Source: Aquimarina sp. BL5
Lineage (GTDB): Bacteria; Bacteroidota; Bacteroidia; Flavobacteriales; Flavobacteriaceae
Length of the DNA stretch: 64,000 nucleotides
Reading direction: 5' to 3'
Assembly (NCBI RefSeq): GCF_003443675.1
Contig: NZ_CP031963.1
Span: 620,001 to 684,000, forward strand
The notes below the pieces were generated by a model, which saw only the letters and a list, made by a program, of their open reading frames with translations, was not told the origin of the DNA and made no database searches. This document shows positions 1-64,000 of this stretch, in pieces. A program made the translations under genes and the position numbers. Every line of letters begins with the position of its first letter. The first letter of the stretch is position 1.

Positions 1-151
1 TCTCCACCTCTGTAATAATCATCATATGGGTTATGGATTCCCATCCGTCTACATCATTAGCAGTTGTCTCATCAGAAAGCTGGAAATTTTCATGCTCTAA
101 TACAGAAATGAATGCTGTTCTTACTTTAGATAAAATATCTTCTCTACTCAT
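1..151 (-). CDS. Acyl carrier protein, partial (3' end outside window)
   Basis: Only the first 50 codons are present; the gene runs off the left edge. The visible protein starts MSREDILSKVRTAF and contains DGWESITHM at about residues 36-44, the acyl/peptidyl carrier motif in which the serine carries 4'-phosphopantetheine. It would hold an activated acyl or aminoacyl group as a thioester. It starts 22 bases after the stop of a DltA-like AMP ligase, the usual partner that loads such a carrier. The substrate is unknown; a role in decorating the polysaccharide made by the neighbouring genes is inferred from position. Confidence 0.75.
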   Translation of the reverse strand, partial: MSREDILSKVRTAFISVLEHENFQLSDETTANDVDGWESITHMMIITEVE

Positions 152-173
152 TTAATTCGTTATTTTTAGTTGT

Positions 174-1688
174 TTAGTTTATGTCGAAATGTTTTTTCAA
201 TTCTTTTCTATCAATTTTTCCATTGATACTATGAGGAAATTCTTTTATGAATCTCACATGCATAGGGATCATATAACTTGGCATCACAGTCTTCATATAA
301 TCAAAGATATATTCTGTTTCAAACTCCTCGGATTCGATTGCTAATCCCAATTCCGCATTTCCTAAATTATTAGTGATATCAAGAGCTACCATATTTACTT
401 TTTTGTCTGATCTGGATTTTGCGTGGAACTCTATTTCTGCGAGTTCTACTCTATAGCCTCTAATTTTTACTTGAAAATCTGCTCTACCAACGTATAAAAA
501 ATCTCCTTCTTCATCTTTTAAACAAAGATCACCCGTTTTATAGTACCTAATAGGTGAGCCATTTTCTTCTCTTATGAAAAAACTTTGAGCATTTCGTTCT
601 TCATTTTTCCAATACCCTGGAGTTATTTGCGGTCCACCTAAACATAATTCTCCTGTTTCGCCGATACCAACTTCTTCATTATTTTCATTTACTATAAGAT
701 ATAACGTATCTTTTTGTGGAGTACCAATTGCTATGATACCGTTATGTGACTTGGTATCTGTTTCCTTATGATATGGATAAAAACCGCTATATACTGTAAA
801 CTCTGTAGGGCCATAATAATTGAATATTTTACAATTTGGTAAACAATCACTCCACTCCTTTGCTATTTCGCTATGAAGAGCACCACCACCAAAGCTACAA
901 TATCTCACATCAGGTGCATTTATTTCTGAAAAATAAGGACGTAAATAATTGATAATGGACGGCACAATAGTAAGTACAGTAAGTTTTTCTTCATTTATCA
1001 ACTTAAAAATATAAAAGTACTTAATCGCTCCTTTTGGAATAGTATACATACAAGATCCTGACAATAAAGGAAACAAATAAGCAACTACTGAAAAATCAAA
1101 AGTTAGCTCAAACATTTGTAAACATCGATCAGATGGTTCCAAATTAAATGTCGGCTCTGCATCAATGGCTCCTACCAACGCCTGAATATTATCAAATGTG
1201 ATAGGTACTCCTTTTGGCAAACCAGTAGTACCAGAAGTAAACAAAATATAAGCCAATTGATCTCCTGAAAATTCTTTAGGAACCAAATTAATCTCAGCAT
1301 TTGTTAATTCTTTAGAAGCAATTACATTGTGATTATCATATATTGAACTTTCCGAAGAATCAATCACATACCTAGTTTCTGTTAGTTCAAAAACTTTTGC
1401 ATTTCGTTCGAATGGAACTTCTGGATTTACAGGAACGTATGCCTTTCCTTCTAACCATAAAGCAACAATACTCGCATAGGTCTGAAGATCATCATTGGTC
1501 ACTAAACCTATTAGCTTTTCTGAATCTTCTATCGTATTAACTACAGCAGATCTAATCTTGGATATTTCTATGGCAAACTGTCCATAAGTATAAAATGTTC
1601 CATTAATACATAATACATTATGATCTGAATATTTTTCTATTGATTCCTGTAATTTTTTTACGAATTCCATTTGTGGTTGATTATGCAA
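174..1688 (-). CDS. AMP-dependent ligase, DltA-like adenylation enzyme
   Basis: A 504-residue stand-alone adenylation-domain protein of the ANL superfamily. Visible core motifs are TSGTTGLPKG (151-160, P-loop), YYGPTE (291-296), YKTGD (383-387) and NGKIDR near the C-terminus with the catalytic lysine at about residue 491. Length and architecture match D-alanine--carrier protein ligases and NRPS-type loading enzymes. It probably activates an amino or carboxylic acid with ATP and transfers it to the carrier protein encoded just downstream. A 5-base gap separates it from the upstream GNAT-like gene, so they are likely co-transcribed. Gram-negatives lack teichoic acid, so D-alanyl transfer to teichoic acid is not the role; the substrate cannot be read from the sequence. 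Confidence 0.85.
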   Translation of the reverse strand: MHNQPQMEFVKKLQESIEKYSDHNVLCINGTFYTYGQFAIEISKIRSAVVNTIEDSEKLIGLVTNDDLQTYASIVALWLEGKAYVPVNPEVPFERNAKVFELTETRYVIDSSESSIYDNHNVIASKELTNAEINLVPKEFSGDQLAYILFTSGTTGLPKGVPITFDNIQALVGAIDAEPTFNLEPSDRCLQMFELTFDFSVVAYLFPLLSGSCMYTIPKGAIKYFYIFKLINEEKLTVLTIVPSIINYLRPYFSEINAPDVRYCSFGGGALHSEIAKEWSDCLPNCKIFNYYGPTEFTVYSGFYPYHKETDTKSHNGIIAIGTPQKDTLYLIVNENNEEVGIGETGELCLGGPQITPGYWKNEERNAQSFFIREENGSPIRYYKTGDLCLKDEEGDFLYVGRADFQVKIRGYRVELAEIEFHAKSRSDKKVNMVALDITNNLGNAELGLAIESEEFETEYIFDYMKTVMPSYMIPMHVRFIKEFPHSINGKIDRKELKKHFDIN

Positions 1689-1693
1689 TTGGT

Positions 1694-2791
1694 TTAATAA
1701 AAATGTCCATCACGGTTTAACATAACAAAATTCTCAGAATCTATCTCAGTATCATTATGTGCCAAGCCTTTTTTGGTAACTTTATGTGTAAAAATTGTTC
1801 TATATCTTTTAGTTATGTTATCAGACAATTTTGTATCATCAGTAAATATGAACGTTTTTCGATGCTTTATGAAATTTTCCATTAATGCATCCACGCACAC
1901 ATTATAATTTTCGTCATCGGCTACCAAAAAATATTTAACATTAAACTCATTATAATTTATAACATAAGATAAAAAACCAATGATTGTATCTTCTTTTACT
2001 ATTTTTAGATTATGAAGATAAATATTATTACTAATACCTGTCTGTAGTGATGTATAAGGATGTTTATTTGGTACTGGAGTTTGAAGGTATTGGCTCGCAT
2101 CAATTTGCCAATTCACATACTCCTTTGTTTTATAAATCAAATCACTATCACAAAGAGGCTTAACAAAATCCCATGTCTCATCATCTATTTGATTTACAAA
2201 CTCATAAGAAAGTGTTTTTACCATATTTTTTAACTTAGATCTATTTATAGACCGTACAATTAAACCAACAAAACTATCTATTGGATCGAGAATGAATTTG
2301 AATGATTTTAAAAACTTAAACCTTCCGATTAACATAGAAGCATCCAAGCTAAAAAAAATGGTATGTCTCAATCTTTCGGCTATTACTCTAAAGGGTTGCT
2401 TTTCATAAAAGGTATTTACGTTCTCGGCATACGACTTAATCAATATCTTTTTTCCTGTAAGATTAACCGCTTCATTATAAATGTATGTTCCTAAAACAGT
2501 GTCTTTATAGGTTTTATGTACCCACCAAGATATCATCCAATAAACCTTTCTTGGTTTACTATCCTTCGTATTTAATACATCAGGAAACATAAATATAAAC
2601 GAGATCATTTTGTCTCCTTCATGACCTAGTACTCCACAATAATCTTCTTCATCAATCCTATCATTGCCCACTAACCATAACGCTTTACTCTTTGGTAATG
2701 GTGCGAGATCATTTTTCCAATAGGTATTTTTATCAATAGCTTCCCTTAACATCTTTTTTGTTAAGCCTATTACTTGTAAATCTTTACTCAT
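1694..2791 (-). CDS. Putative GNAT-like acyltransferase of unknown substrate
   Basis: A 365-residue soluble protein I cannot assign firmly. The N-terminal half (about 45-150) has the pattern of a GNAT fold: a strand-rich stretch with VLGHEGDKMISFIFMFP, then YWMISWWVHKTYKDTVLGTYI, resembling the acyl-CoA binding beta4-alpha3 region. A second, similar-sized half follows a basic linker near residues 160-190. It sits between a sugar transferase and an AMP ligase/carrier pair, so it could transfer the carrier-bound group onto a sugar. That role is inferred from context only. No signal peptide or clear membrane segment is present. Confidence 0.55.
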   Translation of the reverse strand: MSKDLQVIGLTKKMLREAIDKNTYWKNDLAPLPKSKALWLVGNDRIDEEDYCGVLGHEGDKMISFIFMFPDVLNTKDSKPRKVYWMISWWVHKTYKDTVLGTYIYNEAVNLTGKKILIKSYAENVNTFYEKQPFRVIAERLRHTIFFSLDASMLIGRFKFLKSFKFILDPIDSFVGLIVRSINRSKLKNMVKTLSYEFVNQIDDETWDFVKPLCDSDLIYKTKEYVNWQIDASQYLQTPVPNKHPYTSLQTGISNNIYLHNLKIVKEDTIIGFLSYVINYNEFNVKYFLVADDENYNVCVDALMENFIKHRKTFIFTDDTKLSDNITKRYRTIFTHKVTKKGLAHNDTEIDSENFVMLNRDGHFY

Positions 2792-2816
2792 GCGCTTCTG
2801 ACTACAATAAAACTAA

Positions 2817-3422
2817 TTAGTTAGTACCGTTAAACCATTCTGATGTTAACTCTTGTGACAAGTTTACATCCTCTTTTTTCAAAACTTTTTTTAATGTAAG
2901 ACCTAGTATTTTAAGATCTATTAGAAAACTACAATTCTCTACATACCAAACATCATATTCGAATTTCTTCTTCCAGGTAATCGAGTTCCTACCATTTACT
3001 TGTGCCCAACCCGTGATTCCAGGTCTTACATTATGCCGCTTTTTTTGCGTTTCATTATATACAGGCAAATATTCTATAATCAATGGTCTTGGACCTATCA
3101 AAGACATATCGCCTTTCAATACATTTATCAATTGAGGAATTTCATCTAATGAAGTTTTTCTTACGAATGTTCCAACTGGTGTCATTCTATCCTTATCGGG
3201 CAATAAATTGCCCTGCTCATCTTTCAGATCATTCATTGTCTTAAACTTGATAATACTAAAAATTTTCTCAGATTTACCAGGTCTTCTCTGGACAAAAAAT
3301 GGTTTTCCATTATTAGCAATAGCAAGAAAAGCAATTAATAAAAGAAATATAGGCGCAATGATGATAAGCAATATCAATGCTGTACTAAAATCCAGAACTC
3401 TTTTTAAAAAATATTTATACAC
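2817..3422 (-). CDS. Bacterial sugar transferase (initiating phosphoglycosyl transferase)
   Basis: A 201-residue monotopic phosphoglycosyl transferase of the PglC/WcaJ C-terminal type. It has one hydrophobic N-terminal segment (about 12-35), then PFFVQRRPGK, FKTMND, TPVGTFVRKTSLDEIPQLINV and GPRPL, all hallmark blocks of the family. It transfers a sugar-1-phosphate from a UDP-sugar to undecaprenyl phosphate at the inner membrane, the first step of repeat-unit assembly. The reading frame begins with GTG at 3422-3420 and no better upstream ATG is in frame. It is the only such enzyme in the window, so it is the best candidate initiator for the Wzx/Wzy locus at 11-27 kb as well. Confidence 0.9.
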   Translation of the reverse strand: MYKYFLKRVLDFSTALILLIIIAPIFLLLIAFLAIANNGKPFFVQRRPGKSEKIFSIIKFKTMNDLKDEQGNLLPDKDRMTPVGTFVRKTSLDEIPQLINVLKGDMSLIGPRPLIIEYLPVYNETQKKRHNVRPGITGWAQVNGRNSITWKKKFEYDVWYVENCSFLIDLKILGLTLKKVLKKEDVNLSQELTSEWFNGTN

Positions 3423-3459
3423 CTTATTATTCCAGTTTAAAAATGAATATACTCAAAAT

Positions 3460-3477
3460 CATGGAATACATTCCATG
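3460..3477. repeat. Short palindrome in the leader of the sugar transferase gene
   Basis: Arms CATGGAAT (3460-3467) and ATTCCATG (3470-3477) are separated by two bases. It lies 38 bases before the sugar-transferase start and downstream of a -7-like promoter motif, so it would be in the 5' leader. It could be an operator or a small RNA hairpin. Confidence 0.45.
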
Positions 3478-3588
3478 GGATATTCTTACACTTAAAAAAC
3501 GGGGGAAATACACTAGTACAATGATTTTTATCTGTCAAGGGGAATGCAGTCATCATCATATCTATAATTCTATGATTAGAATCGGTGG

Positions 3589-3596
3589 CAAATATA
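3589..3596 (-). promoter_or_regulatory. Flavobacterial -7 promoter element for the sugar transferase unit
   Basis: CAAATATA on the plus strand reads TATATTTG on the minus strand, a full match to the Bacteroidota -7 consensus TAnnTTTG. It lies in the 258-base gap upstream of the sugar transferase and would give a leader of about 160 bases. No TTG is seen at the usual -33 spacing. Confidence 0.45.
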
Positions 3597-3680
3597 CAAT
3601 CTATATTTTATTTTTTTAACTTAATTTAACTAGTTTTTAATAAAAACTTAAAATGTTCCTATGCAGCTCATAAAGGAATT

Positions 3681-4982
3681 TTAGAGATTCATTTCATTAA
3701 CCATTACTCTGCGTTTTCCTGATGCAAGTAATGGAATTTCATCAACATATTCAATCGAAATAGAAGCATCTTCTCCTAAGTAAGTTTTAAACTCATTAAT
3801 AAATTCTTGTTCTCTTAGAAATTCTTGCTCGGAATTTAATTTGAAATGATACGTTCCTGAGGCTTTTTGAATTAATTGACATTGTTTTAATTCAGGATAA
3901 TTATTTACCAACAAAACTAAATTTACAGTTATAATTTCATCTTTCGTATTATAAATCACATCAATTTTTCTTCCACTCACTTCTCTAAAAAAGGGTTTTC
4001 CATCAATTACATCTTTAATTCCTATATCACCAGTATCATACCTTAACATTGGAACATAGTAATTAAACAAATCGGTTATTACAATTCTACCCGGTTTTCC
4101 ATTTTCGACTCTTTTATCAGATTTTAAATCTAAAATCTCTACAACATAACTAGCCTCATTAATTTCGAATTTTTTAACATTTCCTAAGGGTTGCTGAGCA
4201 AGAATTCCATTTTCTACATTAGAGTATCTAGAAACTACTTCTGTTCCAAAATATTTATAAATGCTTTGTTTTGTATAGTCATCTAGTCTTTCAGACATAG
4301 CAATTACAGATTTTAAATTACTAGATATTGGAGAAGAGTTCTTACTATCTAGATGCTTACATATTTCTTTATAAGCAGAGGCATATCCCAACCAGCTATT
4401 AGACGAACTACTTTTAGATAAAGTATCGATAACTCTATCAATAAGCGACTTATCTTTTAAATCAAATACATCTATAGGCACTATATTCTGAAGAAATCTA
4501 TTTAAAACTCCTTTTTTTTCAAATGCATTCCAAAGCCTAAAATAGGTAAGTTTGAATCCTATATTGAAACCAGCTTTTTCTGAAAAATAAATAGTATCCG
4601 CAATATTTCTTAATCTCTTATTCTTGTTTTGGTATATCGTAAAAGGTGTACCTGTAGAACCACTAGTACTTAAGGTAAATTTAGGAAGACCAACAAATTT
4701 TTTAGATTGAAAACTCTCAAAGTTATCTTTAATAATATTCTTATTTATAACTGGAAAATCTTCAATCGAGGCATAACCTTTATATTTCTTATAGTAATCC
4801 GTTGATTGGACAGCGTGATCTAAAATATTTTGAATATTTTTTTCTTTACAATTAATTGCTTCTTGAGAAGTAGGATTTTCAATTAAAAATTTGATCTCAT
4901 TATAATGCTTTTTTTTATCCCCTCCTTTTAGAGCATCTACAATCCAAAATGCTTTATTTCTCAATAACTCGAATATTTTCAT
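3681..4982 (-). CDS. PaaK/CapK-like adenylate-forming enzyme (copy 1)
   Basis: A 433-residue relative of phenylacetate-CoA ligase, of the type often named CapK in polysaccharide loci. Visible ANL blocks are LSTSGSTGTPF (about 104-114), RYSNVENGI, LRYDTGDIG and SGRKIDVI, and the C-terminus ends LLASGKRRVMVNEM, with the position of the catalytic lysine. The enzyme presumably activates a carboxylate with ATP; what it is joined to is unknown. It is clearly paralogous to the product of 6143-7459 (shared VPINVFDL/VPIDVFDL, GYASA/S, MSERLD and C-terminal blocks) and is separated from it only by an ATP-grasp gene. The gap to that gene is 10 bases. Confidence 0.85.
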   Translation of the reverse strand: MKIFELLRNKAFWIVDALKGGDKKKHYNEIKFLIENPTSQEAINCKEKNIQNILDHAVQSTDYYKKYKGYASIEDFPVINKNIIKDNFESFQSKKFVGLPKFTLSTSGSTGTPFTIYQNKNKRLRNIADTIYFSEKAGFNIGFKLTYFRLWNAFEKKGVLNRFLQNIVPIDVFDLKDKSLIDRVIDTLSKSSSSNSWLGYASAYKEICKHLDSKNSSPISSNLKSVIAMSERLDDYTKQSIYKYFGTEVVSRYSNVENGILAQQPLGNVKKFEINEASYVVEILDLKSDKRVENGKPGRIVITDLFNYYVPMLRYDTGDIGIKDVIDGKPFFREVSGRKIDVIYNTKDEIITVNLVLLVNNYPELKQCQLIQKASGTYHFKLNSEQEFLREQEFINEFKTYLGEDASISIEYVDEIPLLASGKRRVMVNEMNL

Positions 4983-4992
4983 CGTCTATTTT

Positions 4993-6042
4993 TTATGCTT
5001 CCTTCATAATTTCTTTATACAACGGATGCTTTAAAAGTCCTCCATATGTAACATCTGGTCCTAAAAGATTGGTATTATCATTCCCTTCTATTATAACCGG
5101 ACCATTTTCGGTAATTGCAATATCCCAACCAATAATTCTATCTGGAATATATGTCACACACTTTTCTATAAGCTCACAAGCCTCCTTAAAGTATGGTATT
5201 TTATAACCTTCGAATATGATACCTGTATCGGGATGACGATCTAATTGGCTACCACCATATTTCATAAATTGGTAACTTTTACTTTTTAGCACTCCATTTT
5301 TTTCATCAACACCGACATAAAAACCACCGGAACTCATATTATCCACAACATTGCCTCCTCTTCCAAATCGCATGTAAGCTACTAAAATATGAATCTTGTT
5401 ATTTTTATCCATATAAGTATCAAATCGTATGGTATTCACACTGTGTTTATATATTTTATTGATTGCATCGTGCTGCACAATAACATCTTGATGTATACAA
5501 TCGTTGGCTAGTATATAAGTGCCATATTTACTAATTTCTTCTTCTAAATTTTGCTCTGTAATAAGATATGCACCGGTCCCTCCCATTTCGGTAATGGCTT
5601 TTACAAAAATTCTTGTTTTTCCCGTCTTATTAAAAAGATCTTTATAATATGTAAGAAGTTTCTGTTTACTATCAATCATTTGAAAAACTGAATTGCAAAA
5701 GAACCTATTACCTAAATTATAACTAATTAAAGAAGGAACTGGCATATTATGCTTTTCCATGTAAAATGCAAAAGCAAGTTTATTTCTTAGTAGTGAAGCA
5801 TACTGAAAATGATGTAAATTTTTGGAAAGTGTTATTTTATCTACTTCCTTACTACTTAAGTAATCTTTATAATTTTTAATATCCTTTCGATATAAGAATT
5901 TTCCGAAGTAGAAATATGGGAACTCTTTTTTTACAATCCAAAAAGAGATAGCTTCTTTTATGATTTGAAAAAAACCTTTTCTATTATTATCCTTTAGAAT
6001 AACTGAAACTCTTTTTTTTAACAAAGAAAGTTTTCGTTTCAT
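4993..6042 (-). CDS. Sugar-transfer-associated ATP-grasp enzyme
   Basis: A 349-residue protein with features of the ATP-grasp family found in polysaccharide loci (PF14397 type). The ATP-binding lysine/glycine-rich loop is at VKAITEMGGTGAYLI (about 182-196), and the metal-binding end is GWDIAITENGPVIIEGNDNT (about 310-329), with Asp, Glu and Asn in the usual places. Such enzymes form amide or related bonds through an acyl-phosphate. A basic N-terminus (about 1-30) may contact membrane or polymer. It lies between two CapK-like adenylating enzymes, so the three may cooperate to attach amino acids or other acids to sugars; this is inference. Confidence 0.8.
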   Translation of the reverse strand: MKRKLSLLKKRVSVILKDNNRKGFFQIIKEAISFWIVKKEFPYFYFGKFLYRKDIKNYKDYLSSKEVDKITLSKNLHHFQYASLLRNKLAFAFYMEKHNMPVPSLISYNLGNRFFCNSVFQMIDSKQKLLTYYKDLFNKTGKTRIFVKAITEMGGTGAYLITEQNLEEEISKYGTYILANDCIHQDVIVQHDAINKIYKHSVNTIRFDTYMDKNNKIHILVAYMRFGRGGNVVDNMSSGGFYVGVDEKNGVLKSKSYQFMKYGGSQLDRHPDTGIIFEGYKIPYFKEACELIEKCVTYIPDRIIGWDIAITENGPVIIEGNDNTNLLGPDVTYGGLLKHPLYKEIMKEA

Positions 6043-6142
6043 AATTGAATATCTATAACTTTTTACTTTAGTCTAATCCGAATTTTTAAAAAATAAAAGC
6101 ATACCAAAAAACTGATTCCTTTTATTTAAAAACACTTGGATT

Positions 6143-7459
6143 CTATAATTTAACTTCATTAACAATTGCCCTTTGTTTCCCGGAAGCTAATAGAGGAATT
6201 TCATCAACATATTCCAATTTAATAATAGCATCATGACCAAAATATCCCCGAAATTCTTCAATAAACTCTTTTTCCTCGCCAAAAGTATGATTTTCAATCT
6301 TTAGTTTAAAGAGATATTCATTCTTTGTTTTCTGAATAATTTGTCTTTGCCTAATTTCTTTATATTTATTGATCACTAGCAGTATACTTGTAGATAATAT
6401 TTCTCCAGATGTACTGCGTATACTATCCATTTTTCTACCTTCTACTCTACTAAAAACATATCTAGTTTTTCCGTTTTCTTTAATTTCATCCATAATTCCT
6501 AAATCCCCTGTATCATATCGAATCATAGGTGTATGGTAGTTGAATAAATCAGTAATAACAATCCTTCCTAATTCTCCATATCCCACTCTATTATTACTTG
6601 TGAAATCTAAAATTTCTACATAATAACTCGCCCAATTTATTTCGAAATACTCTTCACCAATTGGTTGTTGGGCTATCATTCCGTTTTCTGCATTAGAATA
6701 TCTTGAAATCATATCTACACCAAAATACTTTTTCATAGATAATTTTGTGGATGGATCTAAACGTTCCGACATGCCTATTACAGATCTAAGATTACAATTG
6801 ATAGGCTCAGCCTTTATTGAGTCCAGATAATTACAAATTTTATCAAATGATGAAGCGTATCCTAACATTGCCTTATTAGACGTGTCATTCTTTAAAATCT
6901 CAATCAAATTTTTAATTGTGTTATCTGATAAATCAAATACATTTATTGGAATAATATTTTGGAGAAAAGATGCTAGCTTATTCTTCTTTTTGAACATATC
7001 CCAAAATCTTAAATAAAAGAGTTTATGTCCCAATTGATATCCAGCTAACTCAGAAAAATAAATAATATCTGCGGTATTTCTTTTTCTCTTATTGTAATCC
7101 TGAAGCATTGTAAAAGAAGTGCCGGTAGATCCACTAGTGGATACACTAAAATGTTTTTTATGTTTATAGGTCCCTGACAAAAATTCTTGGTAAGAATTTT
7201 TAACTATCTCTTTATTTATGATAGGAAAATTATGAAAGTCGGAGGATTCGTAACTTTTATAAAAACTTGTTGTGCCAGATGCATGTACAAGTAATTGCCG
7301 AAGGTAATGCTCTTGTTTAGATATTGATTTCTTATTATGAGGACGTTCTATAATGTCCTCAATATCTTTATAATGCTTTCTAATATCACGTCCTGTGCAA
7401 AAATCAATTAACCAAAAAGAAATATTTCTTAATTTTTCTCCAAGTCTCATATCTATCAT
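6143..7459 (-). CDS. PaaK/CapK-like adenylate-forming enzyme (copy 2)
   Basis: A 438-residue adenylate-forming enzyme with FSVSTSGSTGTSFTML (P-loop), RYSNAENGMIAQQP, IRYDTGDLG and VEGRKMDSIR, ending LLASGKQRAIVNEVKL. It is a diverged paralogue of copy 1 at 3681-4982, with the same length and the same order of motifs. The likely chemistry is ATP-dependent activation of a carboxylate, cytoplasmic, linked to glycan decoration. A 100-base gap precedes the ATP-grasp gene downstream and a 69-base gap follows the GT4 gene upstream. The start codon at 7459 follows an alternative in-frame methionine pair (MIDM), so the true start could be three residues later. Confidence 0.85.
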   Translation of the reverse strand: MIDMRLGEKLRNISFWLIDFCTGRDIRKHYKDIEDIIERPHNKKSISKQEHYLRQLLVHASGTTSFYKSYESSDFHNFPIINKEIVKNSYQEFLSGTYKHKKHFSVSTSGSTGTSFTMLQDYNKRKRNTADIIYFSELAGYQLGHKLFYLRFWDMFKKKNKLASFLQNIIPINVFDLSDNTIKNLIEILKNDTSNKAMLGYASSFDKICNYLDSIKAEPINCNLRSVIGMSERLDPSTKLSMKKYFGVDMISRYSNAENGMIAQQPIGEEYFEINWASYYVEILDFTSNNRVGYGELGRIVITDLFNYHTPMIRYDTGDLGIMDEIKENGKTRYVFSRVEGRKMDSIRSTSGEILSTSILLVINKYKEIRQRQIIQKTKNEYLFKLKIENHTFGEEKEFIEEFRGYFGHDAIIKLEYVDEIPLLASGKQRAIVNEVKL

Positions 7460-7528
7460 CTAAATAAAACGAAGAGAATAAACGAATCTAAATTATTAAT
7501 TCTCAATTCTATATTAAATTAATAAGAT

Positions 7529-8683
7529 TTATAATTCACTATACTCTTTCTTTAGTGCATCCCAAACCTTTTGTCTGTCATAATTTTCGCATATTATGGT
7601 TCTTGCACTCATTGATAATTGATTAGAATAGTCTTTATTCATCATAAACTTCTTCATGCTCGTATATAGTGCTTCTGGATTTTTTACAGGAATAATAGTA
7701 CCATTAACATTTTCAGAAACAATTTCATTGCATCCATTAATATCCGTAACAATACTAGGCAAGCCCATCGCCCCTGCCTGCATTACCACATTAGGAAAAC
7801 CTTCTCTATAACTTGGGAAAACTAAAACATCTGAAATTGCGAAATATGGTCGTACATCGTTTTGCCAACCAGCAAAAATGATGTTAGGATTTGTATTTAT
7901 TTCACTTTCTGTTTTAGGTAGTAATGGATCAAGATCTTTTTCGAATACACCTACCAAAATAAGTTTACAATTTTCATTCTCTAAACTTAATTTACCAAAA
8001 GCAGATATTAATTCGTTAATTCCTTTATCCTTAACCAACCTACCTACATAAACAAAAACAAATTCGTTCTTATCGATTTTTAATTTTTCTTTTAACTTCA
8101 GATTGTCTGCTTCTGAATACAAGTTAGGATCGAAACGAGCAGTATTTATTCCGTTAGAACTTCCATTAGCAATTACCTTTAGTTTTGCCGGAATGGTATA
8201 TCCATGTTCAATAATAATATCTTTAAGACCGAAAGAATTAGGATAAATCATCGTAGCACATCTATAAGTAAGCTTTTCCACAATATCCAATAATTTTCTC
8301 TTTCCACCAGTAGCTTCTAAAAGAGGTAATCCTGCTATTGTATGTAATCTATTTGGAACTCTAGCTAATTTTGCCGCAATCATGGACAAAGTTCCAGCTT
8401 TTGGAGTATGACTATGAACAATAAATGGTTTTTCCTTTCTGAAAATCTTATATAATTGAACTACCGCTTTTAAATCCTGAATCGGTGTTATTTTACGAGT
8501 CATCTCTACAGGAATTACTTTGATTCCTTCTTCTCTTGAAACTCTATCTAACCGATCTCCCCCTTTACCAGATATACCTACAACATCATAATATTGCGAC
8601 ATAAACTTAAGTTGTCCTTGAAGTAAACCTCCGAGTGACATAGGTACAGTAGTAACACGAATAATCTTAGTTTTCTTTCCCAC
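7529..8683 (-). CDS. Glycosyltransferase family 4 (GT-B fold)
   Basis: A 384-residue GT4 glycosyltransferase. The N-terminal acceptor domain shows SLGGLLQGQLKFM and HSHTPKAGTLSMIAAKLARV. The C-terminal nucleotide-sugar domain contains VFVYVGRLVKDKGI, LILVGVFE and VFPSYREGFPNVVMQAGAMG, holding the family's E-x7-E region. The central GLPLLEATGG-to-PNSFGLKDI stretch resembles PglA/WbpU-like enzymes that add the second sugar to an undecaprenyl-linked sugar. It is the first gene of the minus-strand unit of region 1 and follows a good -7 motif only about 30 bases upstream. Confidence 0.9.
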   Translation of the reverse strand: MGKKTKIIRVTTVPMSLGGLLQGQLKFMSQYYDVVGISGKGGDRLDRVSREEGIKVIPVEMTRKITPIQDLKAVVQLYKIFRKEKPFIVHSHTPKAGTLSMIAAKLARVPNRLHTIAGLPLLEATGGKRKLLDIVEKLTYRCATMIYPNSFGLKDIIIEHGYTIPAKLKVIANGSSNGINTARFDPNLYSEADNLKLKEKLKIDKNEFVFVYVGRLVKDKGINELISAFGKLSLENENCKLILVGVFEKDLDPLLPKTESEINTNPNIIFAGWQNDVRPYFAISDVLVFPSYREGFPNVVMQAGAMGLPSIVTDINGCNEIVSENVNGTIIPVKNPEALYTSMKKFMMNKDYSNQLSMSARTIICENYDRQKVWDALKKEYSEL

Positions 8684-8713
8684 TTGTATAAATAAAAATA
8701 TCTGTTTTCATTG

Positions 8714-8721
8714 CAAATATA
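8714..8721 (-). promoter_or_regulatory. -7 promoter element for the region 1 glycan operon
   Basis: CAAATATA reads TATATTTG on the minus strand, matching TAnnTTTG. It ends 31 bases before the GT4 start at 8683, a typical leader length. No -33 TTG is obvious. Confidence 0.5.
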
Positions 8722-9060
8722 TAGATATAAGATTCTTATAAAATTTTTATTCTAATTCTTTTTTTAACACATGTTTATTCAATATATTGGTTCTAAATAT
8801 AATACTCTAATCATAATTGAAAGATTATAATCACAATTAAAAGAAAGGAAAAACTTACAAAAAAAAACAGTTTACTTAATTATCGTAGGGAATATACCCT
8901 GATTTAAACAACTCACACACCCTATCACTTATTTTATGTCATATTATATCAAATACAAAGTTCTTTTGGATGAAACTTCATTTTATTTTACGGTAAAACC
9001 TCAAAGCATTAAGTGTTTAAATATCAATTAATTATGTTTTGTAAATTTTAACATTTTTTT

Positions 9061-9085
9061 TCGACGTAATACACAATAACGTCGA
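9061..9085. repeat. Inverted repeat upstream of the beta-helix lipoprotein gene
   Basis: Arms TCGACGT (9061-9067) and ACGTCGA (9079-9085) are exact reverse complements with an 11-base spacer. It lies 55 bases before the start codon in otherwise AT-rich DNA, so the GC-containing arms stand out. It is a candidate regulator binding site; there is no T-tract to make it a terminator. Confidence 0.4.
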
Positions 9086-9140
9086 TAAACATCCGTTATC
9101 CAAACATTAAAATGAAACTAAAAATCAACCCCCCATCCAA

Positions 9141-11132
9141 ATGAAAAAGTTACCTTATTACCTATTATTTGTAATAGCCTTCTCCTACATTTCTTGTAGT
9201 AATGAAGGTTTTGAAGAAATTGTTGCTGATGTTGAAGAAGAAGTTGAAGAAGAGGAAGACACTAATGAAGAAGAGGAAGAAGATACTGACATAACTTCAG
9301 ATAATCCTTGTGATTTTGATCTTTCTGGTATCGCTGCAAATTCTACCATTATTATTGATTGTTTATTAGACCTTGAAGGCGCAACTGTTAATTTACCTGC
9401 AAATGTCAATTTTGATTTTGAAGGTGGAGATATATTTAATGGTACACTTGTTTTCTCTGGTGGATATATTGACGGAAGACTTTTAAATTCTGATTTAACG
9501 ACAGAAGGTGATGTAGTGCTTAAAGATCCTACTTTTATCTTCACTCCATCCAGATGGAAAAATATTATAGAAGGACAAACAACATCGGACATTGCTTTAG
9601 AAAACAATGCTAATTTGGAAAATCTGTTCTATTTAACTAAAGAAATGGAGGCAACCACTTTTAAAATTGATCAATTCGACGCTTATTTTGAGGTTACTAA
9701 AATTACCCCTCCTGCCGTACAAACTTTTAGAGCAAGTAAAGAAGCTGTTAATATTCCATCGAATTTCACCTTGTTAATGACAGATAATACACACCTTCGA
9801 ACTTTTCCTGCAGAAGCAGGAATAGAAAACGGAGCGATACTTGCTTTTAATGATGTAGATAACTCTACTGTTCGTGGTGGATGGTTACACGGAGATAGAG
9901 AGGAACGTAGTTATTCTGCTGCTGATAATGGATTAGAAGGAAGTCATCTTATACACGTGCAATCTGGAAGAAACGTTACTATTGATAGTGTTAATTTTAT
10001 AGAAGGTTCTAAAGGAGGACTTACTGTATATTCCAAAGGGTTTTCTACGAATCCTGCTAACTACTACCCGACTAAAGGTGTAACTATTAAAAATTGTCTT
10101 TTTAAAGATATTAGACGAATGGGGATTTCACTTACTGATGGTAGCGATATAATAGTTGAAGGGAATACTTTTATAAATAATGGACAACCTATGCCAAACT
10201 CTGACGGAGGAGAAGTTGGTTACGCTATTAATGTAGAACCAGCAAGAAGAAGAGATGATAATGGAGTGCTATTAGAATTACAAAAAGCATTTGATATTAC
10301 TATTAGAAATAATACAGAAACTAATAGTAGAGCCGGATTTGTAACGGTAACTATCGGACAAGACATTACAGTAGAAGATAATGACATAGGAACCAGAGTA
10401 GTATATTCGCTTACTAATGGAACCAAAATATTGAATAATAGGTTTAATGCTGCTGGAAGTGCAACCGAGAGTTGGGCTATTTTTGCTGCAGGAACAGGCG
10501 AAACTGTATTTAATAATGAAATTGCTGGTAATGAAATTGCTGGATATACTACAGGTATTGTGGTTAGTTCTAATGAAGCTTATGTTCATGATAATATTAT
10601 TAGTGATGTTGCTGTAGGCTTACAGATGAGTAAACCAAATGATGCAAGAGTTATTGATAATGATATAGTAGCATCTGAAAAAGGTATAGCTGCTACTAAT
10701 ACTTTTATTAATAATGGAGAAATTAGAGGAAACGATATTACTACAACTAATGGAAATGGATTTCATATTTTCTTCTCTACTTTAAATAATACTGATGAAA
10801 CTAGGAATTACAATGTAATTCTTGAAGAAAATAAGTTTTTTAATTCTAATAAGGTCACTTTTGCTAACGCCAACGGTGTAACTTTTAGAAATAATGATGT
10901 TACTGGAGGTATCGAATTAGGAAATGCTACAAATGTTACTATTACGTCTAATACAAAAATAGATCCTTCTGATAGTGATGGAATTCGTATTTATGGAACC
11001 CACACTGATGTATCTATTTCTAATAATAACATATTAGAACCTTCTGGGGCGGAAAGATATAACTGTATAAATAATAATTCGGATACTCCAAATGGCGTTA
11101 ATCTTAGCGGCAACACATGTACGACTAGATAA
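9141..11132 (+). CDS. Parallel beta-helix repeat lipoprotein
   Basis: A 663-residue exported lipoprotein. The signal peptide is followed by a lipobox with Cys19 (SYISC), then a very acidic Glu/Asp linker (about 24-50) before the folded part. Residues from about 230 onward carry repeating right-handed beta-helix turns (for example NVTIDSVNF, GVTIKNCLFKDI, DIIVEGNTFINNG, DITVEDNDIG), as in pectate-lyase-like and carbohydrate-processing proteins. It is probably on the outer membrane surface and could bind, cut or epimerise polysaccharide; no catalytic residues can be assigned. It lies alone on the plus strand between two minus-strand glycan operons and ends at a shared terminator. Confidence 0.85.
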   Translation: MKKLPYYLLFVIAFSYISCSNEGFEEIVADVEEEVEEEEDTNEEEEEDTDITSDNPCDFDLSGIAANSTIIIDCLLDLEGATVNLPANVNFDFEGGDIFNGTLVFSGGYIDGRLLNSDLTTEGDVVLKDPTFIFTPSRWKNIIEGQTTSDIALENNANLENLFYLTKEMEATTFKIDQFDAYFEVTKITPPAVQTFRASKEAVNIPSNFTLLMTDNTHLRTFPAEAGIENGAILAFNDVDNSTVRGGWLHGDREERSYSAADNGLEGSHLIHVQSGRNVTIDSVNFIEGSKGGLTVYSKGFSTNPANYYPTKGVTIKNCLFKDIRRMGISLTDGSDIIVEGNTFINNGQPMPNSDGGEVGYAINVEPARRRDDNGVLLELQKAFDITIRNNTETNSRAGFVTVTIGQDITVEDNDIGTRVVYSLTNGTKILNNRFNAAGSATESWAIFAAGTGETVFNNEIAGNEIAGYTTGIVVSSNEAYVHDNIISDVAVGLQMSKPNDARVIDNDIVASEKGIAATNTFINNGEIRGNDITTTNGNGFHIFFSTLNNTDETRNYNVILEENKFFNSNKVTFANANGVTFRNNDVTGGIELGNATNVTITSNTKIDPSDSDGIRIYGTHTDVSISNNNILEPSGAERYNCINNNSDTPNGVNLSGNTCTTR

Positions 11133-11165
11133 GGTAAAAAGTGTAATAGGTATCTTATAAAATCA

Positions 11166-11199
11166 ATAAAGCCAGAATGTAATTGCATTCTGGCTTTAT
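11166..11199. terminator. Bidirectional hairpin terminator
   Basis: A perfect 14-base stem, ATAAAGCCAGAATG (11166-11179) with CATTCTGGCTTTAT (11186-11199), and a 6-base loop. It lies between convergent genes: the beta-helix lipoprotein (plus) and the last gene of the Wzx/Wzy operon (minus). It can serve both directions. Confidence 0.85.
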
Positions 11200-11202
11200 C
11201 TT

Positions 11203-12606
11203 TTACAATTCTATCGTAAAGTTTCTTTTGACAGCATCAAACTTGCCATTCGGTCCCAAAGGAATATCTTTTACTACCTGTATCTGATATCTGATATTTT
11301 GACCTAATCGATCCTTTAAATTATGCACTAGCTTCTCTTGCATTTTAGCATCAAACTGGTGATCTGCAATTAGATTAACCAGAATCTCATCAGGATTTTC
11401 TTGAATAATTTGGCTTTTCACAATACCTTCCAAACCTTTATAAGCGGTATCCATTCTACCAACATATCCCTTTTCTTTTGTCCAAAGAATATCATCTTCC
11501 CTACCTGTAAGTTTTTCTATGATTGGCATGGCGCAACCACAATCACACGTTTTACCTTCTTCAGAAAGCAATACCGTATCTTCAATATTATATCTGATAA
11601 GAGGTGTTTTTAGATTAGTAAAACTAGTGACTACTAATTGCGCAACATCTCCTTCTTTTGCTTTTTCTCCTTTTATATTTATAAATTCAAAAATACCAGA
11701 ATCCGTATTTAAGTGTAAATTTCCTTCGGTGCATTCTGTAATAAAGGGGCTTCCTTCACTAGAAGCATATTGATTATATACATGACAATTAAAAGCTTTC
11801 TCTATTTCTAATCTTTGATAATCATATAAAGTCTCTGCTGTAACTGCAATAGCCTTTGGAGTAAAACTTAATGTCAGATTATTTTGATTAATAAACCTAC
11901 TTATAATATAAATTGCTGAAGGATATCCGTCCAATAATATTGGTTTAAAACGATTCAATTTTTTTACATAATGAAATAAATTATCATTTGTTAAATGATA
12001 CGTAGACATTAATAGTTGATTCTCGAAATAATTATAAACCCAGAAAGGAGGTTTTTTCGCATCTGGTTTAACTATCAACCTTCCAGAAAATCGAACTTGT
12101 TTAACTCTCTTGGTTTCTAAACCAATAGCTTTATGAAACCTTCTCCAAAGAGCAAAAGACCTATTTATTGATTCTTTATCTAAATAGTTAATAGTAGGAG
12201 CGCCAGATGTACCACTGGTATATCCTATCCCGTCAGTATTTCGACTTTTATTTACTAATACATCTGGATTTGATTTTCTTTCTGATTTAGTCAGGATTGG
12301 CATTTTCTGAAGTACATCATAAGGATTTTCTTCAATATCCTTTAATTTTACACCAAGTTCCTTCATTATTTTAGCATACCAATCAGAGTGCTCTAATGCT
12401 TCTGATAACAGAAGTATCAATCTACTTTTTTGATAAGCTTTTATATGATCACTATCTGCATTCCATAAATCAATGTATTCTTTTAAAAAAGCATCAAACT
12501 CTTTAGTATATCGTTGTTTAGAATTCTGAAATGCTTTTACATTAAGCAATATAAACTTAAAAGGATAAGGCAAACTATTATATATTTTCTCCTGCATTTT
12601 TCCCAT
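11203..12606 (-). CDS. PaaK/CapK-like adenylate-forming enzyme (copy 3)
   Basis: A 467-residue ANL-family enzyme, longer and more distant than the two CapK copies in region 1. It shows GIGYTSGTSGAPTINY (P-loop), QYASSEGSPFITEC, PLIRYNIEDTV and LTGREDDIL, and ends LGPNGKFDAVKRNF with the catalytic-lysine position. A cysteine cluster CDCGC at about residue 347-351, just before the GRxDD motif, is typical of coenzyme F390 synthetase/CapK relatives. It is the last gene of the long minus-strand operon and stops 4 bases from a strong terminator. Likely role: activation of an acid used to modify the polysaccharide. Confidence 0.85.
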   Translation of the reverse strand: MGKMQEKIYNSLPYPFKFILLNVKAFQNSKQRYTKEFDAFLKEYIDLWNADSDHIKAYQKSRLILLLSEALEHSDWYAKIMKELGVKLKDIEENPYDVLQKMPILTKSERKSNPDVLVNKSRNTDGIGYTSGTSGAPTINYLDKESINRSFALWRRFHKAIGLETKRVKQVRFSGRLIVKPDAKKPPFWVYNYFENQLLMSTYHLTNDNLFHYVKKLNRFKPILLDGYPSAIYIISRFINQNNLTLSFTPKAIAVTAETLYDYQRLEIEKAFNCHVYNQYASSEGSPFITECTEGNLHLNTDSGIFEFINIKGEKAKEGDVAQLVVTSFTNLKTPLIRYNIEDTVLLSEEGKTCDCGCAMPIIEKLTGREDDILWTKEKGYVGRMDTAYKGLEGIVKSQIIQENPDEILVNLIADHQFDAKMQEKLVHNLKDRLGQNIRYQIQVVKDIPLGPNGKFDAVKRNFTIEL

Positions 12607-12608
12607 AA

Positions 12609-13751
12609 CTACACCTTTATTTGTTCCATATAAAATTTCTGAATTTTTTGAGTATTCGAAACAATATCATACTCCCCTTTGATTATCTTTTCTGTATTAT
12701 CATTTTTTATGGCAGCATCTATTTCTAATATTTTATTAGCCCAAAGTTCGGCGGGCTTGTCAATCGAAAGAAACTCTATATCATCAGTTAAGCTGACTTC
12801 AGTTGTAATACTATCAGATGCCAGCACTTTAATACCAGCTGCTTGTGCTTCGATTAATGTTACAGGAAGACCTTCATAAAAAGAAGGAAAAACAAAGATA
12901 TCAAACATTTGAAATAATTCTGGTACATCCGCTCTTACTCCTAAAAAATGTACGTTGCTATCGATGGATAAACTTTTGGCTTCTTTTTCCATCACTTTCT
13001 TTAACGGCCCATCACCTATCAAAACTAAATCACTAGCTGGTTTTTCTTTTACTAAAGCAGCAAAAATTTGTAATAAGAATGCATGATTTTTTTGACTTGC
13101 AAAACGCCCTACATGACCAATCACCAATCTATTTTGCAAATTAAACTCTTGTTTGTACTCCTTAGCAACTGATGCATTGTATGCGAACTTTTCTGTATCA
13201 ATTGCATTATTCATGGTTGTAAAAGATTCTTTGCTTCCAAATAACCATTTCCCTGCTTTATCTCCGCAAGAAAATAAATGAGTCGCGTCTCTTTTAACCT
13301 TCTTTTTTAACTGTAGTTTGATTAGTTTTTTGAATGTTTCTTTTATACTTTCTTTTTGAGAAAACAGGGATAAAATACTAACATCATCTATTGCAATATG
13401 CGCGTGCGCTATTCTACAAGGAATATTAAATTCTTTAGCAATTTTAAGAGGAAAACAACTAAATGTATTCAGATGAGAATGTACAACGGAATATTTAGAG
13501 TTATTTTTAAAGAAAACTCTTAATTTATTATAATAATCACCTGGAAAAAGTGGGTTGATAGGGTCAAATCGATATATCTTTCCTCCTAAGCTTTCTATTT
13601 CATCATCAAAAGCGGCTTTTTCTTTTCTGTGTACTAAAAAATCAAACTGTACTTTCTCTCTATCAATCTTTCTATAATAATTCATAATCATAGATTCGGC
13701 TCCTCCCCGATTCATGATTGTAAAAACTTGTAGAACACGTATTGCTGTCAT
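12609..13751 (-). CDS. Glycosyltransferase family 4, EpsF-like
   Basis: A 380-residue GT-B glycosyltransferase. It begins IRVLQVFTIMNRGGAESMIMNYYRKID with the GG-A-E acceptor-site pattern, continues with HSHLN, and has LVIGHVGRFASQKNH and FVFPSFYEGLPVTLIEAQAAG in the sugar-nucleotide domain, as in the EpsF/EpsD-like GT4 group. It acts at the cytoplasmic face on the lipid-linked repeat unit. Its start overlaps the stop of the upstream GT2 gene by one base (TAATG), which points to translational coupling, and it is followed after 2 bases by the third CapK gene. Confidence 0.9.
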   Translation of the reverse strand: MTAIRVLQVFTIMNRGGAESMIMNYYRKIDREKVQFDFLVHRKEKAAFDDEIESLGGKIYRFDPINPLFPGDYYNKLRVFFKNNSKYSVVHSHLNTFSCFPLKIAKEFNIPCRIAHAHIAIDDVSILSLFSQKESIKETFKKLIKLQLKKKVKRDATHLFSCGDKAGKWLFGSKESFTTMNNAIDTEKFAYNASVAKEYKQEFNLQNRLVIGHVGRFASQKNHAFLLQIFAALVKEKPASDLVLIGDGPLKKVMEKEAKSLSIDSNVHFLGVRADVPELFQMFDIFVFPSFYEGLPVTLIEAQAAGIKVLASDSITTEVSLTDDIEFLSIDKPAELWANKILEIDAAIKNDNTEKIIKGEYDIVSNTQKIQKFYMEQIKV

Positions 13752-14641
13752 TAAAATTCTCCTTTAGTTTTATATCGTATATACAAGTTTAGAAGTACTC
13801 CAAATGGTATTGCCAAAAAAGTAGTCAGTTTCTTAGGCGATTCACTTATGAAAGATCCATTTTTAGTAAACATAGCACTAGACACATAATGTATTGCATT
13901 CTTAAATTGATCCTTAAAGTTTTTAGCAAGCTTCATTCTACTTTTTCTAGAAAATGCAAAACCTTTAGGGTGCCTCCTATATTGTTTCAAAATATTCATA
14001 CTTGATCCATCCTCCATATATTCTACTTCGCATAACACCTCGTTTATCGGTAGTAATTTATAATCCTGATCAATTAACTGATACAAATACCCTAACGGAA
14101 CAAAACGTTCTCCTTCAAAAATAGGATACGGAGGGTACTTTTTCACCACCTCTGTCCTATACACTAATTTTTTATCTCCTAATACCTTATGAACATTATA
14201 CAAATCATATAATGTAGTTTCTTTTATATGTTCCGGAATTGTAGTTCCTATAATTTTCCCTTCAGGATCTGCATCTAATCCTACCAATCCGGCAAACTCT
14301 GGTTTATCTTTTATTTTTTCCCAAGCAACAAGAATTTTCTCTATAGCCTCTTCTCCAATACAATCATCACTATCGATACAAACGTTAAGCGCAGTCTCTG
14401 TTAGTCTATACGCTGCATTATGTCCCCCATGCATTCCTTGGTTCTCCTGATAATGGTATTGTATATCTATTTTACCATCTTTAATCCAAGAACCAACGAG
14501 GGCTTCTGTATCGTCCGAAGAACCATCATCGATAATTAACCAAAGAAAATCTTGATTGGATTGCTTTATCAGACTTTCATAACACTTATGTAAGCAATAA
14601 GCTCTATTATAAGTCGGTGTAAATACGGTTATAGTTTTCAT
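13751..14641 (-). CDS. Glycosyltransferase family 2
   Basis: A 296-residue GT-A glycosyltransferase. The N-terminus reads TVFTPTYNRAYCLHKCYESL, followed by LIIDDGSSDDTEAL and the metal-binding DSDD motif at about residues 92-95. The C-terminal part is short and lacks multiple membrane spans, so it is probably a peripheral inner-membrane enzyme using a nucleotide sugar. It lies in the middle of the operon between the EpsG-like polymerase and a GT4 gene and overlaps the latter by one base. Confidence 0.9.
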   Translation of the reverse strand: MKTITVFTPTYNRAYCLHKCYESLIKQSNQDFLWLIIDDGSSDDTEALVGSWIKDGKIDIQYHYQENQGMHGGHNAAYRLTETALNVCIDSDDCIGEEAIEKILVAWEKIKDKPEFAGLVGLDADPEGKIIGTTIPEHIKETTLYDLYNVHKVLGDKKLVYRTEVVKKYPPYPIFEGERFVPLGYLYQLIDQDYKLLPINEVLCEVEYMEDGSSMNILKQYRRHPKGFAFSRKSRMKLAKNFKDQFKNAIHYVSSAMFTKNGSFISESPKKLTTFLAIPFGVLLNLYIRYKTKGEF

Positions 14642-14665
14642 TAGTTGATATATTGTTAGTGATTA

Positions 14666-15760
14666 TCATTTGTATAAATAATACATCATATATGTAAATG
14701 AAAAGTAAATCAAAACTACTTTTCCAATCATAAAATGTTGATTTTTGAACATACGTTGTTTAAGAAATGGATATATTATTATCAATCCCATCATAAACCA
14801 TGACAGATAAGCGAATCGATTAGAATAATTAGCCTTAATTACTAAGATCCAAAATCCATTACAAATTAGATAGGTATTTAAAAGTTGATAATAAAACTTG
14901 TCTTCAAATTTCTTTTTATAAATAAAGTACCATCCAGCGAATACGGCAAAAGCACTATGAAAAAGAAAATCCCAACGAAATCCGGTGCTAGCAAAAGCAG
15001 ATGCATCAACTTCTGCATTTAAATAACCTGAAAGCCTATCGTCAGCAAATCCTAAACTACTAAAAATAGAAATCCAAAGCCCACCCATAATTAATGATAA
15101 TGGAATACAAAGAAGCCATCCTTTCAGATAAGTCTTTGGGTTATTATAAAAGTAGGTTAATACGTAAGCAATTATTGGTAAAAACATTGTTTTATGGAAT
15201 GATGTTGCTAGTAAAAAAAACAACGCCATAATCACTTTTTTTCTATGAAAACTCAATCCCAGTAAGAAAAGAGAAGTCGCCGCACCATTTCTAATACCAT
15301 TAACTCCATACGTATAAAAAGAAAAAGAAACAGCAAACATTAAAAAAGCATAATACCAATATTCTTTAAACAATGTTCTAGAAATTTTTGCTAACGGAAC
15401 TATGTAGATAGCAGCACAAACTGTAAAAAACACAGGAGCTGATACTATATATGATAGACTTTTCATGTATATATGAAAAAAAACATCTTTCGAACCTAGT
15501 ATTGCTCCTCCGCTCTGATACCATTCAAAATACTTAGTGTAAGTCCTCATATCACCAAAATATTTACCACTAACTGGTCTTAATCCTAAATAAAGAATTA
15601 AAAAAGTTACTAATACAATCCCAGCAAAATTTATAAACACAATATTCTTTGAGTCATGAATCTCCAAAACCATCGTATGCAACAATGTAAACAATACTAA
15701 TATTAAAAATATATTAATATAGAATGGAAAATAATACTCTAAGGGTACTAAAGTGTTCAT
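14666..15760 (-). CDS. EpsG-family polysaccharide polymerase (Wzy-like)
   Basis: A 364-residue integral membrane protein with about ten hydrophobic segments. It has the EpsG signature region: YLGLRPVSGKYFGDMRTY near residues 57-74, GVNGIRNGAATSLFLLGL (about 153-170) and FHKTMFLPI. EpsG/Wzy proteins polymerise lipid-linked repeat units on the periplasmic side of the inner membrane. It is the only polymerase candidate in the window and shares the operon with the flippase at 23026-24570, completing the Wzx/Wzy pair. Confidence 0.88.
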   Translation of the reverse strand: MNTLVPLEYYFPFYINIFLILVLFTLLHTMVLEIHDSKNIVFINFAGIVLVTFLILYLGLRPVSGKYFGDMRTYTKYFEWYQSGGAILGSKDVFFHIYMKSLSYIVSAPVFFTVCAAIYIVPLAKISRTLFKEYWYYAFLMFAVSFSFYTYGVNGIRNGAATSLFLLGLSFHRKKVIMALFFLLATSFHKTMFLPIIAYVLTYFYNNPKTYLKGWLLCIPLSLIMGGLWISIFSSLGFADDRLSGYLNAEVDASAFASTGFRWDFLFHSAFAVFAGWYFIYKKKFEDKFYYQLLNTYLICNGFWILVIKANYSNRFAYLSWFMMGLIIIYPFLKQRMFKNQHFMIGKVVLIYFSFTYMMYYLYK

Positions 15761-15856
15761 TTTGATAAACTGAATTTAAATATTATGTATCTGTAATTTA
15801 GTTGCACCTAATATTTTGATTATGTTACTTTTTGGTAGTTTCATACTATAAATTAA

Positions 15857-16429
15857 TTAAATCTTTTTACCATCTTGTTTAATAATACGAGCAGGATTTC
15901 CGACTACTACACAATTATCCGGAATGTCTTTTACAACAACAGATCCGGCACCGATCGAACAATTATTACCTATTTTGATATCGCCAATAATAATTGCTCC
16001 CGTATAAATTGATACGTTATCCCCAATTGTTGGTCGCTTTCCATTTACCTCTCCGACAGTAACCAAATGATTTACATATAAATTTTCACCGATAGAATCT
16101 GCATTTAGAATGGTACTATATGGATGTCCTGTTAACACTCCTCCACCAAGCTTTGTGCTAATATCAATTCTAAAATACTTTTCTTTTTTACAGTATATGT
16201 TTAACAAACTAGATACTATACCTCTATTTCTAAAATAGAATAATGTTCTAAAATCTGGAGAATTAGCTATGAAATTTAAAAGTAATGATACCTTACCTCC
16301 TTTTATTCCTTTAGCCAACGCCCACCTTTCTATATCCTTATCAACAACATCTTTGTTTTTACTCATTTGATATACAATCACGTGAGGTAGTAAAAAGATC
16401 TTATAAATATTTAAAATTAATGATCTCAT
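15857..16429 (-). CDS. Left-handed beta-helix (hexapeptide) acetyltransferase
   Basis: A 190-residue serine O-acetyltransferase-like protein. Residues from about 95 carry hexapeptide repeats (DSIGENLYVNHLVTVG, IGDNVSIYTGAII, IGNNCSIGAGSVV), ending in the typical VVVGNPARIIK. The region around TGHPYSTIL and NHLVT supplies the expected histidines. In glycan loci such enzymes O-acetylate sugars using acetyl-CoA in the cytoplasm. CysE itself is usually longer, so cysteine synthesis is less likely. A 96-base AT-rich gap separates it from the downstream polymerase gene; its start lies 2 bases after the upstream GT4 stop. Confidence 0.85.
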   Translation of the reverse strand: MRSLILNIYKIFLLPHVIVYQMSKNKDVVDKDIERWALAKGIKGGKVSLLLNFIANSPDFRTLFYFRNRGIVSSLLNIYCKKEKYFRIDISTKLGGGVLTGHPYSTILNADSIGENLYVNHLVTVGEVNGKRPTIGDNVSIYTGAIIIGDIKIGNNCSIGAGSVVVKDIPDNCVVVGNPARIIKQDGKKI

Positions 16430-16431
16430 GC

Positions 16432-17547
16432 TTATTTTATTAAATCATTAAACATTTTCTGCCAGAGATTCATTACTGCATCCAATTGATACTTTTCAGC
16501 ATTTTTTCTAGCATTTACGCCCATTTTCTGCATCACTTCTCTATTATCCATTAATTCATTAAGTTGATAAACAAATGAACTATTATCGTGCAACTCCACC
16601 AAAACCCCAGTTTCCTTATCTATTATATTTCTAGGTCCATATGGACAATCAAAAGATACTATCGGCAAACCGCAGGCTTGCGCTTCTAATAATACTAGAG
16701 GAAAACACTCGTTATGAGATGTCATTACAAAAATAGAAGATTGTAACATTTCCTCTTTAATCTTATTAGTAGATCCCATTAACTTTATAGTATCCTGAAT
16801 ACATGCTTCTTCTATTTTATCCTGAAGCATATTAACATACCTCTCTTCTCCACTACCAAAGATAAAAAGTTGCCAATCTTTTCTAATTTTGGCTATTTCT
16901 TTCCATATATCGATAAGAATATCATACCCCTTTACGGCAGCAATTCTTCCAGCAGTTATAACTTTGTTGCTAGATAGCTCTGCTTTTTTATCTGGATAAA
17001 AAGTTAATGGATTCGGAATAACAACCGTATTATTACTCTTATAATAATTAGATTCATCTTTATTTAGAATAACCAGTGTATCATATTTTGATTCCACATA
17101 ATCCGCAAACTTGAAAAAGTATTTTTTAAACAAGCTAGGGTTTTGTCGTTTGTCTTTTTCAATAAATTTTGAATAATGAAACTCTTTAACCTTTGGAATA
17201 CGTTTTACGATAAACGGAACAAAATAGGTGTCCACACTGTGGCTACAAACCACCACTACATCCGGTTTTATATCCTTTAATACTGCTTTAGTTCGTGAAA
17301 TATGTTTAGGCAGCTTTTTAAGGTTTGTAGGATGAAAATATGACTTTCTTCGATTGTAATTAATACCTAAATCTTTAAATAGTATTCTTTCATCAAATAT
17401 ATAACAGGCCTTTTCATCTTTTTGTTCTGTAGTAATAACATGAACTTCGGTGTTTTCTTGGGCGGCAAAATAATTAGCCTTGATAGAGAGCACTCTTTCT
17501 ATCCCTCCGTGTAAGTATACCTGATCAATGATAAAGACTATTCTCAT
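16432..17547 (-). CDS. Glycosyltransferase family 4
   Basis: A 371-residue GT-B glycosyltransferase. It starts with MRIVFIIDQVYLHGGIERVL, has KVITAGRIAAVKGYDILID at the domain border, and FVMTSHNECFPLVLLEAQAC followed by SFDCPYGPRNII, which carries the E-x7-E type signature with a cysteine/proline variation. It is closely similar in layout to its upstream neighbour (17544-18656), with the same GG-ERVLS start and SxDCPYGP block, so the two look like an old tandem duplication. Their genes overlap by the 4 bases ATGA. Confidence 0.9.
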   Translation of the reverse strand: MRIVFIIDQVYLHGGIERVLSIKANYFAAQENTEVHVITTEQKDEKACYIFDERILFKDLGINYNRRKSYFHPTNLKKLPKHISRTKAVLKDIKPDVVVVCSHSVDTYFVPFIVKRIPKVKEFHYSKFIEKDKRQNPSLFKKYFFKFADYVESKYDTLVILNKDESNYYKSNNTVVIPNPLTFYPDKKAELSSNKVITAGRIAAVKGYDILIDIWKEIAKIRKDWQLFIFGSGEERYVNMLQDKIEEACIQDTIKLMGSTNKIKEEMLQSSIFVMTSHNECFPLVLLEAQACGLPIVSFDCPYGPRNIIDKETGVLVELHDNSSFVYQLNELMDNREVMQKMGVNARKNAEKYQLDAVMNLWQKMFNDLIK

Positions 17548-18656
17548 TTTAAAGAAGTATTTGTTAAATCCTTAAAAAGAGCGTCCCATTCTTTAGCAAT
17601 AGTTTCTGGTAAATATTTTTTTACTGCTTCCTTTGCTTTAATTCCCATTGATTTTCTGTTTTCATTATCTTCAATTAGAGAAATTATCCCATCTGCAAAA
17701 GCATCTATATTTCCATTATCAATCAAAAGTCCATTTTCTTTATCTGTAATGATATCTGAGGGTCCATATGGACAATCATAAGAAATACAAGGCACACCAT
17801 ACGCCATCGCTTCCGTTAGCACCATGCCAAAACCTTCGAATCTCGATGACATCGTATAGATCGAAGCTTCTTTATATTTTTCTGCTATATTTTTTACTGG
17901 CGGATAAAAGTTTATCGTTTTTGAAATATTAAGAGTATCAGCCAATGTAGCTAACCCTTCTTTTTCACTAATAGTACCGTATATATCTAATATCCAACTA
18001 GGGTGTTTTTCTACGACTTTTTTCCAACTTTTTAGCAATCTATCATATCCTTTTTGGTAACTATGTTTCCCTACAGCTAAAACTTTTTTGGTTTCTAACG
18101 TGCTTTTGGTTTCTGGATAAAATGATAAAGGATTAGGAATTACTTTTAGGTTTTTAAAAGACCACTCATTAAGGTTTCCATTAGTCAATACCACAAAATG
18201 ATCGTAATACTTACCTCCAAAATTCATCAACCCAAATTTAACACCAGTAGCCATTCTTTTGGATAATGATCTTTTCCCTTTTTTGATTTCTACACTTCTA
18301 GAAACGTGCCTTTCATATATCATAGGACAAAGTTTTCCTAAGATCAACGGCACAAAAAAACCTTTTAGTCCATCATCACATACCGCAATAACATCAGGTT
18401 TAATATTTTTTACTATAGCACGAATCTTTTTTGAATATTGTAAAAAATAAGAAACAAAATTACCTCCAACAGAAATATTATGGTACACTATTTTATTACT
18501 AAAATCATAAAACGGATGTACTTCCTTCTGATTTAATGTCAGAATATGAATTTCATAGTCTAAATGATCAGCAAGGTAACTAGCCTTAATTGACAGCACC
18601 CTTTCTAATCCTCCGGGACCATTGATATTGTTTGTTATGTATAGTAGTTTTATCAA
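17544..18656 (-). CDS. Glycosyltransferase family 4 (paralogue of downstream gene)
   Basis: A 370-residue GT-B glycosyltransferase beginning MIKLLYITNNINGPGGLERV. The C-terminal domain shows KVLAVGKHSYQKGYDRLL, ILDIYGTISEKEG and TMSSRFEGFGMVLTEAMAYG, then SYDCPYGPSDII. It transfers a sugar to the growing lipid-linked unit; donor and acceptor cannot be predicted. Overlap of 4 bases with the next GT4 gene indicates coupled translation. Confidence 0.9.
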   Translation of the reverse strand: MIKLLYITNNINGPGGLERVLSIKASYLADHLDYEIHILTLNQKEVHPFYDFSNKIVYHNISVGGNFVSYFLQYSKKIRAIVKNIKPDVIAVCDDGLKGFFVPLILGKLCPMIYERHVSRSVEIKKGKRSLSKRMATGVKFGLMNFGGKYYDHFVVLTNGNLNEWSFKNLKVIPNPLSFYPETKSTLETKKVLAVGKHSYQKGYDRLLKSWKKVVEKHPSWILDIYGTISEKEGLATLADTLNISKTINFYPPVKNIAEKYKEASIYTMSSRFEGFGMVLTEAMAYGVPCISYDCPYGPSDIITDKENGLLIDNGNIDAFADGIISLIEDNENRKSMGIKAKEAVKKYLPETIAKEWDALFKDLTNTSLK

Positions 18657-18670
18657 TTATAATATTTTAA

Positions 18671-19735
18671 TTATCTACTTCCGGTCAAAGCGGAGTAAAC
18701 CTTTGGTATACTTCTCTGTAATAACTTAGCAAAGCCGACACATACCAGCGTTGCTAAAATTGGACTAATAAAGAACAGAACAAGTAATATAAAATCTTTT
18801 TCTCCAATATATTTCACATAAATCTTAGTAAAATAAGTCAGAGCTACACCATGCGCTGCATAAATAAAAAATCTATATCCATAAAGTTCTTTATTTCTAA
18901 ACTCATATTTGTTATTTATAAAATCATACCAAGTCCATACTGTAAAAAAACCAACAAACATTGTTATCCTTTTGCATAGTATAGCTAACCAGTAATCATC
19001 CGGATAAGCATCTCTTACATAAAAATTACAAACAATAAGTAATGCCCATATAATTAATGAAAAAATGTAAGTTGAATTCTTAAAACTAGAAATTATATTA
19101 AACTTTGAAATAGATGTATATGCACCGCAAGAAAAAGAAAACAAACCAAGAAACTGAAACAAATAGATGCTATTTACATAAAACAAACTTGGTTGTTTTA
19201 AAAAAAGTAGTGCAAATAGTAAAACAGGGAACATGAATTTTAAATACCTAATTCCCAAATATATAAATGGAGTTAACCATATATAAAAAATCAATTCTCG
19301 TATAAACCAAAACGTATAATTTATAGGGTCTACAAAAGCCAACCAAGCCTGTTTCCATGCTGGCATTTGATGTAATGGTTGTTCAAAAAAATGAGATAAA
19401 ATCGGAATAAACTGAATAGCATATACTATGAAAAACCACAACGCACACCATAAGATATATGGAATAACAAGGGTCTTAAATCTATTTCTTATTTTTCTTT
19501 TAAAAGTAGCTACTGTTAAATCATGATTTTTAAAGAATAGATATCCTGAGATAAAAAAGAACATTGGAATAAAAATATTAGAAAGCTCCAATGCAAATAA
19601 ATATTCTATGTAGTAAACAACATTTCTATTTGTTTCAATACTCAGGTTAGTCAAATTATAAGCATGACAGACAACAACCATAAAAATTGAAAAGAATGAA
19701 AGTATCCGAATTTTATTACTAACGGCTTGATCCAT
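18671..19735 (-). CDS. Acyltransferase 3 family membrane protein
   Basis: A 354-residue polytopic membrane protein of the OafA/WecH acyltransferase-3 family. The N-terminal helix carries the conserved histidine (FSIFMVVVCHAYNLT, His24), followed by FIPMFFFISGYLFFKN and INYTFWFIRELI. About ten membrane spans are visible. These enzymes O-acetylate or otherwise acylate glycans at the inner membrane. In this operon it probably modifies a sugar of the repeat unit. Confidence 0.85.
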   Translation of the reverse strand: MDQAVSNKIRILSFFSIFMVVVCHAYNLTNLSIETNRNVVYYIEYLFALELSNIFIPMFFFISGYLFFKNHDLTVATFKRKIRNRFKTLVIPYILWCALWFFIVYAIQFIPILSHFFEQPLHQMPAWKQAWLAFVDPINYTFWFIRELIFYIWLTPFIYLGIRYLKFMFPVLLFALLFLKQPSLFYVNSIYLFQFLGLFSFSCGAYTSISKFNIISSFKNSTYIFSLIIWALLIVCNFYVRDAYPDDYWLAILCKRITMFVGFFTVWTWYDFINNKYEFRNKELYGYRFFIYAAHGVALTYFTKIYVKYIGEKDFILLVLFFISPILATLVCVGFAKLLQRSIPKVYSALTGSR

Positions 19736-19766
19736 TTTAATTTAATTTCATTAAAAAATTATAAAT

Positions 19767-20726
19767 CTATTTCTTTATAACGATATCCAAATATGGATAA
19801 CAAAAACCATTAGTTAAGTTTTTATTGAGTGTTTTTAAAAACTTGATATAACGCAATCCTTTAAAACCAACTTTTAAAAAAGCAGATTTTTCAAACTTCA
19901 TTAAACTACTAACTACATTTAGTTCTTTTAAAGGAGCTATCGCTACTTCGAACTCGTGATAACTAGCTCCTCTTCCCCACCTCTTGAATTTCATCATACT
20001 CTCATCATCTAATTCTCTATAAGAATCTTTAAAATTCTTTCTACTAGAAAATTTAGAATAATAATATCCTAAATCATCTGGAAGCCAATCATAGAAGGGT
20101 AATGCTGCTGTATGAGAATCATAATACCACAATCTATTAGGAGTCTCTATAACTGCTAAGTATCCACCTTTAGATAACATCCCCCAAGCTTGTTTTAATG
20201 ATTCTAACCGTTCACTCACTGTCATGTGTTCCAATACCGCATAATAGATAATAAAATCAAACTTTTTATCTTTAAAATTCTTCTCAATTTCTTCACCATT
20301 TACGTGATGTAATTCAGCCTCATACCCTGCGATCTTCATTCTATCCTTTGCTACAGCCAATGCTCCAGCATCTACATCTACCCCTACTACTTTAGCTCCT
20401 TGTTCACTTAGTGCCAAGGTAGAAATTCCTGTTCCACACCCTATTTCTAAGATACTCGCACCATTTAAATCTTTTACATTTTGTAACCAAGGGGCAATTC
20501 GATTTCTATTATAGTATAAACGTTCAAAAAGCTGTCCACTAATAGCTCTATCATATTCTTCCTTTGATAATCTACTTTTAGTATTACCCCTATCTATATA
20601 ATTTTCTTTAAGTGATTTTGTTAATTCCTCTAACTGCTCTTTTGTAAATGCTGTATGTTTTTGTTGCATTTTTTTCGGAGCTGTAAAGAATTTATCTTTT
20701 AACAGTTTTTTGAATACACTTTTCAT
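19767..20726 (-). CDS. Class I SAM-dependent methyltransferase (UbiG-like fold)
   Basis: A 319-residue methyltransferase. The SAM-binding glycine loop ILEIGCGTGISTLAL is at about residues 95-109, the acidic residue in VVGVDVDAGAL follows, and DFIIYYAVLEHM is motif II/post. Extra N-terminal (about 1-80) and C-terminal regions are longer than in UbiG and may bind the carbohydrate acceptor. It probably methylates a sugar or terminates chain growth, as capping methyltransferases do; this is inferred from the operon. The start is preceded by the CAACCACA element noted in the findings. Confidence 0.8.
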   Translation of the reverse strand: MKSVFKKLLKDKFFTAPKKMQQKHTAFTKEQLEELTKSLKENYIDRGNTKSRLSKEEYDRAISGQLFERLYYNRNRIAPWLQNVKDLNGASILEIGCGTGISTLALSEQGAKVVGVDVDAGALAVAKDRMKIAGYEAELHHVNGEEIEKNFKDKKFDFIIYYAVLEHMTVSERLESLKQAWGMLSKGGYLAVIETPNRLWYYDSHTAALPFYDWLPDDLGYYYSKFSSRKNFKDSYRELDDESMMKFKRWGRGASYHEFEVAIAPLKELNVVSSLMKFEKSAFLKVGFKGLRYIKFLKTLNKNLTNGFCYPYLDIVIKK

Positions 20727-20741
20727 CGTTTGTGTGGTTGA

Positions 20742-21707
20742 TTAGATTTTACTTGTTACTTTTTCTTTTAATGCGTTGGCAAGTTCGTGGTGTTTTTCGA
20801 GGTTTTTTACAATAGTATCCTTGGTTATTTTTCCTTCTAACCCAAAATTTGAAGTATATGTTCCTGTTTTACTATCGATATCTATTCTATTAAACAGTTC
20901 TAGAATACCATCAAATCGACAAGAATCTACAAAACTATCAAATCCATTCACGAAAATCACTGGTGTTCCCATTGCTAAACAAGGTAATGCACAATGAATT
21001 CTTGAAGTAATCACTAGTTTTGCTTTTGCATACTTATTTAGAAGATCTTCTGCCATTGCAAATTTTTCTTCATCTGTATACGTATTAGAAGGCGGTTCTT
21101 GGTTAATAAATATGGCAGAATCCATTACTTCTTTACTTATAAACTTTTTTACGTGCTTATCCTTTTTACCTAACTTAAAAACTGATCCATTAAGAATATT
21201 TTTTATAGTAATTTTAGTATTATAAAATACTTTTTCAGGTCTAGGGTAACTATAAAGAGGATCTACAATATACACGTCATCTCCTCTCTCAGAATCGTCA
21301 ACTTTATAAGAGTCTAAAGTTAGCGTAAGACATCCTGTAAAATGTGCATCAATCCCTTTCGCTTTAAGGGTATCTGCGGTGAATTGATCTCTACATCCTA
21401 TAGGTTCGTGCTTTTTTAAATAAGCAATCCCTTTTTCACTTAACATCGCTGGAGCAGCGGTATTATTCATATGAAAAGATACAAATACAGGATCTATATC
21501 TTCTGAAGGAACCCAATTATGAATATTATGCGTAAACCATCCATTCATAATCAGTTTTATAGGATCTCCTTTATATTCTCCTAATCGTTCTCTATTTAAT
21601 AGTGTATCGACTTTTGGTAAATATTGTTTAGCCGCTAAGCTTTGTATATTATCTCCTACGTTAAAGAAATTCTTATTCTCATCGTATGTAAGTAGTCCGT
21701 ATTTCAT
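20742..21707 (-). CDS. Polysaccharide pyruvyl transferase family protein
   Basis: A 321-residue protein of the PF04230 type. Typical features are the N-terminal NVGDNIQSLAAKQYL, the central GCRDQFTADTLKAKGI with FTGCLTLTL, and the C-terminal VITSRIHCALPCLAMGTPVIFV. The family moves pyruvate from phosphoenolpyruvate to sugar hydroxyls as ketals and so adds negative charge to exopolysaccharide. It lies between a methyltransferase and the PP-loop gene, with 15- and 29-base gaps. Confidence 0.85.
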   Translation of the reverse strand: MKYGLLTYDENKNFFNVGDNIQSLAAKQYLPKVDTLLNRERLGEYKGDPIKLIMNGWFTHNIHNWVPSEDIDPVFVSFHMNNTAAPAMLSEKGIAYLKKHEPIGCRDQFTADTLKAKGIDAHFTGCLTLTLDSYKVDDSERGDDVYIVDPLYSYPRPEKVFYNTKITIKNILNGSVFKLGKKDKHVKKFISKEVMDSAIFINQEPPSNTYTDEEKFAMAEDLLNKYAKAKLVITSRIHCALPCLAMGTPVIFVNGFDSFVDSCRFDGILELFNRIDIDSKTGTYTSNFGLEGKITKDTIVKNLEKHHELANALKEKVTSKI

Positions 21708-21736
21708 GAATTCTACAATTTACCTAGTTTTTTATT

Positions 21737-23017
21737 CTATTTGAATTTTCTATATATCGTTTGTAACCAAGGAAACTTATTTCTAATAATAAACTTTAAT
21801 CTATTTGTTCCTTTGTTAGCATTATTAATCTTTTCTTCCAAAAGCCGATCCACTTTTCCGTTTCTGAAATCGTTCATATGGTTGGTTTCAGTCTCAACAT
21901 CTTCAAAAACAAAGAAAGTTTCTACACTCTTAGCTTTTTCCATTAATTCCCACCAAAAATATTTTACTCCTTTACTACCAGAACCAATATGTAATATTTG
22001 ATAAATCTTGTCATAAACACTACCATCAACTTTGAAACCGTATTCATTGGGGTTTTGGTTATTAAGAATTAAACCTAGTATAGTTCTGAAACATTTTTCA
22101 CAATAACTACAGTTAAACTCGGTTCTTTTTTCTGAATAACATACTCGAAGTCTGAATCTTTTATTTTTTTCTGAAGCAAATTTTGCAATCAAATCAACTT
22201 TGTCCTGTCTTTTTAATTCATAACCATCATGAAATACCTTGAAACCAGATCCCCAAGTTATCTTCTCATCGATCTCTGGTGTAGATCCCCAATCAATATC
22301 TATATGATCTGTATAAGAAGAGGCTATATGAACTGAACCATACTTATTTATATATGATAAAGGAGCAATTGATCCTACTAGAGCTAATCCATGCTGTACT
22401 TTTCCCCACCATCCAATGTCTTTTAACAAAAGTTCTACTTGATACGTATAAAAATCTCTAAGGTTGGTTTCTATATATTCCTTATTATTATCATTAAGCA
22501 GTTCTTCACTTTCTATAAAACCAGTGAAATCCTTCCATTGATCTTTATCTTTTATAGTAATATCTGCACCATGAAGTGTAATTAAATCAGGGGTTCTATC
22601 ATAAATTCTAATATAGGTTGCATATGCATCTACTCCTCCGCTAAAAAGCATTGATGATTTGGAACCATCTAAAGTATTTTTTACTAATTTCTTCGCAACC
22701 AATTTACCTTCAAAACTATTAGCAGGGTCTCTCTTAGCGAATTCTTTTTTTATTTCCTCCTGAGCTTTATAAAAATCCTCATCTACTTCATCCACTTCTA
22801 TAGTAAAACCCGCAAACCAAGCCATCGGTAGTATATTAGATAAAAATGGAATTACCGCAATACTTATCGGTGTGGCACTAACATCTATTTGATATTTGGA
22901 GTAAAAAGGCTCTTTCTCTACAAAGAGCTTCTGGATATTCGAACCAACAGAATACTCATAGCTGATCTTACGACCTTCTTCTGAATATGTAATTGAATGT
23001 AGCTTTACTGTATCCAT
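21737..23017 (-). CDS. QueC-like PP-loop ATPase domain protein of unknown function
   Basis: A 426-residue soluble protein. Residues 126-131 are SGGVDA, the PP-loop that binds ATP and releases pyrophosphate in N-type ATP pyrophosphatases. Cys293, Cys303, Cys306 and Cys309 form C-x9-C-x2-C-x2-C, close to the zinc site of QueC (7-cyano-7-deazaguanine synthase). Unlike QueC (about 220 residues) it has an extra N-terminal domain of about 110 residues and a C-terminal extension of about 110. No other queuosine genes are nearby; it is embedded between a pyruvyl transferase and the flippase. A role in converting a sugar carboxylate to an amide or nitrile-like group is possible but speculative. Confidence 0.7.
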   Translation of the reverse strand: MDTVKLHSITYSEEGRKISYEYSVGSNIQKLFVEKEPFYSKYQIDVSATPISIAVIPFLSNILPMAWFAGFTIEVDEVDEDFYKAQEEIKKEFAKRDPANSFEGKLVAKKLVKNTLDGSKSSMLFSGGVDAYATYIRIYDRTPDLITLHGADITIKDKDQWKDFTGFIESEELLNDNNKEYIETNLRDFYTYQVELLLKDIGWWGKVQHGLALVGSIAPLSYINKYGSVHIASSYTDHIDIDWGSTPEIDEKITWGSGFKVFHDGYELKRQDKVDLIAKFASEKNKRFRLRVCYSEKRTEFNCSYCEKCFRTILGLILNNQNPNEYGFKVDGSVYDKIYQILHIGSGSKGVKYFWWELMEKAKSVETFFVFEDVETETNHMNDFRNGKVDRLLEEKINNANKGTNRLKFIIRNKFPWLQTIYRKFK

Positions 23018-23025
23018 TCTTTCTT

Positions 23026-24570
23026 TTATTTTCGTTTCAATAAAGAAACTATAGGTTTTCTAAATAATTCTTTTTCATATTCTAGCATACCAATAGAATA
23101 CATCGTAAAGATAAAAACAACAGTGTAGGAAATAGCTTTTGTTATAAAACTAAACCATCCATCTCCGGGGATATAATTGATAAAATAACCTGTAGCAATC
23201 ACTAATAAAACTACAATAAGCGTTTTATGAAATAATTCTTTAAAAAAACGCAGAATATTTAACCCTATCTTATTATGATAATAAAAATTCATAACGTTTT
23301 GTACAATGATCCATCCTGCAACCAATCCTATAATCATTCCTATAGCACTGTATTCTATTGCTAGAAAACCACCTAGGATTACTCCTAAAATCATAAAGAC
23401 AAGATAAAGAATAGCCTTAAAAGATAATTTATTTTTTGCCTCTAGTATAGAATTTCCAAATGCTTGTAATAATGGTAGTGTGTACCCAATCATTATAATT
23501 AGTGCAATACTATATATTTCTCTACATTCCTCTATACTATACCTTCCGTTGCCTGATGATTCTCCTCCTCCACCAACCCAAAGATTGATAAACTGCTCTC
23601 CATATAACATAAAAGCGCCAAAAATATACATCAAAATTATAAAAGATAACCTTCCTAATTTGATCATCATGTCGGTCAATTCCTCTCCACTAGCGTTATT
23701 TACTGACATCTGTGTTGCTCTTGGTAAGAACACACTGGAAATCGCCGTAGAAAAGGCTCCGTAGTACGTTCCCAATGCAATCCCAAGTCCATAGATTCCT
23801 AGAACCTTAGGAACACTTATAGCTCCTAAAACCCAACTACCTGACTTCCACTGTAACATATTTACAATTGCGAACAGAAAAATCCAACTTGAGTATTTAA
23901 AAATCTGAAGTACAAAACTTTTAGATAGTTTATGCAATTTAAATCTAACCTTAAGCTTCACTAATACATAATAAGCAGATACCGAAATGGTCAGAATATT
24001 GAATACCGTATCCACAATAACTAAGGCAATAGCTCTCCCTCCAAAAAACAAAACCGCCACTATAGTTAATGATCTAAGAATATATCGTATAATACCAATA
24101 GACTCGGGAAACACAAATTTTTCATACCCTTTACAAATACCCGTAAATATCATTCCTGGAAGTTGAATCGCTAAATTAAAAACTAAAATCACAAACATCA
24201 ACTTGGCAATTCTAAGTTCTTCTGCGTTGAATTTCGTAAAATATGTATCAATAAAGAAATAAAATACGATCCCAGAAATTACTACTAACGTCGAGACTGC
24301 AAAATATAATATCCTAACAGTTCCTAAAAAATTCTCTTCTCCTTCTCTATCTTTCTCTGCTCTATACTTAGCTATAAATCGAACCACAGTATTCGTTAAC
24401 CCAAAATCCAGCAATGCTATGGTACCTATCAATGCACCTATAGCATTGAATATACCATACTCATCTTTTCCTAAATAACTAACTATTAGCGGAGTCATAA
24501 CAATTCCGATAACATTAATCAGGAAGATCTTTAGGTATGTAAGTAAAGCTCCTTTTTTTAATTGGCTCAA
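23026..24570 (-). CDS. Oligosaccharide flippase (Wzx-like, MOP superfamily)
   Basis: A 514-residue protein with 12 to 14 membrane spans. The N-terminus (LKKGALLTYLKIFLINVIG, TPLIVSYLGKDEYGIFNAIG, LLDFGLTNTVVRFIAKY) is typical of PST-type flippases that move undecaprenyl-linked repeat units across the inner membrane. It pairs with the EpsG-like polymerase in the same operon. The frame appears to start with TTG at 24570-24568, because no ATG lies before the first membrane span; the CAACCACA element directly precedes it. Confidence 0.88.
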   Translation of the reverse strand: MSQLKKGALLTYLKIFLINVIGIVMTPLIVSYLGKDEYGIFNAIGALIGTIALLDFGLTNTVVRFIAKYRAEKDREGEENFLGTVRILYFAVSTLVVISGIVFYFFIDTYFTKFNAEELRIAKLMFVILVFNLAIQLPGMIFTGICKGYEKFVFPESIGIIRYILRSLTIVAVLFFGGRAIALVIVDTVFNILTISVSAYYVLVKLKVRFKLHKLSKSFVLQIFKYSSWIFLFAIVNMLQWKSGSWVLGAISVPKVLGIYGLGIALGTYYGAFSTAISSVFLPRATQMSVNNASGEELTDMMIKLGRLSFIILMYIFGAFMLYGEQFINLWVGGGGESSGNGRYSIEECREIYSIALIIMIGYTLPLLQAFGNSILEAKNKLSFKAILYLVFMILGVILGGFLAIEYSAIGMIIGLVAGWIIVQNVMNFYYHNKIGLNILRFFKELFHKTLIVVLLVIATGYFINYIPGDGWFSFITKAISYTVVFIFTMYSIGMLEYEKELFRKPIVSLLKRK

Positions 24571-24620
24571 TGTGGTTGGTTTAAAAAGTTGTTTAATTTA
24601 TAAAATGAAGATTGTTTCCC

Positions 24621-25901
24621 TTACAGTCTTCCGTGTACTTTTTCTTCTAATATACCTTTAACATCATATAAAATTCCATTTGATTTTAATAATGATTTCA
24701 GATTTATATCAAGATACTCCTTATGTGCAACGGTTAATACAATGGCATCAAATTTAGAATTTGGTAATTCCGTTACTGTCTCCAAATCATATTCATGTTT
24801 TACTTCTGATGGATTTGCCCAAGGATCATAAATAGTAATATCTGTTCCGAAATCTTTTAGATTCGCTATTACGTCCACGGCCCTGGTATTTCTAACATCC
24901 GGACAGTTTTCTTTAAAAGTAATCCCAAGCACCAAAATATTAGCTCCTTTAATTTTGATATCATGATTCACCATTAATTTGATAACTTCTGAAGCAACAT
25001 ATTGCCCCATGCTATCATTTAATCTTCGTCCAGCTAAAATAATTTCCGGATGATATCCGAATTCCTGTGCTCTTTGAGCTAAATAATAAGGATCCACTCC
25101 TATACAATGTCCTCCTACCAAACCTGGTTTAAAAGGCAAGAAATTCCATTTGGTACCAGCAGCTTTTAACACTTCACTAGTATCAATATCCATAAGGTTA
25201 AAAATCTTAGCTAACTCGTTGACAAAAGCAATATTAATATCACGTTGAGAATTTTCTATCACTTTAGCCGCCTCTGCCACTTTTATAGTTGGAGCCAAAT
25301 GAGTTCCTGCTGTAATAACAGAAGCATAAAGTGCATCTACTTTTTCACCTATTTCTGGTGTCGAACCTGCAGTTACTTTAAGAATTTTTTCTACTGTATG
25401 TAATTTATCCCCCGGATTGATGCGCTCTGGAGAATATCCAGCGTAAAAATCTTCATTAAATTTTAATCCACTTATTTTTTCTAATACCGGAATACATTCT
25501 TCCTCAGTAACGCCTGGATATACTGTAGATTCGTAAATAACAATATCTCCTTTTTTCAAAACTTTACCTACAGTTTCACTAGACTTATATAATGGAGTCA
25601 GATCAGGTCTATTATTTTTATCAACTGGAGTAGGAACAGTAACCACATAATAGTTACAGTCTTTTATATCTTCTAAGTTATAAGAACAATATAATCCCTT
25701 ATCCATTTGAGAGCTATCCTTCAAAACGGATTGCAAAACTTCATCTTCAACTTCTAAAGTAGCATCTGTTCCTGATCTTAATTCTTCAATTCTATTTTTA
25801 TTAATGTCAAAACCAATTACAGGAAATTTTGTTGCAAACAATCTAGCTAAAGGAAGTCCTACATATCCTAAACCAATGATTCCTATTTTAATATTCTGCA
25901 T
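24621..25901 (-). CDS. tviB: Nucleotide sugar 6-dehydrogenase, TviB/WbpA-like
   Basis: A 426-residue UDP-sugar dehydrogenase. The Rossmann motif GIIGLGYVGLPLARLF is at residues 7-22, the catalytic cysteine is Cys266 in GLVGGHCIGVDPYYLAQ, and the C-terminal UDP-binding domain starts around residue 320 (ILVLGITFKENCPDVRNTRA). Sequence features fit the branch acting on UDP-N-acetylhexosamines rather than UDP-glucose. It oxidises C6 twice with NAD+ to give the uronic acid. Paired with the epimerase next to it, the likely product is UDP-GalNAcA. Confidence 0.88.
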   Translation of the reverse strand: MQNIKIGIIGLGYVGLPLARLFATKFPVIGFDINKNRIEELRSGTDATLEVEDEVLQSVLKDSSQMDKGLYCSYNLEDIKDCNYYVVTVPTPVDKNNRPDLTPLYKSSETVGKVLKKGDIVIYESTVYPGVTEEECIPVLEKISGLKFNEDFYAGYSPERINPGDKLHTVEKILKVTAGSTPEIGEKVDALYASVITAGTHLAPTIKVAEAAKVIENSQRDINIAFVNELAKIFNLMDIDTSEVLKAAGTKWNFLPFKPGLVGGHCIGVDPYYLAQRAQEFGYHPEIILAGRRLNDSMGQYVASEVIKLMVNHDIKIKGANILVLGITFKENCPDVRNTRAVDVIANLKDFGTDITIYDPWANPSEVKHEYDLETVTELPNSKFDAIVLTVAHKEYLDINLKSLLKSNGILYDVKGILEEKVHGRL

Positions 25902-25943
25902 GTTTGTTGTGGTTGTTTAATTTTATACACAGGTAATGTATCA

Positions 25944-26942
25944 TTATTTTAGATTATCCCAGTACCATTTTACAGCTTCTTTTAATCCAGATTTCATATC
26001 AAACTTCGGATGGTAACCAAGAAGTGTTTTAGCTTTATCTACAGAAGCTAAAGAATGTGGCACATCTCCTTTACGTTCTGGACCTTTTTTAACATCTACG
26101 TTTGTGATTTCTGAATCAAACTCCGACAAATATTCTTTTAATAAAGTAACTAATTCGTTTAAAGTAGTTCTCTCTCCAAAAGCGGTATTATATACATTAT
26201 TTAATGCTTCTTCGTTATCAGAGACGATAGCCCTTAGATTCATCTGAATTACGTTATCGATATATGTAAAATCTCTAGAAAAAGATCCATCACCATTAAT
26301 TACAGGTGATTCATGTTCCATAAACTGCATTACAAACTTTGGAATCACAGCTGCATATGCTCCATTAGGATCCTGTTTGCGTCCAAAAACATTAAAATAA
26401 CGTAATCCGATAGTATCCAGATCATACGTTCTTTTAAAATTATCCGCATATAATTCATTTACATATTTGGTAATCGCATATGGTGATAGAGGCTTCCCTA
26501 TCTTATCCTCTAATTTCGGCAAAGCCTTAGAATCTCCATAAGTCGAAGAGCTAGCCGCATATATAAATCGTTTGACTCCAGCGTCTCTAGAAGCTACTAG
26601 CATGTTAAGAAAACCTCCAACATTTACATCATTAGTAGTTATTGGATCATTTATGGATCTTGGTACAGATCCTAATGCAGCTTGATGCAATATATAATCC
26701 ACGCCATTACAGGCTTTATGGCAATCATCAAGATTCCTTATATCTCCTTCAATAAATGTAAAACTTGGATTTTCGTTAATTGCTGCTAAGTTTTTCTTAT
26801 GCCCAGTGGCAAAATTATCTAAACCTACAACTTTACTGCCTTTTTCTAGTAAAGCTTCACATAGATTCGACCCGATAAAACCCGCTGCTCCAGTAACTAA
26901 AACAGTAGAAGAACTCAATAGTTCTAATTGGTTAGTGTTCAT
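25944..26942 (-). CDS. UDP-N-acetylglucosamine 4-epimerase-like SDR, WbpP/TviC type
   Basis: A 332-residue extended short-chain dehydrogenase. NAD-binding [10 protein letters not shown] is at about residues 17-26, and catalytic residues are in AASSSTYG and SPYAITK (Tyr-x3-Lys). The N-terminal extension before the Rossmann motif and the SVPRSINDP block resemble WbpP/TviC enzymes, which interconvert UDP-GlcNAc and UDP-GalNAc (or the uronic acids). It is the first gene of the 15-gene minus-strand operon, 42 bases upstream of the dehydrogenase. Confidence 0.85.
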
Positions 26943-27137
26943 GAATTTCTTGTATTATCCCTTGATTTTTAATCCCCTACGCTATGCATATTGCACAGAC
27001 TGCGCGAAATTAAGATTAAACAACAGAACACACAACTTATATCAAAGGGGATTTTAACCCATAATAAAATTCACTATGTTCCGTCATCCCATAAAAAAAT
27101 CAATTCATCGATTTAATTATCATAATCAACTGTAAAT

Positions 27138-27172
27138 CAAATATATAAATTCTTACTCATTTTTATTAACAA
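27138..27172 (-). promoter_or_regulatory. Candidate promoter of the Wzx/Wzy polysaccharide operon
   Basis: CAAATATA (27138-27145) reads TATATTTG on the minus strand, a full TAnnTTTG -7 match. A CAA at 27170-27172 gives the -33 TTG with a 24-base spacer, one base longer than the usual range. No other good match lies between the remnant and the epimerase. Confidence 0.5.
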
Positions 27173-27200
27173 AAACGTTTTCGAAGTATGAAAACAGGTA

Positions 27201-27346
27201 TTAATACGTGTAAAAATTTAGTGACTCAATTTCGAACCAGTTTTCGACTAAACATCGAGATTCTAGTATTTGTTCATAGTAAATTGAAATTTCTAAATTA
27301 GCAACTCTTGTTGAAGATGTAAAAGAGTATTTAATATAAGAGGCGA
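27201..27346 (-). pseudogene. Degenerate duplicate of the 3' end of the 2-oxoacid dehydrogenase E1 gene
   Basis: Reading the minus strand gives RVANLEISIYYEQ, then ILESRC, LVENWFEIESLNFYTY and a stop. The intact E1 gene ends RVASLETPIPFEP, SLESQY, LAKNRFEKELQELLEF and stop. The two align without gaps to the same stop position, and over 78 bases (27231-27308 against 27949-28026) I count about 57 identical by hand. Weaker similarity continues to about 27346, where the stop codon of the small membrane-protein gene begins. There is no start and nothing upstream, so this is a fragment rather than a gene. Confidence 0.78.
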
Positions 27347-27868
27347 CTAATTAATTGTATTTTCTCTGATAGTTTTTTCAAAGTCCAGAGCTAATTCTCC
27401 TGTCCATTCTTTAAGGAACCAATACCTCCAAACTGACAGTAAAGTCAAAACTATAAAAATCCAAGGACTTAAAGCACCACCTATGAATCCGTGAATAATT
27501 TCAATAAAAAATACAAAAGATAAACTTCGGAAAAGTTTATAATGTGCTGTATTTCTTTCTAATTCCTGTAAAGCGGAGACATTATTCATCCTTATAAAGG
27601 AAAACGCCTTATAAAACCTATCACGCCCCAATGATTTTTCATGGAATTGAAAATATAACAGGTCCAAAGGATAACTGATATTAAGTAAAAAGTGCCCTGT
27701 TATATAGGACATCACCAAAAACAAGATAGTCTCTGAGGTCTCAATATTACTAAAATTAAAAACAGCGCGTATCTCATTGATCCACAAATAAACAAACACT
27801 ATTCCTGGTAAAAGAATTGCAAACAAATCAAAGATTCCAATAAAAAAATCGCCGGGTTTAAAGTTCAT
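27347..27868 (-). CDS. Small integral membrane protein of unknown function
   Basis: A 173-residue protein I do not recognise by name. The N-terminus FKPGDFFIGIFDLFAILLPGIVFVY includes a DLFAxLLPG pattern leading into the first membrane span (about 12-32). Further hydrophobic segments lie at about 46-66 and 115-150 (two close spans), and the C-terminus is charged and probably cytoplasmic. It sits between the intact E1 gene (50 bases upstream) and the E1 remnant immediately downstream, so it appears to have been inserted at the E1 3' end. Function unknown. Confidence 0.7.
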   Translation of the reverse strand: MNFKPGDFFIGIFDLFAILLPGIVFVYLWINEIRAVFNFSNIETSETILFLVMSYITGHFLLNISYPLDLLYFQFHEKSLGRDRFYKAFSFIRMNNVSALQELERNTAHYKLFRSLSFVFFIEIIHGFIGGALSPWIFIVLTLLSVWRYWFLKEWTGELALDFEKTIRENTIN

Positions 27869-27918
27869 AATAGACTATTTTAAAATTATCTTAAACCTAT
27901 TATTATCCTAATACAGGT

Positions 27919-29925
27919 CTAAAACTCTAATAATTCCTGTAATTCTTTTTCGAACCTATTTTTGGCCAAATATTGAGATTCTAAGCTGGGTTCAAAAGGA
28001 ATTGGTGTTTCTAAACTCGCAACTCTTTTTACGGGAGCATCTAAATATTGAAAACAATTTTCCATAATCAATGCAGAAATATCAGATGCTATTCCTCCAA
28101 ACATTGAATCTTCTTGCAAAATAATCGCTTTACCTGTTTTCTTAACCGATATTAAAATTGTGTCAACATCTAATGGTTGTAAGGTTCTTAAATCTATAAC
28201 ATCTGCTTCTATTTCAGAATGTTTTTCTAAGATTTCTAAAGCCCAATGTATACCGGTACCATAACTTATAACAGTTATTTGATTTCCTTCTTTTAACAAA
28301 GAAGCTTTTCCGAATGGAATAGTATAATAACCTTCAGGCACTTCTTCTCTAATACTACGATACAATGCTTTATGTTCGAAAAACAATACTGGATTAGGGT
28401 CTTCAATAGATGTCAATAATAATCCTTTAGCATCTGCCGGAAAAGCTGGATATACAACCTTTAAACCGGGAGTTTTTGTAAACCACGCTTCATTAGTCTG
28501 ACTATGAAAAGGTCCTGCGCCAACACCTCCTCCACAAGGCATTCTTACCACTATATCTGCAGATTGGTTCCAACGATAATGGGATTTAGCCAATAAATTT
28601 ACAATAGGATTAAATCCTGAAGAAACAAAATCAGCAAACTGCATCTCTACAATGGCTTTTGTACTATTAACAGATAATCCATATGCCGTAGAAATTACAG
28701 CAGACTCACAAATAGGTGTATTACGAACTCTATCTTTTCCAAATGCTGAAACAAAACCATCAGTAATTTTAAAAACACCTCCATAATCAGCAATATCCTG
28801 TCCCATAATAATAAGGTCACTATATCTACGCATTCCTTCCTTTAAGCTTTCAGAAATTGCATCAATAAGTCGAATTTCTTTTGTAGACCTTCCTGGTAGA
28901 ATTTCTTTAAATTCAAATGTTTGATAAACATCTTTCAGTTCTTTTTCTAAAACAACTTGAATTTTTTCCTCCTCATTAGCTCTTTGCCAATGTGTTTCGA
29001 TTTCAGTTTTAATCGCGGATTTTCCTTGAAGTTCATCTTCCTTAGAAAGAATTCCATTATCAATAAGATATTCTCTATAATTTTCTATTGGATCTTTTGC
29101 AGCCCAATACTCCATTAAATCTGCCGGAACATACTTGGTACCACTCGCTTCCTCATGACCACGCATTCTAAAAGTTTTAAACTCTAATAAAACAGGTCGT
29201 GGGTTTTGTCTTATACTTTCTGCTAATTCATTTACTTTGTTATAAACTTCTAATACATTATTACCATCTATAACATGCGATTCCATGCCATAGCCTAAAC
29301 CTCGATCCGCAAGATGCTTACAATTGTATTGCTCTCTTGTCGGTGTAGACAATCCATATCCATTATTCTCAATACAAAAAAGTACGGGCAAACTCCATAC
29401 GGATGCAATATTTAAAGCTTCATGAAAGTCTCCTTCACTAGTACCTCCTTCACCAGTAAAAACAGCAGTAGTTTTATTATTTTTTTTTAAAAGATTACCT
29501 AAAGCTACGCCACAAGCAACTCCTAATTGTGGTCCCAAATGCGAAATCATACCGACAATATTATATTCTTGTGTTCCAAAATGAAACGAACGATCTCGTC
29601 CATTAGTAAAACCACTAGCTTTACCTTGCCATTGACTAAAGAGTCTATATAACGGAACATCACGAGTAGTAAACACGCCTAAATTACGATGCATCGGCAA
29701 AACATATTCATCCTTATGTAATGCGGCCGTTACTCCAACCGAAATAGCCTCTTGGCCAATACCGCTAAACCATTTAGAAATTTTACCTTGACGAAGTAAT
29801 ATGAGCATTTTTTCTTCAATCAACCTCGGTTTAAGCATTTTGAAATATAGAGAAACAAGTAGTTCTTTACTATACTCTTTCTTATCAAAATCTAATAACA
29901 ATTTCTCTTCTGCCATACAATTCAA
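27919..29925 (-). CDS. Fused 2-oxoacid dehydrogenase E1 alpha/beta subunits
   Basis: A 668-residue fusion. Residues 1 to about 330 form the E1 alpha part with thiamine diphosphate binding at GDFHEALNIASVWSLPVLFC and ENNGYGLSTPT, and the phosphorylation-loop-like RMRGHEEASG. Residues about 350-668 form E1 beta (AISESLKEGMRRYSDLIIMGQDI, RNTPICESAVISTAYGLS, VEMQFADF). It decarboxylates a 2-oxoacid and acetylates or acylates lipoyl E2; the branched-chain 2-oxoisovalerate complex is most likely in Bacteroidota. No E2 or E3 gene is in the window. A partial second copy of its 3' end lies downstream. Confidence 0.9.
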   Translation of the reverse strand: MNCMAEEKLLLDFDKKEYSKELLVSLYFKMLKPRLIEEKMLILLRQGKISKWFSGIGQEAISVGVTAALHKDEYVLPMHRNLGVFTTRDVPLYRLFSQWQGKASGFTNGRDRSFHFGTQEYNIVGMISHLGPQLGVACGVALGNLLKKNNKTTAVFTGEGGTSEGDFHEALNIASVWSLPVLFCIENNGYGLSTPTREQYNCKHLADRGLGYGMESHVIDGNNVLEVYNKVNELAESIRQNPRPVLLEFKTFRMRGHEEASGTKYVPADLMEYWAAKDPIENYREYLIDNGILSKEDELQGKSAIKTEIETHWQRANEEEKIQVVLEKELKDVYQTFEFKEILPGRSTKEIRLIDAISESLKEGMRRYSDLIIMGQDIADYGGVFKITDGFVSAFGKDRVRNTPICESAVISTAYGLSVNSTKAIVEMQFADFVSSGFNPIVNLLAKSHYRWNQSADIVVRMPCGGGVGAGPFHSQTNEAWFTKTPGLKVVYPAFPADAKGLLLTSIEDPNPVLFFEHKALYRSIREEVPEGYYTIPFGKASLLKEGNQITVISYGTGIHWALEILEKHSEIEADVIDLRTLQPLDVDTILISVKKTGKAIILQEDSMFGGIASDISALIMENCFQYLDAPVKRVASLETPIPFEPSLESQYLAKNRFEKELQELLEF

Positions 29926-30210
29926 AAATCAATACTCTTTAATATTTATAGGTTCTCCAAAATTGGAAAAATAGTATAGTAAATGTAATTATTTTTATTT
30001 CAGAAAAAACAATCAAATAACAATAATACTAAGTAGTTGTTAATTTAACTCTAACAATTATAAGAATTAACTAAATTTACCAAGCTTTATCGATAATATG
30101 TGAAAAAATAATTATTTTGACAGTTATCCACTATATTTTAAAAAAAGGCATCATCCATGATGTTTATTTAACGAAATACATTTATTTTAGTTAAAGTAAA
30201 TTAAATAGTC

Positions 30211-31161
30211 ATGAATAACATACCAAGTGTAGATCTTTCGGATTTTCTATCTGATGATCCATCACGTAAGCAAAAGTTCGTTAACGAAATAGGAAAAGCC
30301 TATGAAGAAATAGGCTTTGTAGCATTAAAAAATCATTTTCTAAGCGATAACTTAGTAGAAGAATTGTATAAGGAAGTAAAGGCATTTTTTGCCTTACCAT
30401 TAGAAGATAAGCAGAAATATGAAATTGAAGGATTAGGTGGCCAAAGAGGTTACATTTCCTTTGGAAAAGAACACGCAAAAGGCAAAAAAGAAGGTGATTT
30501 AAAAGAATTTTGGCATTTTGGTCAAGAACCATCTGAAGATGCTAATTTAATCGAAGATTACCCTCCTAATGTAATTGTAGAAGAGCTAAAGGATTTTAAC
30601 CACACAGGTATGGAAGCTTATAGAATGCTCGAAAAAACAGGAATCTATGTCCTTAGAGCTTTAGCAATATACATAGGTTTAGATGAATTTTATTTTGATC
30701 ATTGGGCAAGTAATGGTAATAGTATTTTACGTCCTATTCACTATCCTCCTATTACTGAAGAACCAAAAGGTGCGGTACGTGCAGGAGCGCATGGTGACAT
30801 CAACCTAATTACGTTATTAATGGGTGCGTCCACCGGCGGATTACAAGTACAGCGTAAAGATGGCGAATGGATTGATGCTATACCACAAGAGGATGAACTA
30901 GTAATCAATGTAGGAGATATGTTAGAACGTCATACCAATAACAAGTTACGTTCTACAATACATAAAGTAATCAATCCACCAAAGGAACAATGGGGTAAAC
31001 CTAGATATTCTATTCCATTCTTTATGCATCCACGAAGCGATATGAAATTAAATTGTTTAGAAGAATGCATTACCGAAGAGAATCCTAAACAGTATGAGGA
31101 TATTACTGCTGGTGATTTTCTGCATCAACGACTAGTTGAAATTGGATTGATTAAGAAGTAA
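30211..31161 (+). CDS. Isopenicillin N synthase-family Fe(II)/2-oxoglutarate-type oxygenase
   Basis: A 316-residue non-haem iron oxygenase. The N-terminal half starts IPSVDLSDFLSDD and contains GFVALKNHFL. The iron site is H-x-D in GAHGDINLITLL plus the distal histidine in RSTIHKVINPP, and PRYSIPFFM supplies the co-substrate-binding arginine and serine. The actual substrate is unknown; bacterial members hydroxylate or cyclise varied small molecules. It heads a plus-strand run with the YciH, DUF1835 and phosphorylase genes, spaced by 9 and 3 bases and then 1 base. The upstream 285 bases separate it from the divergent E1 gene. Confidence 0.88.
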   Translation: MNNIPSVDLSDFLSDDPSRKQKFVNEIGKAYEEIGFVALKNHFLSDNLVEELYKEVKAFFALPLEDKQKYEIEGLGGQRGYISFGKEHAKGKKEGDLKEFWHFGQEPSEDANLIEDYPPNVIVEELKDFNHTGMEAYRMLEKTGIYVLRALAIYIGLDEFYFDHWASNGNSILRPIHYPPITEEPKGAVRAGAHGDINLITLLMGASTGGLQVQRKDGEWIDAIPQEDELVINVGDMLERHTNNKLRSTIHKVINPPKEQWGKPRYSIPFFMHPRSDMKLNCLEECITEENPKQYEDITAGDFLHQRLVEIGLIKK

Positions 31162-31170
31162 TTACTGCAC

Positions 31171-31500
31171 ATGGATTTAAAAGATCAATTAAAAAACTTA
31201 TTTCCCGATCACGAACCTATTGAGGAGGAAAAAGATCTAAAAAAAGAAGATGGTATCTGGATGCAGGATGATCCAATTATCTGCAAATATGAGAAACGAA
31301 AAGGGAAACCAATTACCATATTAGAAGGATATACAGGTGCTGATGAAGATTTTAAGAAACTTGCTAAAGAAATAAAAACAAAATTAAGTGTTGGAGGAAG
31401 TTTTAAGGATGAACGCATTATTATTCAGGGAGATTATCGAGATAAAATAATGGAGATCCTCAAAACAAAGGGATTTAAAGTAAAAAGAGTTGGCGGATAA
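31171..31500 (+). CDS. SUI1/YciH-type translation initiation factor
   Basis: A 109-residue protein of the eIF1/SUI1 fold. The conserved core is EKRKGKPITILEGYTGADED, followed by LAKEIKTKLSVGGSFKDERI and IIQGDYRDKI, the usual G-G-S-x-K and I-Q-G-D elements. Bacterial YciH binds the 30S subunit and influences start-site fidelity. The next gene begins with TTG only 3 bases after its stop. Confidence 0.9.
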   Translation: MDLKDQLKNLFPDHEPIEEEKDLKKEDGIWMQDDPIICKYEKRKGKPITILEGYTGADEDFKKLAKEIKTKLSVGGSFKDERIIIQGDYRDKIMEILKTKGFKVKRVGG

Positions 31501-31503
31501 TTT

Positions 31504-32472
31504 TTGTCACATAATTCAGAAATAGATACATCATTGGGGGCTAAAACATTACATATTACAAATGGCGATAGTTTAACAGATCGTTTAAAAGAACTGAATC
31601 TGGTTGATGGAGAATTCTTAATTTGGAGGGAGATGCTTTGTGAAGGCCCTACAGACATAAGAATTGAAACTGACGAAGCTATTGAAAGACGTAAAGGATT
31701 TCTAGAAAAATACTATAGAATTGTTAATGATGACTACGAAGAAAAGTTCATAAGTCAATTAAATAAATTAAACAATATAGAAAAGTATGATGAAATTGTG
31801 CTTTGGTTTGAGTATGATCTTTTCTGTCATATTAATATGATCGCTGCTATAAGCTTATTACTTAGAAAAGGAATCAAGGATACTCCAGTCTATCTGGTTT
31901 GTAGCGGTAGAGTCGAGAATTCCAAAAAATGCCTGGGATTATGTGAGCTATCGGATACACAACTAAAAAAACATTTTGAGGACAAAATAGTATTAGACAT
32001 TAACGATTTAGAATTAGCATCCCATGTTTGGACATTATACTGCGAATCAAATCCAAATAAAATTGCAGGACAAATTAAAAAACAATCATCTTTTGATTAC
32101 CTATCCATATGCTTAAGAGCACATTTACAAAGATTTCCAAATATGCTTACTGGCCTGAATACACTAGAACACAATATTCTACAAATGGTCGATACCTATG
32201 AAATCAAAAACATAAAACAATTAATGGGCTATACACTAGAATACCAAGGGTTCTATGGGTATGGTGATATGCAAATTAAGAGAGTATTAGCAAGACTTTT
32301 TCAATTTTTGGATCAAACTAAAGACCGATTATTACTATCCGAAAGGGGAAAATTGGCCGTACAGCAAAAAAAGAATTTCTATAACACACAAACGTTGGAT
32401 TGGTATTATGGAGGAGTCAAAAAATATGATTATTTATATAATAACGAAACGCATAATTTACTAAAATTATAA
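31504..32472 (+). CDS. DUF1835 domain protein
   Basis: A 322-residue soluble protein. The opening LHITNGDSLTDRLKEL and FLIWREMLCEGPTD are the DUF1835 signature, and the C-terminal part resembles the DUF3658-like companion region. The molecular function is unknown. The frame opens with TTG at 31504; the next in-frame methionine lies in EMLCEGP, well inside the conserved domain, so TTG is the best start. It is translationally packed between yciH and the phosphorylase gene (1-base gap). Confidence 0.75.
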   Translation: MSHNSEIDTSLGAKTLHITNGDSLTDRLKELNLVDGEFLIWREMLCEGPTDIRIETDEAIERRKGFLEKYYRIVNDDYEEKFISQLNKLNNIEKYDEIVLWFEYDLFCHINMIAAISLLLRKGIKDTPVYLVCSGRVENSKKCLGLCELSDTQLKKHFEDKIVLDINDLELASHVWTLYCESNPNKIAGQIKKQSSFDYLSICLRAHLQRFPNMLTGLNTLEHNILQMVDTYEIKNIKQLMGYTLEYQGFYGYGDMQIKRVLARLFQFLDQTKDRLLLSERGKLAVQQKKNFYNTQTLDWYYGGVKKYDYLYNNETHNLLKL

Positions 32473-32473
32473 T

Positions 32474-33358
32474 ATGGCTATAGCCGAATCAGAATTAATT
32501 CTCAACCAAGATGGTAGTATATATCATTTAAATCTAAAACCTGAACACCTCGCTAATACTATTATAACCGTTGGTGACCCAGATCGCGTAAGCAAGGTTA
32601 CTCAATATTTTGACACTGTAGAACACACAATTAGCAAGAGAGAATTTCATACTCAAACTGGTACATATAAAGGAAAAAGGATTACCGTAATATCTACTGG
32701 TATCGGCACAGATAACATAGATATTGTTTTTAATGAATTAGACGCTTTAGTTAATATTGATTTCGAAACAAAAGAAATTAAAAAAGAGCACACCTCTCTT
32801 AACATTATTCGTATTGGTACTTCTGGGGCTATACAATCAGAAATTCCTATCGATAGTTTTATAGTTTCCGAACTTGCTATTGGGTTTGATAGCTTACTCC
32901 ATTTTTACGATAGTAAAGATATACAGTTTCCGCAGATCTCTGAACCCTTAATGAAGCATTTGGATTGGGATAAAGATAAATCAACACCCTATGTGGTTTC
33001 TTTTGACAAAAAGCTCGGAAGACATATGCAAAGTAACCAAACAAGTAAAGGATTTACAATTACCAACGTTGGATTCTATGGCCCCCAAGGAAGAGTATTA
33101 AGATTACCTACATCAGACGCTACACTAAATGACAAAATAGCTTCTTTCAGCTATGCGGATAAAAAAATAACAAATTTAGAAATGGAAACAGCTGGTATAT
33201 ACGGAATGGCAAAACTTCTTGGTCACCGTGCTGTATCCATGAATGCAATGATAGCAAATAGAGCAACAGGACAGTTCAGTAATGACCCAAAAAAGGCTGT
33301 TGATAACCTTATCAAGTATACTTTAGATAAAATTGTGAGCTATATGGATTTGATTTAA
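32474..33358 (+). CDS. Nucleoside phosphorylase (uridine phosphorylase-like)
   Basis: A 294-residue member of the PNP/UDP family. Motifs include TVGDPDRVSKV near residue 32, STGIGTDNIDIVFNEL (phosphate and ribose binding), IRIGTSGAIQSEIP and NLEMETAGIYGMAKL, the nucleoside-binding MET motif. It cleaves nucleosides with phosphate to give base and ribose-1-phosphate in salvage. Uridine is the likely substrate from the overall pattern but specificity is not certain. Confidence 0.85.
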   Translation: MAIAESELILNQDGSIYHLNLKPEHLANTIITVGDPDRVSKVTQYFDTVEHTISKREFHTQTGTYKGKRITVISTGIGTDNIDIVFNELDALVNIDFETKEIKKEHTSLNIIRIGTSGAIQSEIPIDSFIVSELAIGFDSLLHFYDSKDIQFPQISEPLMKHLDWDKDKSTPYVVSFDKKLGRHMQSNQTSKGFTITNVGFYGPQGRVLRLPTSDATLNDKIASFSYADKKITNLEMETAGIYGMAKLLGHRAVSMNAMIANRATGQFSNDPKKAVDNLIKYTLDKIVSYMDLI

Positions 33359-33403
33359 CCTTTTGTTAAAATCAAACTATTCTAGATAACTTAACTTTAA
33401 ATT

Positions 33404-35482
33404 ATGGATTTAAAAAAGTACCCTTATAATAATAGGGACGTAAATTGGTTAAGTTTCAATGAACGTGTCTTGCAAGAAGCCGAAGACGAATCAAACCCTT
33501 TATATGAAAGGTTAAAGTTTTTAGCAATATTCTCTTCTAATTTAGATGAATATTTTAGAGTAAGAGTTTCTCGATTGCGGCAAATAAAAAGAATAGATAG
33601 AAAACTAAGAAAAAAACTTGCTTTAAAACCAAATAAACAGGTTAAAGAAATACTAAAGCAAGTAAAAATTCAACAAGAAAAATTTGGTAGTATATTCTTT
33701 AAAGACCTTATTCCAGAACTTGCTAAACATAATATCCATTTAATTGATCAAAATCATTATGATTTTGATCAACATCAATATGCTACCGAGTATTTTATTT
33801 CTAAAATCCTCCCCTTAATTAATTCAGAAATTATTGATTTATCCGAAGTAAACCCCACATTTCTTGAAAACAATAAACTATATTATTTACTAACATTTGA
33901 AAAGGAAGATCAATTTGGAATTGTAAATATACCTTCAGATACTTTAGAAAGATTTGTATGCTTTCCCTCTGATGGTCAAAATACACATATTACCTTTCTG
34001 GATGATATTGTTCGACTTAATTTAAATCAAATTTTTGATGGTCAAAAAATAAAAGGGTGTTTTCAAATAAAATTATCAAGAGATGCAGAATTGTATATAG
34101 ACGATGAATTTGAAGGTGTTTTGGCAGAAAAAATAAAAAAATCCCTCTCGCAACGCTATGATGGGCAACCAACTCGTTTATTATTTGATGCTGCATTACC
34201 AAAAGAATACAAAAGTAAGATTCGTAAGTCTTTAGGATTAGGCAAAATCGATATGATGCCGGGCGGAAAGTATCACAATTTTAGTGATTTCTTTAGTTTT
34301 CCGGACCCTACAAATAACCTTTCTTTACATTACCCCAAAGCAACAGAAATAAAACACAAAGAATTTGAGCAAAACAGCAACTATTTTGAAGTAATTTCTA
34401 AGAAAGATCAATTAGTACATTTTCCATATATGTCTTTTAATTACGTTCAAAATTTTATTAATCAAGCAGCCGTAGATCCTAACACTACAGAGATAAAAAT
34501 ATCCTTATATCGCGTTGCAAAAGAATCTGACCTTACCTCCTCCTTATTAAAAGCTTTAGAAAACGGTAAAAAAGTTACTGTATTTGTAGAAGCCAAAGCA
34601 CGTTTTGACGAAAAGAACAATTTAAAATGGGGGAAGATTTTCGAAGAAAAAGGAGCATCCGTTTTTTATAGTTACCCAAAAATAAAAGTACATTCTAAAA
34701 TATTACTTGTCAAACGAAAGGAAAATAACAAAGAAGCCTCCTATGCTTATATTGGTACGGGTAATTTTAATGCTAAAACATCCAAAATTTATTGTGATCA
34801 CGGCTTATTTACAGCGAATAAATTAATTACTAAAGAACTATCTGAAGTTTTTGAAGTGTTATCTGGCAAAATGATACTACCTAAACCCAAAAATTTATTG
34901 GTATCTCCTTTTACAACAAGAATACAATTCGAAGAACTTATTGATAAAGAAATTTATAATTCAAAAAATGGTAATATTTCTGGTATTACAGCCAAATTAA
35001 ATAGCCTAGAAGACAAAAAGATAATTAATAAACTATATGACGCTAGTAATGCTGGTGTTAAAACCAAACTACTAGTAAGAGGTTTTACTTGTTTAATCCC
35101 TGGTTTAAAAGATATTAGTGAAAACATCCAAATAACCAGTATTCTTGATCGGTATCTAGAACACGGAAGAATATATCATTTCAATAATAATGGAGATTCA
35201 AAAATATTTATTGGTAGCGCAGATTGGATGACGCGTAATTTAGATAAACGTATTGAAGTTTTAGTTCCTATTTTAGATAAAGATTGTAAAAAAGAGTTAA
35301 AAACAATTTTGGATATACAATTAAATGATAATGTAAAGGCAAGAATCCAAGATGCGAATGAAACTAATAGCTACAAAAAGAAAATGGACGATAAACCGTC
35401 CATACAATCCCAACATCTACTAAGAGAATATCTTACAAAGATACATGCTCCTATCAATACATTAACCAAACAATATCTTTAA
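33404..35482 (+). CDS. ppk1: Polyphosphate kinase 1
   Basis: A 692-residue PPK1, the usual length. The N-terminal domain has NRDVNWLSFNERVLQEA and the catalytic core includes HFPYMSFNYV, KARFDEKNNLKWGK and KVHSKILLV with the autophosphorylated histidine. The second conserved histidine is in YLEHGRIYHF, followed by FIGSADWMTRNLDKRIEVLVP. It reversibly makes inorganic polyphosphate from ATP. It follows the phosphorylase after 45 bases. Its 3' end overlaps by 21 bases a small membrane-protein frame on the other strand. Confidence 0.95.
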   Translation: MDLKKYPYNNRDVNWLSFNERVLQEAEDESNPLYERLKFLAIFSSNLDEYFRVRVSRLRQIKRIDRKLRKKLALKPNKQVKEILKQVKIQQEKFGSIFFKDLIPELAKHNIHLIDQNHYDFDQHQYATEYFISKILPLINSEIIDLSEVNPTFLENNKLYYLLTFEKEDQFGIVNIPSDTLERFVCFPSDGQNTHITFLDDIVRLNLNQIFDGQKIKGCFQIKLSRDAELYIDDEFEGVLAEKIKKSLSQRYDGQPTRLLFDAALPKEYKSKIRKSLGLGKIDMMPGGKYHNFSDFFSFPDPTNNLSLHYPKATEIKHKEFEQNSNYFEVISKKDQLVHFPYMSFNYVQNFINQAAVDPNTTEIKISLYRVAKESDLTSSLLKALENGKKVTVFVEAKARFDEKNNLKWGKIFEEKGASVFYSYPKIKVHSKILLVKRKENNKEASYAYIGTGNFNAKTSKIYCDHGLFTANKLITKELSEVFEVLSGKMILPKPKNLLVSPFTTRIQFEELIDKEIYNSKNGNISGITAKLNSLEDKKIINKLYDASNAGVKTKLLVRGFTCLIPGLKDISENIQITSILDRYLEHGRIYHFNNNGDSKIFIGSADWMTRNLDKRIEVLVPILDKDCKKELKTILDIQLNDNVKARIQDANETNSYKKKMDDKPSIQSQHLLREYLTKIHAPINTLTKQYL

Positions 35483-35608
35483 ACTTATTAAAAAATTCGT
35501 TGCTAGTAATAAAGCGATAAATACCACAATCCCGTTTTCTAAGGTGTTGTTTTTTAATTTAGCTACTTTAACTTGAGCACTTTTATTTCTTAAAAAATTC
35601 TTTTTCAT
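35462..35608 (-). CDS. Small single-span membrane protein (48 residues)
   Basis: ATG at 35608-35606 opens 48 codons ending with TAA at 35462-35464. The protein has a basic N-terminus (MKKNFLRNKSAQVKVAK) and one strong hydrophobic helix (GIVVFIALLLATNFLISLKI). This looks like a real small membrane protein rather than a chance frame, and it fills the otherwise empty gap after ppk1. It overlaps the ppk1 3' end by 21 bases, antisense. Function unknown. Confidence 0.45.
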   Translation of the reverse strand: MKKNFLRNKSAQVKVAKLKNNTLENGIVVFIALLLATNFLISLKILFG

Positions 35609-35764
35609 AGCAAATATTGTTTTATTTGGTTTTAATTACTTCGAATATAGTCGTAATTATCAGATTTATATTTCAAAGGTAATGATAAAAACTCTAATTA
35701 AACGACAAAAAACAAATATAATCGATAAAATACACAATTTTAATATATTTCACAACAAAATAGC

Positions 35765-36616
35765 ATGCATACTATAAAAATAGGAGGTGTTCCTGAACAC
35801 TTTAATTTACCATGGCATTTAACAATAGAAGAAGATGCTTACTTAAAAGATGATATACAATTAGAATGGACTGATTTTCCAGGAGGAACTGGAGCTATGT
35901 GCGAAGCTCTAAGAAATAAGGATATTGATATTGCTATTATACTTACTGAAGGAATTGTAAAAGATATCATTGCTGGTAATCCTTCGAAAATTGTACAAAC
36001 ATATATCCAATCCCCTTTGATTTGGGGAATTCATGTAGGACATAATTCCAAACATAATAATTTAAACAATCTCCAAAACGCTTCAGCTGCAATTAGTAGA
36101 TATGGATCAGGTTCGCACCTAATGGCATATATCAATGCGCAGAATCACGGATGGGATACTTCCTCATTAAAATTCGAAGTGATAAAAAATCTTGATGGAG
36201 CTGTAGAAGCATTGACTAATGGTAGTGCAGATTATTTTATGTGGGAACATTTTACAACAAAACCTTTAGTGGATAACAAAACTTTTCGCCGTTTGGGAGA
36301 CTGCCCTACTCCCTGGCCTTGCTTTGTAATAGCCGTTAGAGAAGAAATTCTGCTTTCTAAGAAAGATCAAGTAAAAAGTATTTTAGAAACCATCAATACT
36401 ACTACTGCTGATTTTAAGCAAATACCAAGTATTGATAAAACACTGGCATATAGATATGAACAACAGCTAGAAGACATTAGAGCATGGTTACAAATTACGG
36501 AATGGAGTCAATCGTTAATAGCTGATAAAACTTTGAATGAAGTTCAGGATAAATTATTTAAACTAAATATCATTGGCAAGATAGTTGATACTGAGAAACT
36601 AATTTTTAAGATGTAA
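35765..36616 (+). CDS. Solute-binding-like (type II periplasmic binding fold) protein without signal peptide
   Basis: A 283-residue protein resembling NMT1/SsuA-type substrate-binding proteins: IKIGGVPEHFNLPWHLTIEE at the start, DFPGGTGAMCEALRNKDIDIA (ligand loop), and ISRYGSGSHLMAYINA later. There is no signal peptide or lipobox, and no transporter gene is adjacent, so it may act in the cytoplasm, as an enzyme or sensor. Possible relatives are THI5-like or menaquinone-pathway (MqnA/D-like) proteins; I cannot decide. It is probably monocistronic, with a 282-base upstream gap. Confidence 0.65.
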   Translation: MHTIKIGGVPEHFNLPWHLTIEEDAYLKDDIQLEWTDFPGGTGAMCEALRNKDIDIAIILTEGIVKDIIAGNPSKIVQTYIQSPLIWGIHVGHNSKHNNLNNLQNASAAISRYGSGSHLMAYINAQNHGWDTSSLKFEVIKNLDGAVEALTNGSADYFMWEHFTTKPLVDNKTFRRLGDCPTPWPCFVIAVREEILLSKKDQVKSILETINTTTADFKQIPSIDKTLAYRYEQQLEDIRAWLQITEWSQSLIADKTLNEVQDKLFKLNIIGKIVDTEKLIFKM

Positions 36617-36669
36617 GCAACCTTTTTTATGTTTTAACATCTTTCTTAATAGGAAAACAACTTAATATT

Positions 36670-37260
36670 ATGAAACAGACATTAATATCAATTATTATTT
36701 TATTCTCATTTCAAATTTCTTTTGCACAAGACCAATCTGATCTACCGCCTAGAGACATTAATAAAAACGAAATCAGTATTAACCCAATTAACATTATAGC
36801 ATTTGGCGCTCTAGATATTGACTATGAAAGAGTATTAACAAATAATACTACGTTAGGTTTTGATTTTTTCTACAGATTTAGTGATAACATAGATAGTGAT
36901 GATGATGTTATTGATAGAGATGGAATTTTTGATAAAGAAATAGCATTTACAACACAGTTTAAATATTTTTTTGGAAGTAGAGTGGCAAGAGGTTTTTATG
37001 TAGAAGCATTTGGAATGTTATCTTCTGGTGAACATGATAATTATGTTACGGTCTTTGACGATTTAGGGAATTTTGTTAGATCTGGAGATGTCGCGGAAGA
37101 ATATACTGATTTTGCTTTAGGATTCGGTGTAGGTGGAAAATTTGTTGCTAAAAATGGTTTTTTTCTTGATATAGGATTTGGTATTGGGCGAAATTTATTT
37201 AATGAAAAAAGCCCTCAGATTATTGTAAGACCAAATTTATATATTGGATATAGATTCTAA
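36670..37260 (+). CDS. Outer membrane beta-barrel protein (tandem copy 1)
   Basis: A 196-residue exported protein with a cleavable signal peptide (about 1-19, ending SFAQ). The rest shows alternating hydrophobic strands (ISINPINIIAFGALDIDYERVL, NTTLGFDFFYRF, GFYVEAFGML) and ends in YIGYRF, a C-terminal aromatic typical of outer-membrane insertion. Probably an 8-stranded barrel, function unknown. It is paralogous to the next gene and followed by a strong terminator. Confidence 0.8.
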   Translation: MKQTLISIIILFSFQISFAQDQSDLPPRDINKNEISINPINIIAFGALDIDYERVLTNNTTLGFDFFYRFSDNIDSDDDVIDRDGIFDKEIAFTTQFKYFFGSRVARGFYVEAFGMLSSGEHDNYVTVFDDLGNFVRSGDVAEEYTDFALGFGVGGKFVAKNGFFLDIGFGIGRNLFNEKSPQIIVRPNLYIGYRF

Positions 37261-37296
37261 TATAGCTAACCTATTATGTTAGTATTTTTATATACC

Positions 37297-37354
37297 ATAG
37301 AGTTATACGGGTTTTATCTTTAGTACTATTTAGTCCGTATAACTCTATTTTTTT
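37297..37354 (+). terminator. Rho-independent terminator between the two barrel genes
   Basis: Stem ATAGAGTTATACGG (37297-37310) pairs exactly with CCGTATAACTCTAT (37335-37348), with a 24-base loop and a following T-run. It ends transcription of the first barrel gene, so the second barrel gene needs its own promoter or readthrough. Confidence 0.85.
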
Positions 37355-37376
37355 TGCATAAAAAACAAGTTATATT

Positions 37377-37940
37377 ATGAAGAGAATCCTAACTATAATA
37401 GTGCTTATTTTTTCATTAAAAATTGGTCTTTCTCAAGAGAATACTGGTAATATAACTAAACGAGACACTCAAAAAAACGATGTAAGCGTAAACGTCCATC
37501 CTTTTGTGATTGCTGGAGGTTTTAGTATAAACTATGATAGGGTTCTTAATAAAGACATTAGTGTTGGAGTAAACCTTTTTAAAGCTTATAATAACCAGGG
37601 CAGTACCGATAATAGAGATATAGACATTACAGGTAGGACAAACTTTTCGGTTATTCCTAATATTAAATATTATGTTGGAGAAAGATTTGCGAGAAGGTTT
37701 TATGTACAAGGACTCGCTATGATATCATCCGGAAAGGCATATACCTTCAGAAATAACACCTCGATCTCACAAGAAATTGACTTTACAGATATCGCTTTAG
37801 GAATTGGTATAGGCGATAAAAGAATATTAAAAAATGGCATTTTTATTGACTTCGGGCTCGCTGTTGCCTACAATTTATTCAACAAAAATTCCCCTGATTT
37901 ACTAGCTCATCCAAATTTATCTTTCGGTTTTCGATTTTAG
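37377..37940 (+). CDS. Outer membrane beta-barrel protein (tandem copy 2)
   Basis: A 187-residue exported protein with a signal peptide (about 1-19, ending GLSQ). It shares the mature N-terminus with copy 1 (KRDTQKNDVSVN against RDINKNEISIN, then YDRVL/YERVL), the mid-protein RFARRFYVQGLAMISSG, and the ending LSFGFRF. It is clearly a tandem duplicate that diverged, lacking the acidic extracellular-loop insert of copy 1. Function unknown. Confidence 0.8.
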   Translation: MKRILTIIVLIFSLKIGLSQENTGNITKRDTQKNDVSVNVHPFVIAGGFSINYDRVLNKDISVGVNLFKAYNNQGSTDNRDIDITGRTNFSVIPNIKYYVGERFARRFYVQGLAMISSGKAYTFRNNTSISQEIDFTDIALGIGIGDKRILKNGIFIDFGLAVAYNLFNKNSPDLLAHPNLSFGFRF

Positions 37941-38112
37941 AAGTAGGGTTTTTGATTACATAAACGTTATATAATAAGAGGAAAGACTTTGTAAATATTC
38001 AATTATTTAATATTTTTTTAACAAAACATAAATTAAATAGGGTAAATAATTGAGATAAATCTAAATCGTGAATATTACGGAATATCCGCAAGAAAAGATT
38101 TAAATAATTTTG

Positions 38113-38120
38113 TACATTTG
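38113..38120 (+). promoter_or_regulatory. -7 promoter element before small membrane protein gene
   Basis: TACATTTG matches TAnnTTTG fully and lies 86 bases before the ATG at 38207. No TTG is present at the -33 spacing. A 16-codon frame (38146-38196) lies in the leader. Confidence 0.4.
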
Positions 38121-38206
38121 CCAAGCCTACCCCAATAAAATAATTATGAAAGTGTACGCAACCCTTTGGAGGTATTTGCATCTAATAATTAACTAACAAA
38201 TCAATT

Positions 38207-38386
38207 ATGGTAACGTTTCTACTAATTCTTGGAGGGCTTATAGCATTTAACTTCGTTTTATTAAAATTCAGCATTCAATCTGTTGATAGTGATAAGAAAA
38301 AAGCAAAAGCAAAAAGAGTTCAATCAACCACAGCTAATGCTGAAATTAACAAAGTAAAAACTACAGGAATTCCGAAGGCTGCATAA
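38207..38386 (+). CDS. Small membrane protein, 59 residues
   Basis: ATG at 38207 opens 59 codons. The N-terminus is a single hydrophobic helix (MVTFLLILGGLIAFNFVLLKF), followed by a lysine-rich cytoplasmic tail (SDKKKAKAKRVQ). The pattern of one span plus basic tail is common among small flavobacterial proteins of unknown role. It stops 5 bases before the convergent end of the uracil-DNA glycosylase gene. Confidence 0.65.
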   Translation: MVTFLLILGGLIAFNFVLLKFSIQSVDSDKKKAKAKRVQSTTANAEINKVKTTGIPKAA

Positions 38387-38391
38387 TTAAT

Positions 38392-39057
38392 CTACCATTG
38401 TACAGGTAATTGATTAGTCTTAAGAAGGTATTCATTAGTTTTACTAAAGTGCTTGTTCCCAAACCAATATCCTCTATTGGCGCTTAAAGGAGACGGGTGA
38501 CCACTATTTAATACGTAATGTTTTTTATTATCTATTTTAGCACCTTTTTTCTTAGCAAAACCTCCCCACAATAAGAAAACCACATTACTTTTATTGCCTG
38601 AAACTGATTGAATAACGGCGTCTGTGAATTTTTCCCAACCTTTACCCTGATGAGACCCCGCCTGATGTGCTCTCACTGTCAACGTAGCATTTAGTAATAA
38701 AACACCTTGTCTCGCCCAACGTTCCAGATTACCATTAGAAGGAAAAGGTATATTTATATCAGATTCAATTTCTTTAAAAATATTAATCAAAGAAGGAGGC
38801 ATCGTAATTCCATTATTGACAGAAAAACACAATCCGTTAGCCTGTCCGACACCGTGATAAGGATCTTGACCTATTATTACAACTTTTACATCATCAAAAC
38901 TACAATAGTCAAATGCAGCAAAAATTTCTGAGCCTTTAGGAAAACAAGTCTGAGTATTATACTCTTGCTTTACAAAACCTGTTAATTCCTTAAAATATGG
39001 TTTATCAAATTCGCTCTCAAGTTGCTGTTTCCAGCTATTCTCAATATTTACATCCAT
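38392..39057 (-). CDS. ung: Uracil-DNA glycosylase, family 1
   Basis: A 221-residue UNG. Catalytic water-activating motif GQDPYHGVGQANGLCFSV is at about residues 62-79, and the DNA-intercalation/catalytic histidine motif HPSPLSANRGYWFGNKHF is near the C-terminus. It removes uracil from DNA in base excision repair. Length and motifs are canonical. It is convergent with a 59-residue small gene and divergent from mutS2. Confidence 0.96.
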   Translation of the reverse strand: MDVNIENSWKQQLESEFDKPYFKELTGFVKQEYNTQTCFPKGSEIFAAFDYCSFDDVKVVIIGQDPYHGVGQANGLCFSVNNGITMPPSLINIFKEIESDINIPFPSNGNLERWARQGVLLLNATLTVRAHQAGSHQGKGWEKFTDAVIQSVSGNKSNVVFLLWGGFAKKKGAKIDNKKHYVLNSGHPSPLSANRGYWFGNKHFSKTNEYLLKTNQLPVQW

Positions 39058-39204
39058 GTTAGTATCATAAAAATATCCAATTGTTTACATTTGCTTGGTT
39101 GTAAAATTATAACAAATACTTTTCTAAAGGTAGACTCGTATTGAGTTTTATAATAAAGAAATTAACAGAAAAAGAATATCTCCTAAAAAAATTAGGGTAA
39201 CAAC

Positions 39205-41376
39205 ATGATCCGTATTTCCGAAAAAACACTTAAAGACCTAGAATTCAACACGGTACTTAATCACATCGAAGATTTATGTAATACTGACCACGGAAAAACA
39301 AAAGCTTTAAAAATTGTTCCGCTAAGTACTAAAGAAGATTTACATGTGTCACTGCAACAAGTATTCGAATACAAATCTTCTTATCTAAATGATTCTAAAA
39401 TACCAAATCACGGATTTGATAGTATTGATAAAGAATTACAGCTATTAGGTATTGAAAATACTTTTTTAGAAACATTTAATCTAAAAAAGATAATATCTAT
39501 TAGTGTAACAACTAATGATTTGCTAGGCTTTTTTAGAAAGTTTAAAGAATTCTACCCTATACTACATCAAACATCTTCTGAAGTTCCTTTTACTAAAGAA
39601 ATCATCAATCTTATTGAGATAGTTGTTGACAAATTTGGAGAGATTAAAGATAGTGCCTCTCCTACTCTACGCGTACTTAGAAAAGATATTAATGAAGTGC
39701 AAGGAAAGTTAAACGGAAGTTTTGGTAGAGATCTTACTAGATACAATAGTCAAGGATATCTAGATGACATCAAAGAAAGTGTTGTCGATAATCGAAGAGT
39801 ACTAGCGGTTAAAGCTATGTATCGTCGTAAAGTAAAAGGTTCGATAATGGGTAACTCTAAGACAGGAAGCATTGTATACATCGAACCTGAAGCAACGTTA
39901 CAGTTTAGTAGGACACTTAGTAACCTTCAATATGAAGAACGAGAAGAAATTGTTAAAATACTTAAAGAACTTACTAATAAAATAAGACCATTCTCTGAAT
40001 TATTAGAACAGTACCAACAATATCTTAGTGATATTGATATCATTGCTGCAAAATCAAAATATGCAAACAAGTTAAACGCAGTATTGCCAAAAATCACTGA
40101 GGATAGAGAGCTTACTATAAAAGATGCATACCATCCACTACTCTATCTTAACAATCAGGAAAAAGGAGAAAAAACATATCCCCAAACAATTTCTTTAGAC
40201 AAAGGAAATCGAATTATTGTAATATCTGGCCCTAATGCCGGAGGAAAAAGTATTACATTAAAAACTGTCGGACTTCTCCAAATTATGCTTCAAAGCGGTA
40301 TGCTCATTCCTGTTCACGAGTATAGTCGAATGTGTATTTTTAACACTGTATTGACTGATATTGGTGACAATCAATCTATAGAAAATCACTTAAGTACCTA
40401 TAGCTACCGTTTAAAAAACATGAATTATTTTCTTAAGAAATGTAATAACAAAACTTTATTTCTTATAGATGAATTTGGTACTGGTAGTGATCCTGAATTG
40501 GGAGGAGCACTTGCTGAAGCTTTTTTAGAGATTTTTTACGAGCGTGAATCTTTTGGGATCATCACTACACATTATGCGAATCTAAAAATGTTAGCTAATG
40601 AGCTTCCAAACATGACCAATGCTAACATGCTATTCGATTCTAAAACTCTAGAGCCATTATTCAAATTATATTTAGGCGAAGCAGGAAGCTCTTTTACTTT
40701 TGAGGTAGCACAAAAAAATGGAATACCTTATAGCTTAATTAATAAGGCCAAGAAAAAAGTAGAAAGGGGCAAAATTCGATTTGATAAAAGCATTGCAAAC
40801 CTTCAGAAAGAAAGATCAAAACTCCAAAAAACTACTTCTTCTCTAAAAACAAAAGAACAAAAAACAGAAGAAGAAAAAGAACGTTTAGACAAAATCAATC
40901 AGCGATTACAACACAAATTAGAAAGTTATCAGGAGCTTTATGATAGTAATCAGCGTATGATTTATTTAGGTCAAAAGTTAAATGAAATAAGCGAAAAATA
41001 CTTTCACAATAAAAAGAAGAGAGAACTTATCGATGAGTTCATGAAAATTGTTCAAGTAGAAAATTCTAAAAGAAAAAAGCAAACGATTAAACAAAGAAGG
41101 GCAAAAAAGGTAAAGGAGGAAAAAATCGTTAAAGAAGTAGAGAAAAAAGTTGAGGTAATACGAGAAAAGAAAAAGGAGCAAAAGAAAAAAGAAGAAAAAA
41201 TAGAAAAGGAAAAGCCAAAGGTAATTCTTAAGATTGGTGATAGAGTTCGTATGATTGATGGAAAATCTATAGGAACCATTGACACTTTAGAAAAAGGAAA
41301 AGCGGTCGTTAACTATGGTATTTTTACTACCAATGTTGCAATAGATCAACTAGAATTCGTAGAACGAAAAAAATAA
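39205..41376 (+). CDS. mutS2: MutS2-family ATPase lacking the Smr nuclease domain
   Basis: A 723-residue MutS-like protein. Clamp and core regions precede Walker A at GPNAGGKSITLKT and Walker B at TLFLIDEFGTGSDPELGGA, followed by FGIITTHYANLKML. Then comes a long basic/acidic coiled coil (about 505-680, very Lys/Glu-rich), then a KOW-like stretch RVRMIDGKSIGTIDTLEKGK, and the protein ends. Canonical MutS2 carries a C-terminal Smr domain of about 80 residues after this point; it is absent here. It likely acts on recombination intermediates or collided ribosomes. A strong terminator follows. Confidence 0.88.
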   Translation: MIRISEKTLKDLEFNTVLNHIEDLCNTDHGKTKALKIVPLSTKEDLHVSLQQVFEYKSSYLNDSKIPNHGFDSIDKELQLLGIENTFLETFNLKKIISISVTTNDLLGFFRKFKEFYPILHQTSSEVPFTKEIINLIEIVVDKFGEIKDSASPTLRVLRKDINEVQGKLNGSFGRDLTRYNSQGYLDDIKESVVDNRRVLAVKAMYRRKVKGSIMGNSKTGSIVYIEPEATLQFSRTLSNLQYEEREEIVKILKELTNKIRPFSELLEQYQQYLSDIDIIAAKSKYANKLNAVLPKITEDRELTIKDAYHPLLYLNNQEKGEKTYPQTISLDKGNRIIVISGPNAGGKSITLKTVGLLQIMLQSGMLIPVHEYSRMCIFNTVLTDIGDNQSIENHLSTYSYRLKNMNYFLKKCNNKTLFLIDEFGTGSDPELGGALAEAFLEIFYERESFGIITTHYANLKMLANELPNMTNANMLFDSKTLEPLFKLYLGEAGSSFTFEVAQKNGIPYSLINKAKKKVERGKIRFDKSIANLQKERSKLQKTTSSLKTKEQKTEEEKERLDKINQRLQHKLESYQELYDSNQRMIYLGQKLNEISEKYFHNKKKRELIDEFMKIVQVENSKRKKQTIKQRRAKKVKEEKIVKEVEKKVEVIREKKKEQKKKEEKIEKEKPKVILKIGDRVRMIDGKSIGTIDTLEKGKAVVNYGIFTTNVAIDQLEFVERKK

Positions 41377-41406
41377 CACAGTATAACGTATATTAAAGAA
41401 TACAGC

Positions 41407-41441
41407 AAAAGGCTGCTAATTAAATAATTAGCAGCCTTTTT
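41407..41441. terminator. Bidirectional terminator after mutS2
   Basis: Stem GGCTGCTAATTA (41411-41422) and TAATTAGCAGCC (41425-41436) is flanked by AAAA and TTTT runs, so it works for mutS2 and for the convergent secreted-protein gene. Confidence 0.85.
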
Positions 41442-41466
41442 TTCGTAGGTTAAGCTCAATCGATTA

Positions 41467-41826
41467 TTACTTCCCTCCTGCTAACAAAACAAAAGAATTT
41501 CCTGATACTGGTGATACATTATAAGATTTCACTCTTTTTAACGTCTTTATATATTTTTCTGCTTCTATAAAAGCTAATTCCATAGCACTAGAAGATAAGT
41601 CATCATTAATCTCTATGGTCTTAGAAATAACATCTCCATTCGTATACTCCACGGTCATTTTCCATCTCTTAATTGAATGAAAATTTCTGGAGATCAAGTT
41701 ATTCTCTACATTCTCTTTTCTATCCCCTTTTTTATTTTTTTCCTTCTCGTTTATTGGATTCGAATCTAAAGAAGCTGCGTTTCCAAATGTTACGCAAAGC
41801 ATTGCAATTACTAATAAGAGTTTCAT
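41467..41826 (-). CDS. Small secreted protein of unknown function
   Basis: A 119-residue protein with a signal peptide (MKLLLVIAMLCVTFGNAAS). A low-complexity charged stretch (NEKEKNKKGDRKEN) follows, then a probable folded part (WKMTVEYTNGDVISKTIEI) and a hydrophobic-glycine tail (VSGNSFVLLAGGK). I do not recognise the family. It is transcribed away from the small DNA-binding protein gene and shares a 113-base control region with it. Confidence 0.6.
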   Translation of the reverse strand: MKLLLVIAMLCVTFGNAASLDSNPINEKEKNKKGDRKENVENNLISRNFHSIKRWKMTVEYTNGDVISKTIEINDDLSSSAMELAFIEAEKYIKTLKRVKSYNVSPVSGNSFVLLAGGK

Positions 41827-41876
41827 TTTTTAGCGGTTTTGATTTGTATGATTCGAATATACAACTATTTTTTGAT

Positions 41877-41913
41877 TATACAAATATTTTTTTATTAAAA
41901 ATTTATTTGTATA
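41877..41913. promoter_or_regulatory. Palindromic operator candidate between divergent genes
   Basis: Arms TATACAAATA (41877-41886) and TATTTGTATA (41904-41913) are exact reverse complements with a 17-base spacer. The element lies between the secreted-protein gene and the small regulator gene, 27 bases before the latter's start. Each arm also resembles a piece of the flavobacterial promoter. Confidence 0.5.
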
Positions 41914-41939
41914 TTTAAATTCTATTATACTGTTAAACA

Positions 41940-42158
41940 ATGATTAACAAGAAATTAAAAAGACTACTCAAAAAAAGTAAAGGAGCAAAAACTGTATATG
42001 GTATTTCAAAAGCATTGGGTATAAGTCCACAGGCAGGAGACTATGTAGTAAAGAGAAAAAATCTTGCTAAAGATTTTGAAAGACTACAAAGAATTGCTGA
42101 TTATATGGAGGTGGATATTACTGAGATTGTAGACTATAAAAAGAAGTCTAAGGATTAG
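41940..42158 (+). CDS. Small helix-turn-helix DNA-binding protein
   Basis: A 72-residue basic protein. Residues about 18-40 (TVYGISKALGISPQAGDYVVK) read as a helix-turn-helix of the lambda-repressor/XRE type, with a following helix LQRIADYMEVDITEIVD typical of XRE proteins. It has no further domain. It likely binds the palindrome just upstream and controls itself and the divergent secreted-protein gene; this is inference. Confidence 0.65.
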   Translation: MINKKLKRLLKKSKGAKTVYGISKALGISPQAGDYVVKRKNLAKDFERLQRIADYMEVDITEIVDYKKKSKD

Positions 42159-42263
42159 AAAAATTGAGTTATCCTCTTCACTATTTACTAAATGAACTAC
42201 TGATAGAAAAACTTTCTTTATAAAAGCTTTTAATTATTTTTGAAGCTCACCAAAGCATCTCAT

Positions 42264-43565
42264 ATGGAGATTTATCTTTACTTAGTTATTTACATCCTAT
42301 TAATAATTGGTTTATCCGTTTATATATCGAGATCCTCTAGCCAAGAAGATTTTCTAATTGGTGGAAGAAATCGTGGTGGATGGACCATTCTATTCTCGAA
42401 ATTTGCGAGCGCTATTGGTGTAAGCACCTTAATTACCTATACAGGTTACGCTTATAAATTTGGTTGGGGGTTATTTGCTATGTCTATTGGTTCTGTTGTT
42501 GGTTATCTTTTGTTTGCATTTTGGGCAGCACCCAGAATCAAAAAATTGTCATTACAAGGTAATTTCTATACACAAGGTGATTTACCTGAATTTATTACAG
42601 GAAATAAAACCACTTCATTAATTACCAATTCGATTACTATTATGGTTCAGTTTTTCTGGATTTTGCTCTCTCTGGCAGGTGGTGCTAAGGTGATTACCTT
42701 TTTTGGTTTATTTTCCTATGACATTGCGTTACTCGTTACCACATCCGTAGTATTAATTTATGTATTATTCTCTGGTTTCAAAGCAGTTATTCTTACAGAT
42801 ATAATTCAGGCTTTTATCATTATTGCTTTTTTAGGTATCCTAATATTCGGAATGTTAGATATAAAAGATTTTAGTAGCGTTTTAGGTACTTCTGCAAATG
42901 AAACCGTGCAATTGGGAAGTATTATAGGATTGGTTTTGTATGGAGGCTTATCTGTCTTTGGTTTAGCCGATAGATACCAACTCTGTTATGCTGCAAAAAA
43001 TGTAAAATCTCTAAAAAAAGGATTAGGGCTAGCTATCATTCCGGTATTATTAATAGCATTTTTGTTGTTGCTTATAGGTTTATATGTTTATAATCAGAAT
43101 CCTGGTTTAGATCCGGATACTGTATTTGTATTTGCAATGCAAAACTTAGTCAATCAATCCTGGATTCCTTTATTGCTAGTACTTTTCTTTGCTGGCTTAA
43201 TGAGTACTGCAGATACCTCTATTTTTGCAGTATCCTCTCACCTAGTTTATAAAACAAAAGAAGATCAGAAAGTAAAATCATTGAGATATGCAACAGTCAT
43301 AACTGTTGTTATTGCCTATATTACTGCGCTATTTTGGAAAAGCATAGTAGACATTACCATTGTAGGTGCAGCACTCAGAATGACACTTTCTATAGCTATG
43401 ATTTATATAATTAATAAAAAGAATAATAGTGGACGTTTTATTGCTAGCGCATTAGGAGGTGTTATAGGTTTACTTATAGGTTTAACCGTTTTTGGGCCTA
43501 AACCAACTATTGCTATTACTGTTTTATTAGGTTCTCTACTTGGGTTAATCTACAGATCTAAATAG
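42264..43565 (+). CDS. Sodium:solute symporter family protein
   Basis: A 433-residue polytopic membrane protein of the SSS family, about 12 spans. Typical features are SQEDFLIGGRNRGGWTILFSKFASAIG near the N-terminus and FFAGLMSTADTSIFAVSSHLVYK at the sodium site. The long open frame begins at a TTG (42240), but the ATG at 42264 is preferred since MEIYLYLVIYILL starts the first membrane span. The transported solute cannot be predicted. It precedes the PIG-L gene by 89 bases. Confidence 0.85.
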   Translation: MEIYLYLVIYILLIIGLSVYISRSSSQEDFLIGGRNRGGWTILFSKFASAIGVSTLITYTGYAYKFGWGLFAMSIGSVVGYLLFAFWAAPRIKKLSLQGNFYTQGDLPEFITGNKTTSLITNSITIMVQFFWILLSLAGGAKVITFFGLFSYDIALLVTTSVVLIYVLFSGFKAVILTDIIQAFIIIAFLGILIFGMLDIKDFSSVLGTSANETVQLGSIIGLVLYGGLSVFGLADRYQLCYAAKNVKSLKKGLGLAIIPVLLIAFLLLLIGLYVYNQNPGLDPDTVFVFAMQNLVNQSWIPLLLVLFFAGLMSTADTSIFAVSSHLVYKTKEDQKVKSLRYATVITVVIAYITALFWKSIVDITIVGAALRMTLSIAMIYIINKKNNSGRFIASALGGVIGLLIGLTVFGPKPTIAITVLLGSLLGLIYRSK

Positions 43566-43612
43566 TCTTGTTAAAGTATCCTTAAACCTAAATACTGAGA
43601 ATTTTATCTTTT

Positions 43613-43620
43613 TATATTTG
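43613..43620 (+). promoter_or_regulatory. -7 promoter element for the PIG-L deacetylase unit
   Basis: TATATTTG, full match to TAnnTTTG, 34 bases before the ATG at 43655. No -33 TTG at the expected distance. Confidence 0.5.
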
Positions 43621-43654
43621 ACGAAACACTCAAAACTAGTATCAATCCAATATT

Positions 43655-46153
43655 ATGCGAAAATTACTTTTTGTAATTGCTTTCAGTACATTGTTTATAC
43701 ATACAGCTGAAGCACAACAACCTAAAAAACCAAATTCTGTAGAAATCCATGAAGCGATTAAGAAACTAAATTTTTTAGGTTCTGTTTTATATGTTGCTGC
43801 GCATCCTGATGATGAAAATACGCGACTGATTTCTTATATGTCTAATCAGGTAAAAGCCCGAACTGCTTATCTATCACTTACTCGTGGTGATGGCGGTCAA
43901 AATTTAATTGGTCCAGAAATAAGAGAATTACTTGGGGTAATTAGAACACAAGAATTATTAGCAGCTCGTAATACAGATGGTGGAGAACAAATGTTTACGC
44001 GTGCTAATGATTTTGGATATTCTAAACATCCTGATGAGACCTTAGCAATATGGGATAAAAAAGAAGTGCTTAATGATGTTGTTTGGGCAATAAGAAAGTT
44101 TCAACCGGATGTTATAATTAATAGATTTAACCATAGAACACCAGGAACCACGCACGGGCATCATACATCCTCTGCAATGCTAAGTGTAGAGGCTTTTGAT
44201 ATGGTAGCTGATAAAAAAGTATACCCTGAGCAATTACAATATGTAAATACGTGGCAACCTAAAAGACTATTCTTTAATACTTCATGGTGGTTTTACGGAA
44301 GTAGAGAAAATTTTGAAAAAGCAGATAAATCTAATTTTTTAGAGTTTGATACAGGAGTTTATTACTCGGATTTAGGGCTTTCTAATACAGAAATTGCTTC
44401 ATTAAGTCGAAGTCAGCACAAATCACAAGGTTTCGGAAGCACCGGTACTCGTGGAACGCAGACCGAATATGTAGAATTAATAAAAGGGGAACTTCCTAAA
44501 GATAAAGCTAATATTTTTGATGGAATTGATACCTCTTGGAACAGAGTTAAAGGAGGAAAAGCGATTGGTGATATTTTATACGAAGTGGAAAAAAACTTTG
44601 ACTTCAAAAATCCTTCAGCCTCTCTCAATCAATTGGTAAAAGCATATCAACTAATAAAACAATTAGAAGATACTCACTGGAAAACTATCAAAACCAAGGA
44701 AATAAAAGATATTATCGCAGCAGTAACCGGTCTTTATATAGAAGCTGTTGCTACAGAACCATATACTACTAAGAATAGTGAAGTAACCATTAAAATAGAA
44801 GCTATTAATCGAAGTGATGCTTCAATTCGATTAAAATCAATTGATATTTCATCACTAGGAGTTTCAGAAAATGCAGAAACAGCTTTAGAAAATAATAAAA
44901 GAAACAATTATGAACTGAAAGGTAAAATCATTTCTAGCACAAAAAATACAACTCCATATTGGTTAAACAATAAAGGAACGCTTGGTATGTATAATGTAAC
45001 AGATCAAAAATTGATCGGAACACCAGAAACCAAACATCAAACGGAAGCTGTATTTAATCTTGAAATTAATGGAGTGATTATCCCTTTTCAAAAAGATATT
45101 GTTTATAAGACTAACGATCCGGTAAAAGGAGAAGTATATAAGCCTTTTGAGATTGTTCCGGCCATTTCTGCTAGTATAAAGGATAAAGTAATCATTTATG
45201 CAAATGGTCCTGCAAAACAAATTCCAGTTATTATAAAAGCTGGTGAATCTGATCTCAAAGGAACCGTTTCCTTAAAACATCCAGAAGGTTGGCAAGTATC
45301 TCCGCAAAATATTGATTTTAGTTTGGCCCAAAAAGGTGAAGAAAAAACAGTAGTATTTACACTTACAGCTCCTAAAAATCAAAGTGAAGGTCATATTTCA
45401 CCAGAAATAAACATCCAAGGAAAAACATATTCTGATGAAGTAATAACAATTGATTATGATCATATTCCTTTTCAGACTGTAATATTACCTTCAGAAACAA
45501 AAGTCGTCCGATTAGATATCAAAAAGAAAGGTCAAAACATTGGATATATAGAAGGCGCTGGAGATGTAGTCCCTGAAAGTTTACAACAAATTGACTATAA
45601 AGTAACTACTATTACTCCTGAATCAATTTCTGAAGAAATATTGAGACCCTTTGACGCTATCGTTGTCGGTATACGTGCTTATAATACAGTAGAGGAATTA
45701 AAGTTCAAGCAAAAACATTTATTAGCGTATGTTAAAAATGGTGGAAATCTAATTATCCAATATAATACAAACAGAAGACTCAAAGTAACAGACAACCTAG
45801 GACCATATCCTTTGAAACTTTCAAGAGATCGTGTGACAGATGAAAATGCGACTATTAAGTTATTGGCAAATGATCATCCGGTATTGAACACTCCTAATAA
45901 AATAACGGTTAAAGATTTTGAAGGTTGGGTGCAAGAACGAGGACTATACTTTCCTAATGAATGGTCTAAAGAATATACCCCTATAATTTCTGCAAATGAT
46001 AAAGGGGAATCTGAGAAAAAAGGAGCTTTGCTGATTGCAAAATATGGGAAAGGATATTATGTATATACTGGTTTAAGCTTCTTTAGAGAATTTCCTGCAG
46101 GAGTTTCTGGAGCATATCGATTGTTTGCAAATATGTTATCTTTAGGAAAATAA
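43655..46153 (+). CDS. Exported PIG-L family deacetylase with C-terminal beta and GATase-like domains
   Basis: An 832-residue secreted protein (signal peptide 1-20, ending AEA). The metal-binding AHPDDE motif is at residues 49-54, and the second histidine motif THGHH lies in the region about 170-174, defining a PIG-L zinc-dependent N-acetylglucosamine deacetylase domain (about 35-300). Middle residues look like an immunoglobulin-like NPCBM/NEW3 domain (about 370-620). The C-terminus (LRPFDAIVVGIRAYNT, LLAYVKNGGNLIIQYN) resembles a GATase/ThuA-like fold. Neighbouring symporters suggest uptake of the deacetylated amino sugar product. A 36-residue gene follows after 8 bases. Confidence 0.85.
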   Translation: MRKLLFVIAFSTLFIHTAEAQQPKKPNSVEIHEAIKKLNFLGSVLYVAAHPDDENTRLISYMSNQVKARTAYLSLTRGDGGQNLIGPEIRELLGVIRTQELLAARNTDGGEQMFTRANDFGYSKHPDETLAIWDKKEVLNDVVWAIRKFQPDVIINRFNHRTPGTTHGHHTSSAMLSVEAFDMVADKKVYPEQLQYVNTWQPKRLFFNTSWWFYGSRENFEKADKSNFLEFDTGVYYSDLGLSNTEIASLSRSQHKSQGFGSTGTRGTQTEYVELIKGELPKDKANIFDGIDTSWNRVKGGKAIGDILYEVEKNFDFKNPSASLNQLVKAYQLIKQLEDTHWKTIKTKEIKDIIAAVTGLYIEAVATEPYTTKNSEVTIKIEAINRSDASIRLKSIDISSLGVSENAETALENNKRNNYELKGKIISSTKNTTPYWLNNKGTLGMYNVTDQKLIGTPETKHQTEAVFNLEINGVIIPFQKDIVYKTNDPVKGEVYKPFEIVPAISASIKDKVIIYANGPAKQIPVIIKAGESDLKGTVSLKHPEGWQVSPQNIDFSLAQKGEEKTVVFTLTAPKNQSEGHISPEINIQGKTYSDEVITIDYDHIPFQTVILPSETKVVRLDIKKKGQNIGYIEGAGDVVPESLQQIDYKVTTITPESISEEILRPFDAIVVGIRAYNTVEELKFKQKHLLAYVKNGGNLIIQYNTNRRLKVTDNLGPYPLKLSRDRVTDENATIKLLANDHPVLNTPNKITVKDFEGWVQERGLYFPNEWSKEYTPIISANDKGESEKKGALLIAKYGKGYYVYTGLSFFREFPAGVSGAYRLFANMLSLGK

Positions 46154-46161
46154 CAACCATT

Positions 46162-46272
46162 ATGGAAGATTCAAACACTAAATTAGTCTGGAAAAAACTA
46201 TACACAATTATATTAATTGCTAATGTGTTATACTTACTTTTCTTCTATTGGGTTACGACAACTTTTTCATGA
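46162..46272 (+). CDS. Small single-span membrane protein between PIG-L and symporter
   Basis: ATG at 46162 opens 36 codons ending TGA. The product (MEDSNTKLVWKKLYTIILI then ANVLYLLFFYWV) is a single membrane helix with a charged cytoplasmic head. The size and position just before an SSS transporter match the small accessory subunits (DUF3311/DUF997-like) seen next to such symporters. Probably cotranscribed with PIG-L and the symporter. Confidence 0.6.
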   Translation: MEDSNTKLVWKKLYTIILIANVLYLLFFYWVTTTFS

Positions 46273-46323
46273 TACTTTAGCACATACTTTACTTCAAAAC
46301 ATACACATATATATAATTAACAT

Positions 46324-48018
46324 ATGCAACTAATAGATTGGATCATACTCATAGGAACTTTATTGTTTATTGTATTATACGGTGTTTGGAAAACCAAAGG
46401 AAGTAAAAACGTTCAGGATTATATCCGTGGTGGTAATGAAGCAAAATGGTGGACTATTGGTCTATCCGTAATGGCTACTCAGGCATCTGCAATTACCTTT
46501 CTTTCTACTCCAGGACAAGCGTTTCATAGCGGAATGGGATTTGTTCAGTTTTATTTTGGACTCCCTATTGCCATGATTATTATCTGTTTAGTTTTTATTC
46601 CGCTATATCATAAATTAGAAGTATATACAGCTTATGAATATTTAGAAAGTAGATTTGATCTTAAGACTCGTACCATTACTGCATTTTTCTTTTTGATTCA
46701 AAGAGGATTAGGTGCTGGAATAACCATTTTTGCTCCTGCAATTATACTATCTGCTGTGCTAGGCTGGGATCTTACAACTCTAAACATAGTTATTGGAATA
46801 TTGGTGATCATTTATACTGTTTCTGGAGGTACTAAGGCAGTAAGTGTGACACAAAAACAGCAAATGGCCATTATTTTCACAGGAATGTTTATTGCTTTTT
46901 TTCTTATAATAAGTTATCTGCCTGATGATGTAACTTTCACAAAAGCATTAGATATTGCTGGGGCTAGTGGAAAGATGGAAGTCTTAGACTTTTCTTTTGA
47001 TCTTAGCAATAGATATACCGTTTGGACAGGTATTTTAGGAGGAACATTTTTAATGCTTTCTTATTTTGGAACAGATCAAAGTCAGGTACAAAGATATTTA
47101 TCTGGTAAGTCTGTAAAAGAAAGTCAATTGGGGTTATTATTTAATGGACTGCTAAAAATACCGATGCAATTCTTCATATTATTGGTTGGTGTTATGGTCT
47201 TTGTTTTCTACCAATTTAATGCTGCTCCTCTCAATTTTAATCCAGCAGCATCTATAGCCATAGAAAATTCTAAATATGTTCAGGAATATGAGCAACTTGA
47301 AAATCAACTCACCGAAATTCAAAACTCTAAAGAAATCTCTATTCAAAATTATTTAAGAGAAACAGAAACTGAGCAAAAATCAAACCTTAAAAAAGAAATA
47401 ATCGCTTTAGATAAATCTGAGAAAAAAACCAGAGAAGCCGCGAAAGAATTAATAGCGATGGCAGATCCCATTGTGGAAACCAATGACAAAGACTATGTTT
47501 TTATTCATTTTATACTCAATAATCTCCCTAGAGGACTTATCGGGTTATTATTGGCCGTGATATTATCGGCAGCTATGTCATCCACAGCTTCAGAACTGAA
47601 TGCCCTCGCGTCCACAACAGTGATTGATTTATACAAGCGTAATATAGAAGAAGAAAAAAGTGAAAAACATTACGTTACTGCTTCTAAATTTTTTACACTT
47701 GTTTGGGGAATATTGGCGATTCTGGTCGCCTGTTTTGCGAATCTTTTTGATAATCTGATACAGTTGGTCAATATTATTGGATCCATATTTTATGGAAATG
47801 TACTGGGTATATTCTTGCTAGCATTCTTTATTAAGTATGTAAAAAGTAATGCTGTTTTTGTAGCTGCATTGATTACACAAGCCGTTATTATTTTTGTCTG
47901 GTGGCAAGATTGGCTCCCTTTTCTATGGCTCAATGCTCTTGGATGTGGAATTGTAATGTTTTTGGCAATTGTATTAGAACTTTTTATACCTACTAGTGAC
48001 ATTGAAGTTGAAGCGTAA
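46324..48018 (+). CDS. Sodium:solute symporter with inserted coiled-coil loop
   Basis: A 564-residue SSS transporter. The N-terminal block DYIRGGNEAKWWTIGLSVMATQASAITFLS and the sodium-site block LSAAMSSTASELNALASTTVIDLY are characteristic. A charged, helical insert (about 318-385, EYEQLENQLTEIQNS) interrupts the membrane region before the conserved FIHFILNNLPRG helix, which is longer than typical SSS loops. With the preceding small protein and PIG-L gene it may form a sugar-uptake module. A terminator follows about 100 bases downstream. Confidence 0.85.
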   Translation: MQLIDWIILIGTLLFIVLYGVWKTKGSKNVQDYIRGGNEAKWWTIGLSVMATQASAITFLSTPGQAFHSGMGFVQFYFGLPIAMIIICLVFIPLYHKLEVYTAYEYLESRFDLKTRTITAFFFLIQRGLGAGITIFAPAIILSAVLGWDLTTLNIVIGILVIIYTVSGGTKAVSVTQKQQMAIIFTGMFIAFFLIISYLPDDVTFTKALDIAGASGKMEVLDFSFDLSNRYTVWTGILGGTFLMLSYFGTDQSQVQRYLSGKSVKESQLGLLFNGLLKIPMQFFILLVGVMVFVFYQFNAAPLNFNPAASIAIENSKYVQEYEQLENQLTEIQNSKEISIQNYLRETETEQKSNLKKEIIALDKSEKKTREAAKELIAMADPIVETNDKDYVFIHFILNNLPRGLIGLLLAVILSAAMSSTASELNALASTTVIDLYKRNIEEEKSEKHYVTASKFFTLVWGILAILVACFANLFDNLIQLVNIIGSIFYGNVLGIFLLAFFIKYVKSNAVFVAALITQAVIIFVWWQDWLPFLWLNALGCGIVMFLAIVLELFIPTSDIEVEA

Positions 48019-48116
48019 TAAGTATAAAGAATTGGAGCTATATACGCTTATCTAAGAAAAACATTTAATCTTATTAAATTAAAAAGATACTTTAACTCTT
48101 AAATATATTATAATAA

Positions 48117-48145
48117 AAAATCCACGAATATTCTTCGTGGATTTT
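48117..48145. terminator. Bidirectional terminator
   Basis: Stem AAAATCCACGAA (48117-48128) with TTCGTGGATTTT (48134-48145) and a 5-base loop, flanked by A- and T-runs. It separates the convergent symporter (plus) and M16 peptidase (minus) genes. Confidence 0.85.
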
Positions 48146-48213
48146 ATCATTAGTGAATTACAAATATTAAGCCATGTTTAGATTTCACAAAACAAAATTG
48201 TATCATTTACTTA

Positions 48214-51198
48214 TTACATCTTAACATCTTCATTATTTTTCTCGTAGTTAAATAGATAGTCTATATCCATCTCCTTAACTTCTCCTAATTTTTTAAGAGC
48301 ATCCATATTAACATCTTTTTTATTACCAATTACAAGCACATTATAATTTTCGCCTTTAATATTTTCGTTAAAAAATGTTTTAAGATCTGCTAACTCCATG
48401 TTCTTTATCACATTATACATTTCTTCTCGATTATCATTCTCTATACCTCTCTTTTTAAGGCTTTCATATGTCCAAAAGATATTAGATTTAGTTATTCTTT
48501 GTGCTGCAATTTTCTTTAGAGTTGCATCTTTAGCTTGGTTAAACTGCTCTTCAGCTTCTGGCATATCGGTCATTAATTCCATCATGGCATCTACTGCCTC
48601 TGGCATTTTATTAGCTTGTGTACCAATATATGCATATATCAAATCTGATTTACCTTTTTCTGAGGCATTAGCATAAGCGGAAAAAGCAGAATATGCTAAT
48701 GATTTTGACTCTCTAATCTCCTGAAAAACAATTGATGACAATCCACCACCAAAATAGGTATTAAACAATCTGGAAGCTGCCATTTTTTTTGGATCAAATT
48801 CTGATCCCTTTGCTAACAATAGCATTTCACTCTGCACCATGTCATAATCAACAAAATATACGTTTCCTCCAGTTTCTTTCTGTAAATAAACCTTTTTTTC
48901 AGGGTATTCTGACAACTCAGAATTTACGGTATGATTCTTATCTAAAGAAGCGATAGCTGCATCAATATCTTTTCCGTAATAGAAGATTCTTTGTTTATAG
49001 TTACGTAATTCTTTTACCTTATCTACAAGTTCTTGCGGATTAAAACTTTGTAACTCTGATGCACTATAAATATTACGTAATCTAGAATTCTCTCCATACA
49101 GACCATAATTCATTAATCCTGTGAATAGAATATTACCTTTTTGAGTTTTACCATCTTGACGTCCTTTTAAAACTTTATCCACATATTTATTATATGTATC
49201 TTGATTAGGAACAGCATTATTCCATAAATGCTCTAATAAAACTAGTCCTTCATCTAAATTCTCCTTTAGACCAGATAAACCAACGTACGTTTTATCTTCT
49301 GAAGCAAAAACATAATAATTAATTCCAATTTTATAAAATTCTTGTTTCAATTCTTCAGGACTATATTTATCTGTCCCTAAGTAATCTAAATAGCCTGCCG
49401 CTAATGACACCTTACGATCATGATCTTTACCCATATCAAAAATGATATTAAGATCAAAAAGTTCATTATTTGGATTATCAATATAAGAAACACTCAATCC
49501 ATTACTCGTTTTAATTTCTTTAATAGCTGACTTGTAATCAACATATTGAGGATTTAATTCTGGAGTATTAATTCCATTAAATTTTTTAAGAAAAATAGAT
49601 TCTTTATCTCTATTTAACTCTATTGGAGTGATCCCTGGATTCTCTACTTTTACAATATTTTTATCTTCTCCTTTTCTTTTGTAGGTGACTACATAATTAT
49701 CTTTATAAAAAGAGTTAGCAAAATCTACTAGTTCTTGTTTAGTGATTTTTTTTAGCTCATTTAAAAAATCAACTTTATCCTTCCAATCCTGATGGTGTAT
49801 AAATGCATTATAATATGCTGAAGCTAAGGCTGTACTATTCTCATAACTTTTTGTTTGACTTAATTTTAAGTCATTAATTACTGCAGAAATCATCCAATCT
49901 TCAAACTCACCTTTTTTAAGTTTTTCGATCTCACCAAGTAATAAATCTTTTACATCGTCAAGAGTTTGATCTGCTTTTGGTGTACCATTAAAAACATGAT
50001 AACCATAGTCATTCAATATAGTTGGTGAACATCCGGCGCGTTGTACTAATTGTTTTTGGTTTAGATTTAAGTCTATAAGTCCTGCATTACCATTTGCTAA
50101 TATCATATCAGCAAGTGTCAATAATTTTTCTTCTTTTGTTCCTAATCCTTCAGAACGAAAAGCAACCGATATAGATTCAGCTGTTGGGCCAAAAACTTCT
50201 TTTACTATGGGGCTGGTAATCGCTTCTTCTTTTGGTAAAACTGGATGAGTAACATCTTTTCTTTTCATTTTCCCAAAAGCAACATCAACTTTTTTAATAG
50301 TACTATCAAAATCAAGATCACCAACCAGCACTACAGCCATATTATTTGGAACATAATATGTATCAAAATAATTATGAATCGCTACCATAGAAGGGTTCTT
50401 AAGATGTTCAGAAGTTCCTATTGTTTGTTGTTGTCCATAAGGGTGATTTGGAAATAATCCATCTAACATTGCAGCATACGATTTTCTAAAATCACTATCT
50501 TGCCCTCTATTAAACTCTTCGTATACAGCTTCTAACTCTGTGTGAAACAAACGTAATACCAATTGACTAAAACGTTCGCTTTCTACAGTTAACCATTTAT
50601 CTAATTCATTAGCAGGTATTTTATTTTTATAGACGGTTTCTTCAAACCAGGTATGAGCGTTTGTCCCCTCTGCCCCTAAAGAATTTACCATCTTATCATA
50701 TTCATTAGGAATCGATATTTTAGAAGCTTCTAAAGAAATTTCATCTATTTTTTTATAAATTTCTTTCTTTTTATCAAGATCTTTTTCTAGCCTATGTTGT
50801 TCATATAAATCCGAAATCTGTTTTAGATATACACTTTCCTTTTCAAAATCTTGTGTTCCAATTTCATCAGTACCTTTAAATACCATATGCTCTAGATAAT
50901 GAGCTAATCCAGTGCTTTCTTTAGGATCATAATTGGATCCAGCTCTTACAGCAATGTAAGTCTGAATTTTAGGTTCTTCTATATTCTTACTTAAATAAAC
51001 TTTAAGTCCATTATCTAAGGTGTACAATCGTAAACCAGTTGGGTCATTAGAAACTGTTTCGTAAGAAAATCCAGCAGCATCTGTATTCTTTTCTACTGTA
51101 AGTTCTTTCTCAGTATTTTTTTCTTGATTTGATGAATTCTTACAATTACTAAGTAATACTACAAAAGATAATAGTAAGAGAGATTTTAATGATTTCAT
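48214..51198 (-). CDS. M16 family zinc metallopeptidase lipoprotein
   Basis: A 994-residue, two-part insulinase-like peptidase. The signal peptide ends in a lipobox with Cys19 (LLSNC), so it is an outer-membrane lipoprotein. The inverted zinc motif HxxEH is at His100-Glu103-His104 (LAHYLEHMVF), and the distal glutamate lies in ELEAVYEEFNR. Residues about 45-520 and 560-970 are the two M16 halves (second begins IKEIKTSNGLSVSYI); only the first keeps the catalytic residues, as usual. It degrades peptides or small proteins in the periplasm or at the surface. Confidence 0.92.
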   Translation of the reverse strand: MKSLKSLLLLSFVVLLSNCKNSSNQEKNTEKELTVEKNTDAAGFSYETVSNDPTGLRLYTLDNGLKVYLSKNIEEPKIQTYIAVRAGSNYDPKESTGLAHYLEHMVFKGTDEIGTQDFEKESVYLKQISDLYEQHRLEKDLDKKKEIYKKIDEISLEASKISIPNEYDKMVNSLGAEGTNAHTWFEETVYKNKIPANELDKWLTVESERFSQLVLRLFHTELEAVYEEFNRGQDSDFRKSYAAMLDGLFPNHPYGQQQTIGTSEHLKNPSMVAIHNYFDTYYVPNNMAVVLVGDLDFDSTIKKVDVAFGKMKRKDVTHPVLPKEEAITSPIVKEVFGPTAESISVAFRSEGLGTKEEKLLTLADMILANGNAGLIDLNLNQKQLVQRAGCSPTILNDYGYHVFNGTPKADQTLDDVKDLLLGEIEKLKKGEFEDWMISAVINDLKLSQTKSYENSTALASAYYNAFIHHQDWKDKVDFLNELKKITKQELVDFANSFYKDNYVVTYKRKGEDKNIVKVENPGITPIELNRDKESIFLKKFNGINTPELNPQYVDYKSAIKEIKTSNGLSVSYIDNPNNELFDLNIIFDMGKDHDRKVSLAAGYLDYLGTDKYSPEELKQEFYKIGINYYVFASEDKTYVGLSGLKENLDEGLVLLEHLWNNAVPNQDTYNKYVDKVLKGRQDGKTQKGNILFTGLMNYGLYGENSRLRNIYSASELQSFNPQELVDKVKELRNYKQRIFYYGKDIDAAIASLDKNHTVNSELSEYPEKKVYLQKETGGNVYFVDYDMVQSEMLLLAKGSEFDPKKMAASRLFNTYFGGGLSSIVFQEIRESKSLAYSAFSAYANASEKGKSDLIYAYIGTQANKMPEAVDAMMELMTDMPEAEEQFNQAKDATLKKIAAQRITKSNIFWTYESLKKRGIENDNREEMYNVIKNMELADLKTFFNENIKGENYNVLVIGNKKDVNMDALKKLGEVKEMDIDYLFNYEKNNEDVKM

Positions 51199-51289
51199 TT
51201 AAATAGTTTAAGTTAATTGTCTCTTTAAAGTTCAATAAACCACAAAATGTTATTACATGTTACGGTTTTTATGAATACTTTAACAAAAG

Positions 51290-51329
51290 TAAAAAAACAA
51301 AAAGTCCATAAGTTAGAAAACTTATGGAC
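51290..51329 (-). terminator. Terminator of sucD
   Basis: On the minus strand, stem GTCCATAAGTT pairs with AACTTATGGAC (plus 51304-51314 and 51319-51329), with a 4-base loop, followed by a long T-rich run (plus-strand A-run 51290-51303). It lies after sucD and before the M16 peptidase. Confidence 0.88.
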
Positions 51330-51379
51330 AGTTGTTATTACTATATCATTAATAAAAATAGTCTAATTCATATACTATT

Positions 51380-52252
51380 TTAACCTAGTACTTCAGCTAC
51401 TTTTTTACCAATTTCTGCAGGAGAATCCACTACATGAATTCCACATTCTCTCATAATTGCTTTCTTAGCAGCAGCAGTATCTTCACTTCCTCCAACAATT
51501 GCACCTGCATGTCCCATAGTACGTCCAGCAGGAGCAGTTTCTCCAGCAATAAAACCTACTACTGGTTTAGAAGTTCCACTCTCTTTAATCCATCTAGCAG
51601 CATCAGCTTCTAATTGTCCCCCAATTTCTCCAATCATTACAACACAACTTGTTTCTGGGTCATTGATCAGTAATTCTACAGCTTCTTTTGTAGTAGTTCC
51701 AATGATAGGATCTCCTCCAATACCAATAGCAGTAGTGATACCTAATCCTTGTTTTACAACCTGATCAGCTGCTTCATAGGTTAATGTTCCTGACTTAGAA
51801 ACAATACCTACATTTCCTTTTTTAAATACAAAACCTGGCATGATACCAACTTTTGCTTCTCCCGGAGTAATCACTCCTGGACAGTTAGGACCAATCAAAC
51901 GACATCCTTTTCCTTTTATATAATTAGAAGCTTTAATCATATCTGCAACAGGAATACCTTCAGTAATTGTTATAATCACTTTGATTCCTGCATCAGCAGC
52001 TTCCATAATAGCATCTGCAGCAAATGCAGGTGGCACGAAAATAATAGTAGTATCAGCTCCTACTTCCTTAACTGCATCTTCTACAGTATTAAAAACTGGT
52101 TTATCTAGATGTGTTTGTCCACCTTTACCAGGAGTTACACCTCCTACAACATTAGTACCATACTCAATCATTTGACCAGCATGAAAAGTACCTTCGCTAC
52201 CTGTAAAACCTTGAACTATTATTTTAGAATCCTTATTTACTAGAACACTCAT
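51380..52252 (-). CDS. sucD: Succinyl-CoA synthetase alpha subunit
   Basis: A 290-residue SucD. The CoA-binding Rossmann part includes [16 protein letters not shown] and GGVTPGKGG; the phosphohistidine is His248 in [12 protein letters not shown]. It forms succinate and ATP/GTP from succinyl-CoA in the TCA cycle together with SucC, which is not in this window. A -7 motif upstream and a terminator downstream make it a single-gene unit. Confidence 0.96.
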
Positions 52253-52286
52253 TGCGTTATGATTTTTTATATTTTTTTTGCAGTTT

Positions 52287-52294
52287 CAAAAGTA
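52287..52294 (-). promoter_or_regulatory. -7 promoter element for sucD
   Basis: CAAAAGTA reads TACTTTTG on the minus strand, matching TAnnTTTG, 35 bases before the sucD start. Confidence 0.5.
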
Positions 52295-52415
52295 CGGTTT
52301 TGAACACTATAGTTAAAATGAAAAATCAAAAATCTTTTTCGATTTTTTAATTATCCAATACCTTTCCCTTTTAGTTTTTAGAAAAAAAAAAACTAATTGT
52401 CACGATTTTTAAAAT

Positions 52416-52823
52416 CTATTTAGATAAAAATGATTTTAAATTTTCTGGTGTGTTATCTCCCTGTTGACTAATCTGATATCCTCTATATAATTTACCATCT
52501 TTTAGTTCCCAAATTGCAATAAAATGAGCTATTGCTTCTTCTTTATCAGGTCTTTCTATGGTTTTAGCAACATACGTATATCGGATAGTAACCATTCCAT
52601 CCTCTTCTAAAAGATGACTAATCTCACACCTAAACGTTTCGAATGAGCTGGACATCTCCTTGAACATGGTCTTAATATCATCAAAACCTTTTTTATTATA
52701 GCCAAAACTACTGTTCCAATTTAATTCTACTTCTGGATGTAAATACTCAGAAAAGGCTTCTATATTATGAATCAAATCCGTTTGATAAAAGGATTGAACC
52801 ACCTCTTTTGCTATTTTACTCAT
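52416..52823 (-). CDS. NTF2/SnoaL-like fold protein
   Basis: A 135-residue soluble protein with a likely cone-shaped NTF2-like fold: VVQSFYQTDLIHNIEAFSEYL, VELNWNSSFGYNKKG, and the later strands VTIRYTYVAK and FIAIWELKDGKLYRGYQIS. The family includes binding proteins and small isomerases or cyclases; its role here is unknown. It overlaps the upstream lpxD-like gene by 8 bases and is the last gene of the lipid A operon. Confidence 0.75.
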   Translation of the reverse strand: MSKIAKEVVQSFYQTDLIHNIEAFSEYLHPEVELNWNSSFGYNKKGFDDIKTMFKEMSSSFETFRCEISHLLEEDGMVTIRYTYVAKTIERPDKEEAIAHFIAIWELKDGKLYRGYQISQQGDNTPENLKSFLSK

Positions 52824-53754
52824 TATTATTTAATTTTTCTATTATTTCAGGTATTTGCCTGATGGCAGCAATTTCTTTATATTTTTTTCTAAAATCATCC
52901 GCAGGGGTTCCAAAATAACTTTTGTTTCCTTCCAGAGATTTACTAACTCCGGATTGCGCCGAAACAATTGCCTTGGTACCAATAGTAATTCCACTAGTTA
53001 CTCCCACTTGTCCCCATATCGTAACTTCATCTTCTATTATTACACATCCGGCGATACCAACTTGAGAGGCGATCAAACATTTTTTTCCGATAACAGTATC
53101 ATGTCCAATATGTACCTGGTTATCAATTTTAGCCCCTTCTTTAATTGTTGTGTCTCCAGTAACTCCTCTATCTATGGTACATAAAGATCCTAAATCTACA
53201 TTATCTTCTATCACAACTCTACCTCCAGAAATTAGTTTATCAAAACCTTCGGGCCGTTTTTTATAATAAAAAGCATCTGCTCCTAATACCGTTCCCGAGT
53301 GTATCGTTACATTATTTCCGATAATAGTCCCATCATATAAACTCACATTAGCATGAATAAAACAATTATCGCCTATCACTACATTATTACCAATAAAAGC
53401 ATTGGGTTGGATAATAGTATTCTTTCCTATTTTTGCGCTTTCTGACACTATTGCCGTAGCCTTTTCAAAAGGCTTAAAATATGTAGTCAACGTATTAAAA
53501 TCCCTAAAAGGATCATCAGAAATAAGTAACGCTTTTCCGTCAGGACAATCTACTTTCTTATTAATTAAAATAACCGTTGCTGCACTTTCTAAAGCTTTTT
53601 CATAATATTTAGGGTGATCAACAAAAACGATATCACCTGGAGTAACCACATGAATCTCGTTCATTCCTAGTACTGGAAAATCGGGTATACCAACAAATTC
53701 TGATGATATAATAGTCGCTATTTGCTTTAAGGTGTGTGCTTGAGGAAATTTCAT
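52816..53754 (-). CDS. LpxD-like acyltransferase, second copy
   Basis: A 312-residue UDP-3-O-acylglucosamine N-acyltransferase-like protein. After an N-terminal domain (about 1-100) come hexapeptide repeats (IGKNTIIQPNAFIGNNVVIG), and VHIGHDTVIGKKCLIASQVG holds the catalytic-histidine position. It is shorter than, and well diverged from, the LpxD at 56632-57669. It follows efp after 33 bases. It may be a nearby acyltransferase with different acyl or acceptor preference; substrate unknown. Confidence 0.82.
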   Translation of the reverse strand: MKFPQAHTLKQIATIISSEFVGIPDFPVLGMNEIHVVTPGDIVFVDHPKYYEKALESAATVILINKKVDCPDGKALLISDDPFRDFNTLTTYFKPFEKATAIVSESAKIGKNTIIQPNAFIGNNVVIGDNCFIHANVSLYDGTIIGNNVTIHSGTVLGADAFYYKKRPEGFDKLISGGRVVIEDNVDLGSLCTIDRGVTGDTTIKEGAKIDNQVHIGHDTVIGKKCLIASQVGIAGCVIIEDEVTIWGQVGVTSGITIGTKAIVSAQSGVSKSLEGNKSYFGTPADDFRKKYKEIAAIRQIPEIIEKLNNNE

Positions 53755-53788
53755 TTTATAATTCAGAATTCAGAATATAATTTCTGAA

Positions 53789-54355
53789 TTATTCTTTAAT
53801 ACGTTCTTTATAGGTTCCTTTCTCAGTTTCAACTTTGATTTTGTCACCTTCATTTATGAAAAGAGGTACCATTACTTCTGCTCCTGTCTCAACTACAGCA
53901 GGTTTAGTAGCATTAGTAGCTGTATTTCCTTTTACCCCTGGTTCTGTAGAAGAAACTTCTAAAATAACACTTGCTGGCATTTCTACCGAAAGCGGCATTT
54001 GGTCTTCCGAATTAATAATAACTGTAACTACTGCACCTTCTTTTAATAATCCAGGAGCATCTAATGCAGACTTCTCTAATGTAATTTGATTGTAATCTTC
54101 AGTATTCATAAAATGATAGGTATCACCTTCCGCATACAAAAACTGAAACTTATGTGTTTCTACTCTTACTTCATCAATTTTATGTCCAGCAGAAAACGTA
54201 TTATCAATTACTTTTCCTGATGTTACGCTTTTTAACTTTGTACGCACAAAAGCAGGACCTTTACCTGGTTTTACATGTAAAAACTCAATAATCTTATATA
54301 TATCGTGATTGTATTTAATACACAATCCATTTCTAATATCACTAGTACTTGCCAT
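53789..54355 (-). CDS. efp: Elongation factor P
   Basis: A 188-residue EF-P. The N-terminal KOW-like domain has HVKPGKGPAFVRTKLK with the modifiable lysine/arginine loop, and the OB domains include MNTEDYNQITLEK and ASVILEVSSTEPGVKGNTAT. It relieves ribosome stalling at polyproline. It lies between lpxA (45 bases) and the lpxD-like gene. Confidence 0.96.
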   Translation of the reverse strand: MASTSDIRNGLCIKYNHDIYKIIEFLHVKPGKGPAFVRTKLKSVTSGKVIDNTFSAGHKIDEVRVETHKFQFLYAEGDTYHFMNTEDYNQITLEKSALDAPGLLKEGAVVTVIINSEDQMPLSVEMPASVILEVSSTEPGVKGNTATNATKPAVVETGAEVMVPLFINEGDKIKVETEKGTYKERIKE

Positions 54356-54400
54356 TGTTATTGTTGTTACTTATTCTTATTATCTAATTTCTAGAATTAC

Positions 54401-55183
54401 TTAGTTAGAAAAATATCCTTTCATAATACCTCTCTGAGAATTCTTGATAAACTCTAAAACCTCGTCTCTCTCCGGCGTAGCTTCCATCTCTGCTTCAATA
54501 ATTGCTACAGCTTGAGAATTATTATAATTACTTTGATACAAAATTCTATAAATAGATTGTATTTCTCTTATTTTTTCTGTTGTAAAACCTCTTCTTCGCA
54601 GTCCTATCGAATTTATACCAACATATGAAAGTGGTTCACGAGCTGCTTTAGCATAAGGTGGTACATCTTTTCGAACTAAAGAACCTCCTGTCACGAACGC
54701 GTGATTACCTATACTACAAAATTGCTGTACAGCTGCCATACCAGCTAAAACTACAAAATCTCCAACGTTAATATGACCTGCTAGCGTACTATTATTAGAA
54801 AATATACAATTATCGCCAACTATGCAATCATGAGCTATATGGCAGTATGCCATTATCCAACAGTTCTTCCCTATTTTGGTTTTCATTCTATCTGCTGTAC
54901 CTCTATTGATAGTAACACACTCTCGGATCGTAGTATTATCACCTATTTCGGTAGTAGTATCTTCATCATTAAATTTTTTATCCTGTGGAGTGGCAGAAAT
55001 AACAGCTCCGGGAAAAATACTACAGTTTTTACCAATACGAGCTCCTTCCATAATAGTTACATTGGAACCAATCCAGGTTCCTTCTCCTATAACCACATTA
55101 TTATGAATCGTAGTAAACGGTTCGATGACTACATTTTTTGCAATCTTTGCTCCTGGATGAACATATGCTAAAGGCTGATTCAT
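54401..55183 (-). CDS. lpxA: UDP-N-acetylglucosamine acyltransferase
   Basis: A 260-residue LpxA, standard length. Left-handed beta-helix repeats run through IGEGTWIGSNVTIMEGARIG to HINVGDFVVLAG, and the catalytic histidine is in MAYCHIAHDCIVGDN. The C-terminal helical domain starts about residue 190. It adds a 3-hydroxyacyl chain to UDP-GlcNAc, the first lipid A step. Confidence 0.96.
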   Translation of the reverse strand: MNQPLAYVHPGAKIAKNVVIEPFTTIHNNVVIGEGTWIGSNVTIMEGARIGKNCSIFPGAVISATPQDKKFNDEDTTTEIGDNTTIRECVTINRGTADRMKTKIGKNCWIMAYCHIAHDCIVGDNCIFSNNSTLAGHINVGDFVVLAGMAAVQQFCSIGNHAFVTGGSLVRKDVPPYAKAAREPLSYVGINSIGLRRRGFTTEKIREIQSIYRILYQSNYNNSQAVAIIEAEMEATPERDEVLEFIKNSQRGIMKGYFSN

Positions 55184-55235
55184 TGATTTGATTTTAATTT
55201 TTTAGTATAACTAATTTTAGGTAGTATACTAAATA

Positions 55236-56645
55236 TTATTTTGATTTTACGATTTGGGCCATAAGCTCCGCTTCAGTTACTAATTTTCCATTAGCATAAG
55301 CAAAAGCTTGCATATGGCAAATTCCTCTTCTTATCGGAGTAAGCAATTCTAACTTGAATATTAGCGTATCTCCTGGCAATACTTGCTGTTTAAATTTTAC
55401 CTTGTCTATTTTCATAAAATAAGTAAGATAATTTTCTGGATCCGGAACCGTACTTAAAGCCAGAATACCGCCTGTCTGCGCCATTGCTTCTACCTGCATA
55501 ACTCCAGGCATAACAGGTGCTCCAGGAAAATGCCCAACAAAAAATGGTTCATTCATTGTAACATTTTTCATTCCTACGACATGCTTATCAGACATTTCTA
55601 AAATACGATCAATCAATAAAAATGGTGGTCTATGTGGAAGCATAGACATAATTTTATTGATATCCATCAAAGGTTCTTTATTAAGATCAAACTGAGGAAC
55701 TTTATTACGTTTCTCAATCTTAATAATCTTCGAGAGTTTTTTGGCAAACTGAGTATTTACATAATGCCCAGGTTTATTTGCTATAATTTTTCCTTTGATA
55801 CGTGTTCCTATCAGAGCCAGATCTCCTATTACATCTAACAGTTTATGTCTCGCAGCTTCGTTAGGATAATGAAGCGTAAGATTATCTAAAATTCCATTCG
55901 GTTTTATAGCAATAGCATCTTTACCAAACGCAACTTTTAGCTTTTCCATGGTACTAGGACTTAACTCCTTATCTACATATACAATTGCATTATTAAGATC
56001 TCCTCCTTTAATCAGACCATGTTCTAATAACATTTCCAGCTCATGCAAAAAACTAAATGTTCTGGCGTCAGCTATTTCTTTTTTAAATTCTGAAAGATGT
56101 TTTAATGAAGCATTTTGTGTACCCAATACTTTAGTACCAAAATCTACCATAGTCGTCACCTGATATTCATCTGATGGCATTACTATAATTTCACTTCCAG
56201 ACTCTTCATCCGTATAAGAGATCACATCTTTTACGATATACTCATCTCTTTCTGCTTCTTGTTCTACAATACCAGCTTCTTCTAAAGCTTCTATAAAAAA
56301 CTTACTGGAACCATCCATAATAGGCGGTTCTGAAGCATTTAGCTCTATTAAAAGATTATCAATCTCTAAACCGACACAAGCAGCAAGTACATGTTCAGAT
56401 GTCTGAATACTTACACCATTCTTTTCTAGATTTGTACCTCTTTGCGTATTTACCACATAATTAGCGTCTGCCTCTATAATCGGATTCCCTTCTAAATCGA
56501 CACGGCAAAACGCATATCCGTAATTCTCGGGTGCTGGTTTAAAAGTAAGTATAACTTCTTTTCCGGTATGAAGTCCAACTCCTCTGAGCTCGACTTCTTT
56601 TTGAATTGTTCTTTGTTTACTTGCAACGGAATTACTCATTGTCAT
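55236..56645 (-). CDS. lpxC/fabZ: Fused LpxC deacetylase / FabZ dehydratase
   Basis: A 469-residue fusion typical of Bacteroidota. The LpxC part (about 1-310) has SEHVLAACVGLEIDN with the first zinc histidine, and HYPNEAARHKLLDVIGDLAL with the second histidine and aspartate. The FabZ part (about 320-469) has MLPHRPPFLLIDRI and GHFPGAPVMPGVMQVEAMAQ with the catalytic His and Glu. It couples the committed lipid A deacetylation to fatty-acid dehydration. It overlaps lpxD upstream by 14 bases. Confidence 0.96.
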   Translation of the reverse strand: MTMSNSVASKQRTIQKEVELRGVGLHTGKEVILTFKPAPENYGYAFCRVDLEGNPIIEADANYVVNTQRGTNLEKNGVSIQTSEHVLAACVGLEIDNLLIELNASEPPIMDGSSKFFIEALEEAGIVEQEAERDEYIVKDVISYTDEESGSEIIVMPSDEYQVTTMVDFGTKVLGTQNASLKHLSEFKKEIADARTFSFLHELEMLLEHGLIKGGDLNNAIVYVDKELSPSTMEKLKVAFGKDAIAIKPNGILDNLTLHYPNEAARHKLLDVIGDLALIGTRIKGKIIANKPGHYVNTQFAKKLSKIIKIEKRNKVPQFDLNKEPLMDINKIMSMLPHRPPFLLIDRILEMSDKHVVGMKNVTMNEPFFVGHFPGAPVMPGVMQVEAMAQTGGILALSTVPDPENYLTYFMKIDKVKFKQQVLPGDTLIFKLELLTPIRRGICHMQAFAYANGKLVTEAELMAQIVKSK

Positions 56646-57669
56646 TTATCTTTTTCTCAAGTTTGTATACTCTATCTACAATTTTGGGCAAATTTTTAAA
56701 ATGTACATAAGATTTATTATAATCCGAGTACCCTAATGCTGGAGATCCTTGAATAGCTTCTCCGTCTTTTATATTTCTTCCTATACCAGATTGTGCCTGG
56801 ATTCTAACTTTATTACCTATAATGAGGTGTCCTGCAATACCTACTTGACCACCAATCAAGCAATGTTTCCCAATTTTTGTGGATCCTGCGATTCCGGTCT
56901 GTGCGGCGATAGCAGTATGTTCTCCTATTTCTACATTATGTGCTATCTGAATCTGATTATCCAATTTAACACCTTTACGAATAATTGTGGAACCTAAAGT
57001 CGCTCTATCGATTGTTGTTCCTGCACCAACATCCACATTATCTTCTATAATAACATTACCCGTTTGTGGAACTTTAATATATTCTCCTTTCTCGTTTGGT
57101 GTAAACCCAAACCCATCAGCTCCAACGATAACTCCACTATGAATTACACAGTTGTTACCTATAACAGATTCAGAATATATTTTAGCACCAGCAAAAACAA
57201 CGACATTATCTCCCAAAGTGACATTATCTCCTATATATACGTTTGGATAAATCTTGACATTTTGGCCAATATTTACATTGTCTCCTAAATAAGAAAATGC
57301 ACCTAAATACATATCATCACTATACTTTGCTGTATCCGAAATAAAACTTGGTTGTTCAATACCTGTCTTATTCATCTTTACCATATTATAGTAATCTAAT
57401 AACTGGGAAAATGCTTTGTAAGCATCTTCAACCCTAATTAAAGTGGTCTTTATATTAGATTCAGCTTCAAATGTTTTATCCACTATCGTAATAGACGCAT
57501 CAGTAGAATAAATATATGGGGTATATTTAGGATTAGATAAGAATGTTAATGAACCTTTAGTTCCTTCTTCTATCTTTGCTAGTTTTGATACTTCGACGGT
57601 TTCATCTCCTTCGATTTCACCATTCAGTATACCTGCAATTTGTGTGGCTGTAAAAATCATTAGCAACAA
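56632..57669 (-). CDS. lpxD: UDP-3-O-acylglucosamine N-acyltransferase
   Basis: A 345-residue LpxD. The N-terminal uridine-binding domain (FTATQIAGILNGEIEGDETV) is followed by hexapeptide repeats, the catalytic histidine region LDNQIQIAHNVEIGEHTAIAA, and a C-terminal helix. Length and motifs are canonical; it N-acylates UDP-3-O-acylglucosamine. Confidence 0.95.
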   Translation of the reverse strand: MLLMIFTATQIAGILNGEIEGDETVEVSKLAKIEEGTKGSLTFLSNPKYTPYIYSTDASITIVDKTFEAESNIKTTLIRVEDAYKAFSQLLDYYNMVKMNKTGIEQPSFISDTAKYSDDMYLGAFSYLGDNVNIGQNVKIYPNVYIGDNVTLGDNVVVFAGAKIYSESVIGNNCVIHSGVIVGADGFGFTPNEKGEYIKVPQTGNVIIEDNVDVGAGTTIDRATLGSTIIRKGVKLDNQIQIAHNVEIGEHTAIAAQTGIAGSTKIGKHCLIGGQVGIAGHLIIGNKVRIQAQSGIGRNIKDGEAIQGSPALGYSDYNKSYVHFKNLPKIVDRVYKLEKKINDNE

Positions 57670-57685
57670 AAGTATAAAAAATGTG

Positions 57686-58915
57686 TTAATCTATATGCTT
57701 TGGGTAACATATAAAATATTTAGTTACAGGTTTTGACAATGCCTTTAAATTAAATTGATCTGTAGCACTCACAATATCAACTATTTTACTCGACTTATAT
57801 AAAATATTTATATTCTGTTTATTTTGATGATATGCTTGATTAGAAATCGTTCCTGTAAACACAAAATAACGAGCTTCTTCTGTAGAAATTTTATATTTCT
57901 CTTTAAATTCATCAACTCTTCTTTTTATTTTTTCTTCATTAAACGCCTTCTTCTTTATTTTTATTTTTAGCAAATCCCTATCAATAATCATATTACATAA
58001 GCTTCGTAAAACGAAATCATCTGATGTTGTCCATTCTTTCATTGCAGAAACAATATCATAGTCATCTAATTTTGAAAAAGTTTCCAACACATCATCGGTA
58101 AAATTATCAGCTGTTATCTTATTTTCTAAAAAGAATAAAAGCGCCTTGCTCGAACTAAGTTTTCCGCCCTGATCTACTAATTCCTTTGCTCTTTTTAATA
58201 CTCTTATTAATAGACTTTCTGCAACTAAACTGGTTTTATGCAGATATACCTGCCAATACATCAGACGTCTTGCTAATAAAAATTTTTCTACTGAATATAT
58301 CCCCTTTTCTTCTACTACCAATTCATCATCCACTACATTAAGCATAGTTATTAAACGTTCGCTATTTATATTTCCTTCTGCAACACCTGTATAAAAACTG
58401 TCTCGCTTTAGATAATCTAAGCGGTCCATATCTAATTGGCCCGAAATTAATTGATGAAGAAATTGACGATGATACTCGCCTTTAAAAATTTGTATTGCAA
58501 GCGTTAAACTACCGTTAAATTCTTGGTTTATTTTCTCCATAAACATCAAAGAAATAGACTCATGATTTACTTCATTAACGATGCTATGCTCCATTGCATG
58601 AGAAAAAGGTCCATGACCAATATCATGTAACAATATAGCAATACACAAAGCATCTTCTTCTTCAGAAGAAACACTAACACCCTTAAAACGAAGGACTCGC
58701 ACTGCATTTTGCATTAAATGCATACAACCAAGCGCGTGATGAAAACGGGTATGATGTGCTCCTGGATATACTAAATAAGAAAGCCCCATCTGGGATATTC
58801 TTCTTAACCTCTGAAAATACCTATGCTCTATTAGATCAAAAATTAGTTCATTAGGTATCGTAATAAAACCGTAAATTGGGTCGTTTAGTATTTTAAGTTT
58901 ATTTCTTTTTTTCAA
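57686..58915 (-). CDS. HD-domain phosphohydrolase
   Basis: A 409-residue HD protein. The metal motif is spread over HTRFHHALGCMHLMQNAV and LLHDIGHGPFSHAMEHSI, as in dGTPase/YdfF-like HD enzymes; the following DMDRLDYLKRD adds the later aspartate. It likely hydrolyses a (deoxy)nucleotide. It is the first gene of the lipid A operon (16 bases before lpxD), an arrangement common in Bacteroidota as far as I know. Confidence 0.88.
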   Translation of the reverse strand: MKKRNKLKILNDPIYGFITIPNELIFDLIEHRYFQRLRRISQMGLSYLVYPGAHHTRFHHALGCMHLMQNAVRVLRFKGVSVSSEEEDALCIAILLHDIGHGPFSHAMEHSIVNEVNHESISLMFMEKINQEFNGSLTLAIQIFKGEYHRQFLHQLISGQLDMDRLDYLKRDSFYTGVAEGNINSERLITMLNVVDDELVVEEKGIYSVEKFLLARRLMYWQVYLHKTSLVAESLLIRVLKRAKELVDQGGKLSSSKALLFFLENKITADNFTDDVLETFSKLDDYDIVSAMKEWTTSDDFVLRSLCNMIIDRDLLKIKIKKKAFNEEKIKRRVDEFKEKYKISTEEARYFVFTGTISNQAYHQNKQNINILYKSSKIVDIVSATDQFNLKALSKPVTKYFICYPKHID

Positions 58916-58935
58916 GTTTACTTTACTTTTGCTAA

Positions 58936-58943
58936 CAAATATA
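58936..58943 (-). promoter_or_regulatory. -7 promoter element of the HD-lpx-efp operon
   Basis: CAAATATA reads TATATTTG on the minus strand, 21 bases before the HD-gene start. It is the best candidate promoter for the seven-gene operon down to 52416. Confidence 0.5.
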
Positions 58944-59139
58944 TACGTATGAATTCACAATTACGAATTAAGCAATAGAATTATATAATGTCTATACATT
59001 TCAGAAAGTAAAACCGTAATAATTTAAAAAAGAAACAGTCAATAAGACAGATAAGATGGTCTCTAGATTGAAGAAAAATTTTATTCTCAAATCATATATC
59101 ATTTTATATTAATAAATAGCATAAAAAAACAGCCTTATA

Positions 59140-60690
59140 ATGAGCAATATAAAGATACTTTGGGTAGATGATGAAATTGATTTACTAAAACCACATATTC
59201 TATTCTTAGAAAAGAAAAATTATGAAGTAACCAAATGCCAAAGTGGAACTGAGGCTCTTGAGACGTTAGAAGAAAATAATTTTGACATTGTTTTTCTTGA
59301 TGAGAATATGCCAGGACTTTCGGGAATTGATACACTAGCAGAAATCAAGGAGAAGAATGATAGTCTTCCTGTAGTGATGATCACCAAAAGTGAGGAAGAA
59401 TATATCATGGAAGAAGCGATAGGAAGTAAAATTGCGGATTACCTTATTAAACCCGTTAATCCTAATCAAATATTATTAAGTCTAAAAAAGAATCTAGACC
59501 ACTCTAGATTAGTTTCTGAAAAAACAACTTCTAACTATCAACAAGAATTTAGAAAAATAGCTATGGATATGGCTATGGTAAATTCTTACTCGACGTGGGT
59601 GGAGTTATATCAAAAGTTAGTATACTGGGAAATTCAACTAGAAGATATTGAAGACACAGGTATGTTCGAAATTTTAGAATCTCAGAAAGTCGAAGCCAAT
59701 TCTCAGTTCTGTAAGTTTATTGACAAAAACTATCCAGATTGGTTTACTGGTGATGATGATACACCAATTATGTCTCACACATTATTTAAACAAAAGGTAG
59801 TTCCTGAAATCAGTAAAGACCAACCTACGCTATTTATCGTTATTGATAATCTCAGGTATGATCAATGGAAAGCTTTTGAACCGATCGTAAATAATTACTA
59901 TAAGAAAGAAGAAGAAATTTCATATTGTAGTATTCTGCCAACTGCTACCCAATATGCGCGTAATGCTATTTTCTCGGGTCTAATGCCTGCAGATATGAAA
60001 AAACGACACCCAGATCTTTGGTTAGATGATACTGACGAGGGTGGTAAAAATATGCATGAAAATGAATTTCTTACTGCGCAATTACAAAGGCTTGGCTTAG
60101 ACATTAAGCACGAGTACTACAAAATAACTAATGAACGATCCGGTAAAACACTAGCAGCTAATTTTAAAGGATTAAAAGATAATGATCTTACTGTAGTTGT
60201 TTACAATTTTGTGGATATGCTATCTCATAGTAAAACAGAAATGGAAGTAATCAAAGAATTAGCTTCTAATGATAAATCCTATAGATCCCTAACTCAAAGT
60301 TGGTTTAAGAACTCTCCTTTATTAGATATGATTCAGCAAGCGCAACAGATGGGGTTCAAATTAATAATAACCACAGACCACGGAACTATTAATGTAAAAA
60401 ACCCTTCAAAAGTTATTGGTGATAAAAACACCAGTCTGAACTTGAGATACAAAACTGGTAAAAGCCTTACTTATGAAAACAAAGAAGTACTGGCCGCTAC
60501 GAACCCTAAATCAATACATCTCCCATCTATAAATATGAGTAGTTCATTTATATTTGCTAAAGGAGATTATTTCTTTGCCTATCCAAATAACTATAATCAC
60601 TATGTGAGTTATTACAGAAATACCTACCAGCACGGAGGAGTTTCTTTAGAAGAAATGATTATACCATTTGTAGTATTGAATCCAAGGTAA
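59140..60690 (+). CDS. porX: PorX, type IX secretion response regulator with PglZ-type phosphatase domain
   Basis: A 516-residue protein. The receiver domain (about 1-125) has the acidic pair at WVDDEID and the phosphoacceptor Asp54 in VFLDENMPGLSG. A helical linker precedes a PglZ/alkaline-phosphatase-like domain from about residue 220 (TLFIVIDNLRYDQWKAF, ILPTATQYARNAIFSG, LIITTDHGTINVKNPS, with metal-binding Asp, Thr and His). In Bacteroidota, PorX works with the histidine kinase PorY and sigma factor SigP to control T9SS genes. The kinase is not in the window. It is divergent from the HD-lpx operon. Confidence 0.94.
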   Translation: MSNIKILWVDDEIDLLKPHILFLEKKNYEVTKCQSGTEALETLEENNFDIVFLDENMPGLSGIDTLAEIKEKNDSLPVVMITKSEEEYIMEEAIGSKIADYLIKPVNPNQILLSLKKNLDHSRLVSEKTTSNYQQEFRKIAMDMAMVNSYSTWVELYQKLVYWEIQLEDIEDTGMFEILESQKVEANSQFCKFIDKNYPDWFTGDDDTPIMSHTLFKQKVVPEISKDQPTLFIVIDNLRYDQWKAFEPIVNNYYKKEEEISYCSILPTATQYARNAIFSGLMPADMKKRHPDLWLDDTDEGGKNMHENEFLTAQLQRLGLDIKHEYYKITNERSGKTLAANFKGLKDNDLTVVVYNFVDMLSHSKTEMEVIKELASNDKSYRSLTQSWFKNSPLLDMIQQAQQMGFKLIITTDHGTINVKNPSKVIGDKNTSLNLRYKTGKSLTYENKEVLAATNPKSIHLPSINMSSSFIFAKGDYFFAYPNNYNHYVSYYRNTYQHGGVSLEEMIIPFVVLNPR

Positions 60691-60714
60691 TAGTTAACAT
60701 ATTAGTAAATCCTA

Positions 60715-60755
60715 TTAAGTATGCAATGCTTTAAACATAATCATTGCATACTTAA
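60715..60755 (+). terminator. Long hairpin after porX, possible terminator
   Basis: Perfect 14-base stem TTAAGTATGCAATG (60715-60728) and CATTGCATACTTAA (60742-60755) with a 13-base loop, between porX and tsaE. There is no T-run, only TAATAATA, so it may be a weak terminator or mRNA-stabilising hairpin. Confidence 0.5.
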
Positions 60756-60778
60756 TAATATACAAACTATATATCATA

Positions 60779-61183
60779 GTGAAAATAACCTATACTCTAG
60801 ACGAACTTTCGCAAACTGCACAGCATATTATTAAGAATGCTAAAAGTAAAAAATTACTATTTAACGCGGCAATGGGTGTTGGTAAAACAACATTGATTAA
60901 AGAAATTTGTAAACAATTAGGAGTCTCTGATACAATTTCTAGTCCTACTTATTCTTTAGTGAATGAGTATAAAGGAGATCAACATACTATTTATCATTTT
61001 GATTTTTATAGAATACAAGATGAAGAAGAGGCTTATGATATTGGTTTTGAAGAATACCTCGATACAGATGCCTGGATATTTATAGAATGGCCAGATAGAA
61101 TCTCCAATTTATTACCCGAAGACTGTACTAAAATAAAAATAGAACTTCTCGACGATGGTAAAAGAGTACTTTCATTAGGGTAA
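60779..61183 (+). CDS. tsaE: tRNA threonylcarbamoyladenosine ATPase TsaE
   Basis: A 134-residue TsaE. Walker A is AAMGVGKTTLIKEI (about 30-43), then SSPTYSLVNEY and HFDFYRIQD, and WIFIEWPDRI as Walker B-like. It is the ATPase of the t6A complex with TsaB and TsaD. The start is GTG at 60779, giving the usual short N-terminus; no upstream ATG is in frame. Confidence 0.93.
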   Translation: MKITYTLDELSQTAQHIIKNAKSKKLLFNAAMGVGKTTLIKEICKQLGVSDTISSPTYSLVNEYKGDQHTIYHFDFYRIQDEEEAYDIGFEEYLDTDAWIFIEWPDRISNLLPEDCTKIKIELLDDGKRVLSLG

Positions 61184-61386
61184 AAATATGTTAAAAAAGT
61201 CGTTTTAGTAAAATTTAACAGAGTTACTCTTTTTCTTACAATAATAATGAACTATTTTTATTGTTGATTTTTACTAGTACTTAATCGACTAAAATATGGT
61301 TTTTGACAGAAATAACGTAGCGACTTTACTTTTTCTCAGTAATAAAAACAGCTTGTTACAGCTCGCGAAATTACAATTTTTTTGAA

Positions 61387-61418
61387 TTGAACAGTCACTT
61401 GATTTTCATCTAAGTTTG
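61387..61418 (+). promoter_or_regulatory. Promoter with -33 and -7 elements for the small-protein gene pair
   Basis: TTG at 61387-61389, a 21-base spacer, then TAAGTTTG at 61411-61418, matching TTG-N17-23-TAnnTTTG. It lies 28 bases before the ATG at 61447. Confidence 0.55.
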
Positions 61419-61446
61419 AGGTATAACTAATTTAAACCCTATAACG

Positions 61447-61641
61447 ATGAAAATCACAACAACTATTTTTTTCAGCTTTTTCTTTACCCTAGCAACCTAC
61501 ATGATCTCCGATGTAGATGAAAACAACCTGACAAAACCCTATCCCTCAACCACACAAAATGACAACACCCAGCAAGGAACAACAACCCCAAAATCAATGT
61601 CAGCCCCAAAAACCAAAATTAAAGTACCTAAAAATAAGTAG
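61447..61641 (+). CDS. Small secreted or anchored protein (64 residues)
   Basis: A 64-residue protein with an N-terminal hydrophobic signal (MKITTTIFFSFFFTLATYMIS) and a mature part rich in Thr, Pro, Gln and Lys (TTPKSMSAPKTKIKVPKNK). No family recognised. Its last 83 bases overlap the start of the next gene in a different frame (+1). The promoter just upstream and a normal start support expression. Confidence 0.55.
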   Translation: MKITTTIFFSFFFTLATYMISDVDENNLTKPYPSTTQNDNTQQGTTTPKSMSAPKTKIKVPKNK

Positions 61642-62089
61642 TCTGATTGTTTTCTTGATAGCAACTGTACCTTTCTTATTCTACATAAATGATATTTTCC
61701 CGGATGGAGCCATCTGGGAAAATTCTTTTTTCACCTATCAAAGTAAATATTACGAAAGCGTTAATGTATTTGTATGGGTGCTTTTAGGTAAATTCATTCC
61801 GTTAACTCTTTTTATCATTTGGTTTTTTACCTGCAAACACTGGTGGTATCCTGTAATTCTAATACCCATTACGCTATACTCTTTTCAGCTTATTTCATTA
61901 ATATTAGAAGATTCTCAGATTATAGATGAAAACGAAATATTTTATCTTATACCAGTGCCGGTAATTATTTTGAGCGTAGTATATACAATTAGAACAAAAA
62001 TATTTGACAAAATTCATGGGATTGATTTATCAGAATTAAACACTTTTAATAAATCGAACAAAAAGTCCTGGTGGAACAGACTTAGGTAA
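61559..62089 (+). CDS. Multi-span membrane protein overlapping the previous gene
   Basis: A 176-residue protein. A hydrophilic Gln/Pro/Lys-rich N-terminus (about 1-26) is followed by four hydrophobic segments (about 28-45, 71-89, 95-113, 126-142) and a charged C-terminus ending KSWWNRLR. Its ATG at 61559 lies inside the 64-residue gene; there is no later methionine before the first span, so the overlap is probably real. Function unknown; translational coupling to the upstream gene is likely. Confidence 0.65.
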   Translation: MTTPSKEQQPQNQCQPQKPKLKYLKISSLIVFLIATVPFLFYINDIFPDGAIWENSFFTYQSKYYESVNVFVWVLLGKFIPLTLFIIWFFTCKHWWYPVILIPITLYSFQLISLILEDSQIIDENEIFYLIPVPVIILSVVYTIRTKIFDKIHGIDLSELNTFNKSNKKSWWNRLR

Positions 62090-62185
62090 TTATAGAGTTA
62101 TATAAATTACGACTATTTAATATATCGGAGGTTTATTTACATAATTCTATATTTAATATAAGAGCCTTTACAAATACAGTAATAC

Positions 62186-62193
62186 TAAATTTG
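62186..62193 (+). promoter_or_regulatory. -7 promoter element for ald
   Basis: TAAATTTG, matching TAnnTTTG, 48 bases before the ald start. No -33 TTG at the expected spacing. Confidence 0.45.
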
Positions 62194-62241
62194 CATACTA
62201 TCCATTTTTATTCGTAATTTGAGATATAGAAGATCACACAA

Positions 62242-63441
62242 ATGAGCAAACCAACCTCTCCTTTTACCAAAGAGCAACTCTTGCCACAAGAGGAAATGAT
62301 AGAAGTAGCACGTAAAAAAGGAAAACTCTTTATAGGCATCCCTAAAGAAACAAGTTATCAAGAGAAACGTGTATGCCTAACTCCAGACGCAGTAGCAGCG
62401 CTTACCGCACACGGGCATAGAGTATTGATCGAGTCTAATGCCGGAATAGGTGCTAGTTTTACAGACAATGAGTATAGTGAAGCCGGAGCAGAAATTACTA
62501 ACGATACCAAAAAAGTCTTTGGATGCCCAATTATTCTGAAAGTAGAACCACCTTCTATAGAAGAATTGACACATATTAATCCGCAAGCTGTATTAATCTC
62601 AGCATTACAGCTAAAAACACAGTCTAAGGATTATTTTCAGGAACTCGCCAAAAAAAGAATTACAGCTCTTGGATTCGAATTTATTCGTGATGCAGATGGC
62701 GCATATCCTGCTGTTCGTGCATTAAGCGAGATAGCAGGCACGGCAGCTGTATTAATTGCCTCTGAATTAATGAGTAGCGCTACCCATGGTTCTGGGTTGA
62801 TGATGGGTAATATAAGCGGTGTACCGCCTGTAGAGGTAGTGATTATTGGTGCCGGCACCGTAGGTGAATTTGCGGCACGCTCTGCCATTGGACTAGGAGC
62901 TAATGTAAAAGTATTTGACAACTCCATTACTAAATTGAGATGTATTCAGACAAATATTGGAAGACCATTATATACCTCTACAATACAACCCAAAAACTTA
63001 TTAAAAGCTCTAAGACGTTGTGATGTTGTCATTGGTGCAGTTAGAGGAAAAAACAGATCGCCTATTATTGTATCAGAAACAATGGTAGAACGCATGAAAA
63101 CCGGTGCCGTCGTTATAGACGTAAGTATCGACATGGGCGGTTGTTTCGAAACAAGTGAAGTTACTTCTCATGATCATCCTACTTTCGAAAAACATGGAGT
63201 AGTACATTATTGTGTACCAAACATTCCCTCCCGCTATGCAAAAACGTCATCATTATCTATTAGTAATATATTTACACCGTATATCCTGCAGATTGGTGAA
63301 GAAGGAGGTATTGAAAATGCAGTACGTTTTGACCGTGGATTAAAAAGTGGATTATATTTCTATCACGGTATTCTAACAAGCAAATCTATTGCGGACTGGT
63401 TTGATTTATCGTATAGAGATATTAATTTGTTGATTTTATAA
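62242..63441 (+). CDS. ald: Alanine dehydrogenase
   Basis: A 399-residue AlaDH. The N-terminal domain has GIPKETSYQEKRVCLTPDAV and GHRVLIESNAGIGASFTDNEY; the NAD-binding Rossmann motif is VVIIGAGTVGEFAARSA (about 198-214). The C-terminal VIDVSIDMGGCFETSEVTSHDHP and VPNIPSRYAKTSS are typical of the family. It has an N-terminal extension of about 30 residues relative to the standard enzyme, common in Bacteroidota. It interconverts alanine and pyruvate. Confidence 0.93.
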   Translation: MSKPTSPFTKEQLLPQEEMIEVARKKGKLFIGIPKETSYQEKRVCLTPDAVAALTAHGHRVLIESNAGIGASFTDNEYSEAGAEITNDTKKVFGCPIILKVEPPSIEELTHINPQAVLISALQLKTQSKDYFQELAKKRITALGFEFIRDADGAYPAVRALSEIAGTAAVLIASELMSSATHGSGLMMGNISGVPPVEVVIIGAGTVGEFAARSAIGLGANVKVFDNSITKLRCIQTNIGRPLYTSTIQPKNLLKALRRCDVVIGAVRGKNRSPIIVSETMVERMKTGAVVIDVSIDMGGCFETSEVTSHDHPTFEKHGVVHYCVPNIPSRYAKTSSLSISNIFTPYILQIGEEGGIENAVRFDRGLKSGLYFYHGILTSKSIADWFDLSYRDINLLIL

Positions 63442-63512
63442 TATTTGAGATGCAAACTAGGTAGCTAAAAAAACACACAAACTCTAATACTCCCAAACTC
63501 CCAAACTTTCAT

Positions 63513-63520
63513 TACTTTTG
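63513..63520 (+). promoter_or_regulatory. -7 promoter element before the 124-residue gene
   Basis: TACTTTTG, matching TAnnTTTG, 21 bases before the ATG at 63542. Confidence 0.45.
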
Positions 63521-63541
63521 GACACTGAATTTTTATAGCAC

Positions 63542-63916
63542 ATGAAAATAGCGCATCGACTGGGATTTTACTTTTTTGGATTTATTATTGGATTATTTCT
63601 GTTGTTCTTCTTTTTAGGAGGAAAAAAGGCTTCCTGTGACTACACTCCTACTGCTCGTGTATTAAAAAACATCAGAATTAAGGAACGTGTCTTTTCTGAA
63701 GAAGTACTTGCTGTTATGCAAAACTACAGTATTGATACGGCAGATATCTCTAATATTCTAAAATCAGGAGATGTAGATTTCGGAAAAAGTAACACCGATT
63801 TAGATTCTTGTAACACCTATTTTATAGAAGGTGAAGCCAAAACAAAAACTATAGGATTGCTTATTGCTAATTGTGATTCTATTGCAAGGGTGAATACTTT
63901 GGAGATTTTAAAGTAA
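63542..63916 (+). CDS. Membrane-anchored small protein, DUF4258-like
   Basis: A 124-residue protein with one N-terminal membrane anchor (about 10-30). The soluble part has VLKNIRIKERVFSEEV, SNILKSGDVDFGKSNTDLD and EGEAKTKTIGLLIANCDSI, a pattern I associate with DUF4258-type proteins, with two or three conserved cysteines. Function unknown. It ends in TAA directly abutting the stop codon of the convergent partial gene at the window edge. Confidence 0.55.
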   Translation: MKIAHRLGFYFFGFIIGLFLLFFFLGGKKASCDYTPTARVLKNIRIKERVFSEEVLAVMQNYSIDTADISNILKSGDVDFGKSNTDLDSCNTYFIEGEAKTKTIGLLIANCDSIARVNTLEILK

Positions 63917-64000
63917 TTATAGTTTTCTGCTCATCACCCAAAAATCAAAATCCTCTTTACCAATATTAAAAGAATGTTCTCCTACAATTGTATATAAATT
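63917..64000 (-). CDS. 3' end of a gene leaving the window
   Basis: The minus strand is open from the right edge to a TAA at 63917-63919, giving about 27 residues ending FDFWVMSRKL. The fragment is too short to assign. Its stop codon touches the stop of the plus-strand gene, so the pair is tightly convergent. Confidence 0.6.
   Translation of the reverse strand, partial: NLYTIVGEHSFNIGKEDFDFWVMSRKL

Follow-up and report, generated by a model that had tools for sequence, protein, structure and literature searches.

A displaced 3′ end of the fused E1 dehydrogenase gene next to a small membrane-protein gene in Aquimarina sp. BL5, and comparable gene ends in other flavobacteria

The window analyzed here is the whole 64,000-nucleotide stretch at bases 620001-684000 of the 6.01-Mb single-contig genome of Aquimarina sp. 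BL5; its nearest named loci belong to Aquimarina (among the best 80 of 588 loci). An intact gene for a fused E1 dehydrogenase, a small membrane-protein gene, a piece of E1 coding sequence, and the first gene of a glycan cluster follow one another on the minus strand:

27919..29925, minus strand: intact E1 gene, fused E1 dehydrogenase of 668 aa (Pfam E1_dh, Transket_pyr, and Transketolase_C)
27869..27918, minus strand: new sequence 3′ of the E1 stop, up to the cargo gene, common to the three carriers of that gene
27347..27868, minus strand: 173-aa membrane-protein gene, weakly Csx27-like by a PADLOC profile in the three carriers
27201..27333 (upper edge approximate), minus strand: decayed E1 3′ end, the displaced resident one, identified by alignment with the current tail and with relatives
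26959..27200, minus strand: ancestral intergenic sequence that once lay 3′ of the old E1 stop, aligning with G013, G032, G025, and L049
25944..26942, minus strand: NAD-epimerase gene, first gene of the glycan cluster, a conserved E1 neighbor outside the insert

The E1 fragment had been recognized in a first-pass annotation by a hand alignment in which 57 of 78 bases matched. Our computed alignment confirms a decayed E1 3′ end at 27201 to about 27333 on the minus strand: positions 27230-27312 match 27948-28030 at 61 of 83 bases without a gap (blastn E 3e-11, 51.8 bits, 401 x 351 nt). The E1 tail is the best ungapped plus-strand place for the fragment in the window, the best minus-strand place reaching 44/83. 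When the fragment was shuffled 300 times with its dinucleotides preserved, no score above 49/83 arose anywhere in the 64 kb on either strand, which excludes chance-level identity. The stop codon of the fragment, TAA at 27201-27203, is in register with the E1 stop codon, TAG at 27919-27921, as had been claimed. The fragment was also said to comprise the last 45 or so codons of E1 and to reach the stop codon of the 173-aa gene. The first part of this description stands, with 43 codons plus the stop open in the E1 register back to 27332 and no internal stop; the second does not, as the upper edge falls at ~27331-27335 once the relatives G028, G017, and G013 are aligned, ~12 bp short of the stop codon at 27347. 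Identity between fragment and current E1 fades across the last ~9 codons, because the current E1 tail was replaced there: E1 now ends in QELLEF, and against the E1 of G013 the last 27 alignment columns are 0.67 identical, in contrast to 0.89 for the preceding 90. A search of the fragment against its own genome (E <= 1, 40 of 60 candidates scored) did not place the E1 tail among the matches listed, which we put down to a loose first look, the direct comparison giving the 51.8 bits stated above. The plasmid collection held no match to 27200-28100.

Comparison with relatives assigns an age order to the two E1 ends. The 173-aa gene occurs in 3 of the 56 genomes searched, our own included: G000, G028, and G017, each of them one of the 33 that represent the genus. 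The order E1, 173-aa gene, E1 remnant, epimerase is found in G028 and G017 as well. In G013, whose E1 is 90% identical, the 173-aa gene is absent, and the epimerase lies at +255 from the E1 stop versus +977 in the window, a net gain of ~720 bp that is common to G028 and G017. The E1 tail and intergenic sequence of G013 (-111..+240) align in one unbroken piece with the displaced tail of the window and the sequence that follows it (355 columns, 82.5%, E 6e-102), and those of G032, G025, and L049 do likewise. The remnant of G017, missed by self-comparison and found only through its sister species, also aligns unbroken with the empty-site relatives; G028 was left out of that comparison. Over the 70 nt past the displaced stop, identity to G013 is 0.90, and identity to the sequence that now follows the window's E1 stop is 0.49; the corresponding values are 0.89 versus 0.43 for G028 and 0.90 versus 0.43 for G017.

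Since the displaced tail and its flank form an unbroken ortholog of the empty site, the displaced copy is the resident one, and the current tail arrived with the 173-aa gene. The ancestral state is empty, since G025, G032, G008, G009, and L049 all lack the insert. The carriers kept E1 intact, with a new tail, of which the last ~9 codons are incoming, and with a new downstream sequence (27869..27918) that is unlike the ancestral post-stop sequence and for which folding of the window copy predicts a short hairpin. The alignments thus show an addition, at the E1 3′ end, of DNA that carried an E1 3′ end followed by the 173-aa gene; the old tail was shifted by ~718 bp and decayed. The first-pass annotation had wavered between an incoming copy that restored the E1 3′ end, displacing the old end by about 720 bases, and a tandem duplication that decayed. 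The distances of 977 versus 255 bp and the unbroken ortholog bear out the former; the new post-stop sequence, the 173-aa gene, and the ancestral flank after the displaced stop disfavor the latter. The remnant itself is not conserved by selection: no single frame reads through it in G028 or G017, and its differences from the intact tail are spread evenly over codon positions (third positions 7/21 in the window and 8/25 in G028).

The scar had further been taken to mark, and to date, the edge of a polysaccharide island. We rejected this reading because the adjacency of E1 and epimerase exists without the insert. Of the 34 deduplicated Aquimarina-type loci, 32 have the epimerase downstream of E1, 25 of them at 152-365 bp with no insert; the distance is 974-977 bp in the three carriers and 585, 610, 1063, and 1242 bp in four loci, and the other two have no epimerase in the DNA covered, which in one of them is only 1.5 kb. 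As glycan genes stood beside E1 before the insert, the scar records the arrival of the 173-aa gene only. Another gain in the same interval is suggested by L137 and L055, in which a 202-aa gene (hydroxylase-like by eye) lies between E1 and the epimerase. Compared with the tails of other species, the loci with long gaps (L137, L055, L032, and L104, the last two with repeats) showed no displaced E1 coding tail, the match of L032 to another species' E1 tail beginning only at -2. Elsewhere in the glycan region, the window holds two paralogous genes of ~434 and ~439 aa (3681-4982 and 6143-7459, minus strand) that share 71% DNA identity near their 3′ ends.

The cargo of the window is a single gene. 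Its 173-aa product matches the PADLOC Csx27 profile weakly (E 3e-5, residues 12-67 of 173), as do the sister copies (E 4.4e-5 and 3.7e-5), and it has no Pfam family at cut-off and no PHROG. Three of four distant Flavobacterium relatives weakly match Csx27, tm_4, or PDC-M48A, one matches nothing, and none of the distant relatives lies beside E1 in the DNA compared. Pairwise rates in the three carriers (dN 0.073-0.109, dS 0.60-0.94, three pairs) show purifying selection on the gene. Like Csx27 of type VI-B CRISPR-Cas, the product is a membrane protein, and the profile match, though weak, is to that family; unlike it, the window gene appears solitary, with no cas13b noticed by eye among the ORFs of >=100 aa in 18000-40000. 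A defense role for the protein is a guess. No donor of the window's gene was found in the genomes and loci searched. A scattered family of solitary membrane proteins of ~170-215 aa that start with MxFKPxDFFxGL was noticed in the window (27347-27868), L176, L177, L179, and L180, most members being weakly Csx27-like.

We looked for the same layout elsewhere by comparing E1 tails with their own downstream DNA in 151 distinct loci (of 168; 701,551 bases). Displaced tails were detected in the window, in G028, twice in F. enshiense, and more weakly in Bizionia arctica (E 4e-5), and a reversed-query control gave two matches, of 16 and 21 nt. A profile of the E1 C-terminus matched 383 of 397 family genomes, most with 1-3 matches listed; it supplies coordinates, not a scar count. 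Within Flavobacterium, the F. enshiense E1 tail matched 182 of 299 genomes, at most two places being scored in each, and 29 had two. The 24 of these 29 for which coordinates were listed were followed up, together with 16 high-listed genomes with one or no second match. Displaced tails came to light in 7 of the first group but not in the 16, one of which has a 26-nt match that was not counted, so that 7 of 182 is a lower bound. In the remaining 17 of the 24, the second match was not a displaced tail in the DNA covered, which extends only 274 nt downstream in G942. The Flavobacterium and Bizionia cases are:

G987: tails 98% identical; cargo, an acyltransferase with an SGNH domain
G1058: tails 83% identical; cargo, a DUF885 gene; the displaced copy also keeps an N-terminal piece of E1
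G955: tails 90% identical; cargo, an M54-type protease
G1057: tails 89% identical; cargo, DUF2442 and DUF4160 genes
F. enshiense: two displaced copies; cargo, a 484-aa gene without a Pfam match, and Beta-lactamase-family and DUF6150 genes
G959: 87% identity over 39 nt only; cargo, an aminotransferase and further genes
G1053: tails 91.5% identical; cargo, LysR and short-chain dehydrogenase genes
Bizionia arctica (L066), between E1 and a convergent dipeptidase: direct repeats of ~153 bp; cargo, a ParE-type toxin and its small upstream partner

The order intact E1, cargo, displaced E1 tail thus recurs with other cargo in other flavobacteria. For several cases polarity can be read as in the window: G833 and G857 align unbroken with the displaced tail of G987 and the next gene, and L299 aligns unbroken both with the second displaced tail of F. 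enshiense (-83..+409, 73.6%) and with that of G959. The case of G1057 is less direct, in that the sequence beyond its displaced tail matches post-E1 sequence in L306 and L115. Among the loci compared, none was informative for G1058, G1053, the first F. enshiense copy, or the displaced side of G955. A donor-like order is seen in L300 and L310, where the protease directly follows E1 and no displaced tail is present. In Bizionia arctica, the repeat consists of the E1 tail, a terminator, and the dipeptidase tail, and both convergent genes have displaced ends.

Several matches were set aside. L308 (26 nt only) and a 26-nt minus-strand match in L119/L297 were left out of the scar count; L114, inside a 315-aa ORF, and L096, of 18 nt, were likewise not counted. 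Further self-matches of the window, at genes of 439 aa (6143-7459), 371 aa, and 197 aa, are paralogs inside neighboring ORFs, as are the matches in L130, L136, and L138. Many flavobacteria (L198, L214, L117, and L085 among them) have tandem repeats with units of ~100-180 bp at 1-4 kb beyond E1; these lie away from the E1 end.

Whether E1 is favored over other genes was addressed by testing 924 gene ends, of which 89 were E1, in 140 loci. The 835 non-E1 ends gave two real displaced cases, both of the dipeptidase facing E1, the rest lying in neighboring ORFs or being very short. Displaced copies outside ORFs were found for 0 of 268 gene ends in a 400-kb sample of our own genome and for 1 of 263 (carB) in 400 kb of G1057. 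Of the 283 ends tested in 40 Flavobacterium loci, ~39 belong to E1, and every displaced end outside an ORF was an E1 end. With three E1 lineages set against three cases in other genes, Fisher's test gives p 0.004 for 89 E1 ends and 0.015 for 151 loci. As E1 was the starting point, the enrichment is only suggestive. Two observations concern the other genes: in L339 (G1057, minus strand), a copy of the carB 3′ end (149 nt, 92%) lies 4.1-4.3 kb downstream, beyond three genes; in the E1-dipeptidase interval of L084, the dipeptidase 3′ end is displaced (141 nt, 84%) beyond a 255-aa gene, and a 173-aa heat-shock-like gene (named by eye) adjoins E1.

The position of the cut and the divergence of the tails provide clues to mechanism. 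Relative to the E1 stop, displaced tails start at -105, -240, -150, -167, -83 (twice), -33, and -70 in Flavobacterium, at about -130 in the window clade, and at -44 in Bizionia arctica. Illegitimate joining would account for such scatter, but the two F. enshiense copies coincide, both starting at -83 and including the terminator. In eight young tail pairs (seven E1 and one carB; G959, with 33-39 nt, Bizionia arctica, and L084 were left out of this test), 81 of 121 differences fall at third codon positions, whereas identical copies of which one decays would be expected, by a rough estimate, to show a share of ~0.47 (p 8e-6). Of the 121 differences, G1058 supplies 42; in one F. enshiense pair, third positions account for only 6 of 15. 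The excess indicates that most such tails were diverged working alleles when they met; the pair of G987 has only 3 differences, too few to show allele divergence. The G955 tails are 0.90 identical to each other and <=0.83 to any sampled species, so the donor may have been a near relative or an unsampled one. No integrase was found in the 14 cargo proteins scanned (the window's and 13 others, the window gene by Pfam and PHROGs); further cargo genes of G959, L084, and L339 were checked by eye only.

We consider that the scar probably arose by homology-anchored gene import at E1. A fragment from a related bacterium, perhaps taken up by natural transformation, would have undergone RecA recombination within the conserved part of E1 at one end, and its other end would have been joined illegitimately inside the resident E1 tail, that is, by homology-facilitated illegitimate recombination (HFIR); or the fragment may have circularized first and entered through a single crossover in E1. 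Two properties would make E1 a landing handle: its conservation is high enough for recombination between species, and the gene comes out of such a join complete. The Bizionia arctica repeat fits circle integration or duplication better than plain HFIR. As to uptake, natural competence has been reported for Riemerella, there placed in the Flavobacteriaceae; F. johnsoniae was reported as not competent under the conditions used, which counts against import by transformation.

Gene 3′ ends are common integrase targets, and this counts for a different origin, site-specific integration. Small elements with an att site copied from the E1 tail would be inserted at the 3′ end of E1 by a recombinase from elsewhere, one attachment repeat restoring E1 and the other being the displaced tail. 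The shared start and terminator of the F. enshiense copies agree with such elements, as does the 153-bp direct repeat around the toxin-antitoxin pair of Bizionia arctica; the lack of an integrase among the 14 cargo proteins scanned speaks against them, repeat lengths and starts vary widely among cases, and carB and a dipeptidase carry the same kind of scar, so that we regard this origin as unlikely. Tandem duplication of the E1 3′ end, the 173-aa gene arriving between the copies later and one copy decaying, would yield the direct orientation of the two repeats, and the 98% pair of G987 could be a fresh duplication. It is nonetheless quite improbable for the window, where the current tail and post-stop sequence are not ancestral and the displaced ones are; the third-position excess also opposes it, gene and remnant occur together in all three carriers, and the loci compared showed no cargo-free repeat.

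A further scenario concerns timing: the insert may have entered the ancestor of all four species and later been lost in G013 by recombination across the repeat, restoring the old end. The E1 tree (89/90) and the tree of the upstream genes (100/99) place G013 inside the carriers, but the epimerase tree (90/89) places it outside, and the ancestral state is empty anyway in view of the five insert-free relatives named above. The four species form a radiation whose gene trees conflict, which makes secondary loss in G013 possible; as an account of the whole history we hold the scenario to be very improbable, and loss in G013 alone would leave homology-anchored import at E1 unchanged as the main reading.

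On a wider scale, we propose tentatively, and with rather more doubt than confidence, that Flavobacteriaceae gain genes by a recombinase-free route in which a few highly conserved core genes act as homology handles, the fused E1 above all, carB, and the dipeptidase facing E1. Unrelated cargo (toxin-antitoxin pairs, proteases, acyltransferases, and Csx27-like membrane proteins) would then have been added repeatedly, each event leaving an oriented, roughly datable scar in the form of a displaced gene end. Displaced 3′ ends are useful as oriented scars, as they show the old side, the incoming gene, and a rough age. If core genes are common landing handles, much small-scale bacterial gene gain could be read event by event in the absence of any gene of a mobile element, and the laboratory phenomenon of HFIR would gain a measurable natural footprint. 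Comparing a gene tail with the DNA downstream of it is a simple scan that can be applied to any genome.

Three kinds of known system invite comparison. Genomic islands with att sites in gene 3′ ends leave an intact gene with an incoming end and a displaced end on the opposite side. The E1 scar likewise has an incoming end on one side and a displaced end on the other, but its cargo is one or a few genes, with no integrase found and no fixed repeat length. The minimal mobile elements of Neisseria are varied cargo in one interval beside conserved genes, swapped via homology on both sides; E1 scars also have varied cargo beside conserved genes, whereas at E1 the cargo is an addition that leaves a displaced gene end behind.

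The third kind is HFIR itself, for which a listing-level look at the open-access literature returned no report of repeated natural use at one gene or of displaced E1 3′ ends, their absence being unproven. According to PMC3240628, HFIR has been reported in three competent species (S. pneumoniae, A. baylyi, and P. stutzeri), and its laboratory products usually show a similar-sized deletion and 3-10 bp of microhomology at the join. The E1 scar resembles HFIR in its one-end homology, ~1 kb added, and a putative novel join at the other end. It differs in that the end of the resident gene persists past the cargo, with a net gain of ~720 bp in place of the deletion of resident DNA, and in that the scars are old natural events, not selected products. 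Circularized fragments that integrate by a single crossover are also described there (PMC3240628). They would give a complete gene, cargo, and a 5′-truncated second copy in direct orientation, which fits Bizionia arctica well. The mechanism class is thus known from the laboratory, and the interesting part would be the repeated natural use of one anchor gene, if the recombination step occurred as proposed.
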